A stretch of DNA of 64,000 bases, from positions 1 through 64,000 of the forward strand of contig CAMWIM010000005.1 of NCBI GenBank assembly GCA_947174335.1, given 5' to 3'. Numbering within the stretch: position 1 is the first letter of the stretch; every line of letters begins with the position of its first letter. The position numbers and the translations under genes are program-made. Of this stretch, positions 1 through 64,000 are shown piece by piece. The notes under the pieces were generated by a model, which was not told the DNA's origin, did not search any database, and worked only from the letters and a program-made list of their open reading frames with translations. The stretch is from an uncultured Porphyromonadaceae bacterium (lineage in GTDB: Bacteria; Bacteroidota; Bacteroidia; Bacteroidales; Muribaculaceae).

Positions 1-2
1 TC

Positions 3-152
3 GAAGAAACCGTGGCTGTTGTTCGTGTTCTTGAAGAAGGTTGGGGCGGCTCAATCGACTTCACAGATTTCCTTCTCCTTCTCAAACTCGACGGCGAATG
101 GAAATGCGTAGCCAAAGCCTACAATCAAAACTCCAACACGATCAAGCAATGA
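3..152 (+). CDS. SnoaL / lumazine-binding-like protein, C-terminal end only
   Basis: The reading frame is open from the left edge and ends at TGA 150-152. Its last ~49 residues end in GEWKCVAKAYNQN, the closing beta-strand pattern of the NTF2-like 'putative lumazine-binding' (SnoaL) fold in small Bacteroidota proteins. The gene start lies outside the window. Its stop overlaps the ATG of the next gene (ATGA at 149-152), so the two are probably translationally coupled. The family call rests on a short tail and is tentative; the reading frame itself is solid. Confidence 0.6.
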   Translation, partial: EETVAVVRVLEEGWGGSIDFTDFLLLLKLDGEWKCVAKAYNQNSNTIKQ

Positions 153-688
153 AGATAACAGTTATAACCGGCAGCCCTCGCAAAGACGGCAACACCTTTG
201 CAATGGTCGATGCCTTTATCAATGCCGCTAAAGCCAAAGGTCATGAAGTAGTGCGCTTTGATGCCGCTATGATGAAAATCGGAGGATGCCACGCATGCAT
301 GACTTGTTTCAAAACCGGTAAAGCATGTTCGTTTGACGATGATTTCAACATCATCGCTCCTCATATTCTTGATGCTGATGCCGTGGTATATGCAATGCCG
401 CTTTACTGGTATTCAATTCCGGCACAAATCAAGGGTGTAATCGACCGCGTATTCTCGTTCTGTGTTGCCGAGAAACCTATTCAAAACAAGAAAATGGGAC
501 TCATCTGTTGTTGTGAAGAACATGACGCAAAACTGCTTGAAGGCATTACTATCCCGATGAAACGGACAGCCGATTTGCTCAAATGGGAAATCGCAGGAGA
601 AGTCCTTGTTCCCAGTGTATTTAACGAAGGAGACATCAACAACACCGATGGTTGCGCCCAGGCAGCCGCCCTCGCCGAAAAATTTTAA
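149..688 (+). CDS. Flavodoxin-fold NAD(P)H-dependent FMN reductase
   Basis: Flavoprotein of about 179 residues. It opens with MKITVITGSPRKDGNT, the phosphate-binding loop of the NADPH-dependent FMN reductase / flavodoxin_2 family, and contains AMPLYWYSIPAQIKGVIDR, the flavin-contacting P-x-Y/W-Y pattern. Cysteines at CHACMTC resemble iron-sulfur-flavoprotein-like reductases. I chose ATG 149, not the upstream TTG at 41, because the family starts at MKIT and this ATG overlaps the stop of the preceding gene. It is probably cytoplasmic and reduces quinones, azo compounds or other electrophiles; the substrate cannot be read from sequence. It appears to share a transcript with the SnoaL-like gene. 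Confidence 0.85.
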   Translation: MKITVITGSPRKDGNTFAMVDAFINAAKAKGHEVVRFDAAMMKIGGCHACMTCFKTGKACSFDDDFNIIAPHILDADAVVYAMPLYWYSIPAQIKGVIDRVFSFCVAEKPIQNKKMGLICCCEEHDAKLLEGITIPMKRTADLLKWEIAGEVLVPSVFNEGDINNTDGCAQAAALAEKF

Positions 689-742
689 ATAACCTCCTCC
701 CCATAACCGTCCCCTCATTATCTTCCCGATTTTAAGGGGAAT

Positions 743-1009
743 TTATTTCACAGTAATAATAGGTTTCCCAAAGAACGATGACAACATTGCAATGGTTGAA
801 AGAGTAAAATTGTGTTCTCCACTTAACCATCTGGTTACCTCGCTCGGGCGTTTGCCTATGGCATCGGCAAGTTGTTTTTTTGTAAGACCATTTTCTTGCA
901 TTAGCAAATCAAGTCTATTCGATATTTGAAACGAAAGACGAGCTTCTGCTCTTTCTTCCGGTGTAATATTCCCCAATAGTTCTCTTAGTGATACTTTTGC
1001 TCTTTTCAT
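743..1009 (-). CDS. Small XRE-family helix-turn-helix protein (HigA-like)
   Basis: An 88-residue protein with one XRE-type HTH at residues ~38-70 (LTKKQLADAIGKRPSEVTRW, then LSGEHNFTLSTI). The N-terminal arm has E-R-A-E-A-R-L-S-F and the protein ends PIITVK, as in HigA/MqsA-like antitoxins. It should bind DNA as a dimer and regulate itself. No complete toxin gene lies beside it: the 70 bases upstream hold only a short open stretch without a start codon, ending ...IETDKAFEL with a TGA that overlaps this gene's ATG. It may be an orphan antitoxin or a plain regulator. Confidence 0.75.
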   Translation of the reverse strand: MKRAKVSLRELLGNITPEERAEARLSFQISNRLDLLMQENGLTKKQLADAIGKRPSEVTRWLSGEHNFTLSTIAMLSSFFGKPIITVK

Positions 1010-1081
1010 AATTCAAAAGCTTTATCAGTTTCAATCTCAGATACAACATTTATTTCACATAAAAGTAAAATATTTAATTTT

Positions 1082-3625
1082 TTATTTTATAATAGCGGAA
1101 TTTGCCCCTTTCTGTTCACCAACTTCATTATTGCGTTTCAACTTTTTACCATAGCCGAATGTATATGTGGCAGTGATATTAATACGGGGGTGAACAGTTG
1201 TCCCGATATTCTCCTTATACTCTGTATATAGCGGAGATTCTGTATCGATATTAGCACAACTCCAATCCTTATTAAAAAAGTTTACCGCCATCATCCGGAC
1301 ATTCCAGTTAGAATTTGCCCAACCTATTGAAAAGGAGTGAAAATTTCTATCTTTATATAGCTGAGGAGACCCGGTAAACATCTGCATTGTTGCCGATTCA
1401 TAATTTGCTTTAAAATAGATACTATTTAAATAATATATAGCCTGAGCCTTTATAGAAAAATGGCTATGGTATTTATTGTATATTCCGGTCGATTTGAAAA
1501 AGAATTGTTTTGGACTCGCAAAAATCTGTAATTTACCATCTAACAACTTCAAATTTGACGAGAAACCAAGTTCACTTTGGAAGAAATCACCGCTGTTGAT
1601 ATATGTTCTAAGCAATGCAGTACCATTTTTATATGGCTCGTATGACATAATTTGACGATTCAACATTCCAAACGTATTGCTGAATGCATTTAGTCCAAAA
1701 GTATTAGATGGTGCCCAATTATATGACAGATTTAATGTTACATGTCGATTATTCTTGAGCAAAGGATTACCGGTTATATACATGTACTCATTTTCCCGCA
1801 AAATATCAGAGGCTTTCATATTAATACCCGGGAAGTTGGTAGCATATTGAAGATAGGCAGATATTGCATTTTTCTTATTGGGTACATAACGGATGTTCAG
1901 GTGAGTGAAAGGAGTCATATCACTCATCTTTTCTCCGTTTATATTACTGTTAAGCCAACCAATTCCACCAGTAAAATATAGGCTTATCTTCTTGGTATTA
2001 AAAGAATACCCAAAACTTCCATTGGCATTACCACTATGAAAACGATCGTTATAGCTATTTGTTCCGGAATATTGCAAACGGTTGATATTGTCGCCACCTC
2101 CGATTCCGAGCGATAACGTCTGCTTCTGATCAATTCTCTTTTGCAGATGTGCATAAGCCTCATAATTATATACATTTTCACGAGCTTTCCTGACTATGTC
2201 GGTCGAGTTTGTAGAATATGCGAAATAATCGTTATTGTGCATATAATTAAAGCGAGGCGAAAAATCAATCGAAAACTGATTGGGTAACGCGAAAAAGAAC
2301 GATCCTTGATATGCAAGAGAGTTCTTTTTACTTGGATTATTCCTATAATAAGTATAATTTTGATCTCTATTATTTTGATACGTCAGTTCGCCATGTTGTT
2401 CTTCGATAGGCGTACCGTAATGTGTAAAACCTACTGTATTACGTATCTGAATTTTTTCCGATGAATATGTCGCACGAACAGTTACCGGGTATTGCTCTTT
2501 TTTAAAATGAGAGCTCTTGACAGTCTGGGTTCTGACAAGATTATAATCTTTCCCATTGGCATCTTTGAGTGTATAAATTCCTTTTATATTGCTGCCCAAA
2601 ATATGGTTATTGAAGTTGTCGGCACCGGCATAAAAGTCGTATGTCATTTTTTTGTAAGAGAATTTTGAAAAGACATTATTACGGCTGGAAAAACCTATGA
2701 GGAAATTCTCATTTGTAGTAAACTTTGTATAACCTCCATATTCATACTCCTGGGCTATAATATTGATAACACGTAGCTTTCCGTGAAATCGAGGGTCGGT
2801 CGGGAATTCAATATACTCAACAAATCTAACATCTGACATACGCATACCCTCCATTTCCTCTTTTGATGCCTCAAGATAATTTATAAAGATAGAAATGGGA
2901 TTGCCGGCATTATCTGTCACTTCATCACTGATCGGATTTATCTGTATCTGAGGAATCGCCATTAACCGCAAAAGATCTACAACATTTTGTGAGGCATTCT
3001 TTTGGCGTTGTGTCGGGCGATAGATACTTTTATCCGATAACAATAATGTATTCTCTGCTTCCACATTAACAGTCTGTAGCTTAATGGGTGAACTACTCAT
3101 CAAGATAGTACCGACATTAAATGAGTCAAACTTTTTATAAGTCGTTTTATATCCAACACATGACAATTTGGCAATTACATCCTGTTTATCACACGGAATT
3201 TTAAACCGCCCCATATCATCAGTTATTCCATAAGTCAAAACCGTTGAATCTTTAGGCGAAAGAATCAAAACTGTTGCTGCTACAACCGGTTCATTATCCT
3301 TGTCGATTGTTTGACCGGTATAACAAAACTTTCCATGCTGTAACGCTTCTATATAGTAATTTTGATTTCTCCTTATAATTGAAATAGGATTCAAACCGAC
3401 TACCTCTCGCAAAGCCTCATAGACATCATCGGTTTGTATGTTTGCCGAAGTTTTGTAATTGTCAAGTTCCTTATAAATAAACGATATATTGATTTCAGGG
3501 TTATCTTTACATATTCTGACAATAGCCTCAGATATGGGAGTATCGTTAAACGAATATGTATATTTATTTGCAAAGGCTGAAATATGAGTTATTACAGCCA
3601 ATATTAGCACAACAGCACTTCTCAT
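1082..3625 (-). CDS. TonB-dependent signalling receptor with STN domain
   Basis: 847-residue outer-membrane receptor. After a signal peptide (residues 1-19) comes an STN domain (~20-95), the periplasmic signalling module of FecA-type receptors. A CarboxypepD_reg-like beta-sandwich (~98-190), a plug-like region (~205-310) and a C-terminal outer-membrane beta-barrel follow. It lies 2 bases downstream of a FecR-like gene and an ECF sigma gene, the Fec-type surface-signalling order. By that analogy, substrate binding would be passed through the STN domain to the anti-sigma and release the sigma factor. The substrate is unknown. The barrel resembles the OMP_b-brl_3 group more than classical siderophore receptors. 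Confidence 0.8.
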   Translation of the reverse strand: MRSAVVLILAVITHISAFANKYTYSFNDTPISEAIVRICKDNPEINISFIYKELDNYKTSANIQTDDVYEALREVVGLNPISIIRRNQNYYIEALQHGKFCYTGQTIDKDNEPVVAATVLILSPKDSTVLTYGITDDMGRFKIPCDKQDVIAKLSCVGYKTTYKKFDSFNVGTILMSSSPIKLQTVNVEAENTLLLSDKSIYRPTQRQKNASQNVVDLLRLMAIPQIQINPISDEVTDNAGNPISIFINYLEASKEEMEGMRMSDVRFVEYIEFPTDPRFHGKLRVINIIAQEYEYGGYTKFTTNENFLIGFSSRNNVFSKFSYKKMTYDFYAGADNFNNHILGSNIKGIYTLKDANGKDYNLVRTQTVKSSHFKKEQYPVTVRATYSSEKIQIRNTVGFTHYGTPIEEQHGELTYQNNRDQNYTYYRNNPSKKNSLAYQGSFFFALPNQFSIDFSPRFNYMHNNDYFAYSTNSTDIVRKARENVYNYEAYAHLQKRIDQKQTLSLGIGGGDNINRLQYSGTNSYNDRFHSGNANGSFGYSFNTKKISLYFTGGIGWLNSNINGEKMSDMTPFTHLNIRYVPNKKNAISAYLQYATNFPGINMKASDILRENEYMYITGNPLLKNNRHVTLNLSYNWAPSNTFGLNAFSNTFGMLNRQIMSYEPYKNGTALLRTYINSGDFFQSELGFSSNLKLLDGKLQIFASPKQFFFKSTGIYNKYHSHFSIKAQAIYYLNSIYFKANYESATMQMFTGSPQLYKDRNFHSFSIGWANSNWNVRMMAVNFFNKDWSCANIDTESPLYTEYKENIGTTVHPRINITATYTFGYGKKLKRNNEVGEQKGANSAIIK

Positions 3626-3627
3626 AT

Positions 3628-4272
3628 TCAGTTAATTTTAAGAACGTTACCTTCTTGTCCGATATGTATTTGCTCAAAAGTGTTGAGCTGATCAATAACC
3701 TCATCAAGAGTTAATGACGTATCGAGTTTATAGTACAGATGAAGTGTGGCTGCATCCTTATTACCAAACTGAATTTCAACATTATATGCATCAGCAATCA
3801 CACTCATTATTTTCTCAAGTGACTCGTTCTCAAATATTACTTCTACTTTAACGACTCCGGCAGTATCATTCTTGAAAAACATCGTATCTATATCTTCTGT
3901 TACTTCAACCACCGGTTGTCCGGCATTTACAACCTCGTTTTCAAACGACTGTTTATGCCCGATTACCGAGACCGTGACTACGATTCCTGCCGCCACCGCA
4001 ACTAACGAGGTAGCAACAATCACGACAATCGAAGCTACACGACTGCCAAACCAAAAGAATCGACTACGCGAACCTACCGAATATTTTTTTGAGAAAACAT
4101 CCCACTCTAAGTCCACATCAATTTTCTTGTCAGATACTATGGCTGAATCTGTTTTACAAAGAAGACTGTAGATTTCTTTAGTCTCTGCATCGGATAATAT
4201 CTCGTTGAGCTGCTCAGCCGTATATTTTTCAGGATGCTCTACAATGTCGATAACAAGGTCATATTTGTCCAT
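3628..4272 (-). CDS. Short FecR-like transmembrane anti-sigma factor (DUF4974-type)
   Basis: About 214 residues from ATG 4272 (MDKYDLVID); an upstream in-frame ATG at 4308 would add 12 residues. Order: a cytoplasmic N-terminal helical part (~1-85) that should bind the sigma factor; one membrane segment (~90-115, VASIVVIVATSLVAVAAG); a short periplasmic part ending in an STN/DUF4974-like fold (VKVEVIFENESLEKIMSVIA...). The central FecR domain of the usual ~330-residue proteins seems absent, leaving a minimal signal relay. Its start overlaps the end of the sigma gene by 14 bases, so translation is likely coupled. Confidence 0.75.
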   Translation of the reverse strand: MDKYDLVIDIVEHPEKYTAEQLNEILSDAETKEIYSLLCKTDSAIVSDKKIDVDLEWDVFSKKYSVGSRSRFFWFGSRVASIVVIVATSLVAVAAGIVVTVSVIGHKQSFENEVVNAGQPVVEVTEDIDTMFFKNDTAGVVKVEVIFENESLEKIMSVIADAYNVEIQFGNKDAATLHLYYKLDTSLTLDEVIDQLNTFEQIHIGQEGNVLKIN

Positions 4273-4753
4273 TTTCGTTGAGTTTTTGTCGGATGATTTT
4301 AAGGGCATTACTTAAATGACGATATACAGCGGTCTCACTGATTTCCATTATATTTGCAATCTTGCTAAACTGCAAACCGTCAGAAAATCGCAATTCTATG
4401 ACTTGTCTTGCCCGGGGTGGAATCTCTGTTTTTATTAAATCGTTAATATGCGCGATTGTTTCATCATCAGGCAACATTTCAGTGTCATATTCTTCTGTTT
4501 CAATAAAAAGAAGATTGGCAACCCGCTGATGAATTTCACAATCACGGATATAGTTCAGGCAACGATTCCTGACCGATTTAATAAGATATCCTCCCGAAAC
4601 GACAAAATCAATAGAACTTTCTATTAGCGACACAAAAACATCATGAACAATATCGCGCGCAAGATCCTCATCGTGAAGGAGTGACACTGCTAAGCGAAAC
4701 ATCTGTTCATAATGAGCTTTGAAAAGCTGTTCTATGTCATTTTTGTTTATCAT
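4259..4753 (-). CDS. ECF-type RNA polymerase sigma-70 factor (FecI-like)
   Basis: 164 residues with sigma region 2 (FKAHYEQMFRLAVSLLHDEDLARDIVHDVFVSL, core helix DIVHDVF) and sigma region 4 (PPRARQVIELRFSDGLQFSKIANIMEISETAVYRHLSNALK, a helix-turn-helix). The size and architecture match the Bacteroidota FecI-like ECF group. It heads a three-gene minus-strand operon with the anti-sigma and the STN-containing receptor. A good TTTG-N19-TACCTTTG promoter lies ~150 bases upstream, leaving an unusually long leader. The targets are not visible but probably include its own operon. Confidence 0.9.
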   Translation of the reverse strand: MINKNDIEQLFKAHYEQMFRLAVSLLHDEDLARDIVHDVFVSLIESSIDFVVSGGYLIKSVRNRCLNYIRDCEIHQRVANLLFIETEEYDTEMLPDDETIAHINDLIKTEIPPRARQVIELRFSDGLQFSKIANIMEISETAVYRHLSNALKIIRQKLNENGQI

Positions 4754-4911
4754 ACACTAATAAGACACACAAATCTTCAAAAACTCAACCCCAATTTCAA
4801 AAAATTGAATCCATCCCACATAAAATGTTACTCTATTCTTGATTCGGTATTCGATAAAAAAACGAAAGCAGCCTATTCTCAACAATAATGTAGAGCGTTG
4901 CTTTTCTGTCT

Positions 4912-4942
4912 CAAAGGTAGTATTTTTTTCATTACATACAAA
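4912..4942 (-). promoter_or_regulatory. Bacteroidota promoter of the ECF sigma operon
   Basis: On the minus strand TTTG (4939-4942) and TACCTTTG (4912-4919) are spaced by 19 bases. This matches the Bacteroidota sigma-ABfr consensus TTTG-N19/20-TAnnTTTG. It points at the sigma gene starting at 4753. Confidence 0.7.
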
Positions 4943-5000
4943 AGATAAACTTAAAAATGAGAAATGTTTCTAAATGTCCCATTTTTACTTAAATAATAGA

Positions 5001-5030
5001 TTGCCAATCTGTAACATTTCCGTACCTTTG
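5001..5030 (+). promoter_or_regulatory. Promoter of the nucleotidyltransferase gene
   Basis: TTG (5001-5003), 19 bases, then TACCTTTG (5023-5030) matches the Bacteroidota housekeeping consensus. Transcription would start near 5037, about 18 bases before ATG 5055. Confidence 0.65.
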
Positions 5031-5054
5031 TAGATTTATTAAATTTAACCAAAA

Positions 5055-5648
5055 ATGAATCAATCAGAAATTAAATTGTTGGCTTACGCAAAACAATCCG
5101 AAGCCTTTAAAGTTTATGAAGAATCAGGGATTCCACGAGTATGGGAAGATGCCGGATGCCGGGTTAATATCATCGGATCACTCAAAATGGGACTATTAGT
5201 TACCCACAATGACATCGACCTTCATGTTTATTCAAAAAATATTACGGAAGAAAGTACGTTTGCAATAGCCTCCAAAATGTCGGCATTATCCGGCGTTATT
5301 GAGATGACGAGTATAAACGGACTCCATACCGATGAGCAATGTATGGCGTGGCATGTTAAATATAAAACTGGGAATGGTGAGATTTGGAAATTTGATATTA
5401 TCCATATCGAAGAAGATTCTACTTATGACGGTTTCTTTGAGAACATGGCAAAACGCATTACCGAAACTATGACTCAAGAACATCGTGACACTATTCTAAG
5501 GTTGAAATGTGAGACACCATCTGATGAGGAAATCCATGGCGTAGAATATTACGAAGCCGTTATCGCCGACAACATAGATAGTTTAGACAAACTTAGAACA
5601 TGGATCGTTGAGCATAGAAAGAAAATCCCATATTACTGGGTGCCTTAG
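5055..5648 (+). CDS. Pol-beta-fold nucleotidyltransferase, function unknown
   Basis: 197 residues, probably cytoplasmic (no signal peptide). G41-S42, then D53-x-D55 in THNDIDLHVY, and a third acidic residue D114 in IWKFDIIHI, form the complete catalytic signature of the polymerase-beta nucleotidyltransferase superfamily (GS...DxD...D). The protein should therefore transfer a nucleotide to some acceptor. The acceptor is unknown; there is no neighbouring toxin/antitoxin partner (as in MNT/HEPN) and no obvious pathway. It has its own promoter and runs convergently into btuB with only 8 bases between the stop codons, leaving no room for a separate terminator. Confidence 0.65.
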   Translation: MNQSEIKLLAYAKQSEAFKVYEESGIPRVWEDAGCRVNIIGSLKMGLLVTHNDIDLHVYSKNITEESTFAIASKMSALSGVIEMTSINGLHTDEQCMAWHVKYKTGNGEIWKFDIIHIEEDSTYDGFFENMAKRITETMTQEHRDTILRLKCETPSDEEIHGVEYYEAVIADNIDSLDKLRTWIVEHRKKIPYYWVP

Positions 5649-5656
5649 TATTTCTA

Positions 5657-7768
5657 TTACTTCTTTCCGAACTTCGGGGTTATTCCGACAAAGAACTCGA
5701 AGTTGATGCCGGGCATGGGGCGCGAGAGGACTGAAAGATAGTCCTCGTTGAAGAGGTTGTTTATTGCCAGTTTGAGCTGTAAATCGAGCGATTTAAATGA
5801 CAGCCCTTTTTCAAGCGATATGTTGCTCATGTAGTATTTCGGTAGGTGTCCCGTGATTGTGTAGTCGTTGCTCGACATGGTGAACCTCTCTGAATAGTAA
5901 GCCCATTTGTAGAGAAAGCTCCATGAACGCCACGTCAGTCGTCCGGTTAGCGATGCCGAGTGCTTGGGAACGTATGGGAGCTGCTTGCCTACCGATTGGT
6001 CGGCAGGTGACATCTTCTCTCCCTCGTTGATAGACGGAGTCCATGAATATGAGCCGTTCAGGTCGAAAATCCACCCTTTGAAAGGCTCGAAGGCTATATT
6101 GAGTTTACCTTCGATGCCATAGGCGTGTACTTTTTTGACGTTGCGCGGCGAAAAGAATCCCTTGGTCGTTGGAAGCCATATAATCCAGTCATCTATATGG
6201 CTGTCAAACCATGTGGCACTGCCTCCCATTGATACAGAAAAAGGGCTCTTCCAACTCACGTCAAAAGATGCTCCTGCATCGTAAGTCCAACCATGCTCGC
6301 TCTTCAGGTTCGGATTGCCACCCGGGAGAAAATAGAGGTCATTGAGCGTAGGAAACTTGTGATTGCGTGATACGGACGCTTTCAGCATGACGTTTCCTTT
6401 CCTTGACAGAAGACCGTCGATGAAGAAAGCCGGAATGACGGGTGCCCATTTGTCGCCGAACATTTCCTGACGTACTACAAGAGACAGTCCGAGCGGATCG
6501 ACAGGCTGCCACTTTGCCGAAGCGGAGCCGGAGAGTTCGATGCGCCCCTTGTCGTAACCGACAATGGCTTTGTCGCCGTCCTGAAGGATGATGTTCTTAT
6601 CTTCGGAGCGTACAAAATGCTGATGAGCAGAGATTGTAGCGGTCAGATACCATTTTTTCGTGGGATTATACTCACCCTCTGCCTGACCATAGAATGTGTT
6701 TACCCTGCTTCGTGAGCGCGTCATTGACGACCAGTTGTTTTCAGCGACCTCTCGCTTATAATCATACGCCATCCATGTGTGGATATATCCCCCTTTGGCT
6801 CCAAATTTCCAGTTGTGGCGGATATGGTCCCACGACAGCACACTGCGCAGGGTTTGTTCGCGCTGGCGGTTCTCGAAGTTGCGCTCGTTGCCGTAGTCGG
6901 TGGTGAGCATAGGCAGTTCGCGGTTGGAATTGATATACCATGCGTTGAATCCGAAACGGTCACCCTTATTGGTGTTGTAGTACACCTCCTGCAGCGCATG
7001 AAAATCCTTGTAGGCACCGCTGCGGTTGCGTTCTGTCGGATGATACTGTCCTATTATGTTCTTGTCATCGTCATAGATGTTCTCTTTCTTGTCGTGGTTG
7101 ATATATTTGTAGTCGTTGGGCGATGATGAGTAAACGACACGTGTTGATACGTTCCAATGCTCACTGCCGTAGGTAAAACGGGCGAACTCGTCAAAGGTGC
7201 TGAATGAGCCCACACCCTGCACATATTGCAGATTGACACCTTCAGCCACATCGGGAATGGTGCCGAGTCTGACAAGACCGCCCAGACCTCCACCGGTCTC
7301 GTTGACCGATGACGTGCCGTGCAGCAGCGATGCCTGGTCTATGAAGTAGGACGGGATGGTGGAGAAGTCGGTCATGCCGAGCATGGGGTTATTGATACGC
7401 ATGCCGTTCCAAGTTACTTGTGTATGACTGGGAGAGGTACCACGGAAAGCAACAGTGGAGAGCGTGGCACGACCATAGCTCTTGACGAAGACTGATGAGT
7501 TGAACGTGAGTATGTCAGCCATCGAGAGGGCGATATTCTCTTTGAGAGCGATAGAATCGAAAGTTGTTTTTTGCACTCCGATATCCTTCATAGGGCGTTT
7601 GCCCCAAAAGACAACCTCGTGCAAATTGCGCACTCTTTGAGAAGTTTGGGCTTTAATTGATTGTACGGTCGTTGCTTGCAACGACCCCAAAAAGACTATT
7701 AGTACGGTCATTGCTCGTAACGACCCGGATAAAATCCATCGTTTTATTTTAAACAATCTTCGCTCCAT
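5657..7768 (-). CDS. btuB: TonB-dependent cobalamin receptor BtuB
   Basis: 703-residue outer-membrane receptor. A signal peptide is followed by a plug domain (~70-180: SMADILTFNSSVFVKSYG, TVAFRGTSPSHTQVTWNG) and a 22-strand-type barrel ending in a terminal aromatic-rich strand (FEFFVGITPKFGKK). There is no STN or carboxypeptidase-like extension, as expected for BtuB. It lies directly downstream of btuG in a cobalamin-riboswitch operon, the arrangement of Bacteroides btuG-btuB pairs. It should import cobalamin handed over by BtuG using TonB energy. The signal-peptide region contains two near-identical palindromic DNA repeats (listed separately). Confidence 0.93.
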   Translation of the reverse strand: MERRLFKIKRWILSGSLRAMTVLIVFLGSLQATTVQSIKAQTSQRVRNLHEVVFWGKRPMKDIGVQKTTFDSIALKENIALSMADILTFNSSVFVKSYGRATLSTVAFRGTSPSHTQVTWNGMRINNPMLGMTDFSTIPSYFIDQASLLHGTSSVNETGGGLGGLVRLGTIPDVAEGVNLQYVQGVGSFSTFDEFARFTYGSEHWNVSTRVVYSSSPNDYKYINHDKKENIYDDDKNIIGQYHPTERNRSGAYKDFHALQEVYYNTNKGDRFGFNAWYINSNRELPMLTTDYGNERNFENRQREQTLRSVLSWDHIRHNWKFGAKGGYIHTWMAYDYKREVAENNWSSMTRSRSRVNTFYGQAEGEYNPTKKWYLTATISAHQHFVRSEDKNIILQDGDKAIVGYDKGRIELSGSASAKWQPVDPLGLSLVVRQEMFGDKWAPVIPAFFIDGLLSRKGNVMLKASVSRNHKFPTLNDLYFLPGGNPNLKSEHGWTYDAGASFDVSWKSPFSVSMGGSATWFDSHIDDWIIWLPTTKGFFSPRNVKKVHAYGIEGKLNIAFEPFKGWIFDLNGSYSWTPSINEGEKMSPADQSVGKQLPYVPKHSASLTGRLTWRSWSFLYKWAYYSERFTMSSNDYTITGHLPKYYMSNISLEKGLSFKSLDLQLKLAINNLFNEDYLSVLSRPMPGINFEFFVGITPKFGKK
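7663..7726. repeat. Two palindromic direct repeats within the btuB signal-peptide coding region
   Basis: Two 25-base copies at 7663-7687 and 7702-7726, 14 bases apart, differ at about three positions. Each carries an inverted repeat: GGTCGTTGC-TT-GCAACGACC in the first (perfect 9-bp arms) and a slightly decayed version in the second. They lie in codons for the end of the BtuB signal peptide and produce the repeated residues GSLRAMTV / GSLQATTV. Confidence 0.8.
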
Positions 7769-7812
7769 TTATATATATTGTTATCTACGTAATCAAAAAT
7801 AGCTTTCTACCA

Positions 7813-7820
7813 CAAATATA
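7813..7820 (-). promoter_or_regulatory. Possible internal -7 element before btuB
   Basis: On the minus strand TATATTTG lies immediately after the btuG stop codon, about 45 bases before the btuB ATG. No TTTG is found at the expected upstream spacing, so this could be chance; btuB is mainly expected to be transcribed from the riboswitch promoter. Confidence 0.3.
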
Positions 7821-7821
7821 A

Positions 7822-8904
7822 TCATTTCCAACAAAAGGCACCGGGAATGATGCCGGCATAAAATTCATCAATCAGTTCTCCTTCAGGCGAGTATCGGTAG
7901 ATCATGCCCTGCTGCTGGTAGTCAATGGCATCGGCTACATACACTTCGCCGTTTACAGGATTTACCGTCAGCCCGTAATACTTTGTGTCGCGGTATTCGA
8001 GGAAAGGACGGACAGGAACACGGTTTGCCGTCACGTCCATACTCCAGATGTCATTGTTTATCCAATATAGTTTATCTCGTTCGCCATTGAGTTGTACTTC
8101 ACTTGGCGCATCACCGAGTTTGAATTTCCACTGTTTTTCAACTGTAAATGTCGCAGCATCAATCTTGTAGAGAGAAGGAGCCTCGTAGCCGTATGGCGAG
8201 CCTTCATAACCGCCGTCGGTGATAGTCCACATCTTATCGTTTTTATCCAGGACAAGCGACGTAGGCTGTATGCCGACCGTCAACTGGTCCACCACCTCGT
8301 CAGTCTCAGTATCTATCTTGATGATACGGTTCTGGTAGCTCCAACAGTTGCAATAGACATATTTGCCGTATTGCACCATCTGTTCCGTTGAGCCGCTTTC
8401 CATCGTCATGTCAGGCACCTGTATATAGCCAGTAATTTCATATTTCTTGGGATTGACAATGAAGATGCGGTTGTCCCAAAGCTGCGTTACGTAAGCCTTT
8501 TCATCGCTCAGGAAGTGGATATAACGCGGAGAGGTCAAATCCTCGATGCGCCCCACCTCCTTGAAAGTATTGAGGTCGATGGCAAAGATGACATGGGAGT
8601 TGTTCACCACTATCCAGCCTTTGTTGTCATAAATACTCATGGACTGAGCGACATCGCCGAGTCTCATTCCGTTTGCGCGGAAAAACACCTCGTTCTGAAC
8701 CTGATTCGTTGCCGGGTCATAATATGACAGCGTCGCATTACCATACTGAAAGTTACCCTCGTTGGTAATGAACAATCCCAATCCGGTTGCGTTAAAATCT
8801 TCCGGTTCCTCCCCGTAATCCCATTCCATGCAACCTGTCAATGACATGGTTGCATAGAATAAGATGACAGAAAAGAAAAAATTATTGCAAACCTTATTAA
8901 TCAT
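7822..8904 (-). CDS. btuG: Surface cobalamin-binding beta-propeller lipoprotein BtuG
   Basis: 360-residue lipoprotein with a type II signal peptide ending in LTGC (Cys25), followed by acidic residues as expected for surface export. The rest is a YncE/DUF5074-type seven-bladed beta-propeller. Segments such as LFITNEGNFQYGNATLSYYDP, GDVAQSMSIYDNKGW, VGIQPTSLVLDK and TDGGYEGSPYGYEAPSLY are those I recall from Bacteroides BtuG. BtuG binds cobalamin extremely tightly outside the cell and passes it to BtuB; btuB follows 53 bases downstream. Its ATG overlaps the stop of the preceding PKD gene by 4 bases. Confidence 0.92.
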   Translation of the reverse strand: MINKVCNNFFFSVILFYATMSLTGCMEWDYGEEPEDFNATGLGLFITNEGNFQYGNATLSYYDPATNQVQNEVFFRANGMRLGDVAQSMSIYDNKGWIVVNNSHVIFAIDLNTFKEVGRIEDLTSPRYIHFLSDEKAYVTQLWDNRIFIVNPKKYEITGYIQVPDMTMESGSTEQMVQYGKYVYCNCWSYQNRIIKIDTETDEVVDQLTVGIQPTSLVLDKNDKMWTITDGGYEGSPYGYEAPSLYKIDAATFTVEKQWKFKLGDAPSEVQLNGERDKLYWINNDIWSMDVTANRVPVRPFLEYRDTKYYGLTVNPVNGEVYVADAIDYQQQGMIYRYSPEGELIDEFYAGIIPGAFCWK

Positions 8905-10682
8905 TTTCCCGAAATATTTAAATCTTCAAAGCCAAAAACCTCAGTCGAAACCTCGCCAAGCCACCCGGCTTTTGAGTTCACTCCGGTTTGAACCTTGATA
9001 AAGTCGATGTATTTCAAGTTGATATGTTCTCCGTTACAATACATTGCATTTTTGATTAGGAAACCGTTGCGTTGACCCTCACCGCCTCCGGCGTTGTCGC
9101 TTGAAAGGGTGTCGCCGCCCATGTTATCGGAATATCCCCACTCAAAAAGATTGTTGTCCCACATACCGGTTGAGCTGTTCAGCACTGTACGGTCTTTAAG
9201 TCGTGTGCCTCTCAACGTATAACTATCCTCTTTTATCCAAGCTGGATAATAGTAGTCTTGACGATGAAATGCCGCCAGATAGTCGATCGAGCCGATTTGT
9301 CCTAAACAATCAACCCATTGAACATTCATTTTAGGTGCCGACGGACGGTAATATGTCACGGCATAATCGGTAAGCGTTTCGGCTTTGCCGGTTTCAGAAC
9401 CTCGAAGCTCATACCATTCATCATCAGGCAAGCCGTTGCCGTTAACGTCTTGACTGACATACACTATTCCCGGTTCATTTGAGCCACCGTCGCCGGTTGA
9501 GACATTTAAAAATGCGTTACCTTGAATTGAAAAGTCGTATGAAATTTCACGGTTTTCTATGCTGTGGTCAAACCCTACTATGATATATCCGCCGAACCCT
9601 CCGAGTGACACATATTGATACTTGTCGAGACGTTGTTCAGCCCACGTTATTGCCGCTTCATGTGTGGTTTCATCACCGGTCATACCTCCGGTTTGGTTAT
9701 CACCGATAAATTGTCCGGGTGCCGGAACCCATTCATAGACTTTATCAGATCTCGCACTGTTTGAGCCGCTCGGTTTTCTGTAGCGAGATTCTTCCGATCC
9801 GTCCACACATTTGACAATCACTGAAGTACCTGCCAAACCGTTGACTGTTAGGTTTATGACATACTCACCGGGACTGTCGGGCGTAAATGCAAATATCTCC
9901 GTGTCACATTCAACGGGACTGCCGTTTACTGACCATTCATAGTTTGTAGCTTCCAATCCTGTTATTATCGGACGTAGCATAACGGTGCGTCCGGCAAATG
10001 TATATCGTGTTGTTGAGGTGTTGAAATATGATTGTGAGGGAAATTCAAGAGTAAAGGGAAGCGTGTCAAGCAGATGAATTGTAAACTGTCTTTCATCTGT
10101 CCCATCTTCATTTGCCGTTTTTATTGTCACTACATAATCTCCGATTATATCAGAAGTGAAATGGAATGTACGTTCGGTTGAGTATGGTTTACCATCGACC
10201 AACCATTCAATTGTCAGTTTAGAATCTTCATCATCAGCATTTGCAATCTCGGGGGTGAGCATATAGTCGGTTCCGCTTTTCAATGAAATTTCGTTACCGG
10301 TAAAAGGGAGTGAGATTGTTGGCAACTTGAGGTCTATGACATCAACGCGCATTTCTTCATTGGCGCTACCGGCTTCGGTCGTTACGGTCAAATCAATATA
10401 ATGTTGCCCCGGCTCGTTCCAGGTTGCCGTGAATATAGGGTCGGTAGAAGCGACTACCTTGTCAACCCGCCATGTATATTCAGCTCCGCTGACGTTTTTA
10501 TAAATCGGTTCTATTGTCAACTCTTCGCCCACCTTCACTTCAAAAATACCTGTTTCATTATCAATGATGATTTGAGGTGCCAAGTCAGACGAAATCAGCT
10601 CATCTTTATTACAAGAAGAGAGCATTCCCCCGACTAAAATAGCCGAGAGAATGCAAATATATGAAAAGAGTTTTTTGATCAT
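8901..10682 (-). CDS. Surface lipoprotein: three PKD/Ig modules plus conserved C-terminal domain
   Basis: 593 residues; lipobox LSSC (Cys24). Three Ig/PKD-like modules follow (~35-120, 125-205, 212-295; the Y-x-W-x-V-D/N-G pattern recurs). A globular C-terminal domain (~310-593) has GGFGGYIIVGFDHSI, GDGGSNEPGIVYV, VNGNGLPDDEWYEL and KVQTGVNSKAGWLGEVSTEV. The asparagine/aspartate-rich loop VNGNGLPDDEW could bind Ca2+. It is the third gene from the end of a cobalamin-riboswitch operon, between the DUF4465 lipoprotein and btuG, so a role in corrinoid capture is likely but unproven. A close paralogue sits at 12830-14596 in the neighbouring operon. Localization is inferred: outer membrane, facing outward. 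Confidence 0.8.
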   Translation of the reverse strand: MIKKLFSYICILSAILVGGMLSSCNKDELISSDLAPQIIIDNETGIFEVKVGEELTIEPIYKNVSGAEYTWRVDKVVASTDPIFTATWNEPGQHYIDLTVTTEAGSANEEMRVDVIDLKLPTISLPFTGNEISLKSGTDYMLTPEIANADDEDSKLTIEWLVDGKPYSTERTFHFTSDIIGDYVVTIKTANEDGTDERQFTIHLLDTLPFTLEFPSQSYFNTSTTRYTFAGRTVMLRPIITGLEATNYEWSVNGSPVECDTEIFAFTPDSPGEYVINLTVNGLAGTSVIVKCVDGSEESRYRKPSGSNSARSDKVYEWVPAPGQFIGDNQTGGMTGDETTHEAAITWAEQRLDKYQYVSLGGFGGYIIVGFDHSIENREISYDFSIQGNAFLNVSTGDGGSNEPGIVYVSQDVNGNGLPDDEWYELRGSETGKAETLTDYAVTYYRPSAPKMNVQWVDCLGQIGSIDYLAAFHRQDYYYPAWIKEDSYTLRGTRLKDRTVLNSSTGMWDNNLFEWGYSDNMGGDTLSSDNAGGGEGQRNGFLIKNAMYCNGEHINLKYIDFIKVQTGVNSKAGWLGEVSTEVFGFEDLNISGK

Positions 10683-10690
10683 CTGAACGA

Positions 10691-12340
10691 TTAAATTTGA
10701 ACGGTCACATCATCATAAGCAAAGTAGGCAGGCTGGCTAAAGCCATATCCGTTATCGCTTGTACCGAGAATATTAAACTCGATTTTTGCGACTTTGCCAA
10801 GACTCGAAAGATCCCATTTTGTCCAATCTCTTACGATGTTATCGGGACCATTGCAAGTGTAAAAATATATTTCGCCCACTTTTTCGCCGCTTAAATTATA
10901 TCCGGTAGCAACGAGTTTTACCCAGTCATCAGGTCCAATTTTAGCAGTCAATCCATTGCCATTTATGTAGCAGTTCATTGCATATAATGTATTCATCACC
11001 CACATTGATTCAACAATATGCTCTTTGCCGTCACCAAATTCAAGTATTGGGAGCGCAGCATCTTTTTTATAGTCTGAGTTATCTCTATATCCATCATGAA
11101 TGGCAAAGTTTGCCGAACCATTATGCCCCGAGGTCCCATAGACAGCAAGCTGATGAGCCGAATTACCGTCAGCAAGCTCGGTACTTGCATAGTTTGAAAT
11201 AGCATGACCTCCGTTCCAATAGCAATACGATCCGTAAGCCTCTGATATTGAATGTTTGAGCTCGGTGTTACCTTTGTCATACCAATAATATGGTTCATCC
11301 ATGCCATATCCCGAATCTCCATATAGCATGGGACCGCCATATTGTTTATTGTCGATAAGGTCAGACCATGTTTTAATGGTTTTAGAGCAATAATCGAGAG
11401 TATAGGCGGGGAATTTGGCATCAGCATCTTCAAATGTTAGTACGCGACGCTCAAAAGTAGCTACCGGCATTCTCACAATCATACTTGATCCTTTTGTCGA
11501 GATAACGGTTATGTCGATAGTCCCTTCTTGCTCGGCATATTTATTATCTTCAGCCGGAGCCTTAACCGTTAGATTGTTGTCGTCAAAAGATACACGCCAT
11601 CCATCGGGTTTGCCTATTGTGTAAGACGCTACATTTGAGGTCTCGACTTTATAGGTCTTGCTTTCTCCCTGACGAATAACTTGGATGCCCTCGGCATTTT
11701 CAATAGAAAACAAAGGAGTTTCTCCATTAAAGTGCTTTACACTGAATTTTGTGCCGTCGGCAAGTGTAAATTCAACATAGTCGGGGTTGGTCGTATCAAC
11801 TTTTTTGAATAAAGATTCTCCACTTTCATTTTTAGCTGAGACTCCGGTCGATTCCCATGTTTCACCGCCGTCGGTTGAAATTTCCCAACAGTTATCCGAT
11901 GTATTAATTCTTATTTGAGGTGCGATAGCATTGGCTCCGTCAACGCCGGTTGCTTTTACTTTTTCACCGTCAACAGTGAGCCATTCTCCATTGATTGTCC
12001 AATAGTATTGACCGTCTTCATCTTTTTTTATTGAGATTTCAGGCGTTGCAACTCCGCCGGTAGTCGTCGAAATGGTTGCATTAGTACCATCTGAAAATTT
12101 AAGGGTATAACCTCCTTCGGTTTTCTCGATAGATGTAATGGAGATGTTGTTTTGGGCAGCCTCAAGAAGAGATTGCAAAGTTTTGATATTTGTGTTCGTC
12201 TGAGTTGATGCTTTCTCAAGGGTTTCAACTCGATTTTCAATGCTGTTTACGGCATCCCAGATGTTTGAATCATCATAACTACATGCTGTTGGCAGAAGTA
12301 TAGCCGCAGCAATTGATAAAATTAAAATTGGCTTTCGCAT
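10691..12340 (-). CDS. DUF4988 / DUF4465 surface lipoprotein, BtuH-like
   Basis: About 549 residues from ATG 12340, chosen because MRKPILILS begins a clean lipoprotein signal with lipobox PTAC (Cys20). A short coiled coil (NSIENRVETLEKAS..., DUF4988), glycine/threonine-rich repeat modules (~65-200), an Ig-like segment, and a C-terminal DUF4465-type domain (~310-549: SAHQLAVYG, WVKLVATGY, WDLSSLGKVAKIEF, PAYFAYDDV) follow. I recall that the surface cobalamin-binding BtuH lipoproteins of Bacteroides carry a DUF4465 domain, so this is the best BtuH candidate here. It is the first gene after the riboswitch and terminator hairpin; the next gene starts 8 bases downstream. Confidence 0.78.
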   Translation of the reverse strand: MRKPILILSIAAAILLPTACSYDDSNIWDAVNSIENRVETLEKASTQTNTNIKTLQSLLEAAQNNISITSIEKTEGGYTLKFSDGTNATISTTTGGVATPEISIKKDEDGQYYWTINGEWLTVDGEKVKATGVDGANAIAPQIRINTSDNCWEISTDGGETWESTGVSAKNESGESLFKKVDTTNPDYVEFTLADGTKFSVKHFNGETPLFSIENAEGIQVIRQGESKTYKVETSNVASYTIGKPDGWRVSFDDNNLTVKAPAEDNKYAEQEGTIDITVISTKGSSMIVRMPVATFERRVLTFEDADAKFPAYTLDYCSKTIKTWSDLIDNKQYGGPMLYGDSGYGMDEPYYWYDKGNTELKHSISEAYGSYCYWNGGHAISNYASTELADGNSAHQLAVYGTSGHNGSANFAIHDGYRDNSDYKKDAALPILEFGDGKEHIVESMWVMNTLYAMNCYINGNGLTAKIGPDDWVKLVATGYNLSGEKVGEIYFYTCNGPDNIVRDWTKWDLSSLGKVAKIEFNILGTSDNGYGFSQPAYFAYDDVTVQI

Positions 12341-12377
12341 AATGATATAGTTTATAAAAGTAATACGCAAAAAAAGT

Positions 12378-12420
12378 CCCGTCCGCGTAAACTACGGGAA
12401 AACGTAGAATTGCGGACGGG
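12378..12420 (-). terminator. Intrinsic terminator in the leader of the BtuH-BtuB operon (riboswitch attenuator)
   Basis: In the transcript CCCGTCCGC pairs with GCGGACGGG (9 bp), with an inner stem CTACG/CGTAG, and is followed at once by AC and seven T (+ strand A-run 12369-12375). It sits between the cobalamin riboswitch and the first ATG (12340). This is the layout of a riboswitch-controlled attenuator. Confidence 0.8.
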
Positions 12421-12493
12421 AAAATATTTTACATATCAAATCGGAAATATAAAATCAATCCGACATCATCAGTTGACTGCCTGAAATTGTGTG

Positions 12494-12740
12494 ACCCATA
12501 GACCCGCAGGTACGTTTTAAAAACAATTAGATAATGGCAGGTCTTCTGACTTATCCCGGTTCAATCGCGCCTTCCCGGTCTTACGGAGACCAGTGGCAGG
12601 TTGCGAAAAACCTTGTTCAATAACGAATTTACATCGTAAAAGAACGGGAATTACAGCAGCGGGTACTGTCGAGGAATCACACCTCGTTCCCTTTTGATGC
12701 TCCTTTACGCCTCCACTCTTGGACGGCAGAGCAACCATCG
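12494..12740 (-). ncRNA. Cobalamin riboswitch 1 (upstream of BtuH/PKD/BtuG/BtuB operon)
   Basis: On the minus strand the conserved landmarks appear in order: GGTTGCTCTGCCGTCC; GGTGTGATTCC; ACAGTACCCGCTGCTGTAA; GCCACTG; GGGAAGGC; and the B12 box AGTCAGAAGACCTGCC. These are the core of the adenosylcobalamin riboswitch family. The L5 segment ACCCGC (+ strand 12659-12664) is fully complementary to GCGGGT in a downstream hairpin loop (12502-12507), the expected L5-L13 kissing contact. The RNA should lower expression of the uptake operon when cobalamin is plentiful. End positions are approximate. Confidence 0.95.
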
Positions 12741-12744
12741 GGTA

Positions 12745-12752
12745 CAAAGGTA
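12745..12752 (-). promoter_or_regulatory. Promoter -7 element for riboswitch 1 transcript
   Basis: TACCTTTG on the minus strand lies ~8 bases before the first conserved riboswitch bases, as expected for the Bacteroidota -7 box. The upstream TTG nearest to it is at 12778-12780, 25 bases away, so the -33 element is poor. Confidence 0.55.
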
Positions 12753-12829
12753 CGGTAAAAAAATTTAATATACGGTTCAAGAATCTTAAATAATATTAAT
12801 AATTATCGGCATTTTGGTGATAGACTCTT

Positions 12830-14596
12830 TCATCTCTCCGACATATTCAGGTCTTCAAAGCCAATGACCTCGGTTGAAACCTCACCAAGCCAACCGGCTT
12901 TTGCGTTTACGCCGGTCTGAACCTTTATAAAGTCGATATATTTGAGATTTACCGCCGTTTGATTGGCATACATAGCGTTGGCTATCTTGAACCCGTTACG
13001 CTGGCCCCCCGAAATCGCCTTGACAACATCGCTGCCCATGTTGTCAACATAACCCCGGTCATATTTCCATAGCTCCCAGTATCCCGTTGACGAGTCCATT
13101 GTCACTCGCGATTCAAGACGGGTGCCGCTCAGCGTGTAGCTTTCATCCGTTATCCATGCCGGATAATAATAGTTTTGGGTATGATAGTCGGCAAGATAGT
13201 CTATTGTTCCCGACGCGCCCAGGTTGTCGGTCCACTGAACATTCATCCGCGGAGCCGACGGACGGTAATATGTCACGGCATAGTCGTGAATTGTTTCAGG
13301 CTTCCCGGTTTCAGAACCTCGCAGTTCATACCATTCGTCATCGGGCAAGCCGTTGCCGTTGACATCCTGCATGACATACACGATTCCGGGTTCATTTGAG
13401 CCACCGTCTCCGGTCAGAGCGTTAAAAAACGCATTACCCGACACCGCAAAATCATACTCGGCGCTTCCTTTGGCTATACTGTGGTCAAAGCCCACGACTA
13501 TATAGCCACCAAAGCCCCCGAGCGACACAAAATTATTATCTGCCAATCGCTTCCGTGCCCACTCATTGGCACTCTCAAGCGTTGTTTCGTTGCCGGTCAT
13601 GCCTCCGGTCCGGGTCTCGCCTATAAACTGGCCGGGAGCCGGAATCCATTCAAAGACCTTGTTACATGTCGCCAGACTCGATGCTGTGGCTGCACGGTAA
13701 CGCGATTCTTCGCTGCCGCTGACACACACGACCTTCACGCTCGCCGACACTCCGTTGTCAACCGTGACCGTCACCTGATAGTCACCCGCCACGTCGGGAG
13801 TGAACATGAACACCGGCTCGCTGCACTGTTGCTTCACACCGTTAACCGTCCAGCTCCATTGGGTTGGCGCGATGCCGTTGGCTATCGGCTTCAGACAAAC
13901 GCTCCTGCCCGCAAACGTGTACCGGTCGGTCGATTCGAAAGAATACCCGGGGGTGGGGAACGAGAGCTTTTCAGGCAGTTTGTTAACTACGGTGATTAAA
14001 AATTCGCGGGTATCACTGCCGTCGATATTACAGGCGGTCACACTCACTCTGTATTCTCCCGTCTCGGCAGCATTGAACGTGTAGGTCAGTTCGTGTCCAA
14101 CCTCTACGCTGTTCACGCTCCACGTCACGCCAAATCCCTCGATATTACTGTTGCTTATCTCGGGGGTCAGTACATAATCGGTATTCTTGGCAATAGTCAG
14201 CCCTTCGTCACCCACAGGCAACGATATCACCGGTTTTGCCAAATCAACCACCTCCACGAGCAACTCCTCTAAAGCGTGACCGTCGTTGGTCGATACCACA
14301 ATAGTAATATAATATTTACCCGTGACATCCCACGTATAGGTCAGCACCGGTGTAGTTGCTATCGTCTTGCTGTCGATTTTCCATTGATAAATCGCTTCGG
14401 CTCCACAGTTTTTATAAACCGGAGCTATTTTAATCTCGCGGCCTACTTTGGTAGTGTAAACACCTGTTTCACTGTCAATTTCAATCTCAGGAGCCGCTTT
14501 AACCTCGATTACATCGTCTTTTGTACAAGAAAAAAGGAGTATTGTCCCTGCCAAAAAAGCCGGAACAATACTCTTCATGATTACAGATGGTTTCAT
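12830..14596 (-). CDS. Surface lipoprotein: PKD/Ig modules plus conserved C-terminal domain (paralogue of 8901-10682)
   Basis: 588 residues; lipobox LFSC (Cys24; ATG 14578 would also give a good signal peptide). Three PKD/Ig-like modules are followed by the same C-terminal domain as the 593-residue protein (GGFGGYIVVGFDHSI, GDGGSNEPGIVYVMQDVNGNGLPDDEW, YYRPSAPRMNVQW, VKVQTG-type ending with GWLGEVSTEVIGFEDL). The two proteins are clearly duplicates, diverged mainly in the Ig modules. This is the last gene of the second riboswitch operon. No terminator is visible between its stop and riboswitch 1. Function unknown; corrinoid capture is inferred from the operon. Confidence 0.8.
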   Translation of the reverse strand: MKPSVIMKSIVPAFLAGTILLFSCTKDDVIEVKAAPEIEIDSETGVYTTKVGREIKIAPVYKNCGAEAIYQWKIDSKTIATTPVLTYTWDVTGKYYITIVVSTNDGHALEELLVEVVDLAKPVISLPVGDEGLTIAKNTDYVLTPEISNSNIEGFGVTWSVNSVEVGHELTYTFNAAETGEYRVSVTACNIDGSDTREFLITVVNKLPEKLSFPTPGYSFESTDRYTFAGRSVCLKPIANGIAPTQWSWTVNGVKQQCSEPVFMFTPDVAGDYQVTVTVDNGVSASVKVVCVSGSEESRYRAATASSLATCNKVFEWIPAPGQFIGETRTGGMTGNETTLESANEWARKRLADNNFVSLGGFGGYIVVGFDHSIAKGSAEYDFAVSGNAFFNALTGDGGSNEPGIVYVMQDVNGNGLPDDEWYELRGSETGKPETIHDYAVTYYRPSAPRMNVQWTDNLGASGTIDYLADYHTQNYYYPAWITDESYTLSGTRLESRVTMDSSTGYWELWKYDRGYVDNMGSDVVKAISGGQRNGFKIANAMYANQTAVNLKYIDFIKVQTGVNAKAGWLGEVSTEVIGFEDLNMSER

Positions 14597-14617
14597 TAAA
14601 TTATTACAATAATCTCA

Positions 14618-16753
14618 TTACCATTCGTCAAAATTGTAGGTAAACCATATACCTGCGGGCCACGAAGCGCCACTGACGCTATATTTGTTTATCTGCTCGA
14701 GAACCCCGCCGCTAAAGTCATATTCATTAATCTGACCGACGTACAGCGTTCCTTTTGCTTCATTATAGGCAAAAGCGTTATAGAACGATACCGAGTTCAT
14801 CGTGGTGGCGGTGTTGGTTTCAAAGTGATATTTTACAACCGGGCTTCCTGAGGTTCCGAAGAAGATATAATCGCTACCTACACTCACGGCGTGAGGTGAC
14901 ATTGCCGAGCTTTCACCCTGAACTATTCGTGCCGATTTCTGTGCCACGAGCTTCATGTCAGAGGTAAGTTTGGCTATCGTTTTCTGATTATCGCTCAAAT
15001 CTGATATCGCCCATACGCTTCCATCGCGGCTCGGCAATAATTCAGCGATGTTAAAGTCAAGCGTAAGCACCTTTTCGCCGATTTTATGGTTGGCGACATC
15101 TACAATATAAATATCTTGCTTGATTGCAGCGTATGCTTTCCCTTTACGGACAACGTAGGCATTTACACTCTTTCCTCCTCCTTCGGGGAAAATCATCTGC
15201 TCGTATGTACGGTTAACCATATCAAGCACGCCGTTAGTACTACCATTTACCGCATCCGCGCTGTTACTACTCTTGAGAATGGCATAACGCTCGTTTGGCA
15301 CATAAATTTCGCGTGGCCATGCGATTTTCCTTTCAAAGAAATCTCTGTCATAAGAATCGATCTTCTTCATGGTGCGTCCGTCCATAATTGTAACGAGACC
15401 GCCGCCGTTGGGCACGCCGTATGCCGTGTTCTGACCATTCTGTGCAACAATATAAATCTTGCGGTCACGCAGGAACAGACCCTGACTTACGTTGCCGAGC
15501 TGGGCACCACCGTTGTTTTCACGGAAAAGTTTGTTATAAACAGTTCCGCCGTCACTGATAAACGAGATCGCTCCGTTTTCACTTGTCATGTTACCCTCAA
15601 AAAGAAGGAAAGCTCCGCTGGCATAGCGCTCGGTTATCTTGATGGTCTTTTCAAACGGATATTTTTCATCACCGCGGCTAATCACAAGATTTATCTTAAA
15701 CACCTTGCCAATCTCGGTCGAGCCGGGGAAAGTATAGTCCTTATCGGTTGAAACGACCTTGCCGTCAACGCTCCACTCATATTTCGCATTTTCCCAGTCA
15801 CAGACCGCATTAAGAGTTATAGTTTCACCCTCGCCTATCTCGGTTTCAATGCCGGCAAGACGGAGTCCGAATCTAAAGCCTGCATTATAAACATTAACCG
15901 TTTGCTTAGCCTCAAATTCCTTGCCGCTGGGATTAGCCACAATAAGGCTCACTTCATAATCACCCGGTTCAAGTTTGACAAAATCAAGTGTAGCCGAATC
16001 ACTCTCCTGTTTTCCGTCAACAAGCCATTTATATGATGCCACTGAATCGCCGGCGACGGTTGAAACGAGTTTCAGTATTTCTCCACATTCAACCTTGGCT
16101 TCCTCAGCCTCGGGCAACACTATAGCCACATCAATCGGTCCATACTTTACATCGACTGTAAACTCATCGGTTGCCTGACCCAATATATTGGAAACGGTGA
16201 GGCTCACCTTGTGAGTACCGGTAAATGGAGTGTAGAAGTCAAGATCCTTGTCGGTCGATGTCCAGGTTGAGTCCTTGCTCTCGACGGTCCATAGATAATC
16301 GACATTGTGCAGGCTGTGGACATTTGCCTTTATTACTGTGGGATTATATCGCATAAGCTCTTCGCCGGCAGTGCGGTCTATTGCCACTGCGATATCGGTG
16401 CCCGGTTTTACCACAAGCACCTGGGTCTCGGCTGTGGCAACACCTTTATTGTTTTTGGCGGTCACGCTGAGGTTATAGACACCCTCGGCATTTTTGCGGA
16501 AGACATACGCGCGGTCGGTTGCGACCTCCTTACCGTCGACTGTCCAGCTATAAGTTAGAGGGTCAGTACCTGTTACTTTTATTTCGGGGGCGAGAGTTTC
16601 GTTTATCTCAACCGAAAATCCGTTTTCAGGCTCCACAAACTGCACCGCCGGAGCCACGCCATAATTATCGTCATCATCGTTGCTGCATGAAGTCATGACA
16701 CTGCACGACATCACCGCAAGAAGAAGCAGATATAAATATTTTATTTTTTTCAT
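14618..16753 (-). CDS. Surface lipoprotein: Ig/PKD repeats plus BtuG-like beta-propeller
   Basis: 711 residues; lipobox MTSC (Cys23) followed by a run of Asp residues. Four Ig/PKD modules (~35-110, 115-203, 205-290, 293-375, each with a Y-x-W-x-V-D-G-K-type core) lead to a C-terminal DUF5074/YncE-type propeller (~378-711: FLLFEGNMTSENGAISF, LGNVSQGLFLRDRKIYIV, WPREIYV, SPHAVSVGSDYIFFG). The propeller resembles BtuG in its opening, but the stalk of Ig modules makes the protein twice as long. It is the middle gene of the second cobalamin-riboswitch operon. It probably displays a corrinoid-binding head away from the membrane; binding itself is not shown. Confidence 0.78.
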   Translation of the reverse strand: MKKIKYLYLLLLAVMSCSVMTSCSNDDDDNYGVAPAVQFVEPENGFSVEINETLAPEIKVTGTDPLTYSWTVDGKEVATDRAYVFRKNAEGVYNLSVTAKNNKGVATAETQVLVVKPGTDIAVAIDRTAGEELMRYNPTVIKANVHSLHNVDYLWTVESKDSTWTSTDKDLDFYTPFTGTHKVSLTVSNILGQATDEFTVDVKYGPIDVAIVLPEAEEAKVECGEILKLVSTVAGDSVASYKWLVDGKQESDSATLDFVKLEPGDYEVSLIVANPSGKEFEAKQTVNVYNAGFRFGLRLAGIETEIGEGETITLNAVCDWENAKYEWSVDGKVVSTDKDYTFPGSTEIGKVFKINLVISRGDEKYPFEKTIKITERYASGAFLLFEGNMTSENGAISFISDGGTVYNKLFRENNGGAQLGNVSQGLFLRDRKIYIVAQNGQNTAYGVPNGGGLVTIMDGRTMKKIDSYDRDFFERKIAWPREIYVPNERYAILKSSNSADAVNGSTNGVLDMVNRTYEQMIFPEGGGKSVNAYVVRKGKAYAAIKQDIYIVDVANHKIGEKVLTLDFNIAELLPSRDGSVWAISDLSDNQKTIAKLTSDMKLVAQKSARIVQGESSAMSPHAVSVGSDYIFFGTSGSPVVKYHFETNTATTMNSVSFYNAFAYNEAKGTLYVGQINEYDFSGGVLEQINKYSVSGASWPAGIWFTYNFDEW

Positions 16754-16761
16754 TGTCTCTG

Positions 16762-18660
16762 TTAATTTCTATATATGTATTGATAAATGTAATTCGGTCT
16801 TGACGTCTCAAGTTTATTAAGTATTGTTCCGGGATCTTTAACCGAATAGATACCTACAACACTCCCACCAAAATATTTATCTCGCCAGTGAGCAAGAATG
16901 ATTCCATCAGGCATTATCTTGAAATTCTCTGTTGACTCATTCATTACATAATCGCTATATGGGGTTGCCTGATTGTGTGAGTTTATATCGGCAATATAAT
17001 TGAATGGTCTGTCTTCTTCCTCCGACTCGAGCTGAATACGTCCGACAAATCCGTCGTTGCATGTGTAGACATAACCATTATAAATAGACATATTACGTGC
17101 ATACAAACGACTGCTATCTTTTTCACCATAGAACATAGTCCGTTCTCCTGTCAAAAGGTCATAACAAATCATATAAGATGAATTGCTTTGGAAACGTATC
17201 AGCTTGTCATCACCAACAGCATACGTTTCTCTTTTATCCATATTTGAAAGGTAAAAGTCGCTTTTTGTATAAAGGAGCGCCCCGGTTGAGCCGTTAAAGG
17301 CACTCATTTCTTTACCATTGCATATCAAGAATATACGACCATTATGAGAAAAAATAGTATTAAGCGTTGTTTTATCCTCAAGATCAAAAATGCGTTTCTT
17401 CTCTCCGGTATTAGGATCAATCATATAAAGTCCATCAAGATCCTCACCCTTGTATTGATTATCGGTAATTTTTACCGCATAAAAGATATTGTCGTTTGCA
17501 ATAGCCATTTTACCGGTTCCTACTGCGCCTTGAAACGAAATTTTCACCTCTTTCAGCTGATGTAATGTCTTCAGGTCAATAACACTGAATGTTCGTTCTG
17601 CGGTACGGCTTGAACCGGAGATTACATTTTTACTTGCTGATTGATATACAAAATACTTGTCATTATAATCTGAGGTTGCATTGAAACTAACTTTATCAAC
17701 GTCTACGTCAGGGTTAGCCGCAGTATACACGTTCATAGTAAGACGCCCGGCATAGTCGACAAAATGGAAATCTTTTTGAGAAACTATATATGAACCATAT
17801 TGTGTCACGTTGTGAACATCGACAGTGACTTTGGTACTTGCGGTCTGGGTCGGGTCGGTAACCTTGAGAGTAACCTCAACCAAGTCGAGATTCTCGCCGG
17901 GTAAAGTATAATCCTGCTCGGTGCCGACAACTTTACCGTTTACAATCCACTCATACTGCACGTCACTGATGCGATTGGCTTCGCCATGAAGAGTGAGAGG
18001 AGTGCCCACCGGAGTGCGGAATCCATATTCAGGCTCATCAATAGCCACGTCAAGAACAGGCACGTTAACTTTGATTTCAATATCGTTGGTAGCAAATTTT
18101 CCGTTTGCATCAAGAGCCTTGAATGTCACTTTGTGGACACCCTCTTTGAGAGCTTTGAATACATAGTAATGCTCTTTTGACACTCGTTTGTCGTCAATAA
18201 GCCATTCAACCTCATAGTCCTCGCGACAGAACACATTACCGCGGAGCACGAGTGAATCGAGATATTCAATTTCGGGCTTACGATCTCCGACAACCGATAT
18301 AGAGGCGTCGATCTCGCCACGGGCAACGAGGACATTAGCAGCATCGGTGGCAGTGCCGTTTTCAGCAATTACAGTAAGTTTTACGGTGTTGTTTCCGGAT
18401 TCTTTACCCTCAAAATGGAGTACACGCTCGGTTGATACCTTAATTCCGTTAACACTCCATTGATAGGCGGCGCCGGTATCGGCATTTTTCACGTTAGCCG
18501 AGATGTCGATCGATTCGCCAAGGGCTACCGATAGCCCTGCCTCAGGAATCTGGATTGTCACTTCGGGAGGCAATACATATTCCGTCTCCTTACACGACAT
18601 CAGATTCATCACTGCGAGATACATTATCAAAGATCCCGCCAATTTAAAAATTTTACTCAT
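16762..18660 (-). CDS. Surface lipoprotein: Ig/PKD repeats plus divergent beta-propeller
   Basis: About 632 residues from ATG 18660 (MSKIFKLAG), which gives a lipoprotein signal with lipobox LMSC (Cys23). The frame extends further upstream, but that part runs through the riboswitch leader hairpin and is not a signal peptide. Three Ig/PKD modules (~30-110, 115-195, 198-290) precede a C-terminal region of repeated four-stranded units (IDLKTLHQLKEVKIS, DGLYMIDPNTGEKKRIF, NMSIYNGYVYTCNDGF) typical of a beta-propeller. It is the first gene after riboswitch 2. Substrate unknown; riboswitch control suggests a corrinoid. The next gene begins 8 bases downstream. Confidence 0.75.
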   Translation of the reverse strand: MSKIFKLAGSLIMYLAVMNLMSCKETEYVLPPEVTIQIPEAGLSVALGESIDISANVKNADTGAAYQWSVNGIKVSTERVLHFEGKESGNNTVKLTVIAENGTATDAANVLVARGEIDASISVVGDRKPEIEYLDSLVLRGNVFCREDYEVEWLIDDKRVSKEHYYVFKALKEGVHKVTFKALDANGKFATNDIEIKVNVPVLDVAIDEPEYGFRTPVGTPLTLHGEANRISDVQYEWIVNGKVVGTEQDYTLPGENLDLVEVTLKVTDPTQTASTKVTVDVHNVTQYGSYIVSQKDFHFVDYAGRLTMNVYTAANPDVDVDKVSFNATSDYNDKYFVYQSASKNVISGSSRTAERTFSVIDLKTLHQLKEVKISFQGAVGTGKMAIANDNIFYAVKITDNQYKGEDLDGLYMIDPNTGEKKRIFDLEDKTTLNTIFSHNGRIFLICNGKEMSAFNGSTGALLYTKSDFYLSNMDKRETYAVGDDKLIRFQSNSSYMICYDLLTGERTMFYGEKDSSRLYARNMSIYNGYVYTCNDGFVGRIQLESEEEDRPFNYIADINSHNQATPYSDYVMNESTENFKIMPDGIILAHWRDKYFGGSVVGIYSVKDPGTILNKLETSRPNYIYQYIYRN

Positions 18661-18735
18661 GTGATAATTAATAAATGATGGTTTATAAAGCAGATACACA
18701 TTTATCCCATCGGCGCAGACACATGAAAATAAGGA

Positions 18736-18772
18736 ACTCCCGCCTTTGGGTTGAAATATCAAAGACGGGAGT
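18736..18772 (-). terminator. Terminator-like hairpin in the leader of riboswitch operon 2
   Basis: Transcript ACTCCCGTCTTTG pairs with CAAAGGCGGGAGT (13 positions, one mismatch), followed by an imperfect U-rich tract (TCCTTATTTT). It lies between riboswitch 2 and ATG 18660, in the same place as the strong terminator of operon 1. The weak U-tract means it could act on translation instead. Confidence 0.55.
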
Positions 18773-18845
18773 ATATATCGGTTTTATGTTAATACAAAAT
18801 GATTAAACGACATTCCTTGTAATATCATTTAATGAATAAGTCAGT

Positions 18846-19060
18846 CCCATTATCCCGTAGGCTCTCAGATATTTCTATTGATAATGGCAGGTCTTCTGAC
18901 TTATCCCTATTTAATCGCGCCTTCCCGGTCGGTTAATAACCAGTGACATATTGCGATTAATCATAGTGGGAATTACAGCAGCGGGTACTGTCGAGGAATC
19001 ACACCTCGTTCCCTTTTGATGCTCCTTAAGCCTCCACTCTTGGACGGCAGAGCAACCATT
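18846..19060 (-). ncRNA. Cobalamin riboswitch 2 (upstream of the three-lipoprotein operon)
   Basis: It has the same landmarks as riboswitch 1, in order on the minus strand: GGTTGCTCTGCCGTCC; GGTGTGATTCC; ACAGTACCCGCTGCTGTAA; CACTGG; GGGAAGGC; AGTCAGAAGACCTGCC. Long stretches around L5 are base-for-base the same as in riboswitch 1, which points to duplication. The predicted L13 loop reads ACGGGA (+ strand 18853-18858); it pairs only 4 bp with L5 but 6 bp with the downstream hairpin arm. Confidence 0.94.
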
Positions 19061-19067
19061 TCGACCG

Positions 19068-19098
19068 CAAAATTACAAAAAATATTCTTTCTTACAAA
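19068..19098 (-). promoter_or_regulatory. Promoter of riboswitch 2 transcript
   Basis: Minus-strand TTTG (19095-19098), 19 bases, TAATTTTG (19068-19075): an exact match to the Bacteroidota consensus. The transcript would begin at about 19061, directly at the riboswitch. Confidence 0.75.
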
Positions 19099-19101
19099 AA
19101 T

Positions 19102-20010
19102 TTATTTACTTGCCTGCCTCTGCTCACAATATTCCTTCGGGGTTTCTCCTGTTATTTTTTTAAAAGTCCGGGAGAAGTGCTGGGGATAATCAAATCCCAA
19201 GGAATAGGCAACCTCTGAGGAACTCATGCCCGACACAAGTCGGTTTTTGGCAAGTTGAATCACATATTGCTTGATGCAATGATTGGCGGTTTCGCCGGTA
19301 GTTCTTTTGATAATATCGCTGAAATAAGTTGAGGACATATTCAATTGTTCAGAGCAGAATTGAACGGTCGGAATTCCTTGTATCAACTGTTTCTCATCTT
19401 CAAAATAGGTTTTCAAAAGATTTTCAAAACGAGTTAAGACATCGTTATTGGTGATGGTTCGTGACACAAACTGGCGATTATAAAATCTTTGCGCATATCT
19501 CAACAACAGATTTATAAAACCGACAATTATACGATTTTGCATTGCGTCAGCAGGGAAAGTCAACTCATTTTTTATTTGTTTAAAGAGACCTATCATAATA
19601 TCTCTTTCCTCTTCTGACATGTGCAATGCTTCGTTAATTCGATAATCAAAAAAAGAGAAGTTTTTGATTTCTTTTTCAAGTCCCGTTCCCTGCAATATAT
19701 CGGGATGAAACAGGAGTGCCCAGCCGGTAAGATTTACAAGTTCTCCATTATCTTCCTTACCGCCAATCTGTCCGGGGGCAACACAAATCAATGTACCATC
19801 GGAATAGTCATATTTTCCGGTACCATAAGTAAGATCAAATTCGATCTCCTTTCCTTGAAGGAAAAGTCCATATACCTCATAACGGTTGAGTGTATGAGGA
19901 ACAGGTGACAATTCACTGTAATTTATGACACTGATTAGCTCATGAGGATCAGTTTGACCCATTAATGAACTGTAATCTGAAGGCTTACTAACTTTGAGAA
20001 TCTTAGTCAT
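19102..20010 (-). CDS. AraC-family transcriptional regulator
   Basis: 302 residues: an N-terminal cupin-like sensing domain (~20-170) and a C-terminal AraC DNA-binding domain with two helix-turn-helices (~200-295; PTVQFCSEQLNMSSTYFSDIIKRTTG and SSSEVAYSLGFDYPQHFSRTFKKITGETPKEY, the family hallmark). It is divergent from an operon of exported redox proteins starting ~150 bases away, which it probably activates. A TAAATTTG -7 box (+ strand 20040-20047) lies upstream of its own start. The effector is unknown. It ends only ~27 bases from the riboswitch 2 promoter, but the sensing domain gives no sign of B12 regulation. Confidence 0.9.
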   Translation of the reverse strand: MTKILKVSKPSDYSSLMGQTDPHELISVINYSELSPVPHTLNRYEVYGLFLQGKEIEFDLTYGTGKYDYSDGTLICVAPGQIGGKEDNGELVNLTGWALLFHPDILQGTGLEKEIKNFSFFDYRINEALHMSEEERDIMIGLFKQIKNELTFPADAMQNRIIVGFINLLLRYAQRFYNRQFVSRTITNNDVLTRFENLLKTYFEDEKQLIQGIPTVQFCSEQLNMSSTYFSDIIKRTTGETANHCIKQYVIQLAKNRLVSGMSSSEVAYSLGFDYPQHFSRTFKKITGETPKEYCEQRQASK

Positions 20011-20145
20011 AAAGTGGCTACCGATTTGATTTACAACTACAAATTTATAAAAATTTTTACTAACTGCCTTTAATTCTAATATTCTTATCGAAAAAAATGG
20101 TTAGACGTCAGTAAAATTTGTCACTTTTAAGCAATATCTCATGCG

Positions 20146-20153
20146 TAATTTTG
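20146..20153 (+). promoter_or_regulatory. -7 element of the AraC-linked redox operon
   Basis: TAATTTTG at 20146-20153 sits 4 bases before the first possible ATG (20158). Transcription would start at about 20160, so translation must begin at a downstream ATG. No TTTG lies at standard spacing, as expected of an activator-dependent promoter. Confidence 0.5.
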
Positions 20154-20175
20154 CAATATGAAAATTATAAATGAA

Positions 20176-20397
20176 ATGAAAACAAAAATCATGCTGTCAA
20201 AAGACTTCTGTGATATGGAGGCTATAAAATATATAGCATTCCGTCACGGAACCACGCCCGAAAAGGTATTGGAGCATTATTTCGTGCAGTGCGGAATAAT
20301 CGAGTCTGCCAACAATGACGACTATACCCTCACCCCCAACGAGATTGCACTTTTCCGGGATCTCGGAGTTCAACCCTCAATAATTGAAATACAGTAA
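20176..20397 (+). CDS. Small conserved-type hypothetical protein in AraC-linked operon
   Basis: 73 residues from ATG 20176 (MKTKIMLSKDF). ATG 20158 is too close to the -7 box to be in the transcript; ATG 20191 is also possible. The protein is acidic, soluble and has no signal peptide: KDFCDMEAIKYIAFRHGTTPEKVLEHYFVQCG, then DYTLTPNEIALFRDLGV. The first half could form helices with two cysteines. I do not recognise the family. It is followed 2 bases later by the ABM-domain gene and is likely co-regulated with it. Confidence 0.6.
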   Translation: MKTKIMLSKDFCDMEAIKYIAFRHGTTPEKVLEHYFVQCGIIESANNDDYTLTPNEIALFRDLGVQPSIIEIQ

Positions 20398-20399
20398 AA

Positions 20400-20813
20400 A
20401 TGAGAAAATTTATTTCACTCATAATAGTAACTCTTTCTATGTTCAGAATGACCGGACAAAATATGTGCGAAAAACTACCGATGCAGCCCGATGGCATTGT
20501 TCGGTTGTCTAAAATACAGGTTAACCCGAAGTATCTTGACGAATATATGAAATTTGCTGTTGAAGTCGGCACGAAATCATTGGAAACCGAGCCGGGAGTA
20601 TTGACAATGTATGCCGTTGCCGACAAAGATAACCCGTGCAATATCACCATTTTGGAGACCTACGCGAGCCAAGATGCCTATAAAAGCCATATCGCTTCAG
20701 AGCATTTTCAAAAGTATAAGCAAGGAACTCTTCAGATGGTCGATTCCTTGATTCTTGACGATGTAACACCATTAAATCAAAATAACATATTAACAAATTC
20801 TATTAAAAAATGA
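20400..20813 (+). CDS. Exported antibiotic biosynthesis monooxygenase (ABM) domain protein
   Basis: 137 residues with a hydrophobic N-terminal signal segment (~1-20) and one ABM ferredoxin-like domain (~32-125: GIVRLSKIQVNPKYLDEYMKFAVEVGTKSLETEPGVLTMYAVADK, YASQDAYKSHIASEHFQKY). Members include quinol monooxygenases of the YgiN type, but the substrate cannot be assigned. Most YgiN-type proteins are cytoplasmic; the signal peptide here points to the periplasm. Its stop overlaps the start of the next gene by 4 bases (ATGA). Confidence 0.8.
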   Translation: MRKFISLIIVTLSMFRMTGQNMCEKLPMQPDGIVRLSKIQVNPKYLDEYMKFAVEVGTKSLETEPGVLTMYAVADKDNPCNITILETYASQDAYKSHIASEHFQKYKQGTLQMVDSLILDDVTPLNQNNILTNSIKK

Positions 20814-21658
20814 ATCGCTTAATCCTTTCATTAACTCTCATAATCGTAACATTAATACCCACTATGGCACAGAAGAAAATAGTTCAACCTTCAGCTCACG
20901 GTACGAAAGTAACGCAAACAGCAGGTCGTCAGCAACTTGGCGAATTTGCACCCGAATTTGCACACCTGAATGACGATATCCTTTTTGGAGAAGTATGGAG
21001 TCGCAACGACCTTCTTTCGTTGCGCGACCGCAGTCTCGTTACTATAACTTGCCTCATCTCGCAAGGTATCACCGACACGTCTCTAATCTACCATCTCCAA
21101 GAAGCGAAAAAAAACGGAATAACCCGCACCGAAATTTCAGAAATTCTTACCCACATAGCTTTCTATGCCGGATGGCCTAAAGCTTGGGCTGCGTTCCGAC
21201 TTGCCAAAGATGTCTGGAACGATGACATTAAAGGTGATGATGCTAAAGCCGCGTTTGCCCGTACAATGATTTTCCCCATCGGTGAACCTAACACCGCTTA
21301 TGCCAAATACTTCATCGGCAACAGCTATCTTGCACAGATTTCAAAAGATCAGATACCTTTTGCCAACGTAACATTTGAACCCGGATGCCGCAACAACTGG
21401 CACATTCACAAAGCACAAAAAGGTGGCGGTCAAATGTTGGTTGGTGTTGCCGGTCGCGGTTGGTATCAGGAAGAGGGCAAAGAACCCGTCGAAATTCTCC
21501 CCGGCACCGTAATCAATATTCCTGCCAACGTAAAACACTGGCACGGAGCAGCTAAAGATTCATGGTTTGCCCATCTCGCATTTGAAGTTCCCGGCGAAAC
21601 AGCTGAAAACGTTTGGCTCGAACCCGTAACCGACGAACAATATAACAAACTCCCCTAA
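20810..21658 (+). CDS. Exported carboxymuconolactone decarboxylase-cupin fusion
   Basis: 282 residues: signal peptide (1-20, ending TMAQ); CMD domain (~50-130; LLSLRDRSLVTITCLISQG, GITRTEISEILTHIAFYAGWPKAWAAF); then a cupin (~185-265; FEPGCRNNWHIHKAQ, LPGTVINIPANVKHWHGA) with metal-ligand histidines. CMD folds are used for decarboxylation or peroxidase-like redox chemistry; the fused cupin may bind a metal or aromatic ligand. It is co-transcribed with the ABM protein and an exported flavodoxin, suggesting extracytoplasmic quinone or aromatic detoxification. The exact reaction is unknown. Confidence 0.83.
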   Translation: MNRLILSLTLIIVTLIPTMAQKKIVQPSAHGTKVTQTAGRQQLGEFAPEFAHLNDDILFGEVWSRNDLLSLRDRSLVTITCLISQGITDTSLIYHLQEAKKNGITRTEISEILTHIAFYAGWPKAWAAFRLAKDVWNDDIKGDDAKAAFARTMIFPIGEPNTAYAKYFIGNSYLAQISKDQIPFANVTFEPGCRNNWHIHKAQKGGGQMLVGVAGRGWYQEEGKEPVEILPGTVINIPANVKHWHGAAKDSWFAHLAFEVPGETAENVWLEPVTDEQYNKLP

Positions 21659-21669
21659 ACTCGTTGACT

Positions 21670-22272
21670 ATGAATAAAATTATAATCGGATGCCTTTCAC
21701 TTATAAGTGTAATATTCCCCTCATGCGCCAAAGATTATGTTGAACCGGTTGATAATCCTACCGAAGGACCAACTATGGAAGGATCCAAACCTCAACAGGG
21801 TAAAGTTGCTGTGGTCTATTTTTCAGCAACAGGTACAACCGAAAAAGTCGCAAAAGAAATCGCCAATGCAACAAAAGGTCAACTCATTGAGATACAACCC
21901 GAAAACGCTTATACCTCAGCCGACCTCAACTGGCACGATGATAAATCAAGAACATCGATTGAAATGAACGACAAAAACTCACGCCCTGCAATCAAAAACG
22001 GTGCGGTAAAGCTTAACGATATTAATATTGTATTCATCGGCTATCCAATCTGGTGGAACGAGGCTCCGCGAGTTATCAACACTTTCATCGATTCAAACAA
22101 TCTGAAAGGTAAGAAAATCTACACATTCTGCACTTCAGGCAGTAGCCCGATCGAAGGAAATATAAACGCACTTCGTCAAACCTACCCCACCCTCGATATT
22201 GTTCAAGGAAAACGTTTGAACAATGCAACAAAAGCTACAATAGAGTCATGGATAAAATCACTCAGTTTATAA
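21670..22272 (+). CDS. Flavodoxin-fold lipoprotein
   Basis: About 200 residues from ATG 21670; the in-frame TTG two codons earlier is unlikely. Lipobox FPSC (Cys19) shows lipid anchoring. The flavodoxin_4 domain (~43-200) has the FMN phosphate loop YFSATGTTEKVAKEIA, the IGYPIWWNEAPRVINTFID tryptophan loop, and FCTSGSS. Flavodoxins normally carry electrons in the cytoplasm; an exported one fits this operon of exported redox proteins. How FMN is supplied and which partner reduces it are not visible. Confidence 0.83.
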   Translation: MNKIIIGCLSLISVIFPSCAKDYVEPVDNPTEGPTMEGSKPQQGKVAVVYFSATGTTEKVAKEIANATKGQLIEIQPENAYTSADLNWHDDKSRTSIEMNDKNSRPAIKNGAVKLNDINIVFIGYPIWWNEAPRVINTFIDSNNLKGKKIYTFCTSGSSPIEGNINALRQTYPTLDIVQGKRLNNATKATIESWIKSLSL

Positions 22273-22291
22273 CACAAACTTCATAACTAAG

Positions 22292-22326
22292 AAAGGAGCT
22301 ATGTCAAAAATCGACATAGCTCCTTT
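22292..22326. terminator. Bidirectional terminator between convergent redox operons
   Basis: AAAGGAGCTATGTC (22292-22305) and GACATAGCTCCTTT (22313-22326) form a 14-bp perfect stem with a 7-base loop. It lies between the stop of the flavodoxin gene (plus) and the stop of the metallo-hydrolase gene (minus), each a few bases away. Confidence 0.8.
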
Positions 22327-22328
22327 AC

Positions 22329-22952
22329 TTATAATAAAATTTGTTTTTCCTGACCTACCGTTATCGGCGAGGAATGACCTGAAAGTAAAACCGTTTTGTT
22401 GGGAAGTGTAAAAATCTTATTCACGATCGACTCTTCCAAAACCATGCGGTTTCCGCCCGGGAAGTTGGTTAAACCGGGTCCATGCTGATAAAGCAGATCA
22501 CCTACAAATGCCGCATTATCATTGGGTGAATAATAAGTTACCGAACCCGGTGTGTGCCCGGGAGTATGAATAACTTTCAGATAGAAATCTGAATTTGCTT
22601 TAAGACGGATTATCTCGCCATCATACATTTCTTCGTAATGTGGCACTGTAATCGGCTGTCCTGAATTACCACTCAAGTTCAAATATGGATCAGTCAGATA
22701 AGGTGCATCTTCGGGATAGATATAAATTGGTGCGACAAGCTTTTCTCTAAGCAATTCAGCTGCTCCAATGTGATCAAAATGTCCGTGGGTGAGAAGAATC
22801 TTTTCGATTGTCCAGCCATTGCGAACCACAATATCATATATAAGTCCGGCTTGAGCACCGGGATCTATAATAAAACCCGATTTTGAATGATCGTCGATAT
22901 AAAAGTAGGTGTTTTCAGCAAAGACACCCTGAACCTGTAATTCTTTGATCAT
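22329..22952 (-). CDS. Metallo-beta-lactamase-fold hydrolase (glyoxalase II-like)
   Basis: 207 residues. The metal site is complete: T-H56-G-H58-F-D60-H61, H in IHTPGHTPGSV, D in AFVGDLLY and a C-terminal LSGHSSP. This matches the YcbL/glyoxalase II-like branch of the MBL superfamily, which hydrolyses thioesters such as S-lactoylglutathione analogues. It is the last gene of a MarR-FrnE-MBL operon, suggesting a role in thiol or electrophile stress. The substrate is unknown. Confidence 0.87.
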   Translation of the reverse strand: MIKELQVQGVFAENTYFYIDDHSKSGFIIDPGAQAGLIYDIVVRNGWTIEKILLTHGHFDHIGAAELLREKLVAPIYIYPEDAPYLTDPYLNLSGNSGQPITVPHYEEMYDGEIIRLKANSDFYLKVIHTPGHTPGSVTYYSPNDNAAFVGDLLYQHGPGLTNFPGGNRMVLEESIVNKIFTLPNKTVLLSGHSSPITVGQEKQILL

Positions 22953-22985
22953 CGCTTTATATCCTTTCTTCTAAGCAGTTAACTA

Positions 22986-23711
22986 TTAAAGTAATTGGCA
23001 ACCGTCAGGTCCGCATTGATGAGGGCGCTCGCCTGTAGCATTTTCAGCCTCAGCTTGAGCCTTGTCTTGTTTTTTCAACTCGCGCTGAAGTGCCGATTTA
23101 AAACTTTCGGTTGACATTGCACCCGGGATTGCCATACCACCGTTGATAACGATATAAGGCACTCCGTGAACACCACGCATCATTGCTTCACGTTCATCAA
23201 AACGAACTTCATCATCGTATTTGTCTGATTCGAGAACTTCCTTAACATCAGATTCTTTCATTCCGACGCCGACGGCCTTGTCAAGAAGGACTTTATGATC
23301 GGCAAGGACAAGGTTTTCGACAAAATAGGCTTTGAACAATGCTTCATTCAAACGACCTACAGTCTCACGGTCATATTTAGTCTCGGCAAGTTTCATCAAT
23401 CGATGAGCATCGCGAGTGTTTGAATATTGAGTTGTAGCATATTTAAAATCGATTCCGAGTTCGCGACCGAGCGATGAGATTTGCTCTATCTGTTCTTTTG
23501 CACCTTCAAGTGAAAGACGATATTTCATTGCAAAGCGTTCGGGAGTCGAACTTACAACTTCTTTTGAGGCATTCGGGTCGAGTTCAAAAGCTCTGAAATC
23601 AACAGTAACTTGGTCGGAAATGCCAAGTTCATTAATCGCATTTTGCAAACGGGTTTCACCGATGTAGCAATACGGACAAGCGAAATCGCTCCAAATAGTA
23701 AGTGTAATCAT
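22986..23711 (-). CDS. DsbA-family oxidoreductase, FrnE-like
   Basis: 241 residues without a signal peptide. The thioredoxin-fold DSBA domain has the active site C12-P-Y-C15 (WSDFACPYCYIG) and the cis-proline loop GVPYIVINGG, with a long helical insertion between. The C-terminus ends in HQCGPDGCQLL, an extra cysteine pair. FrnE-type proteins are cytoplasmic disulfide isomerases or dithiol oxidases linked to oxidative stress. It lies between marR and the MBL-fold gene with gaps of 17 and 33 bases, so it is probably in the same transcript. Confidence 0.88.
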   Translation of the reverse strand: MITLTIWSDFACPYCYIGETRLQNAINELGISDQVTVDFRAFELDPNASKEVVSSTPERFAMKYRLSLEGAKEQIEQISSLGRELGIDFKYATTQYSNTRDAHRLMKLAETKYDRETVGRLNEALFKAYFVENLVLADHKVLLDKAVGVGMKESDVKEVLESDKYDDEVRFDEREAMMRGVHGVPYIVINGGMAIPGAMSTESFKSALQRELKKQDKAQAEAENATGERPHQCGPDGCQLL

Positions 23712-23728
23712 GTTATTATTTCCTTTCT

Positions 23729-24169
23729 TTATTTAGATTTGGTTATGATAATTTTTTCGAGAACTTTATTGAAAACATTCAACTCTTCCGGCGTCAACAA
23801 GTCAACAAGCCCCTGATGACGGCTCTCGGCAACCTGCATCACTTTAGGTTGAATCAATCGCGCTTTATCGGTCAAATACACCTTCAGACATTTATAGCTG
23901 ACAGGCTCGGTTATGACCAGACCTTTTTTTATCAATCCTGTAACACACCTGCAAATTCCGGCTTTATCGCGCCCTACCATATCTCCAATCTCGCATTGCC
24001 TGATGCCATCTTTTGAATACAATGCGCGAAGCACAAGATATTCCACAGTAGTCAAGTTAAGCTTTGCTTCTTTAAGAGCCCTTTCAAGTTCGCCCAACAG
24101 AATTTGATTTGCCGACCCGAGCATACAGCCGAGTGCCGGGGATTGATATGTTTTCTTTTCGGTTTTCAT
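23729..24169 (-). CDS. MarR-family transcriptional regulator, cysteine-rich
   Basis: 146 residues with a winged helix-turn-helix (~45-110: LTTVEYLVLRALYSKDGIRQCEIGDMVGRDKAGICRCVTGLIKKGLV) flanked by dimerization helices. There are several cysteines (GCMLG, QCEIG, ICRC, YKCLK), so OhrR-like redox sensing is plausible but inferred. It heads the operon with FrnE and the MBL hydrolase. Two inverted repeats directly upstream of its start are likely operators for autorepression. Confidence 0.85.
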   Translation of the reverse strand: MKTEKKTYQSPALGCMLGSANQILLGELERALKEAKLNLTTVEYLVLRALYSKDGIRQCEIGDMVGRDKAGICRCVTGLIKKGLVITEPVSYKCLKVYLTDKARLIQPKVMQVAESRHQGLVDLLTPEELNVFNKVLEKIIITKSK

Positions 24170-24174
24170 ACTAC

Positions 24175-24217
24175 TATAACAACACTGTTATAAAATGGTT
24201 GACTACACAACCATTTT
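24175..24217. promoter_or_regulatory. Double palindromic operator upstream of marR
   Basis: TATAACA-N4-TGTTATA (24175-24192) lies 5 bases before the marR start codon, and AAAATGGTTG-N6-CAACCATTTT (24192-24217) is next to it. Both are perfect inverted repeats of the size MarR-type dimers bind; they overlap by one base. Confidence 0.7.
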
Positions 24218-24250
24218 TAACTTTGTACAACTGATTTTACAGCATAAAAA

Positions 24251-24270
24251 AGCCGACATCACAGTCGGCT
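24251..24270 (-). terminator. Second of two tandem terminators after thioredoxin
   Basis: Minus-strand transcript AGCCGAC-N6-GTCGGCT followed by six T. The plus strand also has A/T runs on both sides, so it can work in either direction. Confidence 0.75.
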
Positions 24271-24276
24271 AAAAAA

Positions 24277-24320
24277 GAGAAAGCATCTGATAGTCATTAA
24301 GACCACCGTGATGCTTTCTC
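24277..24320 (-). terminator. First of two tandem terminators after thioredoxin
   Basis: Minus-strand transcript GAGAAAGCATC, 22-base loop, GATGCTTTCTC (11 bp perfect), followed by a run of T. It lies ~80 bases downstream of the thioredoxin stop and is backed by a second hairpin. Confidence 0.75.
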
Positions 24321-24399
24321 GCTTCCACGTCTAATCACAGATTTTCGTTATATACACTAAAATCTATTTCAAATATTAATTGTGTTTATTTAAACTGCT

Positions 24400-24732
24400 T
24401 TATCCTACGTTTTGGAAACGTTCATCGCTTTTAGTTTCGATGTGCTCTCTAACTTTATCGACGAGAACTGATTCCTGTTGAACTCCTGAGACACGCCACA
24501 CAGGTTCTCCATTTTTGAAAAGAATCATAGTAGGCACTGACATAATGCGGTAACGTTCCGCAATTTCGCGGTTACGATCAATATCTATTTTCAGGATTGT
24601 ACCTTCATCACCGATTTTTTCTTTTACTTGTTCAAGAATAGGTGCCTGCATTTTACATGGTCCACACCATGTTGCATAAAAATCGACCAATGTAGGTTTG
24701 TTGCTTTTGATGATTTCGTTAAAGTCGTTCAT
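24400..24732 (-). CDS. Thioredoxin
   Basis: 110 residues, cytoplasmic, with the canonical active site W-C23-G-P-C26-K (FYATWCGPCK) and the cis-proline motif SVPTMILFKNG. It should reduce protein disulfides. The length matches classical TrxA-type proteins, but Bacteroidota carry several thioredoxins, so I do not assign a symbol. It is monocistronic, with tandem terminators behind it, and sits next to the MarR/FrnE thiol-stress operon. An AGGAG ribosome-binding sequence precedes the ATG, which is uncommon in this phylum. Confidence 0.92.
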   Translation of the reverse strand: MNDFNEIIKSNKPTLVDFYATWCGPCKMQAPILEQVKEKIGDEGTILKIDIDRNREIAERYRIMSVPTMILFKNGEPVWRVSGVQQESVLVDKVREHIETKSDERFQNVG

Positions 24733-24887
24733 AACTTAACTCCTTATCTTAATTTTAGTTACACTTTACTTGTTTAACACTCATCACGATTTCTCTCGCG
24801 ATTCAATATTAAAACATTTATAGGGTGATAATAGTTTGCCCCGACTTGCCTCTTTAACTTTTTTTGAGAAACAAGCCATTGATTGTA

Positions 24888-24905
24888 TTAGTCTAATTAG
24901 TCTAA
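24888..24905. repeat. Tandem 9-bp palindromic repeat TTAGTCTAA x2
   Basis: TTAGTCTAA occurs twice back to back (24888-24896, 24897-24905) just downstream of the ABC ATPase stop and upstream of thioredoxin. Each unit reads the same on both strands except the centre base. It could be an operator for the thioredoxin gene; function not shown. Confidence 0.5.
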
Positions 24906-24912
24906 TAAATTA

Positions 24913-25695
24913 CTATTTGATTATAAACCTCATTGTCTCAGTATCAAAACTCAGCTCATTTGTATTGAAATAGGAGCTTATGACTCCTGATTTTGCTAAC
25001 TCGTTTGGCGCACCTGTCGTTACGCCACCGTCACGGTCGAGCAACCATATTGAATCGGCAATCTGAAGTGCGACTTCAAGATCGTGAGTCGATAAGAAAA
25101 TGATTTTGCCCTTTTCACGAGCCAATTTTCTAAGAATAATCATAATCTCTACTTTGCCGGGATAATCGAGGAACGCTGTTGGTTCATCGAGCAATATGAC
25201 AGGTGTTTCCTGAGCAAGAGCCTTGGCTATCATCACTTTCTGACGCTCTCCGTCGCTAAGTGTTGCAACTTTTCTGTCAGCAAGATTTATTGCTCCGACA
25301 ACAGACAACGACTCTTCAACGACCTGCTTATCAGCATCGTGAAGTCGTCCCCAAAAATTAGTATAGGGACTGCGACCAAGAGCGACAAGCTCCGCCGCCG
25401 TTAGATTTTCACTGTTTATTTTTTCAGTAAGTACAACCCCTATCAGACGTGATTTCTCAGCGTCAGTCATATTTTGCAGGCGCACACCATCAACAAAAAT
25501 ATCACCACCAATCGCCGGCTGAAATGCCGACAAAGTGCGCAACAAAGTTGATTTACCCGACCCGTTACGACCGAGCAAACAAGTTAACATTCCGCTTTTT
25601 AGCGAAGCATCAAACGGATTTGTAATTATGATTTTACTACCGTCACGCTTGATATAACCGGTTGCCAAGCGCGAAACTGAGATTATCGAGTTCAT
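24913..25695 (-). CDS. FecE/BtuD-type ABC transporter ATP-binding protein (orphan)
   Basis: About 260 residues from ATG 25695; the in-frame TTG at 25704 is not needed. Walker A GRNGSGKST (42-50), signature LSDGERQK, Walker B ILLDEPT and H-loop STHD are all intact. Sequence type is that of the iron-chelate/haem/cobalamin import ATPases (FecE, HmuV, BtuD). The permease and binding-protein genes normally next to it are absent here. It follows a small porin-like gene by 13 bases. Given the cobalamin operons nearby it could be the BtuD of this cell, but siderophore or haem import is equally possible. Confidence 0.85.
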   Translation of the reverse strand: MNSIISVSRLATGYIKRDGSKIIITNPFDASLKSGMLTCLLGRNGSGKSTLLRTLSAFQPAIGGDIFVDGVRLQNMTDAEKSRLIGVVLTEKINSENLTAAELVALGRSPYTNFWGRLHDADKQVVEESLSVVGAINLADRKVATLSDGERQKVMIAKALAQETPVILLDEPTAFLDYPGKVEIMIILRKLAREKGKIIFLSTHDLEVALQIADSIWLLDRDGGVTTGAPNELAKSGVISSYFNTNELSFDTETMRFIIK

Positions 25696-25708
25696 TAAAA
25701 ACAACCAA

Positions 25709-26236
25709 TCAGAAACGATATTGAATCCCTGCCATTACCATAGCCGAACTGAAATGGCGAACAAACGTGTAGCGACCTTCAACAAAAAGGCGCAAGTGAC
25801 CTGAACATCTCATTCCGACACCACCACCAAGATTAATTCCGAAATTAGTCTCGCGAGACGATACGTCGTCACTGAAATCACGATGCGACTTAGTGTCTTT
25901 CTTATTCCACATTGAATAATTCACACCGGCTAAGGGGTATAGTTCGACAGGCGAATTTTTCAGGCTGAACGGAATGTGTCCGTCAAGATTGATTGAAAAT
26001 CCGTCGGTCTTATTGTTATTAAAAACATACTGAACGTTGGGCGCCAATCTGAAATATCGGTTGAAACGATATGAGAAAGCGATACCGGCTAAAGCCGATC
26101 TGTTCCTTGAATTATAACCCGCCTCAATTCCAATAGTTTTTTCTTTGGGAATATAATCTTGAGCTTTTACCTCTGACATGGTAAATAAAGTAACTATTGT
26201 AAGCGTTAAAATGCGTGTGAATAGACGTAGTGGCAT
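25709..26236 (-). CDS. Small outer-membrane beta-barrel protein
   Basis: 175 residues; signal peptide (~1-25, ending VKAQ), then alternating amphipathic strands ending MVMAGIQYRF with a terminal aromatic, typical of 8-stranded OmpW/OmpA-like barrels (OMP_b-brl family). It is the first gene of a two-gene operon with the FecE-type ATPase and has a consensus promoter. Function unknown. Confidence 0.8.
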   Translation of the reverse strand: MPLRLFTRILTLTIVTLFTMSEVKAQDYIPKEKTIGIEAGYNSRNRSALAGIAFSYRFNRYFRLAPNVQYVFNNNKTDGFSINLDGHIPFSLKNSPVELYPLAGVNYSMWNKKDTKSHRDFSDDVSSRETNFGINLGGGVGMRCSGHLRLFVEGRYTFVRHFSSAMVMAGIQYRF

Positions 26237-26270
26237 TGCAAATTGGGATGTATGTTAATTATGGTGGGTA

Positions 26271-26302
26271 CAAAGTTAAAACTTTACGTTAGTTATAACA
26301 AA
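26271..26302 (-). promoter_or_regulatory. Promoter of the barrel/ABC ATPase operon
   Basis: Minus-strand TTTG (26299-26302), 20 bases, TAACTTTG (26271-26278), ~35 bases before the ATG at 26236: a full consensus match. Confidence 0.7.
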
Positions 26303-26366
26303 AAAAAGAAGAAAAATGATTAACTTCGCAGTGAAAAAAATCAAGTAAGCCGTAATTGAACATTCA

Positions 26367-29300
26367 ATGAAGTGGTTTTACCGCATTTTTCGCGCGATAT
26401 GTGTCACCTTGATTGCACTTGCAGTTGCGGTGCCGCTTTTCATATATGTACTGTTGACCTTGCCTCCGGTACAGCAATCAATGTGTTCAAAAGCCGAGAA
26501 AGAACTATCGACATTACTTGATACAAAGGTAACAATCAAAACGTTATCAGTGGCTCCGTTTAACCGCGTGTCGCTTCGCGATGTCGCTGTGTTTGACCAA
26601 GGAAACGATACGGTTTTAAAAGTCAACTCAATTCTTGCCGGAGTCAGACTGTCGAGCCTGTTCAGCGGCGAAAAAATAATTGTTGACTATGGCTCATTGA
26701 TTGGTCCGCAAATCAAGCTTTATCGTGAGACCCCGCAATCATCACTGAATATCGACCATATCATCAAAGCGGTCTCTCCTAAAGAACGTCAAAAGCGCGA
26801 ATCAAAATTCGATCTCACTATCAATACAGTTGTTATTCGACGCGCTACCGTCAGCTATGACGTAAAGTCGGTCGATGAAACTCCCGGACGATTTAATCCC
26901 TCCCATATCTTGGTCTCTGACTTCAATGCCGACATTTCATTGCCCCACATGGCTAACAACGATTTTGCAATTGACATCAACCGCATTACATTCAATAGCC
27001 GTGACGAATTTGAGGTGGATGATTTTCACGGAAATTTCGTAATCTCTGACAAACTGTTGGCAATCAGCGAAATGGCAATCAAAATGCCGAGAACCCAGTT
27101 GGTGTTTGACAATACATCACTTGAATTCAGCGGCTGGAACGACATACTCCCCTCTCTTGACCGCAATAACATTCCTGTCAATATTGCCGAGGGTAGCTAT
27201 GTAACCCCCGCCGATTTCGCCCTGTTCTCACCTCAACTCAAAAATATTGATACACGTGTCGATATTGAAGTAAAAGCAAGCGGTTCACTAAACGAAATGA
27301 GAATAGGTGATATCAAAATCGACATTGCCGGTCAACGTTTAGGTGCTCAGTTTGGCGGAAAGGCCGGTAACTTCCATAACCCCGATTCGTTGACATTCAA
27401 TTTAACAACATGTCGTGTTTTCGGTAATGGATCAGATCTCGCCCGAATGATTGCACATTTCACCGAACTAACTCCCGACGCTGTAAAATTCCTGTCAAAT
27501 ATTGGCGAGTTCTCTTTAAATTCAAACATTAACGGCTCAGTTCAACATGCCGTAGTCAAGTCTCATCTGTCATCAGAAATCGGTGGAATCGACTTTAACG
27601 GTGACTACAAGGCTACATCGCTCAAAAATCCCTCATTTGCATCGGGCAATATCGAAACCCGACGTTTTGATCTCGGCAAACTTCTACCTAAAAGCGAACT
27701 GGGTCGAATCTCTGCCAAAATAAAAGGAGATTATGATTTTGGAAAAACCGGAGGCAATGCAAAAGTTGATGCACGGTTCAAGACAATCGAATTTAAAGGC
27801 GTACCATATGCTGATTTAACAGCATATGCCGTGATGAGGAAACGCATGATTGACTTCAATGCCGAAATTGCCGACTCACTCGCCAATTTTGATGTGAAGG
27901 GTCGTATTAATACCGACAGTCAACATCCGTCAGGAAATATCGTAGCTTATCTTGACTACCTCGACCTGAATGGAATGAAACTGACAAAAGATTATGACGG
28001 TTATGAATTGAGCGGACGTTTGTTCGGGTCATTTGAAGGTGCTGACCCTGACACTGCCCATGTCGAGTTAAAAATCAACAACCTTAATTTCAGAGCCTTA
28101 AACAAGCCTTCAATCAACATGAAGCAACTGACATTCAAAGCTGACGGCGGAGAAGCTCCAACTTCAATGAGACTCCGCAGCGATTATGTTGACGCTAATC
28201 TCGACGGAAGTTATTCATTCAAACAGCTTGTTCCCGAATTTAAAGATATAGCAGCTCAAGTTTTTCCGGTCTTGTTCGAGAATAGCGATGGAGAACATTC
28301 AAAAAACGCACATCATCATTCAACCGTTGAGGGAAAAGGGGTCACACGAGGTGTAAATGACTTCGTTCTTGATATGACATTCAAATATAACGAAGAACTC
28401 AATCATTTCCTCAAGCTACCCGTCCACGTTATCTATCCGGTAAAAATTCACACCCGTTTTGACAGTAAGTCACGCTTGCTCGCCGGCTATCTTGACGCAC
28501 CATACCTACAGCAAAATAACAAACTGATTGAAGATACGCGCCTGTCGTTCGGGATTGACCCCGACCTGAAGATATTCGATGCATCGGCAACCACCAAAGT
28601 GCCGACTGCCGACGGTTTGATGACCCTTAAACTCGATTGTGACGCCGCCGATAACCGCGTTGACACTTACTTCAAATGGAATATTGACCGACAGCGTGCT
28701 TATAATGGAAAAATCGACCTGTCAACACTCATAAGCAAGACCGACGACAACCGACTTATGGCTGATGTCACCATCAACCCCGGTTCACTTATGTTTAACG
28801 ATGCTGTCTGGACTATTAACAAAGCTGAAATCAAAGCTCAAACAAATAGGGTTGAAATCGAAAATATAGACGTGCGTCGCGACAATCAGTTTATCGTGAT
28901 GAACGGTGTGGCTTCAGACAATCCCGACGATGTTCTGGAACTCGACCTGCTCGATGTCAATCTTGACTATATCTTTGAATCGCTCGGTATCGAAAAGGCG
29001 ATGATCGGCGGAGATGCCACAGGATCGTTCTACGCCTCAAGTCTGTTCACCACCGAACCGGTCATCACTACTCCCGGACTTGACGTAAAAAACATCAGCT
29101 ACAACAAAGTTGTATTTGGCGACGCAGTTGTCAAGAGTAGCTTTGATACCGAAACCCACGGCATAACGCTTGATGCCATAATATCTCAACCCGATGGACA
29201 AAAATCAGCTATCAACGGTGCGATATATCCCTTTACCGAATCGCTTGACCTGCATTTCAATTGCACAGATATACCGGTCGGATTCCTCAGACCCTATATG

Positions 29301-31049
29301 TCGGCATTCACAAGCGAGGTCAGCGGTTATGCATCGGGATATGCTCATCTTTTCGGCACATTCAAATATATCGATCTTGAGGGCGATGTTTTTGCTCGCG
29401 ACTTGAAACTGAAGCTCGATTTCACAAACACCGTTTACTCATGCACCGACTCGGTTAAAATGACACCGGGACGCATCGATATCAACAACGTAACGCTATA
29501 CGACATATATGGAAACACAGCCAACCTCAATGGTGAAGTAACTCACAAATTCTTCAAAGAACCGGCATTTGATTTCCGCATAACTGACGCTCAGGAGTTC
29601 TTGGCTTATGATGTTAACTCAACCATCAATCCCGACTGGTATGGTCACATTTTCACTAACGGCTCGGCTCAAGTAACCGGCGAACCGGGCATTGTCGACA
29701 TAAAAGTCAACATGACAACCGCCCCCAATTCAACATTTACATTTGTACTTTCTGACGCAGCCGAAGCAAGCGAATATTCGTTTGTAACTCTTCGCGACCG
29801 TCGTAAATTGGCTTATAACGACTCTATCGAGGCAGCCGACCCGACACCCAAAATCGTCAAGGAACTCAAAAAGCGCATAAACCGCTCGGAAGAAGGTAAC
29901 CCTTCGGTCTACAACATGGAATTTTTGATTGGTGTGACACCTGCCGCCACAATTTACCTCGTTATGGACCCGGTCGGTGGCGACCGAATAAGAGCCAACG
30001 GCTCCGGAAACCTGCGAATGACCTACGGGTCGGCAAACGAAGACCTCAGAATGTATGGCAAATACACTCTTGACAAGGGCAGCTATAACTTTACGCTACA
30101 AGACATCATCATCAAAGACTTTACTATCAAGCCCGGTAGCTCGATTGCCTTTAACGGAGACCCGTTTGCCGCCCAGCTCGATATCAGCGCGACATACTCG
30201 GTCAACGCCAACCTCAGCGACCTTGACGAGTCGTTCCTACAAGATAAAGACTTGAACCGCACCAATGTACCTGTTCATGCTCTTATGCAAGTAACCGGCG
30301 ATATTCATGAGCCGGAAATAAAATTTGACCTCGAATTCCCGACCCTGACAAGTGATATTTATCGCAAGGTCAAAAGTATTGTATCGACCGATGACATGAT
30401 GAACCGACAAATCATTTATCTGTTGGCACTCAACCGCTTCTATACACCCGACTATATGAGTTCGACAACAAAAGGTAACGAGTTGGTATCGGTCGCTTCA
30501 TCGACTATCTCATCTCAGTTGAGCAGTATTCTCGGACAACTCAGTGATAACTGGAGCATCGCCCCAAACATCCGAAGCGACCGAGGCGACTTCTCGGATG
30601 TCGAGTTTGACCTTGCATTGTCGAGCAACTTGCTGAACAACCGACTGTTGTTTAACGGCAACTTTGGATATCGCGATAAGACATTGAATACCAACCAGTT
30701 TGTCGGCGACTTTGACCTCGAATATCTTCTTAATAAATCAGGTTCTTTAAGGCTCAAAGCCTACAACCGATATAACGACCAGAACTATTATGTCAAGACT
30801 GCGACGACCACCCAAGGAATAGGCGTAATGGTTAAAAAAGATTTTGACAATCTGTCTTCACTAATCAAGCCTCTGTTCAGACGCAAGAAGAAAAATCAAC
30901 AGAAAGAAGCTGCCCAAGAATCTCAACCCGTTGAGATAATTCAAGAAGACGAGGTCGTTGTTGATGATTTCATCACGATAAAAAATAAAAACGAAGAAAA
31001 TAAACAATCAAATACAACTCACAATGGAGATAATCAACTCAATCAATGA
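26367..31049 (+). CDS. TamB-type translocation/assembly module (AsmA/DUF490)
   Basis: 1560 residues: one N-terminal membrane anchor (~8-32), a very long periplasmic region of repeated beta-strand units (the hydrophobic groove of AsmA-like proteins), and a C-terminal TamB/DUF490 domain (~1070-1500; DPVGGDRIRANGSGNLRMTYG, YTLDKGSYNFTLQDI, GDIHEPEIKFDLEFP). The C-terminus adds a charged Lys/Glu/Asn-rich tail. TamB-like proteins span the periplasm and are linked to lipid transport and outer-membrane biogenesis. No TamA gene lies beside it. The last 26 bases overlap the symporter gene. Confidence 0.9.
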   Translation: MKWFYRIFRAICVTLIALAVAVPLFIYVLLTLPPVQQSMCSKAEKELSTLLDTKVTIKTLSVAPFNRVSLRDVAVFDQGNDTVLKVNSILAGVRLSSLFSGEKIIVDYGSLIGPQIKLYRETPQSSLNIDHIIKAVSPKERQKRESKFDLTINTVVIRRATVSYDVKSVDETPGRFNPSHILVSDFNADISLPHMANNDFAIDINRITFNSRDEFEVDDFHGNFVISDKLLAISEMAIKMPRTQLVFDNTSLEFSGWNDILPSLDRNNIPVNIAEGSYVTPADFALFSPQLKNIDTRVDIEVKASGSLNEMRIGDIKIDIAGQRLGAQFGGKAGNFHNPDSLTFNLTTCRVFGNGSDLARMIAHFTELTPDAVKFLSNIGEFSLNSNINGSVQHAVVKSHLSSEIGGIDFNGDYKATSLKNPSFASGNIETRRFDLGKLLPKSELGRISAKIKGDYDFGKTGGNAKVDARFKTIEFKGVPYADLTAYAVMRKRMIDFNAEIADSLANFDVKGRINTDSQHPSGNIVAYLDYLDLNGMKLTKDYDGYELSGRLFGSFEGADPDTAHVELKINNLNFRALNKPSINMKQLTFKADGGEAPTSMRLRSDYVDANLDGSYSFKQLVPEFKDIAAQVFPVLFENSDGEHSKNAHHHSTVEGKGVTRGVNDFVLDMTFKYNEELNHFLKLPVHVIYPVKIHTRFDSKSRLLAGYLDAPYLQQNNKLIEDTRLSFGIDPDLKIFDASATTKVPTADGLMTLKLDCDAADNRVDTYFKWNIDRQRAYNGKIDLSTLISKTDDNRLMADVTINPGSLMFNDAVWTINKAEIKAQTNRVEIENIDVRRDNQFIVMNGVASDNPDDVLELDLLDVNLDYIFESLGIEKAMIGGDATGSFYASSLFTTEPVITTPGLDVKNISYNKVVFGDAVVKSSFDTETHGITLDAIISQPDGQKSAINGAIYPFTESLDLHFNCTDIPVGFLRPYMSAFTSEVSGYASGYAHLFGTFKYIDLEGDVFARDLKLKLDFTNTVYSCTDSVKMTPGRIDINNVTLYDIYGNTANLNGEVTHKFFKEPAFDFRITDAQEFLAYDVNSTINPDWYGHIFTNGSAQVTGEPGIVDIKVNMTTAPNSTFTFVLSDAAEASEYSFVTLRDRRKLAYNDSIEAADPTPKIVKELKKRINRSEEGNPSVYNMEFLIGVTPAATIYLVMDPVGGDRIRANGSGNLRMTYGSANEDLRMYGKYTLDKGSYNFTLQDIIIKDFTIKPGSSIAFNGDPFAAQLDISATYSVNANLSDLDESFLQDKDLNRTNVPVHALMQVTGDIHEPEIKFDLEFPTLTSDIYRKVKSIVSTDDMMNRQIIYLLALNRFYTPDYMSSTTKGNELVSVASSTISSQLSSILGQLSDNWSIAPNIRSDRGDFSDVEFDLALSSNLLNNRLLFNGNFGYRDKTLNTNQFVGDFDLEYLLNKSGSLRLKAYNRYNDQNYYVKTATTTQGIGVMVKKDFDNLSSLIKPLFRRKKKNQQKEAAQESQPVEIIQEDEVVVDDFITIKNKNEENKQSNTTHNGDNQLNQ

Positions 31050-32433
31050 CTTTTTAAGTACCTACATTCTTGTAGCCCTGCTGTTAGGTGCCGGAATTTA
31101 TTTCACAATCCGCCTAAAGGGCATGCAATTTACCATGATTGGCGAAATGTTTCGTCTGCTCGTTAATTCAGGACACAAGCATGACGATGCAGCCGACCTT
31201 AACAAACCTACCGAAAAACGCATCAGCTCGTTTCAGGCTTTTGTCGTGTCGCTTGCAGCCCGCGTCGGAACCGGAAATATTGCCGGCGTAGCCATAGCCA
31301 TCGTTTTGGGTGGTCCCGGAGCAATTTTCTGGATGTGGGTCGTGGCACTTTTAGGGTCAGCCAACGCATTTGTTGAGTCAACACTCGCCCAACTCTTTAA
31401 AGTCAGAGGCGATCACAGCTACATCGGCGGTCCTGCCTATTACATAATGAAAGGTATAGGCAAACGCTGGTATGCCAACTTGTTTGCCATCCTCATCACG
31501 ATTACATTCAGCCTTGCCTTCAGCTCGGTGCAAAGTAACACAATGGCTATTGCCCTTAAATCATCATTTGGTGTTGACCCTGTGATTTTTGGTGCGATAT
31601 GCTCATTATTGACGCTTCTTATTATCTGCGGAGGTATTCAACGTATTGCCAAATTTAATGAGATTATTGTGCCGATCATGGCCCTGATGTATATCGGGCT
31701 GGCAGTATATGTTGTCATCACACGCATCACAATGTTCCCTCACGTAATGGCGTTGATCTTTGAAAACGCATTTGGATTTAATCAGGCTCTTGGAGGCACA
31801 CTCGGTATGGCGGTCATTCAAGGCGTAAAACGAGGACTGTTCAGCAATGAAGCCGGTGAGGGTTCAACTCCTAACGCTGCGGCAACTGCGGCGGTAAGCC
31901 ATCCTGTCAAACAGGGGCTCATCCAAACACTCGGCGTGTTTACCGATACACTTTTTGTATGTTCGGCAACTGCATTCATAATTCTTTGTAGCGGAGTTTT
32001 TGACAGCGGATTGACCGGAATCGAACTGACCCAACGTGCTCTTGAAAACGAGGTCGGTAGCGCCGCCGTGATTTTCGTTGCACTCGCCGTGATTATGTTT
32101 GCATTCTCATCAATTCTTGCCAACTATTTCTTTGGCGAAGCCAATCTGCGTTTTATCAATCCGAGCGTTAAAATACGCAATATTCTCCGTGTTTGTGTGG
32201 CTGCTGTCGTGATGATTGGCGCGATTGTTTCGCTCGAAATTGTCTGGGCAATCGCCGACATAACAATGGCGTTGATGGCACTCTGCAACATCATCGCCAT
32301 CATCATTCTCGGACGCTACTCATTCCTATGCCTTAAAGACTATCGCCGTCAGATCAAAGAGGGTAAAGACCCTGTTTATCGCAAGTCGGTAATCCCCGAG
32401 ATTGCCGACAAAACCGAGTGCTGGCCCGACTAA
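31024..32433 (+). CDS. Sodium:alanine symporter family protein (AgcS/AlsT)
   Basis: 469 residues with about ten membrane segments. The family signatures are visible: ARVGTGNIAGVAIAIVLGGPGAIFWMWVVALLG, SYIGGPAYYIMKG and GLFSNEAGEGSTPNAAATA. It imports alanine or glycine with Na+ across the inner membrane. The start ATG 31024 lies inside the end of tamB, so expression may depend on tamB translation. Confidence 0.93.
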   Translation: MEIINSINDFLSTYILVALLLGAGIYFTIRLKGMQFTMIGEMFRLLVNSGHKHDDAADLNKPTEKRISSFQAFVVSLAARVGTGNIAGVAIAIVLGGPGAIFWMWVVALLGSANAFVESTLAQLFKVRGDHSYIGGPAYYIMKGIGKRWYANLFAILITITFSLAFSSVQSNTMAIALKSSFGVDPVIFGAICSLLTLLIICGGIQRIAKFNEIIVPIMALMYIGLAVYVVITRITMFPHVMALIFENAFGFNQALGGTLGMAVIQGVKRGLFSNEAGEGSTPNAAATAAVSHPVKQGLIQTLGVFTDTLFVCSATAFIILCSGVFDSGLTGIELTQRALENEVGSAAVIFVALAVIMFAFSSILANYFFGEANLRFINPSVKIRNILRVCVAAVVMIGAIVSLEIVWAIADITMALMALCNIIAIIILGRYSFLCLKDYRRQIKEGKDPVYRKSVIPEIADKTECWPD

Positions 32434-32462
32434 TTTCTACATTTTAAACATTCCTTTTTCCC

Positions 32463-33422
32463 ATGAATAAGACTCCCCGACTCGCTATTGTCGTTCCATG
32501 TTATAACGAAGAGAAAGCTTTGCCGATTACGGCTGATGCGCTGCTTAATTTACTTGACCGCCTAACCAACGATGCTATGATTAGCGGTGACAGCTATATT
32601 TTGTGTGTCAACGACGGTAGTCGAGATTTGACGTGGGAAACTATCGAGCAACTTCACTCAAAGGACAGTCGGTTGAAAGGAATTTCGCTCGCTCATAATC
32701 GCGGTCATCAAAATGCCCTGCTTGCCGGACTGATGACTGCAATGGATCACTGCGACATTGCGGTGTCGATTGATGCAGACCTGCAGGATGACCCCGAAGC
32801 TATTGTCGAGATGGTAAAAAAATATCGTGACGATGACGCCGAAATTGTTTTTGGCGTCAGGTCGTCGCGCGAGTCTGACACATGGTTTAAACGAGTGACC
32901 GCTCACGGCTTCTATTCTTTCCAAAACAGCATGGGACTCGAAACAGTCTATGACCACGCCGACTATCGGTTGATGAGCAACCGCGCTTTGAAATTACTAT
33001 CGGAATATGGCGAGCAAAACCTGTTTTTGCGAGGGATAATACCATTAATCGGGCTTAAGACCGCAGTTGTGACATACGCCCGTAACCCGCGAGTGGCAGG
33101 CGAATCAAAATATCCGCTGTCAAAGATGTTGAGTTTCTCAATTGACGGTATCACCTCGTTCTCGGCTCGTCCGATGAGATGGATTTTCCTCACCGGAGCA
33201 TCGTTGCTGTTAATCGACATACTCGTCGCCCTCTATATATTAGGCTCTTATTGGTTTGGCGACAGCGTCGTACCGGGTTGGACTTCACTTATGCTGTCGG
33301 TATGGTTTCTCGGCAGCTTAATTTTGATAGCAATCGGAATCGTTGGCGAATACATCGGTAAAATATTCATCGAGGTAAAACATCGTCCACGCTACGCTAT
33401 CGAAAAATCAATACTCGACTAA
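32463..33422 (+). CDS. Family 2 glycosyltransferase, polyprenyl-phosphate type (GtrB/DPM-like)
   Basis: 319 residues: GT-A catalytic domain (VVPCYNEEKALP, CVNDGSRDLTWE, SIDADLQDDPEAI with the DxD-type metal site) and two C-terminal membrane segments (~238-262, 275-300). This is the pattern of enzymes that load a sugar onto undecaprenyl phosphate (GtrB, ArnC, DPM1-like). The sugar is unknown. It ends by overlapping the convergent dehydrogenase gene by 4 bases. Confidence 0.88.
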   Translation: MNKTPRLAIVVPCYNEEKALPITADALLNLLDRLTNDAMISGDSYILCVNDGSRDLTWETIEQLHSKDSRLKGISLAHNRGHQNALLAGLMTAMDHCDIAVSIDADLQDDPEAIVEMVKKYRDDDAEIVFGVRSSRESDTWFKRVTAHGFYSFQNSMGLETVYDHADYRLMSNRALKLLSEYGEQNLFLRGIIPLIGLKTAVVTYARNPRVAGESKYPLSKMLSFSIDGITSFSARPMRWIFLTGASLLLIDILVALYILGSYWFGDSVVPGWTSLMLSVWFLGSLILIAIGIVGEYIGKIFIEVKHRPRYAIEKSILD

Positions 33423-34375
33423 GACACCACGTTGATAGGGTCACCGTCAAGATAATGTTTCACATTTGAGATGGTGATTTCGAGCAGACGGGTGCGGGCG
33501 GCGGTTGATTGCCATGCGATGTGTGGCGTTATCTCGCAGTATTTGTTTGTGAGCAATGGATTGTCGGGCAATGCGGGTTCAACTTCGAGAACATCGAGTC
33601 CGGCATAGGCTATCTGTCGATTATTAAGAGCTTCATCAAGCGCTTTTTCGTCGATGAGAGGACCGCGAGACGCATTCAAAAGTATAGCCGATGGCTTCAT
33701 CAAGGCGAGTGATTCACGATTGATGAAGTGACGGTTGTCGGGTGTCAATGGAGCATTGAGCGACAATACATCTGATTGTTTCAACAACGTATCATGATCG
33801 ACCTTCGTGATATAGTCGGGAATTTGGTCTTGAGATTTAGAGGTAAGAGCAATAACGTTCATGCCAAACGCATGAGCAATTTCAGCAACCTTCAAGCCTA
33901 TATGACCGAGTGCATAGATTCCCATTGTCAGTCCGGCGAGCTGTTCAATAGTCATCAGACGATAACTGAAGTCGGTACAACGCGTCCAATCTCCACGTTT
34001 GACGCTCTCGGAATGGAGCGATATGCGATTTGTGATGTTCAACAGATGGGCAAAGATGTTTTGGGCGACCGAATCGGTGCTGTATGCCGGAACATTTGTT
34101 ACGGTGATACCACGCTCACGGGCAGCCGCGATATCAACGTTGTTAAAGCCGGTTGCGAGTAGTCCGATATAACGCAGTTTTGGCAACTGCTCCATTACCT
34201 TAGCAGTGATATTGACCTTATTAATAATGATGATTGTGGCATCGGCAGCTCGTTCTACAACCAAATCAGAAGGAGTTCGGTCATAAACAGTAAGTTTACC
34301 GAGCTGAGCGAGGGGTTCCCACGAGAGGTCACCGCTATTTGCAACATATCCGTCGAGGACAACTATATTTTCCAT
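33419..34375 (-). CDS. D-2-hydroxyacid dehydrogenase
   Basis: 318 residues. NAD-binding core LTMGIYALGHIGLKVAEIA, and the catalytic Arg (LLNASRGPLIDE), Glu (LDVLEVEPALPDNP) and His (ITPHIAW) of the D-isomer-specific 2-hydroxyacid dehydrogenases are present. The overall sequence resembles glycerate/hydroxypyruvate-reductase types. It has an upstream TATATTTG (+ strand 34402-34409) but a poor -33. It converges with the glycosyltransferase, sharing overlapping stop codons at 33419-33422. Confidence 0.92.
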   Translation of the reverse strand: MENIVVLDGYVANSGDLSWEPLAQLGKLTVYDRTPSDLVVERAADATIIIINKVNITAKVMEQLPKLRYIGLLATGFNNVDIAAARERGITVTNVPAYSTDSVAQNIFAHLLNITNRISLHSESVKRGDWTRCTDFSYRLMTIEQLAGLTMGIYALGHIGLKVAEIAHAFGMNVIALTSKSQDQIPDYITKVDHDTLLKQSDVLSLNAPLTPDNRHFINRESLALMKPSAILLNASRGPLIDEKALDEALNNRQIAYAGLDVLEVEPALPDNPLLTNKYCEITPHIAWQSTAARTRLLEITISNVKHYLDGDPINVVS

Positions 34376-34468
34376 TTTATACGCTATTTTATAAGATTTT
34401 ACAAATATAACGCTTTTGTCAACAAAATAGGTTAAAAATAGGGGTTAATGTTTTTTAACGCCAAAATA

Positions 34469-34500
34469 TTTGGTCATTTAGTCAAAAGTCCGTACCTTTG
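34469..34500 (+). promoter_or_regulatory. Promoter of initiator tRNA
   Basis: TTTG (34469-34472), 20 bases, TACCTTTG (34493-34500): a full consensus match. The transcript would start ~7 bases before the tRNA. Confidence 0.75.
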
Positions 34501-34513
34501 CACACGAAAACAT

Positions 34514-34585
<72 letters not shown>

Positions 34586-34594
34586 CTAATGAAG

Positions 34595-34625
34595 ACGAAT
34601 CGGGAATTCCGGTTCGTTTTTTTTC
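34595..34625 (+). terminator. Terminator of the initiator tRNA
   Basis: ACGAATCGGG-AAT-TCCGGTTCGT hairpin (34595-34617, two G-T wobbles) followed by eight T. Confidence 0.85.
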
Positions 34626-34680
34626 ATACAAAAAGAGGGACTGTCAAAATAAAAATTAACAATTTTGCAGAAGCCCAAAA

Positions 34681-34708
34681 GGCGGTGAATCAATTAAGAA
34701 ACACCGCC
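34681..34708 (-). terminator. Probable terminator after the minus-strand barrel gene
   Basis: GGCGGTG (34681-34687) pairs with CACCGCC (34702-34708), followed on the minus strand by TTTT. It lies ~33 bases after the stop of the beta-barrel gene. The T-run is short. Confidence 0.55.
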
Positions 34709-34740
34709 CTTAATATTTTATTACAAAAAACGTGCTGATT

Positions 34741-35361
34741 TTAGAAGAGGTAAGCTACTCTAACACTCCAACCACGATTGGCTACAGTTAAATCTTCGAG
34801 CAATTTAGTTTCGCAAGCACGACTCATACCCCAGATATAACCTGCCTCGACCTGCCATTTTTTATATAGCTCAAAGCCTAAGCCACATTGGAGTCCTATT
34901 TCAGCACCTGTATATTTGAACGGAGACACTTTATTGTGAGCCAACAAAAATTCAAACACAGGTCCGCCAAAAACGTACGGTGCGATATAATCTTCAAGTC
35001 CATGCATACGGGTCCATTTAAAACGGAGGTTAAACGGAATAGCTGCATAATGGAGATAGCTGCGCATCGTCCCGACGCCCTGCGATGCCCATATTTCTTT
35101 TTCACCAAAGTGGATAGTGGCACCTCGTTGCTGGTATTGCAGACCGAAGTTTAGCCCAAAACCAATACCGGGAAACATCAGTTCGCACTGCACACCTGCG
35201 TTATACCCAACGCTTTGGTCAACTGTAACAAGTTTTTGCTTGAACTTGAGTGTCGTAATGTCTAAACCCACCATCGGTCCATAACGGAACTGTGCAGATG
35301 ACGAGAATGACGCACCAATCAGAGCAACCAAAAGGGCGATGACTGTAAATATTTTTTTCAT
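34741..35361 (-). CDS. PorT-like outer-membrane beta-barrel protein
   Basis: 206 residues; signal peptide MKKIFTVIALLVALIGASF with cleavage near SSAQ, then an OMP_b-brl_2-type barrel: FRYGPMVGLDITTLKF, YNAGVQCELMFPGIGFGLNFGLQY, ending WSVRVAYLF. Many such PorT-like proteins are of unknown function in Bacteroidota. It is downstream of hisS by 36 bases and may be read through from that transcript. Confidence 0.82.
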   Translation of the reverse strand: MKKIFTVIALLVALIGASFSSSAQFRYGPMVGLDITTLKFKQKLVTVDQSVGYNAGVQCELMFPGIGFGLNFGLQYQQRGATIHFGEKEIWASQGVGTMRSYLHYAAIPFNLRFKWTRMHGLEDYIAPYVFGGPVFEFLLAHNKVSPFKYTGAEIGLQCGLGFELYKKWQVEAGYIWGMSRACETKLLEDLTVANRGWSVRVAYLF

Positions 35362-35397
35362 AAGGGATGATTTCTATTATTATATATTAATGTGTAA

Positions 35398-36762
35398 TCA
35401 GGCTTTGATAATAGCGATAGCCTGGTCAGGAGTTACGGTCTGCTGGTCACCGGTTGCCATATTTTTCAATGTAAGAGTTCCGTCGGCTGCTTCAGTCTCA
35501 CCCACGATTGCAACATATCTAACACCGAGAGAATCGGCATATTTCATTTGTTTCTGCATTTTTGATGAATCGGGATAGATTTCTGCTGCGATTCCTGCAT
35601 GGCGCAATTCACGAAGCATTTTCATTGAAACGGCAGCCTCATTTTCGCCCATGTTGGCAAACATTACGTCAACAGCCGCCAGAGTGTCTTTGGGATAAAG
35701 ATCAAGGGTGTTGAGAACGTCATAGATACGGTCAGCTCCGAACGAAATGCCAACTCCCGACACATCTTTAAGACCGAAAATTCCGGTCAGGTTGTCATAT
35801 CGACCACCACCGGTAATACTACCTATTTCAACATCGAGTGCCTTTACCTCAATGATTGTTCCGGTATAGTAGTTCAAGCCGCGAGCGAGCGAAACGTCGA
35901 GTGTGATACGAGCATCTATGCCTGCCTTCTTCACGCCTTCAAACACGGTTTTCAACTCCTCGATACCAAGGCGACCCGATTCAGTTCCACCGATAATCTG
36001 AGCTAATTTTTCAATTCGCTCTTCGGTTGTACCTTCAATAAGCAATACCGGGGTAAGTTTATCAATAGCCTCAGCTGACAAACCGCGCTCGGCAAGTTCT
36101 TCCTTAACCGCATCGAGCCCGATTTTGTCAATCTTATCAATAGCAACGGTTATATCGACAATTTTCTCGGGCGCACCGATATATTCAGCGATACCGGCAA
36201 GCGCCTTACGGTTATTGAGTTTGATTTCGATATTGACTTTCAAGCGACGGAAAACTTCATCAATCATCGAAAGCAATTCGATTTCGTTAATAAGCGAATC
36301 AGAACCGACTACATCGGCATCACACTGATAAAATTCGCGATAACGTCCTTTTTGAGGACGGTCGGCACGCCAAACCGGTTGAATTTGGAAACGCTTGAAC
36401 GGGAAAGTAATATCATTACGGTGTTGAACGACATAGCGGGCAAACGGAACGGTCAAGTCATAACGCAAACCCTTTTCACAAAGCTGAGCAGCTACACGGT
36501 TGAGGTCTCCATTTTGAAGCATTGTCATATCGACATCCCTCATGTAGTCACCCGAATTAAGAATTTTAAAAAGGAGTTTGTCTCCCTCCTCGCCATATTT
36601 ACCCATCAGAGTTGAAAGATTCTCCATAGCCGGAGTCTCGATCTGACGGTAGCCATAAAGACGAAATACGTCACGGATTGTATCGAATATATAGTTACGA
36701 CGCGCCATTTCAACCGGCGAGAAGTCGCGTGTTCCCTTTGGGATTGATGGTTTCTGTGCCAT
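35398..36762 (-). CDS. hisS: Histidyl-tRNA synthetase
   Basis: 454 residues with class II motifs: motif 1 region [12 protein letters not shown], motif 2 [30 protein letters not shown], the HisA signature [15 protein letters not shown], motif 3 [12 protein letters not shown]...[15 protein letters not shown], and a C-terminal anticodon-binding domain. It charges tRNA-His in the cytoplasm. It lies 35 bases downstream of the histidine kinase gene. Confidence 0.97.
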
Positions 36763-36797
36763 AAGTCAATAAAATAACGTTTTTAAGGCAACGACAA

Positions 36798-38279
36798 TTA
36801 ATCGTGCCAAACGGGTAGAGTGAAAAGATATTCAAGACCACCTCCCTTGCGGTTTCTAACCGAAATTGTTCCGCCAAGGGTGAGGATACTGCTTTTTACA
36901 ATCGGCAGACCAAGACCTGTACCACCATTTTTACGGCTGCGACCCGAGTCTACTCGATAGAATCGATCAAAGAGATGAGGCAAGTGAGTCGGATCGACAC
37001 CTTTGCCGTTATCATAGAACGAGAATGTATAGAAGTTTTTATTTTTATTAATTAGTTTGACACCCATTTCGGTTCCTTCACTATAGTTAGCCGCATTTTT
37101 AGCCAAATTGGAGATAACGCTGCCAAGAAGATTAAAGTTACCGCGAATGAATGTATCAAATGGAATGTCATAAACAAATTCCATGTTCTTGTTTATACCA
37201 CTCTCAACAATATCGTTGGCTGTTGTAAACACCACTTCCTGAAAATCGATTTTCTCGGTTGGAATTGTAGACGCCGATTCTTCAAGACGAGTGATTGTCG
37301 AGATATCGTTAAGCATCGTCGACAAACGGTTAATCTGAATAGCCGATTTCGATAGGAAGTGATTTCGGGTATCAGCATCAATGTCGGGATTTTCCAGAAG
37401 AGTATCAATATAACCTTTGACAATACCAATCGGAGTTTTCAGCTCGTGATTGATGTTATCGGTGAGCTGGCGTTTCATCTGACTTTTTTCTTCGGTAACC
37501 TTAAGCGCGATTTGATGCTCATGTTCAAGCGTATTCATCGCTTTTACACGCTCTATATGAAGTTCCACGATTTTTCGAGATATATCGCCGAGTTCGTCAT
37601 TAGAGAAGTCTTCAACCGGAATCGTATCTTTCTCAGCCACTGCATGATCAACGAAGTCTCGAAGTGCGGTTATATTTTTTGCGAGATGGGCGGTAAAGAA
37701 ATAAATAATAAATGTCAAAACAATCGCTACTATAACAATGGTAATAATAAACACCGGAGAGTATGCGATTGATTGAGCTGACATTGCCGTTAAAGGCATA
37801 ACGGTTTGGACAAGATATTTGCCGTCAGCAGTTGAACGGGTACGATAATAAAACAGTTCACGGTCGCCAAGATCAATCGGCGTACCGTCCTCGTTCAGAA
37901 CATCAATATCTGAGGTCGAGAACTCGCCACGACGCTTGAGCTCCGAAATGTTGGGCATAGGAAGCTGAAACCCTGCAGATGCGACTTTTGTCTCATTCTG
38001 CGTGTCAAATACAGCGACACTGACATCATCGAGGTCAGTAGTTGTGTAATATGTATCAATCCACCCGAGAAACTTATTTGCCGCAACCATATCGTCAGAT
38101 TCAAAACTCTCAACAACACGGTTTGTAATCAAGTCAATATTGGCTTTGAGAATACTTCTCTTATAATTTACACTACGGTAATAGTGGAAAAAACTTAGAA
38201 ATATAACAAAACCCCAAATCAGAACTACTATCGGAATAAAAATTCTTGCCTGATAGTTAGACAGTTTCAAAGAAGCCAT
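36798..38279 (-). CDS. Membrane sensor histidine kinase
   Basis: About 493 residues from ATG 38279; the in-frame TTG at 38285 is unlikely. Two membrane segments (~12-34 and ~174-197) enclose a periplasmic sensor of ~140 residues. A HAMP-like linker, a HisKA domain with intact phospho-acceptor H278 (NINHELKTPIG), and an HATPase domain with N-box (NLAKNAANYS), G1 (DNGKGVDP) and G2 (GGTGLGLPIV) follow. The start overlaps the end of the response-regulator gene by 23 bases. Resembles the RprX/RprY type of Bacteroides; the signal is unknown. Confidence 0.92.
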   Translation of the reverse strand: MASLKLSNYQARIFIPIVVLIWGFVIFLSFFHYYRSVNYKRSILKANIDLITNRVVESFESDDMVAANKFLGWIDTYYTTTDLDDVSVAVFDTQNETKVASAGFQLPMPNISELKRRGEFSTSDIDVLNEDGTPIDLGDRELFYYRTRSTADGKYLVQTVMPLTAMSAQSIAYSPVFIITIVIVAIVLTFIIYFFTAHLAKNITALRDFVDHAVAEKDTIPVEDFSNDELGDISRKIVELHIERVKAMNTLEHEHQIALKVTEEKSQMKRQLTDNINHELKTPIGIVKGYIDTLLENPDIDADTRNHFLSKSAIQINRLSTMLNDISTITRLEESASTIPTEKIDFQEVVFTTANDIVESGINKNMEFVYDIPFDTFIRGNFNLLGSVISNLAKNAANYSEGTEMGVKLINKNKNFYTFSFYDNGKGVDPTHLPHLFDRFYRVDSGRSRKNGGTGLGLPIVKSSILTLGGTISVRNRKGGGLEYLFTLPVWHD

Positions 38280-39009
38280 AGCCAAAACCGAGTCGAGTTG
38301 AAATATTTGCGCTGTATTCGCCTATTTTATTACGGAGTCGAGTTAGATTTGTATCAACGGTGCGGTTGGTAACCACATCTCCTGACCAAACCTGGCTAAT
38401 GATTTCGTTACGCGAGTATATGCGATTACGGTGGGTAAGAAAAAACAACAGAAGGTCAAATTCCTTACGGGTAAGGTGAATAGGTTCATTATTGAGGTAA
38501 CATACCTTTTCATTACGGTCAAGTCGGAGAGTCTTGAAAGTAACATCAGGCTCATATGATGACTTGGGTGTATTTTGTACAGGCATTGAAGTGCCCGCAG
38601 AAGGCATTCCGGGAGCCATATAAGGGTTTGCCGGAGCAGATGCATAACGACGGAGCACCGCACGAACACGTGCAATTACCTCACTGATTACAAACGGCTT
38701 TGTAATGTAGTCATCTGCACCGATGTTAAGCCCCATAACCGTGTCGTCCTCGCCATTGAGGGCTGAACAGAAAATAACCGGGACACGTTCGGTCGCAGAA
38801 TTGTTGCGAAGTCGTTTCAAGAAGTCATATCCACTCATTGTATCCATCATAATGTCAACTATACAAAGCGAATACGAAGCGATGTCAAGTGTAAGAGCTT
38901 CTTCAGCACTATAAGCACAATCGACATCAAAGCCTTCCTTCTCAAGATTATATTTCAGAATCTCGCAGATTGATTCCTCATCATCTACAATCAGAATTTT
39001 TACAGTCAT
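38257..39009 (-). CDS. OmpR-family response regulator
   Basis: 250 residues: receiver domain with acidic pocket D9-D10, phosphorylation site D52 (LCIVDIMMD) and K in ITKPF; a Pro/Ser-rich linker (~128-152); a winged-helix DNA-binding domain (FKTLRLDRNEKVCYLNNEPIHLTRKEFDLLLFFLTH, NRTVDTNLTRLRNKIG). Partner of the overlapping histidine kinase. A TAATTTTG -7 box (+ strand 39043-39050) lies upstream; this gene heads a minus-strand run with the kinase, hisS and a barrel. Confidence 0.95.
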   Translation of the reverse strand: MTVKILIVDDEESICEILKYNLEKEGFDVDCAYSAEEALTLDIASYSLCIVDIMMDTMSGYDFLKRLRNNSATERVPVIFCSALNGEDDTVMGLNIGADDYITKPFVISEVIARVRAVLRRYASAPANPYMAPGMPSAGTSMPVQNTPKSSYEPDVTFKTLRLDRNEKVCYLNNEPIHLTRKEFDLLLFFLTHRNRIYSRNEIISQVWSGDVVTNRTVDTNLTRLRNKIGEYSANISTRLGFGYGFFETV

Positions 39010-39116
39010 TGGTCAATTTAATATGTTTATAAATTAATGTTGCAAAATTACATAATTCATTGTATTCATAAAGTTAAAATACGTTAACTATTAAGTCTCG
39101 TTGTTAACTTATTCCT

Positions 39117-39151
39117 TAATTTTGTAACGTTTTGTCAATCATTTTGTCAAT
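39117..39151 (+). promoter_or_regulatory. -7 box and TTTTGTCAAT direct repeats upstream of the ATP-grasp gene
   Basis: TAATTTTG (39117-39124) is followed by two copies of TTTTGTCAAT (39130-39139 and 39142-39151), 12 bases apart centre to centre, ending 5 bases before ATG 39157. No TTTG lies at the standard -33 position. The repeats would lie in the short 5' leader. Confidence 0.5.
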
Positions 39152-39156
39152 TTGCA

Positions 39157-40278
39157 ATGAAAAGTTATATTTTCAACCCTGAAAACGACCTTGCTCTTGC
39201 CTCGGGAAGTAAGGTTTATACACCACCTCGCAACGCCGCTTTGCTTGCTCATTGTGGAGCTATATTGCCGATGTGGCTTGCCGAGTCGGGCGATAACGTT
39301 ATCGCCGACCCCATAGGGTTTGAAAATTGGATTGATAATACCACCTCATTGTTTGATATAAACATCAATATTTCAACCGTTTCACCTTGTCATGCGACAG
39401 GAGAGCCTTGGGGTTGGTCAAATGCGATTGTAACCAAACTGACAAGAGCCGGAATCAACCGTGCAAATTTACCTGATGAACGAGCTCTCGAACGAATGAG
39501 GCAACTCAGCCACCGCCGTATGTCAATCGAAATCAACCGACTGTTGGCACTGAGAGGAATCTCCACTCCCCCACTCGCCATCGAGGTCTCAACCCAAGAC
39601 GAAATAACACGTGCCGTCAAGCAATTTAATGGAAGATTTGTGATGAAATCGCCATGGTCGAGCACCGGTCGCGGAGTGTTTTTATCAAACATAACCAATG
39701 CCGAAACGATATTAAAAAATGCCGATGGAATAATACGCCGTCAAGGGAGCGTTATAATTGAGCCGTTACTCGACCGCAAGATTGATTTTGCCATGCTTTT
39801 TTTTGCCGAAAACGGCAAAGTTTCTTATCGTGGATTATCACTTTTTGAAACTGTCGGCACAGCATATACCGGCAACATCCTTCTACCCGAAAAAGTAATG
39901 TCTCAACAATTAGAAAACCAACTGGAGGGAATCGATCTTTCTGTAATTTCTATCGAACTTGAACAGATTTTAAGCGACATAATAAAGGATGATTATGAAG
40001 GTTGGCTCGGTATTGACATGATGGTGCAGAACAATGGAAAACTTGCACCCTGTATTGAATTGAACCTCAGAAAAACAATGGGAGTCGTTGCTCTGATTTT
40101 GCGTGACCGATTTATTGCCTCCGAGTCGAGCGGACGTTTTATGGTTGAACATGGCAATTTTGAGCCCTTAGATATTTCTCGTGCAAAAATTGAGCATAAT
40201 CGACTTGTCGAAGGCGCTATTGATCTCGTTCCGCCATGTCAGGGATTCAGAATAGCGATGAAAGTTGCCCGTGACTGA
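39157..40278 (+). CDS. ATP-grasp-like protein of unknown function
   Basis: 373 residues, soluble. The start MKSYIFNPENDLALASG is distinctive. A flexible ATP-binding loop MKSPWSSTGRGVF (~163-175) follows VKQFNGRF, and a metal-binding strand CIELNLRKTMG (~298-308) fits the E-x-N pattern of ATP-grasp ligases; VIIEPLLDRKIDFAM resembles the adenine-contact region. ATP-grasp enzymes join a carboxylate to an amine or thiol through an acyl-phosphate. I do not know the substrates. It is divergent from the response regulator and 32 bases upstream of ispD. Confidence 0.7.
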   Translation: MKSYIFNPENDLALASGSKVYTPPRNAALLAHCGAILPMWLAESGDNVIADPIGFENWIDNTTSLFDININISTVSPCHATGEPWGWSNAIVTKLTRAGINRANLPDERALERMRQLSHRRMSIEINRLLALRGISTPPLAIEVSTQDEITRAVKQFNGRFVMKSPWSSTGRGVFLSNITNAETILKNADGIIRRQGSVIIEPLLDRKIDFAMLFFAENGKVSYRGLSLFETVGTAYTGNILLPEKVMSQQLENQLEGIDLSVISIELEQILSDIIKDDYEGWLGIDMMVQNNGKLAPCIELNLRKTMGVVALILRDRFIASESSGRFMVEHGNFEPLDISRAKIEHNRLVEGAIDLVPPCQGFRIAMKVARD

Positions 40279-40289
40279 GAAAAAAACGT

Positions 40290-40297
40290 TATTTTTG
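40290..40297 (+). promoter_or_regulatory. -7 element of ispD
   Basis: TATTTTTG lies 13 bases before ATG 40311. Transcription would start at about 40304, giving a nearly leaderless mRNA. No TTTG is at the usual -33 spacing. Confidence 0.45.
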
Positions 40298-40310
40298 CAA
40301 AAAATAAAAT

Positions 40311-41009
40311 ATGAGTACTGTCAAAATCCACACTATCATCGTTGCAGGAGGGTCGGGGAGCCGTTTTGGCGCCGACATTCCGAAGCAATATTGCCTCCTT
40401 GCAAAACGTCCGATATTGATACACACAATCGAGGCGATGCGTCACGCACTGCCCGATGCAGAAATAACGTTGGTAATCAGCAGTGACATGCAACAACTTT
40501 GGGATGATCTGTGTAAAACTCACGACTTCATTTCGCCTACGGTGGTTTATGGTGGAGCGACACGCGCGCAATCGGTTGCCAACGCAATAAACTCAATCAA
40601 CAATCCCGACAAAGATGATATCGTGCTGATTCACGATGGTGCCCGTCCTCTGGTCGATGAACCGACAGTGAAACGCGTGGTTGAATGTCTCATCTCTCAA
40701 ACGAGCGACGGTGTAATTCCGGCTATCGCACTAACCGATTCTATCAGAGAGCTTGATGATACAGGCTCTCATCCGGTTGACCGAAGCAGATACAGAGCCG
40801 TTCAAACTCCGCAAGGATTTAACCTGATCGCTTTACAAAAAGCCTATCAGATACCCGAACGACCCGATTGGACCGATGATGCTTCGGTAATGGCAACAGC
40901 AGGTAAAACAAAAATCAATCTTGTCGAAGGTTCTCCCGAAAACATAAAAATAACAAATCCACTTGATATTGAAATAGCAGAAGCTATCATGCGCTGTCGT
41001 CAAAAATGA
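40311..41009 (+). CDS. ispD: 2-C-methyl-D-erythritol 4-phosphate cytidylyltransferase
   Basis: 232 residues. The nucleotide-binding start IIVAGGSGSRFGADIPKQY, the catalytic-loop VLIHDGARPLVD and TPQGFNLIAL are IspD hallmarks. It makes CDP-ME in the non-mevalonate (MEP) isoprenoid pathway, which feeds, among others, the menaquinone side chain attached by the nearby MenA. Its stop overlaps the recG start (ATGA), so the two are coupled. Confidence 0.95.
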   Translation: MSTVKIHTIIVAGGSGSRFGADIPKQYCLLAKRPILIHTIEAMRHALPDAEITLVISSDMQQLWDDLCKTHDFISPTVVYGGATRAQSVANAINSINNPDKDDIVLIHDGARPLVDEPTVKRVVECLISQTSDGVIPAIALTDSIRELDDTGSHPVDRSRYRAVQTPQGFNLIALQKAYQIPERPDWTDDASVMATAGKTKINLVEGSPENIKITNPLDIEIAEAIMRCRQK

Positions 41010-43096
41010 ACTCTCTACGACGAATCGACATAAAGTACTTGAAAGGTGTTGGACCAAAACGTGCCGACCTCATAGGTCGTGAGCTTGGCATAAAGACCTA
41101 CTATGACCTTTTACATCACTTCCCGTCACACTATGTCGATCGTTCAAAAATATATCGCATCGTTGACTTGCGTGGCGAAATGCCGGCTTTACAGATCAAA
41201 GGTAAATTCTTGACTTTCAACGTCGTTGGAGAGGGCGCAAAGAGCCGGCTCATCGGACTTTTCACTGACGGAACGGCTACTATTGAGATTGTATGGTTCC
41301 GTCGAATATCTCAGATAAAACAAGCCTACAAAACAGGCAACGAATATATTCTGTTTGGCAAGCCCGGGGAGTTTAACGGCACTCGCCAGATGGTCCATCC
41401 TGAGATTGACCCGGTTGGGTCAACAACTGCAACAGGAGGACTTCGTGGCGTTTATCCGTTAACCGAGAAATTACGCAATGCCGGTATCGGTTCGCGCACA
41501 ATTTTCACATGGGTTATGAATCTATTGTCAACAATTCGTCCGGTTGCCGAGACTCTGTCAACCGATGTGATTGAGGCTATGAAACTCATGCCGCTACGCG
41601 AGGCTCTTATCGCCGTTCACAATCCCCAAGATGCAGCCACGCTTCAAAAAGCGCGCTTCCGTTTGAAATTTGAAGAGTTGTTCTATATACAGCTCAACTT
41701 GCGACGTCACTCGTTGATGAGAGCTGCGCGCGCCGACGGAATCAAATTCAGTCGTGTCGGCGATTTTTTCAATATGTTTTATGAGCGTCAATTACCGTTT
41801 GACTTGACCGGTGCCCAAAAGCGAGTCATCAAAGAGATTCGTCATGACATGGGGTCGGGTCGACAAATGAACAGACTTTTACAAGGCGATGTCGGCAGCG
41901 GAAAGACATTGGTCGCACTGATGACAATGCTGATAGCAATTGACAATGGCTATCAAGCTTGTTTGATGGCACCGACCGAAATTCTTGCCACTCAACACTA
42001 TCAGACCCTGCGCCAACTTGTCGCTCCAATCGGCATCAACGTCAGACTTTTAACCGGTTCAACCCGAGCCAAAGAACGTCGTGAAATTCATGAAGGACTT
42101 TTATCGGGTGATATTCAACTGATTGTCGGAACTCACGCTCTAATTGAAGACACCGTAAAATTCCGCAATCTCGGATTTGTCGTTATCGACGAGCAACACC
42201 GTTTCGGAGTAATGCAACGTTCGCGACTCTGGACCAAGAATAATATTTTGCCCCATGTACTGGTAATGACAGCTACGCCGATTCCACGAACATTGGCGAT
42301 GACACTTTACGGCGACCTCGATGTGTCGGTCATTGATGAACTCCCCCCCGGTCGAAAACCGGTTGACACGATGATTTGCTATGACACGCGTCGCGAAATG
42401 GTCAACATCTCGATTGGGCGACAGCTCGCCATGGGACGGCAGATATATATTGTTTATCCTCTTATCTCAGAGAACGAAAAGCTTGATTTAAAGAGTCTTG
42501 AAGATGGATATGAAACGATTTGCGAAACGTTCCCGAGCTACGAGGTGACCTATGTCCACGGCAAGATGAAACCGGCTGAGAAAGACCGCCGAATGACTGA
42601 CTTTGTTTCGGGGAAAGCACGCATACTCGTTGCTACAACCGTTATTGAAGTCGGTGTCAACGTTCCAAATGCCACGACAATGGTTATCGAGAATGCCGAA
42701 CGTTTCGGTTTGTCACAGCTTCACCAGCTACGCGGACGTGTCGGACGCGGTGGCGACAAAAGCTACTGTGTTCTGATGACCAAACCTCAGATTGCCAAGA
42801 CAACACGTGAGCGTCTGGAAATTATGACGTCAACCAACGACGGCTTTATTGTTGCCGAAGCCGATCTTAAAATGAGAGGACCCGGCGACATAGAGGGAAC
42901 TCTTCAAAGCGGTATAGCGTTTGACTTGAAAATAGCTAACCTTGCCACCGACCAACAGATTGTTCAACTTGCACGAGACAAAGCCGAAGAAGTCCTCGAA
43001 GATGACCCGGCTCTCAATAAACCGGTTCACTCGGTTCTGTTGTCAAACCTTCAAGAAAATTTTGAAAAAGCGGTTGACCTCAGCCGTATAAGTTAA
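41006..43096 (+). CDS. recG: ATP-dependent DNA helicase RecG
   Basis: 696 residues: N-terminal wedge/OB domain (~60-160), then superfamily 2 helicase domains with Walker A GDVGSGKT (294-301), DEQH box (395-398), TATPIPRTLAM, and motif VI QLRGRVGRGG, followed by the RecG C-terminal domain. It remodels stalled replication forks and Holliday junctions. Length and motifs match the family. Confidence 0.97.
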   Translation: MNSLRRIDIKYLKGVGPKRADLIGRELGIKTYYDLLHHFPSHYVDRSKIYRIVDLRGEMPALQIKGKFLTFNVVGEGAKSRLIGLFTDGTATIEIVWFRRISQIKQAYKTGNEYILFGKPGEFNGTRQMVHPEIDPVGSTTATGGLRGVYPLTEKLRNAGIGSRTIFTWVMNLLSTIRPVAETLSTDVIEAMKLMPLREALIAVHNPQDAATLQKARFRLKFEELFYIQLNLRRHSLMRAARADGIKFSRVGDFFNMFYERQLPFDLTGAQKRVIKEIRHDMGSGRQMNRLLQGDVGSGKTLVALMTMLIAIDNGYQACLMAPTEILATQHYQTLRQLVAPIGINVRLLTGSTRAKERREIHEGLLSGDIQLIVGTHALIEDTVKFRNLGFVVIDEQHRFGVMQRSRLWTKNNILPHVLVMTATPIPRTLAMTLYGDLDVSVIDELPPGRKPVDTMICYDTRREMVNISIGRQLAMGRQIYIVYPLISENEKLDLKSLEDGYETICETFPSYEVTYVHGKMKPAEKDRRMTDFVSGKARILVATTVIEVGVNVPNATTMVIENAERFGLSQLHQLRGRVGRGGDKSYCVLMTKPQIAKTTRERLEIMTSTNDGFIVAEADLKMRGPGDIEGTLQSGIAFDLKIANLATDQQIVQLARDKAEEVLEDDPALNKPVHSVLLSNLQENFEKAVDLSRIS

Positions 43097-43111
43097 CCTA
43101 AACCAAAGGAT

Positions 43112-43981
43112 ATGATAAAAGCATGGATTGAAGCAATGAGACTAAGAACACTTCCCGTTTCGCTTGCCGGAGTGGCGGCGGCATGGGGTGTGGCAATGAC
43201 CAATCCTGCGGGCTATAGTCCCAAAGTCGTGATTGCTTGTTGCTTATTCGCTTTGCTTTGCCAAATCTCGTCAAATTTTGCCAACGAATATTTTGACTTT
43301 AAGAACGGGCTTGACCGTCCCGGACGTGAAGGACCCAGACGCGGGGTCACTGAAGGTGACATTACTCCGTCAGCAATGCGGAATGCAACATTTATAACGC
43401 TCGTCGTTGCCTGTCTGATAGGACTTTGGATTGCTTGGCAGGGGGGATGGTGGCTGATAGCCGCCGGCATTGTAATCGCACTCGGTGTCATTGCCTACAG
43501 TTCCGGTCCATATCCCCTCTCCCATCACGGATTGGGCGAGGTTGCCGTTATATTTTTCTTTGGAATTATACCTGTCAACCTGACGGTTTATGTCGCTACC
43601 GGATACTTTATGACTGAAGCATTGCTCCTATCGGTTGCTATCGGTTTGATGGGTGCAAATGTCCTAATAGTCAACAATTACCGTGACATTGAGGATGACC
43701 GAGCCGTCAACAAGCGTACTTTAGCCGTTATTTTAGGGCAACAATCTGTTGCGAAAATATATATGCTTAACGGGCTTATATCTCAAGCTGTTATGATACC
43801 GGTTTGGGATAAAATGGCATCCGGGTGGATTATTTCTGCACTTTATTTGCTTATTCACGTTATATTATGGCGAATGTTGATATCACGCCAAGGGGCATCG
43901 CTTACTCCGGTTTTAGGAATGACAGCCGTAACAATGTTTCTGTTTTCACTCCTGTTTGTCGGAGTTGCTTTACTAACTTAA
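43112..43981 (+). CDS. menA: 1,4-dihydroxy-2-naphthoate polyprenyltransferase
   Basis: 289 residues with about nine membrane segments. The two aspartate motifs of UbiA-type prenyltransferases are present: NEYFDFKNGLDRPGREGPRRGV and NNYRDIEDDRAVNKRTLAV. The sequence is of the MenA group, which attaches the polyprenyl tail in menaquinone synthesis at the inner membrane. It starts 15 bases after recG. Confidence 0.94.
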   Translation: MIKAWIEAMRLRTLPVSLAGVAAAWGVAMTNPAGYSPKVVIACCLFALLCQISSNFANEYFDFKNGLDRPGREGPRRGVTEGDITPSAMRNATFITLVVACLIGLWIAWQGGWWLIAAGIVIALGVIAYSSGPYPLSHHGLGEVAVIFFFGIIPVNLTVYVATGYFMTEALLLSVAIGLMGANVLIVNNYRDIEDDRAVNKRTLAVILGQQSVAKIYMLNGLISQAVMIPVWDKMASGWIISALYLLIHVILWRMLISRQGASLTPVLGMTAVTMFLFSLLFVGVALLT

Positions 43982-44020
43982 TCTTTATTTTAAACTGTTT
44001 AATCTCAATCATTTAATCTG

Positions 44021-46021
44021 ATGACTCAATATCTCAACTATACGACAGCCGAACTGTCAGCCGACTTACGTTATCTCAAGCTTCTTTCCCGCACGTTCCC
44101 GACAATCGCATCAGCGAGTACAGAAATTATCAACCTTGAGGCAATCCTCAACCTGCCAAAAGGCACAGAACATTTTTTAACCGATATCCATGGTGAATAT
44201 GAGGCGTTTCAACACGTTTTGAAAAACGCATCAGGTACCGTCAAACGAAAAGTAAATGAAATTTTCGGGAACACACTTCGCGAGGACGACAAAAAAGACC
44301 TCTGCACCCTCATCTACTATCCTCGCGAGAAACTCAGACTTATCCGTCAGACCGAAAAGAACATGCCCGAATGGTATGAAATAATCCTCAACCGGCTTGT
44401 CAAAGTTTGCCAAAGCGTATCATCAAAATACACTCGTTCAAAAGTAAACAAGGCTCTCCCGAAAGACTTCAGCTATATCATTCAGGAGCTACTCCATGAG
44501 ACCGAAGCCGACCCTAACAAACACGCCTATTTCAACCAGATTATATCAACAATCATCTCGACCCACCGTGCCGATGATTTTATTGTTGCAATGTGTGAAC
44601 TTATTCAGCGGCTTGCAATAGACAGCCTGCATATAATCGGTGACATTTATGATCGAGGACCCGGTGCCCACATTATTATGGACACGCTCTGCGACTATCA
44701 CAACGTTGATATTCAATGGGGTAACCACGACATTCTTTGGATGGGAGCGGCTGCCGGCAATGATGCTTCGATTGCCAACGTAATGCGCATCTCCTTGAGA
44801 TATGCCAATCTTGATACTCTCGAAGAGGGTTATGGCATCAATATTTTGCCACTCGGAACTTTTGCAATGGAGACCTACGAGAACGGAACTCTTGAAAATT
44901 TTATCCCTAAAATTAAGTTTGCCAACCGTTTTTACACCGATCGCGAAGTGCGTATGTTTGCACAAATGCATAAAGCAATCAGTGTCATACAATGGAAACT
45001 TGAAGGACAACTCATCGAGAAACGCCCCGATTTCAATATGAGCGACCGTAACATGTTGCGCCGCATTAACTATGACCGTATGACAATCAATATCGACGGA
45101 GTTGACTATAAGCTGACCGACACTGATTTCCCGACCATCGACCCTGCCGATCCAAACAAGCTCACCCCTGCCGAAGAAACTATTGTAACACAACTACATA
45201 ACTCATTTGTCAACAGTGAAAAATTGCGCAAACATCTTGACTGTCTGTTGAGCCGTGGATCGTTCTATCTCGCTCGAAATAACAATCTGATGTTCCACGC
45301 ATCTATGCCGCTTAATGCCGACGGATCATTCAGACAAGTCACTATCAATGGTACCAAATTTGCCGGGAAAGCCCTGTTTGACCGGTTGGACGAACTCGTT
45401 CAGGTCGCCTGTCGAAGCGATAATGATGAGCGGAACAAAGATAATGAATATGAGGTTGACTATATGTGGTATTTATGGTGCGGACCCGACTCTCCACTTT
45501 TTGATAAATCAAAGATGGCGACATTTGAACGCTATTTGATTGACGATGAGGAAACACACAAAGAATTGCGCGGCAACTATTATGACCTTCACGACAAAGA
45601 AGAAATATGTGACCGCATCCTGAGAGAATTCGGGCTTCACACCGAAGGCGCACACATAATCAACGGACACGTTCCCGTAAAAACAATAAATGGCGAAAAC
45701 CCAGTTAAAGCCGGTGGAAAATTACTTGTCATCGACGGTGGTTTTTCAAAACCCTACCAATCGACTACCGGTATCGCAGGCTACACTCTGGTTTATCATT
45801 CGCGCGGATTCCAACTTGTTCAGCATGAACCGTTTGAGTCTCGTCAGAAAGCAATTGAAGACGGTCAGGATATTATTTCAAACACAGTGCTTAATGAGTA
45901 CAAAGCCAAACGATTAAAAGTGCGTGATACCGACAAAGGTCGTGAGCTCATACGCCAAGTCGATGATTTGAACCGACTTTTAGCCGCTTATCGCAAAGGT
46001 ATCGTCAAAGAGCGAAATTAA
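44021..46021 (+). CDS. fbp: Fructose-1,6-bisphosphatase, class III
   Basis: 666 residues, the usual size of the Firmicutes/Bacteroidota class III enzyme. Metallophosphatase motifs are visible: FLTDIHGEYEAF, IIGDIYDRGPGAH, VDIQWGNHDILWMGAAAG and IINGHVPVKTINGENPVKAGGKLLVIDGGF. It makes fructose 6-phosphate in gluconeogenesis. It is followed by galE. Confidence 0.96.
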   Translation: MTQYLNYTTAELSADLRYLKLLSRTFPTIASASTEIINLEAILNLPKGTEHFLTDIHGEYEAFQHVLKNASGTVKRKVNEIFGNTLREDDKKDLCTLIYYPREKLRLIRQTEKNMPEWYEIILNRLVKVCQSVSSKYTRSKVNKALPKDFSYIIQELLHETEADPNKHAYFNQIISTIISTHRADDFIVAMCELIQRLAIDSLHIIGDIYDRGPGAHIIMDTLCDYHNVDIQWGNHDILWMGAAAGNDASIANVMRISLRYANLDTLEEGYGINILPLGTFAMETYENGTLENFIPKIKFANRFYTDREVRMFAQMHKAISVIQWKLEGQLIEKRPDFNMSDRNMLRRINYDRMTINIDGVDYKLTDTDFPTIDPADPNKLTPAEETIVTQLHNSFVNSEKLRKHLDCLLSRGSFYLARNNNLMFHASMPLNADGSFRQVTINGTKFAGKALFDRLDELVQVACRSDNDERNKDNEYEVDYMWYLWCGPDSPLFDKSKMATFERYLIDDEETHKELRGNYYDLHDKEEICDRILREFGLHTEGAHIINGHVPVKTINGENPVKAGGKLLVIDGGFSKPYQSTTGIAGYTLVYHSRGFQLVQHEPFESRQKAIEDGQDIISNTVLNEYKAKRLKVRDTDKGRELIRQVDDLNRLLAAYRKGIVKERN

Positions 46022-46033
46022 AAATAAATTTAT

Positions 46034-46068
46034 TATCTTTGCACTTTCTATAGATATATTCTATAGAA
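46034..46068 (+). promoter_or_regulatory. galE promoter -7 box with palindrome at the start site
   Basis: TATCTTTG (46034-46041) is followed by TTCTATAG-N7-CTATAGAA (46046-46068), a perfect 8-bp inverted repeat at the expected transcription start. It may be an operator or a 5' mRNA hairpin. No good -33 box. Confidence 0.55.
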
Positions 46069-46093
46069 GCCCTATTTTAAAAACTCTGAAACA

Positions 46094-47131
46094 ATGGCAA
46101 AACCTCGTATTCTCGTCACCGGTGGAACCGGTTACATTGGCTCACATACAGTAGTCGAACTCATCAATGCCGGCTACAAAGCTGTCATCATCGACAACTT
46201 GTCAAACAGTAACAAAGACGCGCTTGACGGTATCGAAAAGATAACCGGCTTACGACCTGACTTTGTTGAAGCTGACTGTACCGATATCAATTCACTGACT
46301 GCTTTGTTTGAAAAATATGATGACATCAAAGGCATCATAAACTTTGCCGCAAGCAAAGCTGTCGGAGAATCAATAGAGAAACCTATTCTTTATTATCGTA
46401 ACAACCTAAACACGCTGATGAATCTGCTCGACCTGATGCCACGTTTCGGGGTTAAAGGAATTGTATTCTCATCGTCATGTACCGTTTATGGAGAGCCTGA
46501 CCAAAATCCGGTAACTGAAGCCGCTCCTATAAAAAAAGCGACATCGCCTTACGGCAACACAAAACAAATCAGCGAGGAAATCATCACTGACGTTATCAGC
46601 TCAGGTGCGCCATTCAAGAGTGTTATTCTCCGTTACTTTAACCCGGTTGGCGCACATCCGTCGGCTCTTATCGGCGAGCTGCCAAATGGTGTTCCCCAAA
46701 ACTTGATTCCCTACTTGACCCAAACCGCAATGGGTATCCGCAAGGAACTCAGCGTGTTCGGAAACGATTATGACACGCCCGACGGCTCATGTATACGCGA
46801 CTTCATCAACGTCGTTGACCTTGCAAAAGCCCACGTTATCGCTGTTGAGCGTATGCTTGAAGACAAAGGCGAGGCTCCGATTGAGATTTTTAATCTTGGA
46901 ACAGGTGTCGGATTGTCAGTTCTGGAACTCATCGCCGCCTTTGAACGTGCCACCGGGGTCAAAGTCCCTCACAAGATTGTCGGACGACGTCACGGCGACA
47001 TCGAAAAAGTGTGGGCTGACCCGCGCCACGCCAACGAAGTACTCGGATGGAAAGCCACCACATCTATTGAAGACACAATGCGCTCGGCATGGAAGTGGCA
47101 ACAGCACCTCCGCGAAACCGGCATCATGTAA
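46094..47131 (+). CDS. galE: UDP-glucose 4-epimerase
   Basis: 345 residues of the extended SDR fold: NAD loop VTGGTGYIGSH, catalytic S-S-S-C-T-V-Y and YGNTK (the YxxxK pair), and GDNYDTPDGSCIRDFI-type substrate loop (FGNDYDTPDGSCIRDF). It interconverts UDP-glucose and UDP-galactose. Length and motifs match GalE. Confidence 0.96.
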   Translation: MAKPRILVTGGTGYIGSHTVVELINAGYKAVIIDNLSNSNKDALDGIEKITGLRPDFVEADCTDINSLTALFEKYDDIKGIINFAASKAVGESIEKPILYYRNNLNTLMNLLDLMPRFGVKGIVFSSSCTVYGEPDQNPVTEAAPIKKATSPYGNTKQISEEIITDVISSGAPFKSVILRYFNPVGAHPSALIGELPNGVPQNLIPYLTQTAMGIRKELSVFGNDYDTPDGSCIRDFINVVDLAKAHVIAVERMLEDKGEAPIEIFNLGTGVGLSVLELIAAFERATGVKVPHKIVGRRHGDIEKVWADPRHANEVLGWKATTSIEDTMRSAWKWQQHLRETGIM

Positions 47132-47158
47132 AACGAGCCTCACAATCAACTGATTTTT

Positions 47159-48487
47159 ATGACATTTCCAATCACATCACGCATCACACTGACCGCAATA
47201 TCAGTATTTATCTCATTATCGGGTTTTGCAAAAGACATTCGTTCAGAAATGGTCGCTAACCCTGATAAATGTGGTGGTGTCTATTACGCCTACCCTATCG
47301 CATCAGACTCAATCGTCAAAACGACCGTCGCTCCCAAAGGATATAAACCGTTTTATATCAGCCACTACGGACGTCACGGCAGCCGTTATCTGATAAGCGA
47401 CAACGACTATAAAAATTTGCTTGACAAAATGCAGGCTGCCGATAAAGCCGGAGCCTTAACGCCTTTTGGCAAAGAGGTTACTCAACGTCTTGAACGAGTA
47501 TGGGACGAGGCTCGCGGACGTGGAGGCGAGTTATCACCACTTGGCGCACGCCAACACCATGCCATTGCTTCACGAATGTTTGAGAACTATCCCGAAGTAT
47601 TTGTTGATTCTTCTGATATCACTGCGGTTTCGACACAGGTTATGAGATGCGCCCACTCGATGTTTGCATTTGTCGAAGCCCTGAAAGAGAAAAATCCGTC
47701 ATTAAATATTCCCCGTGAATCGGGACAACGCCACATGGAGTATCTTTGTTACTGGACTCCTGAATCGAGCGATTTTAACAGCAACAAAGGAACATGGCGT
47801 CCTGATTATGTCAACTTCAAAGCGAACCATACCGATGGCAAACGGTTAGTTGACGCCCTGTTTGCCGACAAAAACTATGTTAGCGAACATATCGTGCCAG
47901 ATGAATTGATATGGGAATTTTATTGGGTCACGGTCGGTCAGCAAAATATCGAGAACAACGAAACGTTTACCGATGTATTGACACCCGACGAACTCTACAA
48001 TTTATGGCAGGTTTTCAATCTACAGTTCTATATGAGAAACGCGGCATACAGCCGTTCAAAAGGAGTCAATATCGACAATGCAAAGAATTTACTCAACCAC
48101 ATTGTTGACAATGCTGACAAATATATTTCATCAGGTAAAACCGGAGCGACGCTTCGATTTGGACACGACGGAAATATCACACCGCTGACTGCGTTGATGC
48201 AACTCGATAACTGTGTGGGAGTCACATCTGACCCCGAATGTGTCAAGGAAGTGTGGAACGACTTTTTTGTATCGCCTATGGCATCAAACATTCAGCTTAT
48301 ATTTTTCCGCAACGAAAAAAAAACCGATGATATTATAGTCAAGATATTACATAACGAAAACGAGACATCTGTTCCGGTTCCGACTACCATGGCACCGTTC
48401 TACAAATGGAGTGATTTGCGTTCCTACTTCAAGACAATGACATCGCGTCCGTTTGCCGAGACAATTAATGCACGCAATATTGACTAA
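47159..48487 (+). CDS. Exported histidine-type phosphatase (phytase/MINPP-like clade)
   Basis: 442 residues; signal peptide (~1-24). Catalytic RHGxR motif in HYGRHGSRY, and a second catalytic site G-H-D in RFGHDGNITPL. These mark clade 2 histidine acid phosphatases, which include MINPP and phytases; the HD rather than HAE dyad is more like HAP phosphatases. It is probably periplasmic or surface and releases phosphate from organic esters. The substrate is not certain. Confidence 0.88.
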   Translation: MTFPITSRITLTAISVFISLSGFAKDIRSEMVANPDKCGGVYYAYPIASDSIVKTTVAPKGYKPFYISHYGRHGSRYLISDNDYKNLLDKMQAADKAGALTPFGKEVTQRLERVWDEARGRGGELSPLGARQHHAIASRMFENYPEVFVDSSDITAVSTQVMRCAHSMFAFVEALKEKNPSLNIPRESGQRHMEYLCYWTPESSDFNSNKGTWRPDYVNFKANHTDGKRLVDALFADKNYVSEHIVPDELIWEFYWVTVGQQNIENNETFTDVLTPDELYNLWQVFNLQFYMRNAAYSRSKGVNIDNAKNLLNHIVDNADKYISSGKTGATLRFGHDGNITPLTALMQLDNCVGVTSDPECVKEVWNDFFVSPMASNIQLIFFRNEKKTDDIIVKILHNENETSVPVPTTMAPFYKWSDLRSYFKTMTSRPFAETINARNID

Positions 48488-48504
48488 ATACAGATTCAAG
48501 ATAA

Positions 48505-50610
48505 ATGATTAGATTTACTATTATTTCAGTATTAACTATTCTGGCTTCAACATTCACTGTGAAAGCCCAAAACCTGTCACTCGAAGAAAAGAATCAGATT
48601 AAAGACCGGTTACTTGAAGAACTGTCTCAGGCAAAAACACCTCGGGACAGCATCAAGATTCTGTATAATATTTTTGATATAACCAACCGTGTTCATGCCC
48701 GTGAAATAGGTATGCAGCTGTTTGATATCGCCGGTAGAATAGGCGATACTCATATACAAAACGACATCATTCATCAAACGAGTGCAATTTCAGTGCGTCA
48801 GGACAGTATTCAGAGTGTTTTGATGGAAAAAGCCCTCTCACTTCCCGACAATCAAGAGCGACAAGCCACAATTGCCTACATCAAAATGAATCAGATTCGC
48901 AACAAATCTCGCAATGTCGATGATGAAACGCGATTAAAACAGTTAAAACAGTTCATTTCAAAACTCTCTAAAGACAAGCCTACCAATATTTACGAACATA
49001 TCGACCTGTTATATGGTATCTGTTGTATGCTCGGAGAGTCAGCCAATCCCGATTTTACAATTCATTACTATAACGAGCTTCTGCAACTCGTTGATAAACT
49101 TCCCGAGTCAGACTACTTTATCAGAAATACGGTCTATACACGAGGAAGTACTCTTTTCACTGAGGTCGGAGAACATGAACGTGCACTCGAACTCGACAAA
49201 AAGTTACTCGAAATTGTTGATAATCTCGAAAAACGCTATCATAGTGAAGGACGCATCTACCGAAACTATGATGCTATCAGATATGCCCGATATATGTGCA
49301 TTCTCTATAATTATCCGGTAATGAAACTTCACGAAGTTGAAGAAGCATATGATAAAGTGAAATTTCATGCCGAACGAGACTCTGATGCGCTCATCGCTTT
49401 CAACGAATACCAGACGCCGACAATCAGCTACCTGATGGCTAACAAACGATACAGAGAAGTAATCCCTATTTTGGTCAAACAGTTACCTATAGCTTATAAT
49501 CAAGGTAATCAGCGTCGCTACTACCGCTACCTGCTTGAAGCTTCTGACTCTGTACAAAATCTTAAAGTTTACAATCAAACAGCCAAGGAATATATTAAAT
49601 ATCTCGAAGACTACATCAAACAACGTGACTTTGAAAAATATCGTGAGTTACAAATCATGTATGATGTCTATGACCTGCGCTCAACAAATGACGACCTTGA
49701 AATCAAGTCTCAAAAAGCCTCGGAATCACGTCAGCGCACACTCATAATCACTACCGTTATCGTACTGCTTATTCTGACCGTATTCCTTATTATTCTGTTC
49801 AAACTCTATCGAAAGGCTCGTAAATTCTCTATAAATATTATCAACGCTAACGATGCATTGATTGAAGAGAGTTCAAACCTGATGGCTATTAGAGATGAAC
49901 TAGAGCGATCTCGCGACGAAGCCCGCGAAGCGAACCTACGAACTCGAGACATTATAAGTAATATCAGCAATGAGGTCAAGATACCGTTGCAGGCGATTTC
50001 TGAATACAGCCGCCTGATTGTAGATTGTGTTGACATTCAAAAACAACCATTCCTGTCTAAATATGCCGACCTCGTAGAGTCAAACACCGACATTTTGAAC
50101 CGCGTAATCACCGACGTTGTCAGCCTGTCAGAGCTCGACAGCAACCGTATGTCAATCAGCTACTTTGGTGCAAATGTTAATGAAATGTGTGAAATCGCGG
50201 TCAGCACGGTGGCTCATCTTGTCAATCCCGATGTTGAGCTGACATTTATACCCGGAGACTCATCTTTGACCGTATCAACCGATCCGCGACGTGTTGAACA
50301 AATTTTAATCAGTCTTTTATCAAACGCGGCCAAGTTTACCGAAAAAGGATCAATCAAACTCAGCTACATGATAGAAGCAACAAGCAACCGCCTTATATTC
50401 GAAATAAAAGACTCAGGTATCGGTATTCCTGCCGACAAAGCCGAGGTAATCTTCGACCGATTTGTCAAACTCGACCGCAACACCCAAGGTCCCGGTCTCG
50501 GATTGACTATTGACCGAATGATTGCACGACTTCTCGGTGGTGACATCCGATTAGATACAACCTATACCCGCGGTGCATGCTTCCGTTTCTTCATCCCGAT
50601 CACCCGTTGA
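48505..50610 (+). CDS. TPR-containing sensor kinase lacking the phospho-acceptor histidine
   Basis: 701 residues: signal peptide (1-21); a periplasmic helical/TPR-like region (~25-410); one membrane segment (~414-435); a coiled coil; a HisKA-like dimerization domain; and an HATPase domain (N-box LISLLSNAAKFT, G1 DSGIGIP, G2 GPGLGL). The H-box reads NISNEVKIPLQAI, so the usual SHE is SNE: N489 (codon AAT 49969-49971) replaces the phospho-acceptor His. There is no receiver domain or DNA-binding domain. It may be a pseudokinase that works by dimerization or by acting on a partner. It starts 17 bases after the phosphatase gene. Confidence 0.88.
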   Translation: MIRFTIISVLTILASTFTVKAQNLSLEEKNQIKDRLLEELSQAKTPRDSIKILYNIFDITNRVHAREIGMQLFDIAGRIGDTHIQNDIIHQTSAISVRQDSIQSVLMEKALSLPDNQERQATIAYIKMNQIRNKSRNVDDETRLKQLKQFISKLSKDKPTNIYEHIDLLYGICCMLGESANPDFTIHYYNELLQLVDKLPESDYFIRNTVYTRGSTLFTEVGEHERALELDKKLLEIVDNLEKRYHSEGRIYRNYDAIRYARYMCILYNYPVMKLHEVEEAYDKVKFHAERDSDALIAFNEYQTPTISYLMANKRYREVIPILVKQLPIAYNQGNQRRYYRYLLEASDSVQNLKVYNQTAKEYIKYLEDYIKQRDFEKYRELQIMYDVYDLRSTNDDLEIKSQKASESRQRTLIITTVIVLLILTVFLIILFKLYRKARKFSINIINANDALIEESSNLMAIRDELERSRDEAREANLRTRDIISNISNEVKIPLQAISEYSRLIVDCVDIQKQPFLSKYADLVESNTDILNRVITDVVSLSELDSNRMSISYFGANVNEMCEIAVSTVAHLVNPDVELTFIPGDSSLTVSTDPRRVEQILISLLSNAAKFTEKGSIKLSYMIEATSNRLIFEIKDSGIGIPADKAEVIFDRFVKLDRNTQGPGLGLTIDRMIARLLGGDIRLDTTYTRGACFRFFIPITR

Positions 50611-50622
50611 TATCGTTGATTT

Positions 50623-51732
50623 ATGATACTGCAACACCTTACAATTGATAATTTTAAAAACATCGCTCACGCCGATATTGACTTTTCACCCAAAATGAAT
50701 TGTCTGCTCGGCAATAACGGCATGGGAAAAAGCAACCTGCTTGACGCGTTGTTTTACCTCAGCTTTTGTAAGAGTTTCAGTGGCTTGCCCGACACTCGAT
50801 TAGTGCGTCGCGACGAGCAATTCATGATGATTAAAGCAATTTATGACCGACGAGGTGTAACCGAAGAAATCCAAACCGGATTTACGCCCGGGCGTCGTAA
50901 ATCGTTTAAACGCAAGGGGAAAGAATACAAACGTCTCAGCGAGCACATCGGTGCATTCCCGCTGGTAATGGTCGCGCCCCAAGACATCGACCTTGTAAAC
51001 GGGCTTTCAGAAGGACGTCGCGGATTCATCGACCGTATAATTTCACAATCTGACCACAACTATCTCGCCGCACTGATTCATTTCAACGGATTACTTGAGC
51101 AACGCAACAAAATGTTGCGCGACAAAGTGAGCGACACTACTCTGTTTGAGGCATTGGAATTCCCGATGACTGCCGACATAAAATATATCAGCGAAGCACG
51201 CCGTCGATGGATCGAGCTTTTCACCCCCGTATTCAATCGCTATTACGCAGCCATTTCGGGTGAAGGAGCCGAAGAAGTCGGGGTCGGATATCTTACGACC
51301 TTTAATCCCGGCGATGCTGACCCATATGAACAATTTGAAACCGCACGTCGCCACGACATGATGTCGGGTCACACGAGTGTCGGTATTCATCGCGACGATT
51401 TGTCAATGACCATCGATACAATGCCGCTCAGACGCACAGCCTCTCAAGGTCAGACAAAAACTTTTGTCATTGCTATGAGATTGGCTCAGTATGATTTCCT
51501 CAGAGAATCAACCGGACTCAAGCCGTTGCTGTTGCTCGACGATATTTTTGACAAGCTCGATTCCGGTCGTGTTGAACGAATAGTAAGCCTGACCGCCGGT
51601 GACAATTTCGGTCAGATATTTATCACCGACACCAACCGCGACCACCTCGATTCAATCATGTCTCACTCACCCACACGCTACTCGCTTTGGCATGTCGATA
51701 ACGGAAACTTCACCCTGTCATCATCCAACTAA
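50623..51732 (+). CDS. recF: DNA repair protein RecF
   Basis: 369 residues. Walker A GNNGMGKSN, QDIDLVNGLSEGRRGFID, the signature-like ASQGQTKTFVIAMRLAQ and Walker B LLLLDDIFDKLD are as in RecF. It loads RecA at single-strand gaps. The stop overlaps the start of the DUF721 gene by one base, a common recF-dciA pairing in this phylum. Confidence 0.95.
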   Translation: MILQHLTIDNFKNIAHADIDFSPKMNCLLGNNGMGKSNLLDALFYLSFCKSFSGLPDTRLVRRDEQFMMIKAIYDRRGVTEEIQTGFTPGRRKSFKRKGKEYKRLSEHIGAFPLVMVAPQDIDLVNGLSEGRRGFIDRIISQSDHNYLAALIHFNGLLEQRNKMLRDKVSDTTLFEALEFPMTADIKYISEARRRWIELFTPVFNRYYAAISGEGAEEVGVGYLTTFNPGDADPYEQFETARRHDMMSGHTSVGIHRDDLSMTIDTMPLRRTASQGQTKTFVIAMRLAQYDFLRESTGLKPLLLLDDIFDKLDSGRVERIVSLTAGDNFGQIFITDTNRDHLDSIMSHSPTRYSLWHVDNGNFTLSSSN

Positions 51733-52025
51733 TGAAAAAGACCTATCCAAAACTTTTCAGCGAGATTTTTGACAGTGTGGTCAAACAAACATCCGATTCC
51801 GATAATTTTTTACGCCAACAGGCATCTTATCTTTGGACTGAGATTGTCGGACCGGGCGTAAATCGCTATACCTTACGCCGATATGTCGATGATTTGGGCG
51901 TTCTCCATGTCTTCATCACATCGGCACCTCTCAAAAACGAATTATCGTTTCATCGCGAAACTATCCGGCAAAAGTTAAACTCACTTATCGGTAAAGACGT
52001 TATTAACGATATACAACTTCACTAA
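51732..52025 (+). CDS. DUF721 / DciA-like protein
   Basis: 97 residues: LFSEIFDSVVKQ, LWTEIVGPGVNRYT, VLHVFITSAPLKNELSFHRETIRQKLNSLIG. This is the DUF721 domain shared with DciA, which helps load the replicative helicase. It is encoded immediately after recF. It is short and without extra domains. DciA function is inferred from the family. Confidence 0.87.
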   Translation: MKKTYPKLFSEIFDSVVKQTSDSDNFLRQQASYLWTEIVGPGVNRYTLRRYVDDLGVLHVFITSAPLKNELSFHRETIRQKLNSLIGKDVINDIQLH

Positions 52026-52033
52026 TTAAGAAA

Positions 52034-52501
52034 ATGAAAACAGCAGTCGAATATCCCGAATCAAAAAATCCCAAAGTACCCGAACAGATACGACCTTTCT
52101 ATCACAGCTATCCTTTGCAGATGAGATTTAACGACATCGACATGGTCGGACATCTCAACAACAGTATATACCTGTCGTTTCTCGACCTCGGAAAGGTTCA
52201 TTATTTCAAAGCTGTCATGGGAAACAAGGTAAATTGGAATCATATTCCGGTAGTTGTTGTCAATATAAACGTAAACTTCTACTCCCCTACATATCTCGAT
52301 GAGGAAATCGAAGTTGTCACTGCCGTTTATGCCATTTCAGAACGTAGCCTCAAAATGGAACAACGCATCATCAACCGCCTGACCGGCGATATCAAATGCG
52401 TTGCAAATACCGTTATGGCAGGTTTTGATCCTCAAACAGCGACCGGCGCACCAATCGACCCGAAGTGGGCTGCTGCCATCAAAGAATTTGAAGGTCTTTA
52501 A
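52034..52501 (+). CDS. Acyl-CoA thioesterase, 4HBT hotdog fold
   Basis: 155 residues. MRFNDIDMVGHLNNSIYLSFLDLGKVHYF carries the acidic residue and the helix of the 4-hydroxybenzoyl-CoA thioesterase family; VNINVNFYSPTYLDEEIEVVT is the central strand. It probably hydrolyses acyl-CoA or acyl-ACP; specificity unknown. Its stop overlaps the convergent ATPase gene by 4 bases. Confidence 0.9.
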   Translation: MKTAVEYPESKNPKVPEQIRPFYHSYPLQMRFNDIDMVGHLNNSIYLSFLDLGKVHYFKAVMGNKVNWNHIPVVVVNINVNFYSPTYLDEEIEVVTAVYAISERSLKMEQRIINRLTGDIKCVANTVMAGFDPQTATGAPIDPKWAAAIKEFEGL

Positions 52502-54087
52502 TCAAACTGTCCTTCTAAGTTAAACGCCGATGTTATTGCCTGACGAATCATGTCAGCTTCGGGACTACGACGTTTCAAAATTGAAATTACCGATGAAAGA
52601 TATTGCTCTTTATTGCGCAAGCCACAGAGAGCAGCAACATTTGTATTTGACAACATAGTCTTGTCATTATAGACACGCAAAACACCTTGATAATCTGACG
52701 TGTCAACTATGTTCTTGAACTCGAGGCACAACTCGTTATAGATATTGCGAGGATTAATCTCATTCACGAGATCAACCATGTGCTCCTCAAGCATATCGAT
52801 GTTTGAAAATTTACCATCGATACGGAATTCAACCAGTCTCTTCACCCGATGACGTGTATGTTCAAGTGCCTGAGCAGTCATTGCCGTTGCAAACAACTTT
52901 AAAAGAGTCTTTTTTACTTTGTCAAACACCCGGTTCTCATCACGCCGATGATAACGGGCAACCGCTTTTATAACGCCTTCAAGCAAAAGCAGATTCTCAA
53001 CCTCGGCAACATCGGGTACAAGTATCTTTTTATGTCGCAGATAGTCGACTTCACGTTCTGAACGACGGTCACGGTCAACAATTCCATAACTGTCGAGATG
53101 GTGAAAGGCGTTCAGGTCGTTAAACGTGCGAACCGATTCAATCACCTTATTACAACTACCGAGCGAACGGACCGTAAAATCAGTGAATATCAATGGATAA
53201 AGTTTATGATCTATTGAACGTTGCGCTACTCCCTCAATAAATAAAACAGGTTTGCGCGCACCAATGATTGACAAATAAACATCTTCGGGAATACCTGAAT
53301 GGTCGGGGAGGAGCGAATAGTCCCAAGTCATTGAAACCGGGTCGAAATCACGTACCCAAACCACTGCATTGTCGGTGCGTGTGGCTGCAAATTCGAGGTC
53401 GTGAGTAGTATAAATAAATGTGCAGTCGGGGCGAAGTCCCTCAACACGGTCCCAAATAAGATTGCTGACCGTCGGGTGAAGGAACATTGCCGGATTATCA
53501 ATAAAAATCACACCATTTTCAGGAGCAAAAAGTACGGCACCGAGATAATAAAGAGCCGCTTTTTCCCCATCACTGAGTCGCATTGATGAATATGACGACG
53601 TATCAGCATCACGCAAAAATGCAAGTTCACCACCCTTGACAAGAATACGGCTACCACTAAAAATCGATTGCCACGCATCAATTACTTTGTCGAGTTTTGT
53701 ATAATGTGGATGATTTTTTCTAACCTTATGCGACCCTCCTGATACCTTATCACTTATTAAATTTGAGATTTCCTCATTAAGAAGCAATGCAACAAGCTTG
53801 TCAAAAGTCAAAGGAACATCTGAACGGAAAAGAGTATGATGCTCGGTCATCCTCCTGAACAGATCTTCAATAGACCCCTGTAAAACTTGACGGCGACTAT
53901 CAGGTCGGGAGCCATACAAAGCGTCGAGACCCGAAAGACAAAACGCCCTGTCATGCATATCTTCAATCAGATAATTGGTAAAACGGGTTTTACCGGCACC
54001 ATTGGCACCAATAATCAAAATTTGACGTGCCGACGTCTCTAAAATTTGACGACGACCTTCAGAATCGGGAGGTAAAAGCAGTTTCAT
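52498..54087 (-). CDS. ABC/OLD-like ATPase fused to DUF4435 (Toprim-like) domain
   Basis: About 529 residues from ATG 54087; the frame's TTG at 54114 lies inside the promoter. Walker A GANGAGKT (27-34), ABC signature RLSDGEKA, and H-loop TTHD are clear. Walker B reads VIFIDNPAMFLHP: the catalytic Glu after Asp is Asn. The C-terminal half is DUF4435-like: LFIEGVAQRS, SYGIVDRDRRSE, VAEVENLLL, a Toprim-like acidic layout (E...DxD). Similar ATPase-Toprim proteins include OLD nucleases and several phage-defence effectors. Here it stands alone, between housekeeping genes, and shares a promoter region with a GlmU-like gene. Function unknown. Confidence 0.82.
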   Translation of the reverse strand: MKLLLPPDSEGRRQILETSARQILIIGANGAGKTRFTNYLIEDMHDRAFCLSGLDALYGSRPDSRRQVLQGSIEDLFRRMTEHHTLFRSDVPLTFDKLVALLLNEEISNLISDKVSGGSHKVRKNHPHYTKLDKVIDAWQSIFSGSRILVKGGELAFLRDADTSSYSSMRLSDGEKAALYYLGAVLFAPENGVIFIDNPAMFLHPTVSNLIWDRVEGLRPDCTFIYTTHDLEFAATRTDNAVVWVRDFDPVSMTWDYSLLPDHSGIPEDVYLSIIGARKPVLFIEGVAQRSIDHKLYPLIFTDFTVRSLGSCNKVIESVRTFNDLNAFHHLDSYGIVDRDRRSEREVDYLRHKKILVPDVAEVENLLLLEGVIKAVARYHRRDENRVFDKVKKTLLKLFATAMTAQALEHTRHRVKRLVEFRIDGKFSNIDMLEEHMVDLVNEINPRNIYNELCLEFKNIVDTSDYQGVLRVYNDKTMLSNTNVAALCGLRNKEQYLSSVISILKRRSPEADMIRQAITSAFNLEGQFD

Positions 54088-54096
54088 AGATAACTG

Positions 54097-54128
54097 TTTG
54101 GTTTTTACAAGCAAAAATAATAATTTTG
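54097..54128 (+). promoter_or_regulatory. Promoter of the GlmU-like gene (divergent pair, plus)
   Basis: TTTG (54097-54100), 20 bases, TAATTTTG (54121-54128). The -7 box is one base away from the minus-strand -7 box. Confidence 0.75.
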
Positions 54129-54143
54129 CGTATTAATTCCAAA
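54112..54143 (-). promoter_or_regulatory. Promoter of the ATPase/DUF4435 gene (divergent pair, minus)
   Basis: Minus-strand TTTG (54140-54143), 20 bases, TATTTTTG (54112-54119). It is interleaved with the plus-strand promoter, so the two cannot be occupied by polymerase at the same time. Confidence 0.75.
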
Positions 54144-54151
54144 CTATAAGC

Positions 54152-55342
54152 ATGTCAAGTTTAAATTTAAACATAGTACTGTTTGATGAGCCCCATACAA
54201 AAACTGATTTGTTGCCGTTGAGTTACACTCGTCCGATAGGAGATTTAAGAGTTGGAATAACAACACTTTCTCAAAAGTGGGAATCGATGTTATCAGGCTA
54301 TTATTCAACGTTGACCGATGATTATCTTTCGGAAAAATTCCCGGCTAACATTACCGATGACACATTATTTATTGCATCAAATATCCTCGCCAATGAAGAA
54401 TTGGCAAAAAGGATAGCTTCACTTCAACATGGCGAAGTGCTTGTAAAAGATGATAAAGTCATCGCTGTCAGAGGGTCGCGCGAAATGTTTGATAACTGCG
54501 AGCTGACCGCGAACACTCAGTATGCAGGTGAGATTGACAGGGTCAACTTCTTGTATGACATCTTTTTGCTTAACGACAAAGCAATCAGGAACGATTTTGA
54601 GCGTATGACAGCCGGTCGCACATCGCAACCTTTGAGCGACACAAACACCGTTATCGGTGATCCTTCACACATCTTCCTTGAAGAAGGCGCAACCGTCGAG
54701 GGTGCGATCATCAACACTAAGACCGGACCAATCTACATTGGTCGTGACGCCGAAATCATGGAAGGCTGTTGTCTTCGCGGACCGGTTGCAATATGCGACG
54801 GTTCAAAAGTCAATATGGGAACCCGCATTTATGGGGCGACAACCATTGGGCCAGCTTCAAAAGTCGGAGGCGAGCTTAACAATGTTGTCATTCTCGGTTA
54901 CAGCAACAAGGCTCACGATGGATTTTTAGGTAATGCCGTTATCGGCGAATGGTGTAACATCGGTGCAGGATGTGTGGCGTCAAACCTTAAGAACGATTAT
55001 ACCGAAATCAAGTTGTGGAATTATAATGCCCATCGTTTTATACGCACCGGGTTGCAATTTTGCGGTCTGATTATGGGCGACCACTCAAAAGCGGGTATCA
55101 ACACCATGTTTAATACCGCAACCGTTCTTGGTGTCGGGGTCAATGTTTACGGTTCAGGATTCCAGCGCAACTTCCTTGCATCGTTCAGTGAGGGATCTCG
55201 CGCAGGCTTTACCGACGTTCCGATGAGCAAATTTTTTGAGATTGCCGAGAGAGTTATGGCAAGACGCGAAAAAAAATTAACCGAAACAGACAAGCGTATA
55301 TACGAACATATCAACGAGTTAGCTCACAACTTTAAAATTTAA
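54152..55342 (+). CDS. GlmU-like sugar-phosphate nucleotidyltransferase
   Basis: 396 residues. A divergent nucleotidyltransferase N-terminal half (~5-165: IVLFDEPHTKTDLLPLSYTRPIGDLRVGI) is followed by a left-handed beta-helix of hexapeptide repeats (~170-340: VIGDPSHIFLEEGATVEGA, IYIGRDAEIMEGCCLRGPV, VNMGTRIYGATTIGP). It matches the Bacteroidota GlmU-like family and probably makes UDP-GlcNAc or a related nucleotide sugar for the cell wall. The exact reaction is not proven. Confidence 0.9.
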   Translation: MSSLNLNIVLFDEPHTKTDLLPLSYTRPIGDLRVGITTLSQKWESMLSGYYSTLTDDYLSEKFPANITDDTLFIASNILANEELAKRIASLQHGEVLVKDDKVIAVRGSREMFDNCELTANTQYAGEIDRVNFLYDIFLLNDKAIRNDFERMTAGRTSQPLSDTNTVIGDPSHIFLEEGATVEGAIINTKTGPIYIGRDAEIMEGCCLRGPVAICDGSKVNMGTRIYGATTIGPASKVGGELNNVVILGYSNKAHDGFLGNAVIGEWCNIGAGCVASNLKNDYTEIKLWNYNAHRFIRTGLQFCGLIMGDHSKAGINTMFNTATVLGVGVNVYGSGFQRNFLASFSEGSRAGFTDVPMSKFFEIAERVMARREKKLTETDKRIYEHINELAHNFKI

Positions 55343-55435
55343 TGAAAAAAATTTGATTTTTTTTGATACACAGATGCAAGATTTTCAAAAAACGCCCGTT
55401 TATATAGTAGAGTTAGTTCAAAAGACATTTTTCAC

Positions 55436-55464
55436 CATCGCCTCTGTCCGATAGACAGACGATG
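55436..55464 (+). promoter_or_regulatory. Leader hairpin upstream of ECF sigma gene
   Basis: CATCG-CCT-CTGTC-CGATA-GACAG-A-CGATG: two 5-bp stems with a small internal loop. It is located 25 bases before the TTG start at 55490. No -7 consensus was found close to it. Confidence 0.5.
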
Positions 55465-55475
55465 ACAATGTAATT

Positions 55476-55491
55476 AAAACTTCGAAGTTTT
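55476..55491 (+). promoter_or_regulatory. Perfect 16-base palindrome overlapping the sigma start codon
   Basis: AAAACTTCGAAGTTTT is fully self-complementary and its last two bases are the first two of the TTG start codon. It may be a protein-binding site or a hairpin that limits translation. Confidence 0.6.
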
Positions 55492-56044
55492 GAACACCAC
55501 GGTCAGTGAACTCGAACTGATGCAGCTCGTCGAGAGAGGCGATCGCAATGCACACAAAATGATATATTCAAAATATATCCGACTCCTCACTGCCTTATGT
55601 GGACGTTATCTCGTTGACGACGAAGATGTGAAAGATGTGTTACAGGACAGTTTTATGAAAATATTTGACTCCATAGAAAACTTCAATTACAAAGGCGAGG
55701 GATCGCTAAGAGCTTGGATGTCGAGAATCGTAGTTAACCAATCACTTGATTTCTTGCAACGACAAGGACGAATAAGCTTTTCGCCCATAGACCAACTCGC
55801 CGAAGAAGTTTCAGACGAGCCTGATACGTCAGAAATACCGGCATCGGTAATCTACGATCTCATAAAACAACTCCCCGACGGCTATCGAGCCATCTTCAAC
55901 CTCTACGTGATAGAGGATAAGAGCCACCGCGAGATAGCACAATTGCTCAACATCAAAGAGAGCACGTCGGCGTCTCAGTTTCACCGTGCAAAGAATCTTC
56001 TTGCACAACGTATCAAAGAATATCTAAATAATACAACAATATGA
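55490..56044 (+). CDS. ECF-type RNA polymerase sigma factor
   Basis: 184 residues from a TTG start; the only downstream in-frame ATG near the start (55520, MQLVERGD) would cut into the normal N-terminus, and there is a stop just upstream. Region 2 (YLVDDEDVKDVLQDSFMKIFDSI) and region 4 (LPDGYRAIFNLYVIEDKSHREIAQLLNIKESTSASQFHRAKNLL) are complete. Its end overlaps the next gene by 4 bases. The next gene encodes a membrane protein with an anti-sigma-like N-terminus, the probable regulator. Confidence 0.87.
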   Translation: MNTTVSELELMQLVERGDRNAHKMIYSKYIRLLTALCGRYLVDDEDVKDVLQDSFMKIFDSIENFNYKGEGSLRAWMSRIVVNQSLDFLQRQGRISFSPIDQLAEEVSDEPDTSEIPASVIYDLIKQLPDGYRAIFNLYVIEDKSHREIAQLLNIKESTSASQFHRAKNLLAQRIKEYLNNTTI

Positions 56045-57261
56045 AAGACAGATGGTTGGACGACATAAGCAATAAGATGTCAGAGTTTGAAGCAGGAGAG
56101 CCTGCCGGACTTTGGGAAAACATCGAGACCGGCCATCAGGCACACACCTCCGGTTGGCATGGCAGCAGCCTTTTACATTCGTGGCGCCCATGGGCTGCGG
56201 CTGCCATCGTTGGAGCCTCTGTGGGAATCACAGCTATAATCGCCGATTTCTCCGCAGATAAAACTAATAGCATTCCCTCATCTGAGGAAATAGCCGGAAT
56301 TGAAATAGAAATTGAATCACAACCCGAAACCGATTTATTACTAACTGACCCTAGGATAACTGCGCCCTTATCAGACATGCGCAGAATGCAACCCTCACCA
56401 CGCCTTTATCTATCTGATGATAGACAGCGCCCCGACTCGGTTTCGATTCTGTCGGATGAGACAGAAGATAATGTCGGGGAAAGCTCTATCTCTAACGAAG
56501 AAGTAGTGAAAAATAGCGATGCGCGTTCCTCGTCGAAAAAGAAAAAATCGACGAGAACGTCGTCGTTTAGATCACGCCCTCGTGAAGAATTTACTATCAA
56601 AGATGACAGTAAATTTAAAATCGGAGCCTACACCAGCGGTCGCTGGGGAGGCGGAGATGTAAACAATGGTGGAGGAATTGACCGTGATTCATATATTGCC
56701 TCAATTCCTTCATCAAGCGAAGATGCTTCTGCGACCAAACTTAAAGACGCCGGTAAAATGCGCCATAGTATGCCACTCAAGGTCGGTGTTACGTTTGGAT
56801 GGCAGGTCATCCCCCACCTTACAATCGGAACAGGAGTTTGTTATTCGTTCTTGAGCAGCGATTTCAACAACCTCTATTTTGACGACCATTTCTATATGAG
56901 AGCAAACCAAAAACTCCACTATATCGGTATTCCTGTCCAAATAAACTATAATTTTGCCACATGGCGCATGATACAGTTCTACGGAACAGCCGGTGTTTTT
57001 GGAGAGAAACTCATATCAGGCAAAGTTTCAGGCGAGAACAGAGCCGAATTCACTTCATTCAGCGTCAAAGAAAAAGAACTCCAGTGGTCGGTTAATGCCG
57101 GACTTGGAGCTCAACTAAACGTGTCTGAGCACTTTGGATTCTATCTCGAACCGAGTGTTGGATATTACTTTGATAATCATTCAATGGTTGTTAATGTTTA
57201 CAAAGAACGCCCGATTAATTTTGTACTCACCTTTGGTCTCAGATACAGCTTCGGTAAATAA
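56041..57261 (+). CDS. Chimeric membrane protein: anti-sigma-like N-terminus plus C-terminal beta-barrel
   Basis: 406 residues. Cytoplasmic-type N-terminus (1-48) with the LWENIE motif; one membrane segment (~50-69, WAAAAIVGASVGITAII); a low-complexity acidic then basic linker (~70-195, including SSSKKKKSTRTSSFRSR); and a C-terminal outer-membrane-barrel-like domain (~200-406, from FKIGAYTSGRWGGG to FVLTFGLRYSFGK). It overlaps the ECF sigma gene and is probably its anti-sigma partner. If both halves are as they look, one chain would touch the sigma factor inside and the outer membrane outside. The topology is inferred. Confidence 0.78.
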   Translation: MKDRWLDDISNKMSEFEAGEPAGLWENIETGHQAHTSGWHGSSLLHSWRPWAAAAIVGASVGITAIIADFSADKTNSIPSSEEIAGIEIEIESQPETDLLLTDPRITAPLSDMRRMQPSPRLYLSDDRQRPDSVSILSDETEDNVGESSISNEEVVKNSDARSSSKKKKSTRTSSFRSRPREEFTIKDDSKFKIGAYTSGRWGGGDVNNGGGIDRDSYIASIPSSSEDASATKLKDAGKMRHSMPLKVGVTFGWQVIPHLTIGTGVCYSFLSSDFNNLYFDDHFYMRANQKLHYIGIPVQINYNFATWRMIQFYGTAGVFGEKLISGKVSGENRAEFTSFSVKEKELQWSVNAGLGAQLNVSEHFGFYLEPSVGYYFDNHSMVVNVYKERPINFVLTFGLRYSFGK

Positions 57262-57337
57262 ACTATATACAGATACATTCTCCTCAATCCAAAACATGAC
57301 ACAATAAGTCTTATCTATTAGAATGTGTCAACATGGC

Positions 57338-57364
57338 ATGACAACAGTCGTGTCATTCTTTTTT
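57338..57364 (+). terminator. Terminator of the ECF sigma operon
   Basis: ATGACA-N7-TGTCAT hairpin (57338-57356) followed by TCTTTTTT; a longer alternative stem AGAATG/CATTCT (57320-57359) encloses it. Confidence 0.65.
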
Positions 57365-57379
57365 ATATACACAAAAAAA

Positions 57380-57425
57380 GAATGACTAAAATCAGTCTAC
57401 ATAAGTAAAATTCATTTAGTCATTC
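57380..57425 (-). terminator. Terminator of tRNA-Asp
   Basis: On the minus strand GAATGACTAAA, 24-base loop, TTTAGTCATTC (11 bp perfect), then seven T. It begins 12 bases after the tRNA 3' end. Confidence 0.8.
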
Positions 57426-57437
57426 TCCTCTCTCCAG

Positions 57438-57511
57438 CGGTGCGGACGGGACTCGAACCCGCGACCCCCTGCGTGACAGGCAGGTATTCTAACCAGCTGA
57501 ACTACCGCACC
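57438..57511 (-). tRNA. tRNA-Asp (GTC)
   Basis: 74-base cloverleaf on the minus strand: acceptor GGTGCGG/CCGCACC with discriminator G, anticodon stem CCTGC...GCAGG with loop CTGTCAC (anticodon GTC), and T-loop TTCGAGT. CCA is not encoded. Confidence 0.97.
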
Positions 57512-57554
57512 AGGATTCTATGTCTTTGCTCGACTTGTTTGTCGTTTGCGAGTG

Positions 57555-57586
57555 CAAAGGTATAATAGATTTTTCAATCGTGCAAA
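57555..57586 (-). promoter_or_regulatory. Promoter of tRNA-Asp
   Basis: Minus-strand TTTG (57583-57586), 20 bases, TACCTTTG (57555-57562): a consensus match, giving a ~37-base leader before the tRNA. Confidence 0.75.
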
Positions 57587-57698
57587 TATTTTATCAATTT
57601 TTTCATAAAAAAATTTCCCAAACCTCGAAATATCGACTTTTCACATTATTTATTAGAAATATTTTCAATGACTTATAATCAGAATGAAATATTTTCCA

Positions 57699-57706
57699 TA
57701 CATTTG
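57699..57706 (+). promoter_or_regulatory. -7 element of the TlpA-like lipoprotein gene
   Basis: TACATTTG lies 38 bases before ATG 57744. It sits inside the longer in-frame open region from 57684, so it supports 57744 as the real start. Confidence 0.5.
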
Positions 57707-57743
57707 CATTATAATAACATTAATTACTTTACAAATACACTCG

Positions 57744-58781
57744 ATGAAAAAATCAGTACTTTTTGCCGGTGCTCTTTTGATGCTGACCGCTTGCAACCAA
57801 AATCAAAAAAATGCTTATACTCTCGAAGCCACCTTTGGCGAACCTTCGCTAAACGACAAGATGGCTTACATCATCGATTTTGACACCGATGAAGTGCTTG
57901 ATAGTGCTCTCATTGACAACGGAGTCGCCCATTTCAAAGGTACAATTGATAAAAGCATCTTTGCCGGAATCAGAGCCGGAGAAGACAATTATGGTACTTT
58001 CTTTCTTGAGCCCGACTCATTGTTAATGAACGAGGGTTTCATTGTCAAAGGCGGTACGCTTAACACAAAAATGAACGAATATCTTGCTCAACGTCGCGCC
58101 ATCATCAACGATTTCAAAAACTTGACGCCCGAAGAACAAGACGCCAAATATCCCGAGACAGCAGAAAAAATGAATGCGCTTGACAAAAATTTCATGGACG
58201 ACAACATGGACAATGCTATCGGCTATGCTATGTTCATTCAAGGAGCATCAGGTGATATGACCGTTGAAGAAATTGACTCTATCACAACTAAATATCCCTA
58301 CATCGCCAATTCAAAACGTGTTGCCGCAATGAAAGATCGACTAATTCAGGTTGCAACAACCGGTGTTGGCGCAAAATTCAAAGACTTTGAAGTAGCCTAC
58401 AACGATTCAACATTCCGTCTCAGCGACCATGTTGGCAAAGGACATCCGGTTATCGTTGACTTTTGGGCAAGCTGGTGCGGTCCCTGCATCCGTCAAGGCG
58501 AAGTTCTCAAAGAAATCTACAAAGAATATGCCGGCAAAGGCCTTGAAATCATTGGTGTAGCCGTTTGGGACGAACCCGAGAACACAATCAAAGCCGCTGC
58601 CGAACATCAATATCCCTGGGAAATTGTTCCCAATGCTCAAAAAATTCCTTCTGAAATCTATGGTTTCAACGGTATTCCATGCATCATCGTCTTTGACAGC
58701 GAAGGCACAATCGTTAGCCGTGACAAACAAAACGACGCGCTCCGCGAAGATGTTGCAAAAGTAATGGAAACAGCAAAATAA
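57744..58781 (+). CDS. TlpA/ResA-like thiol-disulfide lipoprotein with DUF4369
   Basis: About 345 residues from ATG 57744, which gives the lipobox LTAC (Cys17). DUF4369-like N-terminal domain (~25-110: AYTLEATFGEPSLNDKMAYIIDFDTDEVLDSALI), a helical middle, and a C-terminal AhpC/TSA-TlpA thioredoxin domain (~215-345) with active site C245-G-P-C248 (FWASWCGPC) and GIPCIIVFDSEG (cis-proline). It probably acts on disulfides in the periplasm. This is a large, multi-copy family in Bacteroidota; the partner is unknown. Confidence 0.9.
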   Translation: MKKSVLFAGALLMLTACNQNQKNAYTLEATFGEPSLNDKMAYIIDFDTDEVLDSALIDNGVAHFKGTIDKSIFAGIRAGEDNYGTFFLEPDSLLMNEGFIVKGGTLNTKMNEYLAQRRAIINDFKNLTPEEQDAKYPETAEKMNALDKNFMDDNMDNAIGYAMFIQGASGDMTVEEIDSITTKYPYIANSKRVAAMKDRLIQVATTGVGAKFKDFEVAYNDSTFRLSDHVGKGHPVIVDFWASWCGPCIRQGEVLKEIYKEYAGKGLEIIGVAVWDEPENTIKAAAEHQYPWEIVPNAQKIPSEIYGFNGIPCIIVFDSEGTIVSRDKQNDALREDVAKVMETAK

Positions 58782-58814
58782 TCAAATTCTTTCATACTCC
58801 CAAATACGTTTCAG

Positions 58815-58848
58815 GGATGTGGCACGTGAGTGTCGCATCCTTTTTTTT
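58815..58848 (+). terminator. Terminator of the TlpA-like gene
   Basis: GGATGTG...CGCATCC with inner CAC/GTG, followed by eight T, 33 bases after the stop codon. Confidence 0.85.
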
Positions 58849-58857
58849 GAACTTCGG

Positions 58858-58888
58858 TTGCAAGTCCCTATTTAATTTTGTAACTTTG
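58858..58888 (+). promoter_or_regulatory. Promoter of the rnz-tadA transcript
   Basis: TTG (58858-58860), 20 bases, TAACTTTG (58881-58888). A second -7-like TAATTTTG (58873-58880) directly precedes it. ATG 58917 follows after 28 bases. Confidence 0.65.
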
Positions 58889-58916
58889 TAAAGTATAAAC
58901 AAACAAAACACGACTG

Positions 58917-59843
58917 ATGGCTCAATTTGAAATCAATATACTTGGTTGCGGGTCAGCGACTCCATCGCTCCGACACCTTCCGGCTTGCCAAGTCATCGAC
59001 TTCCGCGACAATCTGATGATGATTGACTGTGGCGAGGGTAGCCAGCTTCAAATGAGACGTATGAAACTTAAATATTCGCGCCTTAATCATATTTTCATCA
59101 GTCATCTTCATGGCGACCATTGTCTTGGTCTGCCAGGTTTGCTATCAACACTTTCTCTTCATCAGCGTACAGGCACCGTCACTGTCCACATGTTTCAGGA
59201 AGGTATCGACCTGTTCAAGCCTATGATCGACTTCTTATGTCGCGACCGAAGCTATGACCTTGTTTTTGAACCTGTTGACCATAAAGGTGGTATCGTTTTT
59301 GAAAACGACAGTTTGACTATTGAGGCATTTCCGCTTTATCACCGTGTGCCGACAGTCGGATATATATTCCGCGAGAAGCCCAAATCGCGACACCTCAAAG
59401 GCGACATGATAAAGTTTTATGATGTTCCGGTAAGTTTGATTCCCGAACTCCGGGCTGGTCGCGACATCACCCTTCCCGACGGGCGTTTGGTCGAGGCACG
59501 CCACGTGACAACCGAACCAGACCCTGCGCTAAGTTATGCCTATTGCAGCGATACTGTTTTTGATGAACGCGTTGCCGAAGCTGTCAAAGGAGTTGATGTG
59601 GTCTATCACGAAGCCACATATCTCGACAACGAAGCTGTCAAAGCCCGCGATCGTTTCCACTCCACAGCGTCTCAAGCGGCAAGAATTGCAGACAAAGCCG
59701 GTGCAAAAATGCTGATTTTGGGACATTACTCAAAAATGTATCTTGACGAGCAAGGTCATCTCGACGAAGCACGTCCGATTTTTGAGAACTCCATTGCTGC
59801 AAACGAAGAAATGAAAATTGACATCACAAAAGTATATGACTGA
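58917..59843 (+). CDS. rnz: Ribonuclease Z
   Basis: 308 residues of the MBL-fold tRNase Z family: GCGSATPSLRHLPACQ start, metal motif S-H63-L-H65-G-D67-H68, the exosite-bearing insertion (~150-190), YCSDTVFD and ILGHYSKMY. It trims tRNA 3' trailers. Neither tRNA in this window encodes its CCA, so tRNase Z processing fits. Its end overlaps tadA by 8 bases. Confidence 0.95.
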   Translation: MAQFEINILGCGSATPSLRHLPACQVIDFRDNLMMIDCGEGSQLQMRRMKLKYSRLNHIFISHLHGDHCLGLPGLLSTLSLHQRTGTVTVHMFQEGIDLFKPMIDFLCRDRSYDLVFEPVDHKGGIVFENDSLTIEAFPLYHRVPTVGYIFREKPKSRHLKGDMIKFYDVPVSLIPELRAGRDITLPDGRLVEARHVTTEPDPALSYAYCSDTVFDERVAEAVKGVDVVYHEATYLDNEAVKARDRFHSTASQAARIADKAGAKMLILGHYSKMYLDEQGHLDEARPIFENSIAANEEMKIDITKVYD

Positions 59844-60303
59844 TACCGAACGCGATATAACACTCCGTAGCGATGATGAGCGCATGATGAGACTCGCCCT
59901 TGCCGAAGCTCGCGAAGCGATGGCTGCCGACGAAATTCCAATCGGAGCAGTCATAACTTGCAACGGTCGTATAATCGGCAAAGGTCACAATTTGACTGAA
60001 GCATTGACTGATGTTACAGCACATGCTGAAATGCAAGCATTGACAGCTGCCGCAACCACCCTCGGCGGTAAATTCCTTGACGACTGCACCCTTTATGTCA
60101 CCGTAGAGCCATGTCTGATGTGTGCCGGAGCCATCGGTTGGAGCCGTATCGGTCGAGTTGTTTTCGGCGCGTCTGATCCTAAAAAAGGATACTCAACGAT
60201 TGTCGCCAAATCGCCATTCCATCCCAAAACAAAAATTGAAGGTGGCATTCTTGCCGAAGAATGTGGTGCATTAATGAAAGAATTTTTTATCGGGAAACGA
60301 TAA
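59836..60303 (+). CDS. tadA: tRNA adenosine deaminase TadA-like
   Basis: 155 residues from ATG 59836; the TTG at 59818 is upstream inside rnz. Zinc deaminase motifs H63-A-E65 (TAHAEMQAL) and P-C-L-M-C (92-96) are intact, with the TadA-like C-terminal helix (EECGALMKEFF). It should convert A34 to inosine in tRNA-Arg(ACG). Grouping with RNase Z gives a small tRNA-processing pair. A guanine-deaminase-like function is less likely. Confidence 0.9.
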   Translation: MTDTERDITLRSDDERMMRLALAEAREAMAADEIPIGAVITCNGRIIGKGHNLTEALTDVTAHAEMQALTAAATTLGGKFLDDCTLYVTVEPCLMCAGAIGWSRIGRVVFGASDPKKGYSTIVAKSPFHPKTKIEGGILAEECGALMKEFFIGKR

Positions 60304-60314
60304 CACGAATAATT

Positions 60315-63300
60315 ATGAAAGAAAAAAAATCACAACCGACATTGAACGAGCGTTCACGCGCACTCATTGATGTGCTCAAAAAACGTATTCTTGTTCTTGA
60401 CGGTGGACTTGGCACAATGATTCAACAATCATCGCCAACCGATAAAGATTTTAATCTTCACGCAACCGGGCAATGCCAATGCGGTCATTGCCGTTCATCA
60501 GTCAAACACTCATCTGCGCCTTCTCTCAAAGGGTGCAACGATGTCCTTGTTTTGACTGCTCCGGCGATAATAGAAAGAATACATCGCGCCTATCTTGAAG
60601 CCGGTGCCGACATTATCGAAACCGATACCTTTAACGCCAATTCGTTATCACTTGCCGAGTATGGTATTCCCGAAATGGCTGATAAAATCAGTCTTGAAGG
60701 CGCACGTCTTGCTCGTCGGGTTGCTGATAACTACACGTCTGAAACAGGTCGATCTGTCTGGATTGCCGGGAGCATGGGACCGACAGGTAAATCGCTTTCG
60801 ATGGCGGCTACTCTTGGTGACGACATCGACTGGAACACAATGGAAAATGCCTTTTACAATCAAGCAAAATCGCTTATTGAAGGGGGCGTTGACCTAATCA
60901 TCATAGAAACCGTTTTTGACCTTCTCAATGCAAAGGCGGCAATTCATGGAGCCCAACGTGCAATGAGAGATACAACTCGCGAAGTTCCGCTGATTATCTC
61001 AGCGACACTCACCCAAAACGGGCGCACTCTCACCGGTGTAAGTCTTGATGCCTTTATGGCATCTACGGCTCATGCCAATCCGTTGGCATTCAGCCTTAAC
61101 TGTGGGTTCGGAGCCGATGAGATGATTAAATATATCGACATTCTTGACAAAGCCCCGACTGCAATCGCCATTTATCCAAACGCCGGTCTTCCTGACGAAC
61201 TCGGACACTACCGCGAGACCGCCGACACAATGGCTGACACTCTTCGTCCCGTTATACAAGGTGGCAAAGTAAATATCATCGGTGGATGTTGCGGAACGAC
61301 CCCCGACCATATCGAGGCTCTCTCAAAAATTGCACGAAATTCTAAGCCGCGACAAATTCCCGCTCCCGACAAACACCTCCGTCTTGCCGGACTTGATATG
61401 TTTGACTGCAACGACCATAAGTTCGTCAAGATTGGTGAACGTTGTAACGTGGCAGGAAGTCGTAAATTCCTTCGAATGATAAAAGAAAACGACTTTGACA
61501 GCGCACTTGACATCGCCGCCGACCAAATACAAAAAGGAGCCGACATTATTGACATCAACATGGACGACGGAATGCTTGACGCCAAACAAGCCATGACCGT
61601 TTTCCTGAAAAAAATACAGGCTGTACCCTCAATTGCCTCTGTCCCGACGATGATTGATTCTTCTGATCCGGTAGTTGTCGATGCTGCCCTGCAAGTAATT
61701 CAAGGACGTCCGATTGTAAACTCTATCTCACTCAAAGAAGGTGAGGAAAAATTTAAAGAACGTGCCATACACATTCATCGGATGGGCGCGGCAATGGTAG
61801 TCATGGCTTTTGACGAGCAAGGTCAGGCTACGACCGTTGAACGACGTCTCGAAATTTGCCGCAGAGCCTTCACAATTCTCACCAAAGAGTGTGGTATTCC
61901 AACCGAAGATATTATTTTTGACCCCAATATACTTGCCATAGCAACCGGACTTCACGAACACGACGACTATGCCGCCGCATTTATCAAGGCAACTAAAATG
62001 ATTGCCGACGAGATGCCAGGCGTAAGCATAAGCGGTGGTTTGAGTAACCTGTCATTCTCTTTCCGTGGCAACGACTTGGTACGCAATGCGATGCATTCAA
62101 TTTTCATTGACCGCGCCCGCCGCCAAGGCATGAATATGGCAATCATCAACCCATCAGGAATTATCCCTGTTAACCAGATTGACCCCGAGCTTTCAAAAGC
62201 AATAAGTGATGTAATCGACAATACCGATCCTCAGGCGTCCGACCGGCTGATCGAGGTTGCCGAACGTTTTCGCCCGATGAAAAATGATGCACCTCAAAAA
62301 GTTGAGACTCGCGCAGATATTTCTCCTGCTCAACAGCTCATCAATGCCGTTATCAGCGGTAACTCTGACAAGGCGGCAGAACTTGCCCTCAAAGTCCTTG
62401 AAACCGAGGGTAGTGCGATGAATGTAATCGATAACTGCCTGATGCAAGGTATGAATATCGTTGGCGAACGTTTCGGTCGTGGCGAAATGTTCCTGCCCCA
62501 GGTTGTCAAAAGTGCGGAGGTGATGCAAACGGCGGTTGAGACACTCACACCCTATATCGAAAAAGAAAAGAAAGCCGACCAAGGCAATTCTTCACGCTAT
62601 TCGATGGTGCTTGCCACTGTTAAAGGCGACGTTCACGACATCGGTAAAAATATCGTTGACGTGGTTATGCGATGCAACGGTTTTGACATCACCGACCTCG
62701 GTGTTATGACACCCGCCGACAAGATTGTCGATACAGCAATTGCAAACAACGCCTCGGCAATCGGTCTCAGCGGACTGATTACCCCATCACTTGCCGAGAT
62801 GGTTGAGGTTGCCAGACTGATGGAAAAACGTGAACTTAAAATTCCATTGTTTATCGGTGGAGCAACAACATCTGACCTTCACACTGCGGTTAAAATTGCA
62901 CCCGAATATTCAGGTCCTGTCATTCATACACCTGATGCAGCCACGCTTGCAGCCGAGGCAAAAAAATATCTTGACCCTGCAACCTCATCTGTCGCAATCG
63001 AGCAACTGAAATTGCGTCAGGAAGAGCTGAGAGAGTACCATTCAGGCAACATCGACTACTTGACAATCGACGAATCACGATCACTTCGTCCAACCTTCGG
63101 ATTTGATTTTGAATCTCCACTTCCCGCCCCTTCGACCTACGATTTTGATATTCCTGTTGAGATACTCCGACCTCATATCAATATGAGGCAATTCCTTGCA
63201 ACATGGGGACTTAACCCCAACTTCGTTTCAACCGGAGTCACAACCGACGGTTCTTTATTGGAAGCGAGCAAAGTCACCACCGATGCAAACCGCCTGCTTG

Positions 63301-63953
63301 ATTCACTTCAAGAACGTGGATCCACAGTGAAGGCTCGTCTTGTAGTACTTTATGGAGCTTCGACCAACGACGATATAATTCTCGCCTTCGCTGATCGAAA
63401 TCTTACCCATCAGGTCCTTTCAATTCCAGTTATGCGCCGAAACAGACCGATGACCGGTAACGACCACACCCTGTCGCTCGCCGACTACTTCCCTTCGGTA
63501 GCATCGGGCAACAGTGTTCGTTTCGGTATTTTCGGAGTAACAGTAGGCGCAACCCTTAAAAACGAGATTATTGATGACCCGAAAAGCTACGACGGACTGC
63601 TTGCCGACCTGTTGCTCAACCGACTTGCCGAGGCTGCTACCGAATGGCTTCAAGAACGATTTAGTGGCGACGGTACTCCGGCTGTCAAAGGAATACGTCC
63701 GGCTGTCGGTTATCCGTCTCTGCCCGACCAATCTACTGTTTTCCTGCTTGACCGCGTGATTCATTTTAACGAACTCGACGTTGTGGTGACGCCCAACGGC
63801 GCCCTATTCCCGTCGTCAACCACCACCGGATTACTCATTTTCCACCCCGATGCCCGTTACTTCTCGCTCGGCGATATTTCTCCGGCGCAACGCCGAGAAT
63901 ATGCCATACGTCGCGGACTGGGAGAGAACGAACTGAAAAAATTTATACCTTAA
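60315..63953 (+). CDS. metH: Cobalamin-dependent methionine synthase
   Basis: About 1212 residues from ATG 60315 (MKEKKSQPTL); the ATG at 60261 is inside tadA. Domains in order: homocysteine-binding barrel (~20-335) with zinc cysteines in NCGFG (~261) and GGCCGTT (~325); pterin-binding barrel (~355-640); cobalamin cap (~670-755) and cobalamin-binding domain with DVHDIGKN (~771-778, His ligand); C-terminal AdoMet-reactivation domain (~870-1212; RPAVGYPSLPD). The full four-module form is present. It makes methionine from homocysteine with methyl-cobalamin and is the cobalamin consumer served by the uptake operons. It starts 12 bases after tadA. Confidence 0.97.
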   Translation: MKEKKSQPTLNERSRALIDVLKKRILVLDGGLGTMIQQSSPTDKDFNLHATGQCQCGHCRSSVKHSSAPSLKGCNDVLVLTAPAIIERIHRAYLEAGADIIETDTFNANSLSLAEYGIPEMADKISLEGARLARRVADNYTSETGRSVWIAGSMGPTGKSLSMAATLGDDIDWNTMENAFYNQAKSLIEGGVDLIIIETVFDLLNAKAAIHGAQRAMRDTTREVPLIISATLTQNGRTLTGVSLDAFMASTAHANPLAFSLNCGFGADEMIKYIDILDKAPTAIAIYPNAGLPDELGHYRETADTMADTLRPVIQGGKVNIIGGCCGTTPDHIEALSKIARNSKPRQIPAPDKHLRLAGLDMFDCNDHKFVKIGERCNVAGSRKFLRMIKENDFDSALDIAADQIQKGADIIDINMDDGMLDAKQAMTVFLKKIQAVPSIASVPTMIDSSDPVVVDAALQVIQGRPIVNSISLKEGEEKFKERAIHIHRMGAAMVVMAFDEQGQATTVERRLEICRRAFTILTKECGIPTEDIIFDPNILAIATGLHEHDDYAAAFIKATKMIADEMPGVSISGGLSNLSFSFRGNDLVRNAMHSIFIDRARRQGMNMAIINPSGIIPVNQIDPELSKAISDVIDNTDPQASDRLIEVAERFRPMKNDAPQKVETRADISPAQQLINAVISGNSDKAAELALKVLETEGSAMNVIDNCLMQGMNIVGERFGRGEMFLPQVVKSAEVMQTAVETLTPYIEKEKKADQGNSSRYSMVLATVKGDVHDIGKNIVDVVMRCNGFDITDLGVMTPADKIVDTAIANNASAIGLSGLITPSLAEMVEVARLMEKRELKIPLFIGGATTSDLHTAVKIAPEYSGPVIHTPDAATLAAEAKKYLDPATSSVAIEQLKLRQEELREYHSGNIDYLTIDESRSLRPTFGFDFESPLPAPSTYDFDIPVEILRPHINMRQFLATWGLNPNFVSTGVTTDGSLLEASKVTTDANRLLDSLQERGSTVKARLVVLYGASTNDDIILAFADRNLTHQVLSIPVMRRNRPMTGNDHTLSLADYFPSVASGNSVRFGIFGVTVGATLKNEIIDDPKSYDGLLADLLLNRLAEAATEWLQERFSGDGTPAVKGIRPAVGYPSLPDQSTVFLLDRVIHFNELDVVVTPNGALFPSSTTTGLLIFHPDARYFSLGDISPAQRREYAIRRGLGENELKKFIP

Positions 63954-63972
63954 CACAATAAACAACCAATCT

Positions 63973-64000
63973 ATGTTACGTAAATTAACCGCCATTTTCA
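63973..64000 (+). CDS. Start of an unidentified gene, cut by the window edge
   Basis: ATG at 63973 opens MLRKLTAIF, 20 bases after metH. The basic-then-hydrophobic start suggests a signal peptide or membrane anchor, but only nine codons are visible. Confidence 0.35.

Follow-up and report, generated by a model that had tools for sequence, protein, structure and literature searches.

Two operons under cobalamin riboswitches lie in series ahead of btuG and btuB in a 64,000-nucleotide stretch of DNA from an uncultured Porphyromonadaceae bacterium (the whole stretch is called the window here). The question raised by this locus is what its large stalked lipoproteins do and whether the C-terminal domain shared by two of them is, as a preliminary description had proposed, a little-described corrinoid-binding or corrinoid-releasing module. 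In Bacteroides thetaiotaomicron (B. theta), corrinoid is captured by BtuJ and BtuH and handed on by BtuG, which caps BtuB (PMC10404256; PMC12751083). Very probably, the locus serves corrinoid scavenging of this known Bacteroidales BtuB-BtuG type, with the following components (proteins are designated by their length in amino acids): (i) 593 and 588, of the BtuH2 type; (ii) 559, of the BtuJ type; (iii) 711, a propeller protein; and (iv) 632, an accessory protein, the whole being arranged in stacked cassettes.

All seven genes, from 18660 to 5657, are real open reading frames on the minus strand (Table 1), and the order of transcription is 632, 711, 588 and then, after riboswitch 2, 559, 593, BtuG and BtuB. 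A longer version of the 632 gene, which starts at an upstream TTG (666 aa), is over-long and the 632 aa start is preferred. In the four proteins with PKD_3 modules (632, 711, 588 and 593), a lipobox Cys at about residue 23-24 is followed by acidic residues, which is the surface-export pattern of the B12-uptake system (PMC10404256), and these proteins would be exposed at the cell surface. Corrinoid binding by BtuG is well supported. PADLOC gave no hits. The gene content, the export signals and the stalk-and-head layout of the four lipoproteins are as originally described.

Table 1. Features of the two riboswitch operons, in the direction of transcription
Feature	Position	Strand	Basis
Bacteroidetes-type promoter, exact TTTG-N19-TAATTTTG, at riboswitch 1 start	19098-19068	-	promoter pattern
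Cobalamin riboswitch 1	19075-18869	-	Rfam RF00174, 111.7 bits
Terminator-like hairpin, between riboswitch 1 and 632 gene	18736..18772	-	dG -21.5 kcal/mol, z -5.5
632 aa lipoprotein, 3 PKD_3/Ig modules + C-terminal head of ~340 aa	18660..16762	-	Pfam PKD_3 x3
711 aa lipoprotein, 4 PKD_3/Ig modules + DUF5074 beta-propeller head	16753..14618	-	Pfam DUF5074 3e-30
588 aa BtuH2-type lipoprotein, 3 PKD (Pfam PKD_3) + BtuH B12-binding domain	14596..12830	-	PDB 7BIZ 2.5e-157
Cobalamin riboswitch 2	12754-12519	-	Rfam RF00174, 93.1 bits
-7-like element TACCTTTG at riboswitch 2 start	12752-12745	-	sequence
Terminator-like hairpin, between riboswitch 2 and 559 gene	12377..12421	-	dG -26.5 kcal/mol, z -6.4
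559 aa BtuJ-like lipoprotein, DUF4988 stalk + DUF4465 B12-binding domain	12370..10691	-	Pfam
593 aa BtuH2-type lipoprotein, 3 PKD (Pfam PKD_3) + BtuH B12-binding domain	10682..8901	-	PDB 7BIZ 9.7e-153
BtuG, 360 aa, seven-bladed propeller, BtuB lid	8904..7822	-	PDB 8BMX chain D 2.1e-198
BtuB, 703 aa, TonB-dependent corrinoid transporter	7768..5657	-	PDB 8BMX chain C, 1174.9 bits

Both riboswitches score well above the RF00174 gathering score of 31.5, and both strong hairpins, each located between a riboswitch and the first gene of its operon, have a U-rich tail. Such an arrangement looks like a riboswitch-controlled terminator (attenuator-like) and, together with the Rfam matches, agrees with the riboswitch control initially claimed for both operons. 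The Muribaculaceae MAG that contains the window has four cobalamin riboswitches. On its contig C8 (L007:5786-12515), a second B12 locus has its own cobalamin riboswitch, BtuB, BtuF-like and BtuC-like genes, and two BtuG-like lipoproteins of ~400 aa in tandem, the first of which is the only one with a DUF5074 match. On contig C51 (L008:2772-5801), a cobalamin riboswitch precedes two genes, one for a protein that matches Meth_synt_2 weakly (the cobalamin-independent type of methionine synthase) and one for a transporter of the DASS/CitMHS type.

As regards the domain shared by 593 and 588, a phmmer search of solved structures matched both proteins to PDB 7BIZ over two PKD domains plus the whole C-terminal domain. 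This entry is B. theta BtuH2 (BT_1956), published in 2022, crystallised with cyanocobalamin and with its ligand contacts listed; the B12-bound structure has a PKD-PKD-PKD-head architecture (PMC8941943). Like BtuH2, to which they are 53% (593) and 57% (588) identical, the two proteins have three PKD/Ig domains followed by the same C-terminal B12-binding domain, and are encoded in a riboswitch locus adjoining btuG-btuB. In the alignment, Q333, N399, F401, H476, W511, W577 and L578 of BtuH2 are kept in both proteins; the remaining contact, Y510, is kept in 588 (8/8 contacts) and replaced by Met507 in 593 (7/8), which thus has a Met in place of a Tyr that hydrogen-bonds the ligand. Apart from this Met, the window differs from the BtuH2 case in having two paralogues, 55% identical to each other, one per riboswitch operon.

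Homology, contact residues and a cobamide transport locus (two RF00174 riboswitches, BtuG and BtuB) concur in assigning the shared domain to BtuH, and the motif quoted for it, GGFGGYI-VGFDHSI ... VNGNGLPDDEWYEL, is part of BtuH. It is extremely improbable that the domain represents a new corrinoid-binding or corrinoid-releasing module: its location in riboswitch operons and its distinctive common motif may invite such a reading, but the homology to BtuH2 covers the entire crystallised construct, including the stalk architecture and the ligand residues. Since domain and motif belong to the published BtuH, the novelty of the domain is refuted and the label "little-described" falls (PMC8941943). 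On the other part of the proposal, corrinoid binding by the BtuH domain of 593 and 588 is strongly supported by the 7BIZ homology and the contacts. Corrinoid binding by BtuH has been shown only for B. theta BtuH proteins (PMC8941943; PMC12751083). Furthermore, in a survey of riboswitch co-occurrence, 36 of the 43 BtuH domains examined had a cobalamin riboswitch on the same strand, no more than 10 kb upstream; the genomes were a non-random sample, picked for BtuH or related proteins and not for riboswitches, and chance placement would give about 1%, as estimated from 3-7 riboswitches per 3-4 Mb.

The 559 aa protein, previously called BtuH-like, had its name swapped: DUF4465 is the BtuJ domain, and B12 binding has been published across this family (PMC12751083; PMC13398666). 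Pfam finds DUF4465 (1.8e-39) and DUF4988 (1.4e-30) in 559, and the matching PDB entries are BtuJ1 (9FCT, 2.9e-07) and BtuJ2 (9I2L, 0.0024). As in BtuJ1 and BtuJ2, its DUF4465 has the conserved HI-loop Tyr (SQPAYF, near residues 545-550), and the NTLY motif is also present; unlike them, it has an extra N-terminal DUF4988 stalk. Its gene comes first in a riboswitch operon, ahead of BtuH, as does B. theta btuJ2. Taken together, these features identify 559 as BtuJ-like, and its predicted corrinoid binding is well supported. In G058, one of the related genomes, two reading frames of 399 and 183 aa (L197:10574-12254) take the place of an intact BtuJ gene, as if a frameshift had split it; gene decay or an error in the sequence could be the cause.

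In the genomes compared, three arrangements of these genes can be distinguished: (i) riboswitch-632-711-BtuH588-BtuG-BtuB (L005 and L187); (ii) riboswitch-BtuJ-BtuH593-BtuG-BtuB (L197); and (iii) both cassettes in series ahead of one BtuG-BtuB, as in the window. The third arrangement is also seen in L006/L188, which spans all of the second cassette but only the final part of the first; L189, a different contig from the genome that contains L188, matches the start of the first cassette. Over 6.1 kb, cassette A shares 94.5% identity with L187, as against just 80% in the adjoining BtuG region and 86% in BtuB; the BtuJ-BtuH593-BtuG segment is 90.6% identical to L197. The double operon is apparently a concatenation of two alternative cassettes which related genomes carry singly, and cassette recombination would be the simplest reading of the three arrangements; instead, cassettes may have been lost from a double-cassette ancestor.

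This leaves 711 and 632, the sole proteins of the locus without a direct characterised counterpart. Of the two beta-propeller heads attributed to them beforehand, that of 711 is borne out by DUF5074, and that of 632 only weakly so. A profile of the 711 subfamily matches BtuG structures at 3e-27, and hhalign gives 99.9% for BtuG and 98.9% for BtuK1. The 711 head is thus a remote homologue of BtuG2 (PDB 8BMX, 3DSM) over most of the propeller; unlike BtuG2, 711 has a four-module PKD stalk and its locus also encodes a separate true BtuG. The comparison with BtuK1 and BtuK2 (BT_1486 and BT_1487; PMC12751083), assigned here by gene order only in locus L230 (K-K-H-B-GH-J, as in BT_1486-1491), is similar: these are also riboswitch-operon lipoproteins with an Ig-like stalk and a propeller head, and the first of them (probable BtuK1) has a full DUF5074 head (1.1e-86), but each has one Ig-like module as against four in 711. 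The possibility that 711 is the BtuK1 orthologue was rejected, despite the similar architecture, on profile scores: 711 scores 155 bits with a stalked-DUF5074 model built without it and 15 bits with the BtuK1 model, so its head is not closest to BtuK1. By these profiles, 711 belongs to a third branch, related to BtuG and to the probable BtuK1 and distinct from both. PDB 9S6C ("quinoprotein amine dehydrogenase-like") also matches the 711-subfamily profile and might be BtuK1; a literature search found no paper naming this entry.

A scan of the genome collection with 711 returned just two close relatives, both from Muribaculaceae. Across Bacteroidales, nine of the ten 711 relatives checked have a same-strand cobalamin riboswitch 0.6-7.3 kb upstream, and in several families such relatives adjoin BtuB, BtuG or BtuH. 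In other cobalamin-riboswitch loci (L177:3646-5772, L179:3184-5298 and L198:9200-11113), DUF5074 heads are carried on DUF4988 stalks; since such heads occur on DUF4988 as well as on PKD stalks, stalk types appear interchangeable. With respect to the BtuG2 pocket, a remote alignment shows Y335 clearly kept in 711 and W194, Y239 and Y316 not kept, W272 being ambiguous in a column that aligns poorly even within BtuG. The absence of most named pocket residues counts against binding in a BtuG-like pocket; corrinoid binding by 711 is plausible nonetheless.

The 632 head matched no Pfam family, gave a weak hhalign value against BtuG (70%) and yielded nothing convincing against BtuG, BtuK or stalked-DUF5074 profiles, so it can be called propeller-like only weakly. 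Across 198 order-level genomes, no convincing relative of 632 was found (one match, at 29%, is borderline), and on this sampling the head occurs in close relatives only. For both heads, 711 and 632, the AlphaFold models computed from two near-identical sequences were unusable (pLDDT 37). Genome G009 has a riboswitch match that falls slightly short of the cut-off (31.2 bits); the first gene behind it (L194:6019-8031) encodes a Big_5 protein of 670 aa that does not resemble 632, and BtuH, a BtuL-like LRR gene and BtuG follow downstream.

Another candidate counterpart was BtuL (BT_1955), the first to be considered because it is a lipoprotein of ~700 aa from the B. theta locus; its domain content is absent from the text of the paper (PMC12751083). 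It was located through loci that encode the crystallised BtuH2 domain with 100% identity, in which a 696 aa Receptor-L/LRR protein lies between BtuH2 and BtuG. The BtuH2 domain is 100% identical at the protein level in the genomes of five Bacteroides species (L226-L229 and G789:C1:2624714-2625577), which suggests recent horizontal transfer of the BtuH2 locus. Since BtuL is a Receptor-L/LRR protein, 711 and 632, whose heads are DUF5074 or family-less on PKD stalks, are not BtuL, in spite of being lipoproteins of similar size from a cobalamin-riboswitch locus.

Neither BtuL, which has an effect on vesicle release, nor BtuK2, despite its similarity to BtuK1, binds cobalamin (PMC12751083); because of these two cases, neither fold nor membership of a riboswitch locus guarantees binding. 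Accordingly, 711 and 632 might bind no corrinoid and help otherwise, by promoting vesicle release (as BtuL does) or by docking on the BtuBG complex. This is a serious though minority possibility, which gains from the precedent of BtuL, from the pocket residues missing from 711 and from the lack of an LRR BtuL gene in either operon of the window (open reading frame list and Pfam), so that another protein could take the BtuL role; it loses from the fact that BtuL shares no domain with 711 or 632 and that B12 is bound by BtuG and by BtuK1 (assigned by synteny), which are closest to the 711 head among the proteins tested. It is unlikely that the heads instead bind a target that would bring B12 near, for example a protein by which the host carries B12, the glycans of mucin or some other protein of the surface: the long Ig stalks and, for 632, the narrow taxonomic range would fit a fast-evolving adhesin-like head, and BtuG2 is reported to take B12 from intrinsic factor (PMC6143338), but Pfam finds no lectin or adhesin family and the ligand is speculation. 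The broader proposal that stalked DUF5074 propellers form a separate class of surface corrinoid carriers, besides BtuG, BtuH, BtuJ and BtuK, and that in this genus whole carrier cassettes are swapped and stacked before one BtuG-BtuB, has slightly less than an even chance of being right.

For the corrinoid-scavenging locus as a whole, the following course can be proposed. When cobalamin is low, both riboswitch operons would express their surface lipoproteins, which, on long Ig stalks, would catch corrinoids and pass them to a single BtuG-BtuB gate served by two parallel capture cassettes. In this process, 593 and 588 would act as BtuH2-type carriers and 559 as a BtuJ-type carrier; the 711 propeller probably holds corrinoid as well, and 632 would be an accessory protein of the B12-scavenging locus, which may or may not bind corrinoid.

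In any case, the assignments of BtuH, BtuJ and BtuG carry the published B. theta system over to this Muribaculaceae genus. They also remove a false "unknown domain" lead, and stalked DUF5074 heads and cassette stacking remain as the items of interest. Gut communities are shaped by competition for B12, and the Bacteroidales hold an open-ended set of proteins for its capture.

Follow-up and report, generated by a model that had tools for sequence, protein, structure and literature searches.

The locus described here raises the question of what a sensor kinase can do once the histidine that normally accepts the phosphate has been lost. In the window, i.e., the whole stretch of 64,000 nucleotides that was analyzed, one gene encodes a protein with the layout of a membrane-bound sensor histidine kinase, whose acceptor position is occupied by Asn489 (Table 1). 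The H-box around this residue reads ISNISNEVKIPLQAI, just as a first-pass annotation of this DNA had described it, and the reading frame contains no internal stop. The HATPase_c domain was clearly recognized by Pfam (residues 592–700, E = 1.8e-21) and its N-, G1- and G2-boxes are intact, as had also been claimed. The score of the HisKA domain (E = 0.0011; 19.4 bits) was below the cut-off of 26.9, and a further search (E = 2.1e-4) likewise left it under the threshold. The acceptor histidine of an active HisKA-type kinase is missing in this protein, which presumably does not autophosphorylate. As H571, the sole histidine of the cytoplasmic part (residues 435–701), is located past the helical domain, there is no nearby histidine that could substitute at Asn489. 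In agreement with the first-pass annotation, Pfam revealed neither a receiver nor a DNA-binding domain in the sensor, and it also revealed no PAS domain.

The same annotation had called the protein a TPR sensor. In Pfam the TPR_12 match reached only 12.8 bits and thus failed the cut-off of 30.1. The AlphaFold model (mean pLDDT 79.7, pTM 0.54, 13 sequences), however, exhibits an all-helical, solenoid-like N-terminal part with pLDDT values mostly between 80 and 95 up to about residue 370, which is consistent with TPR-like repeats but no proof of them. The model further contains a long helix crossing the membrane and a core of the histidine kinase type; the topology given in Table 1 is a predicted one. 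The best Foldseek matches of the model were histidine kinases, for example, WalK/YycG, HK853 and RetS, and the structure of DivL (4q20) matches the profile of the sensor family at 6.2e-30.

Table 1. Coordinates of the sensor gene, its parts and its neighbors in the window.
Feature	Position	Strand	Basis
Histidine-phosphatase-like gene, upstream neighbor, ends 17 bases before the sensor gene	47159..48487	+	
His-less sensor kinase (pseudo-histidine kinase) gene, 701 aa	48505..50610	+	ORF, Pfam, orthologues
Probable signal peptide, residues 1–22, ends ...KAQ	48505..48570	+	Inferred from sequence
Predicted periplasmic all-helical TPR-like sensor domain, ~residues 23–410	48571..49734	+	AlphaFold helices; Pfam TPR sub-threshold only
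Predicted single transmembrane helix, ~residues 411–434	49735..49806	+	Hydrophobic stretch and continuous AlphaFold helix; inferred
Degenerate HisKA (DHp) domain	49945..50142	+	Pfam, under cut-off
AAT codon, Asn489 at the position of the phospho-acceptor His	49969..49971	+	Sequence
Ile493, at the site that corresponds to the phosphatase Thr in HExxT motifs	49981..49983	+	Family alignment
HATPase_c (CA) domain	50278..50604	+	Pfam
N-box Asn607, same in 130/130 relatives	50323..50325	+	Family alignment
G1 box DSGIG (636–640); D636, G638 and G640 same in 52/52 His-less relatives	50410..50424	+	
G2 box GLGL (664–667); G664 and G666 same in 130/130	50494..50505	+	
recF, downstream neighbor, 12 bases past the sensor gene	50623..51732	+	

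As AAT differs from CAT by only one base, an assembly or sequencing error at the histidine codon would be a simple explanation. A full-length family member is present in six of the eight genomes of the window's genus (g1). Three of them (G002, G004 and G005) contain same-locus orthologues with 69–77% identity to the window sensor. Together with the window genome itself (G000) these represent four same-locus species; recF is the next gene in all four, all four reading frames are open and none of them encodes the histidine. The three independent assemblies, along with many other genera that likewise lack it, refute a sequencing error for the same-locus clade, and the probability of this explanation is practically nil. 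A strain-specific mutation, named in the first-pass annotation as a possible objection, does not apply either. Its suggestion to check the conservation of the asparagine yielded a divided answer: the histidine is missing throughout the same-locus clade, yet Asn itself is not conserved, as the acceptor positions of G002, G004 and G005 are occupied by N, S and N. The family members of G001 and G007 share only 32–34% identity with the window sensor, are found at another locus and do contain the histidine; they may not be strict orthologues. No member of the family was found in G003 and G006.

The sensor family was surveyed in 397 genomes of the window's taxonomic family, identified as Muribaculaceae from relatives bearing a name, of which 191 matched the sensor at 1e-40 and 206 did not. 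From 120 fetched regions an alignment of 130 full-length rows, including the window protein, was obtained, with eight partial or other ORFs being dropped. The acceptor was H in 78 rows and a residue other than histidine in 52, a share which may be inflated, as the fetched regions are a part of the listed places and the query itself is His-less. These 52 rows are spread over 10 of 16 genera and 49 of 119 genomes and contain Y (15), N (13), S (7), R (7), G (2), K (2) and, once each, L, D, C, Q, E and T. In a published survey, 722 of 76,471 HisKA domains (0.9%) are without the histidine (PMC12632262). Even with the sampling allowed for, the frequency found here is exceptional.

In trees built with the H-box columns removed, FastTree required at least 14 changes between H and non-H (vs. 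40.8 with shuffled labels), at least 11 of them on well-supported (starred) branches, and a quick IQ-TREE tree likewise 14, 10 of them on starred branches; the number of changes as such gives no direction. As distant relatives elsewhere in the order, outside this family, exhibit both histidine and threonine in 20 of 20 cases, reading SHExRTP, the loss of the histidine appears to be the derived state. This argues for the histidine having been lost from the sensor family about ten or more separate times. A control kinase of the same genome (C9) retained the histidine and the threonine at position +4 at all 30 loci of its orthologues (best 30 of the listed matches). Judged by the alignment, the recurrent feature is the loss of histidine and not the gain of asparagine, with one clade standing apart in which all 15 rows contain tyrosine. 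Of 24 kinase loci from the genus that were scanned for a motif, 18 contained it, every one of them with histidine; four of the six loci without it (L024, L025, L029 and L031) belong to a second His-less family.

While the acceptor position varies, the residues of the ATP site do not. Among the 52 His-less rows, N607, D636, G638, G640, G664, G666 and also P494 are present without exception, and E490 is kept in 49. The dN/dS values of the CA domain of the window gene were 0.066, 0.077 and 0.122 against G002, G004 and G005, respectively, and those of the ATP domain in close Tyr and Arg pairs ranged from 0 to 0.045; dN/dS was read only where dS was unsaturated, and many other dS values were saturated. 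Purifying selection is strong in the helical as well as the ATP domains of close His-less pairs. The mean entropy of the CA domain was even lower in His-less (1.42) than in His-bearing rows (1.64). The invariant residues and the low dN/dS values indicate that selection preserves the ATP site, whereas the acceptor, outside the Tyr clade, varies freely; the sensor presumably binds ATP. With a histidine kinase fold, a lost catalytic residue and retention under selection, the 701-amino acid sensor is a pseudo-histidine kinase.

These data also bear on the idea that the gene is decaying, with constraint having been relaxed after the sensor became obsolete. Compatible with decay are the 206 genomes without a match at 1e-40 and stops in a few relatives: two family members (G305:C114:1496-3532 and G308:C98:432-2483) contain one in-frame TGA each and are possibly broken genes or MAG errors. 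The open frames of all four orthologues, the complete conservation of the ATP-site residues, the purifying selection and the lower entropy contradict it, so that decay is largely refuted and appears extremely unlikely. The statement of the first-pass annotation that the gene is intact and not a decayed pseudogene holds.

The threonine of the HExxT motif is required for the phosphatase activity of HisKA kinases. It is present at position +4 in 5 of 52 His-less rows vs. 45 of 78 His-bearing rows (Fisher 1.4e-8). A correlated loss of threonine and histidine is nevertheless not significant after correction for kinship, with 3.1 vs. 0.2 independent pairs and a median p of 0.25. The same is true for a loss of the first Asn of the N-box (position 603), which is N in 75 of 78 His-bearing and 32 of 52 His-less rows (2.3 vs. 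1.0 independent pairs, not significant). Other irregularities concern individual loci. A family member at L178 (G099) shows the opposite decay, having kept the histidine and lost residues of the G1 box. At L118 and L125, additional distant ORFs (22–25% identity) near a family member match the query only up to about residue 545, and perhaps represent sensors without an ATP domain.

In our opinion the sensor is probably an ATP-binding pseudo-histidine kinase which acts by conformation and protein contact in a DivL- or RetS-like manner. An action through another protein had already been considered in the first-pass annotation and is supported here as the most likely reading. The periplasmic domain would set the ATP-bound or free conformation of the sensor, and the helical dimerizing domain, devoid of its histidine, would relay this conformation by contact with another two-component protein. 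Such a partner might be a second, active kinase that forms a mixed dimer with the sensor, an arrangement suggested by the tandem His-bearing/His-less pairs of relatives (see below). Alternatively, a receiver domain might dock on the sensor as in the case of DivL, with a degenerate orphan receiver as the candidate. The overall pattern suggests that His-less relatives signal by a change of shape or by binding of a partner, and not by phosphate transfer.

It is conceivable, yet very unlikely, that the protein is still a kinase which either uses another residue (Tyr, Ser, Arg or Asn) as acceptor or trans-phosphorylates the histidine of a partner. The ATP site is intact, one clade consistently has tyrosine, and the tandem arrays would permit trans-phosphorylation of a His-bearing partner. 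The 12 different residues found at the acceptor position, which include Gly, Leu and Asn, however, have no acceptor chemistry in common, and this speaks against the alternative acceptor that the first-pass annotation had also proposed. In addition, DivL, which has a tyrosine, reportedly exhibits no autokinase activity (PMC4211667).

DivL of Caulobacter crescentus is described in the same source as a pseudo-histidine kinase without kinase or phosphatase activity, which senses DivK~P; it is likewise a HisKA-HATPase protein with a non-His acceptor (Tyr550), and has PAS sensor domains and a weak binding of ATP (57 uM) of its own (PMC4211667). In contrast, the window sensor has a predicted periplasmic helical sensor domain, and its family combines an invariant ATP site with a varying acceptor, belongs to another phylum and has undergone many separate losses. 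With Asn instead of Tyr and no PAS domain in Pfam, the window sensor is not recognizable as an orthologue of DivL. In Pseudomonas, two reports describe RetS and LadS as acting on GacS, i.e., one sensor kinase modulates another (PMC4866733, PMC12148439). The kinase region of RetS is among the top fold matches of the window sensor, but RetS, LadS and GacS are, unlike the latter, hybrid kinases with receivers. We know of no recurrent loss of the histidine in RetS or LadS with GacS. For Corynebacterium glutamicum, a report describes a ChrS pseudokinase which heterodimerizes with its active paralogue HrrS and alters its output; there, a laboratory-evolved frameshift affects the CA domain, whereas the window sensor kept the CA domain and lost the histidine (PMC9491836). 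Bacteroidales also possess conventional sensor histidine kinases of the TPR-like type, which have a related kinase core, but contain SHExRTP with histidine and threonine, both of which are missing in the window sensor.

The gene neighborhood yielded no conserved partner. Clustering of 1219 ORFs around the family loci revealed, as recurrent neighbors, only further copies of the sensor gene and housekeeping genes confined to particular clades, and receivers adjoining the sensor were limited to scattered matches with nothing systematic among them. The histidine-phosphatase-like gene upstream of the sensor was rejected as an obligate partner, as it is missing at the corresponding place in G004. 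Mixed tandem arrays occur at four loci in four other genomes, namely L069 (H, K, E), L079 (H, N, K), L101 (H, G) and L141 (partial H, N). Each of these arrays begins with its His-bearing copy, which is followed by the His-less ones, and at several array junctions the ATG of one copy overlaps, or lies almost directly next to, the stop of the copy before it. As all four are located in one part of the tree, they amount to a small number of independent cases. His-bearing copies alone make up three more arrays (L091, L176 and L177). Most His-less copies, including that of the window, are solo. Among the 49 genomes that contain a His-less copy, only 3 also encode a full-length His-bearing one within the fetched regions, plus one genome with a partial copy, so that mixed dimers within the family are not a general rule. 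In the window genome, which is 93% complete, no His-bearing copy of the family was found.

The kinase-type ATPase domains and receivers of the window genome were listed as well. Three HisKA kinases (C9, C5 and C45) scored above the Pfam cut-off. A second His-less membrane sensor with a similar layout (G000:C25:3250-4812; L201 3250-4812, minus strand) exhibits the motif NITSQMQPTL, in which E is also replaced by Q. It belongs to a separate family which is present in 26 of 149 genomes, has the histidine in none of the 26 and shows a degraded G1 box in several members. The genome also contains one orphan single-domain receiver of 136 amino acids (G000:C19:20510-20917; L198:3511-3918, plus strand), which has lost its second acidic residue and exhibits exchanges of T/S to A and of K to R.

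This receiver could form a DivL-like pair with the His-less sensor, which would dock it as a pseudo-receiver and signal without phosphotransfer. When 397 genomes were searched with a profile of the receiver, a distinct top group was retrieved in 20 of them, all from the genera g1 (6) and g22 (14). Within g1, the occurrence of the receiver matches that of the sensor family in all eight genomes: G000, G001, G002, G004, G005 and G007 have both, G003 and G006 neither. In the four His-less g1 species the second acidic residue of the receiver is K, Q, Q and Q, and the conserved lysine is Arg; the two His-bearing g1 genomes retain the acid as E, but their lysine is changed to Arg as well. Across both genera, the receivers of 3 of 7 His-bearing vs. 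0 of 10 His-less genomes have retained an acidic residue, with the sensor of G165 read as S and G137, G180 and G147 left out. This parallel between the loss of the acid and that of the histidine is suggestive and weak, and reflects mostly one event. Moreover, the two genes are not adjacent, the receiver is limited to two genera whereas His-less sensors occur in ten, and only 12 of the 14 g22 genomes with the receiver have the sensor family (in G147 as a contig-edge fragment), with G137 and G180 lacking a recognizable match. A pairing with this particular receiver appears rather unlikely. An association of short orphan receivers with the sensor family (21 of 24 vs. 39 of 95 genomes, Fisher 5.5e-5, among the matches listed) was discarded and replaced by the profile search, as its length cut had been picked after viewing the list and kinship was uncorrected.

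To our knowledge, most descriptions of pseudo-histidine kinases concern individual cases. Pseudo-histidine kinases are a known kind of protein; as far as searched, about ten or more acceptor losses in one family and the mixed arrays are new, and open-licence PMC yielded no report of His-less sensors from Muribaculaceae or Bacteroidales. As a tentative idea, a sensor lineage of Muribaculaceae might have been repeatedly converted from phosphotransfer kinases to ATP-gated conformational sensors, accompanied in some genera by their single-domain receivers, which would result in two-component systems without phosphotransfer. The family offers active and inactive versions for comparison in numerous close species and even inside one array, which makes it testable what the role of a kinase fold is once phosphotransfer is gone and what purpose ATP binding then has. 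The automatic annotation as "histidine kinase" is wrong for a considerable fraction of these sensors from gut bacteria. Two public MAG records (L311 and L318) bear titles that appear to be wrong, too, namely Staphylococcus sp. and Clostridiales bacterium; both carry family members of the Muribaculaceae type.
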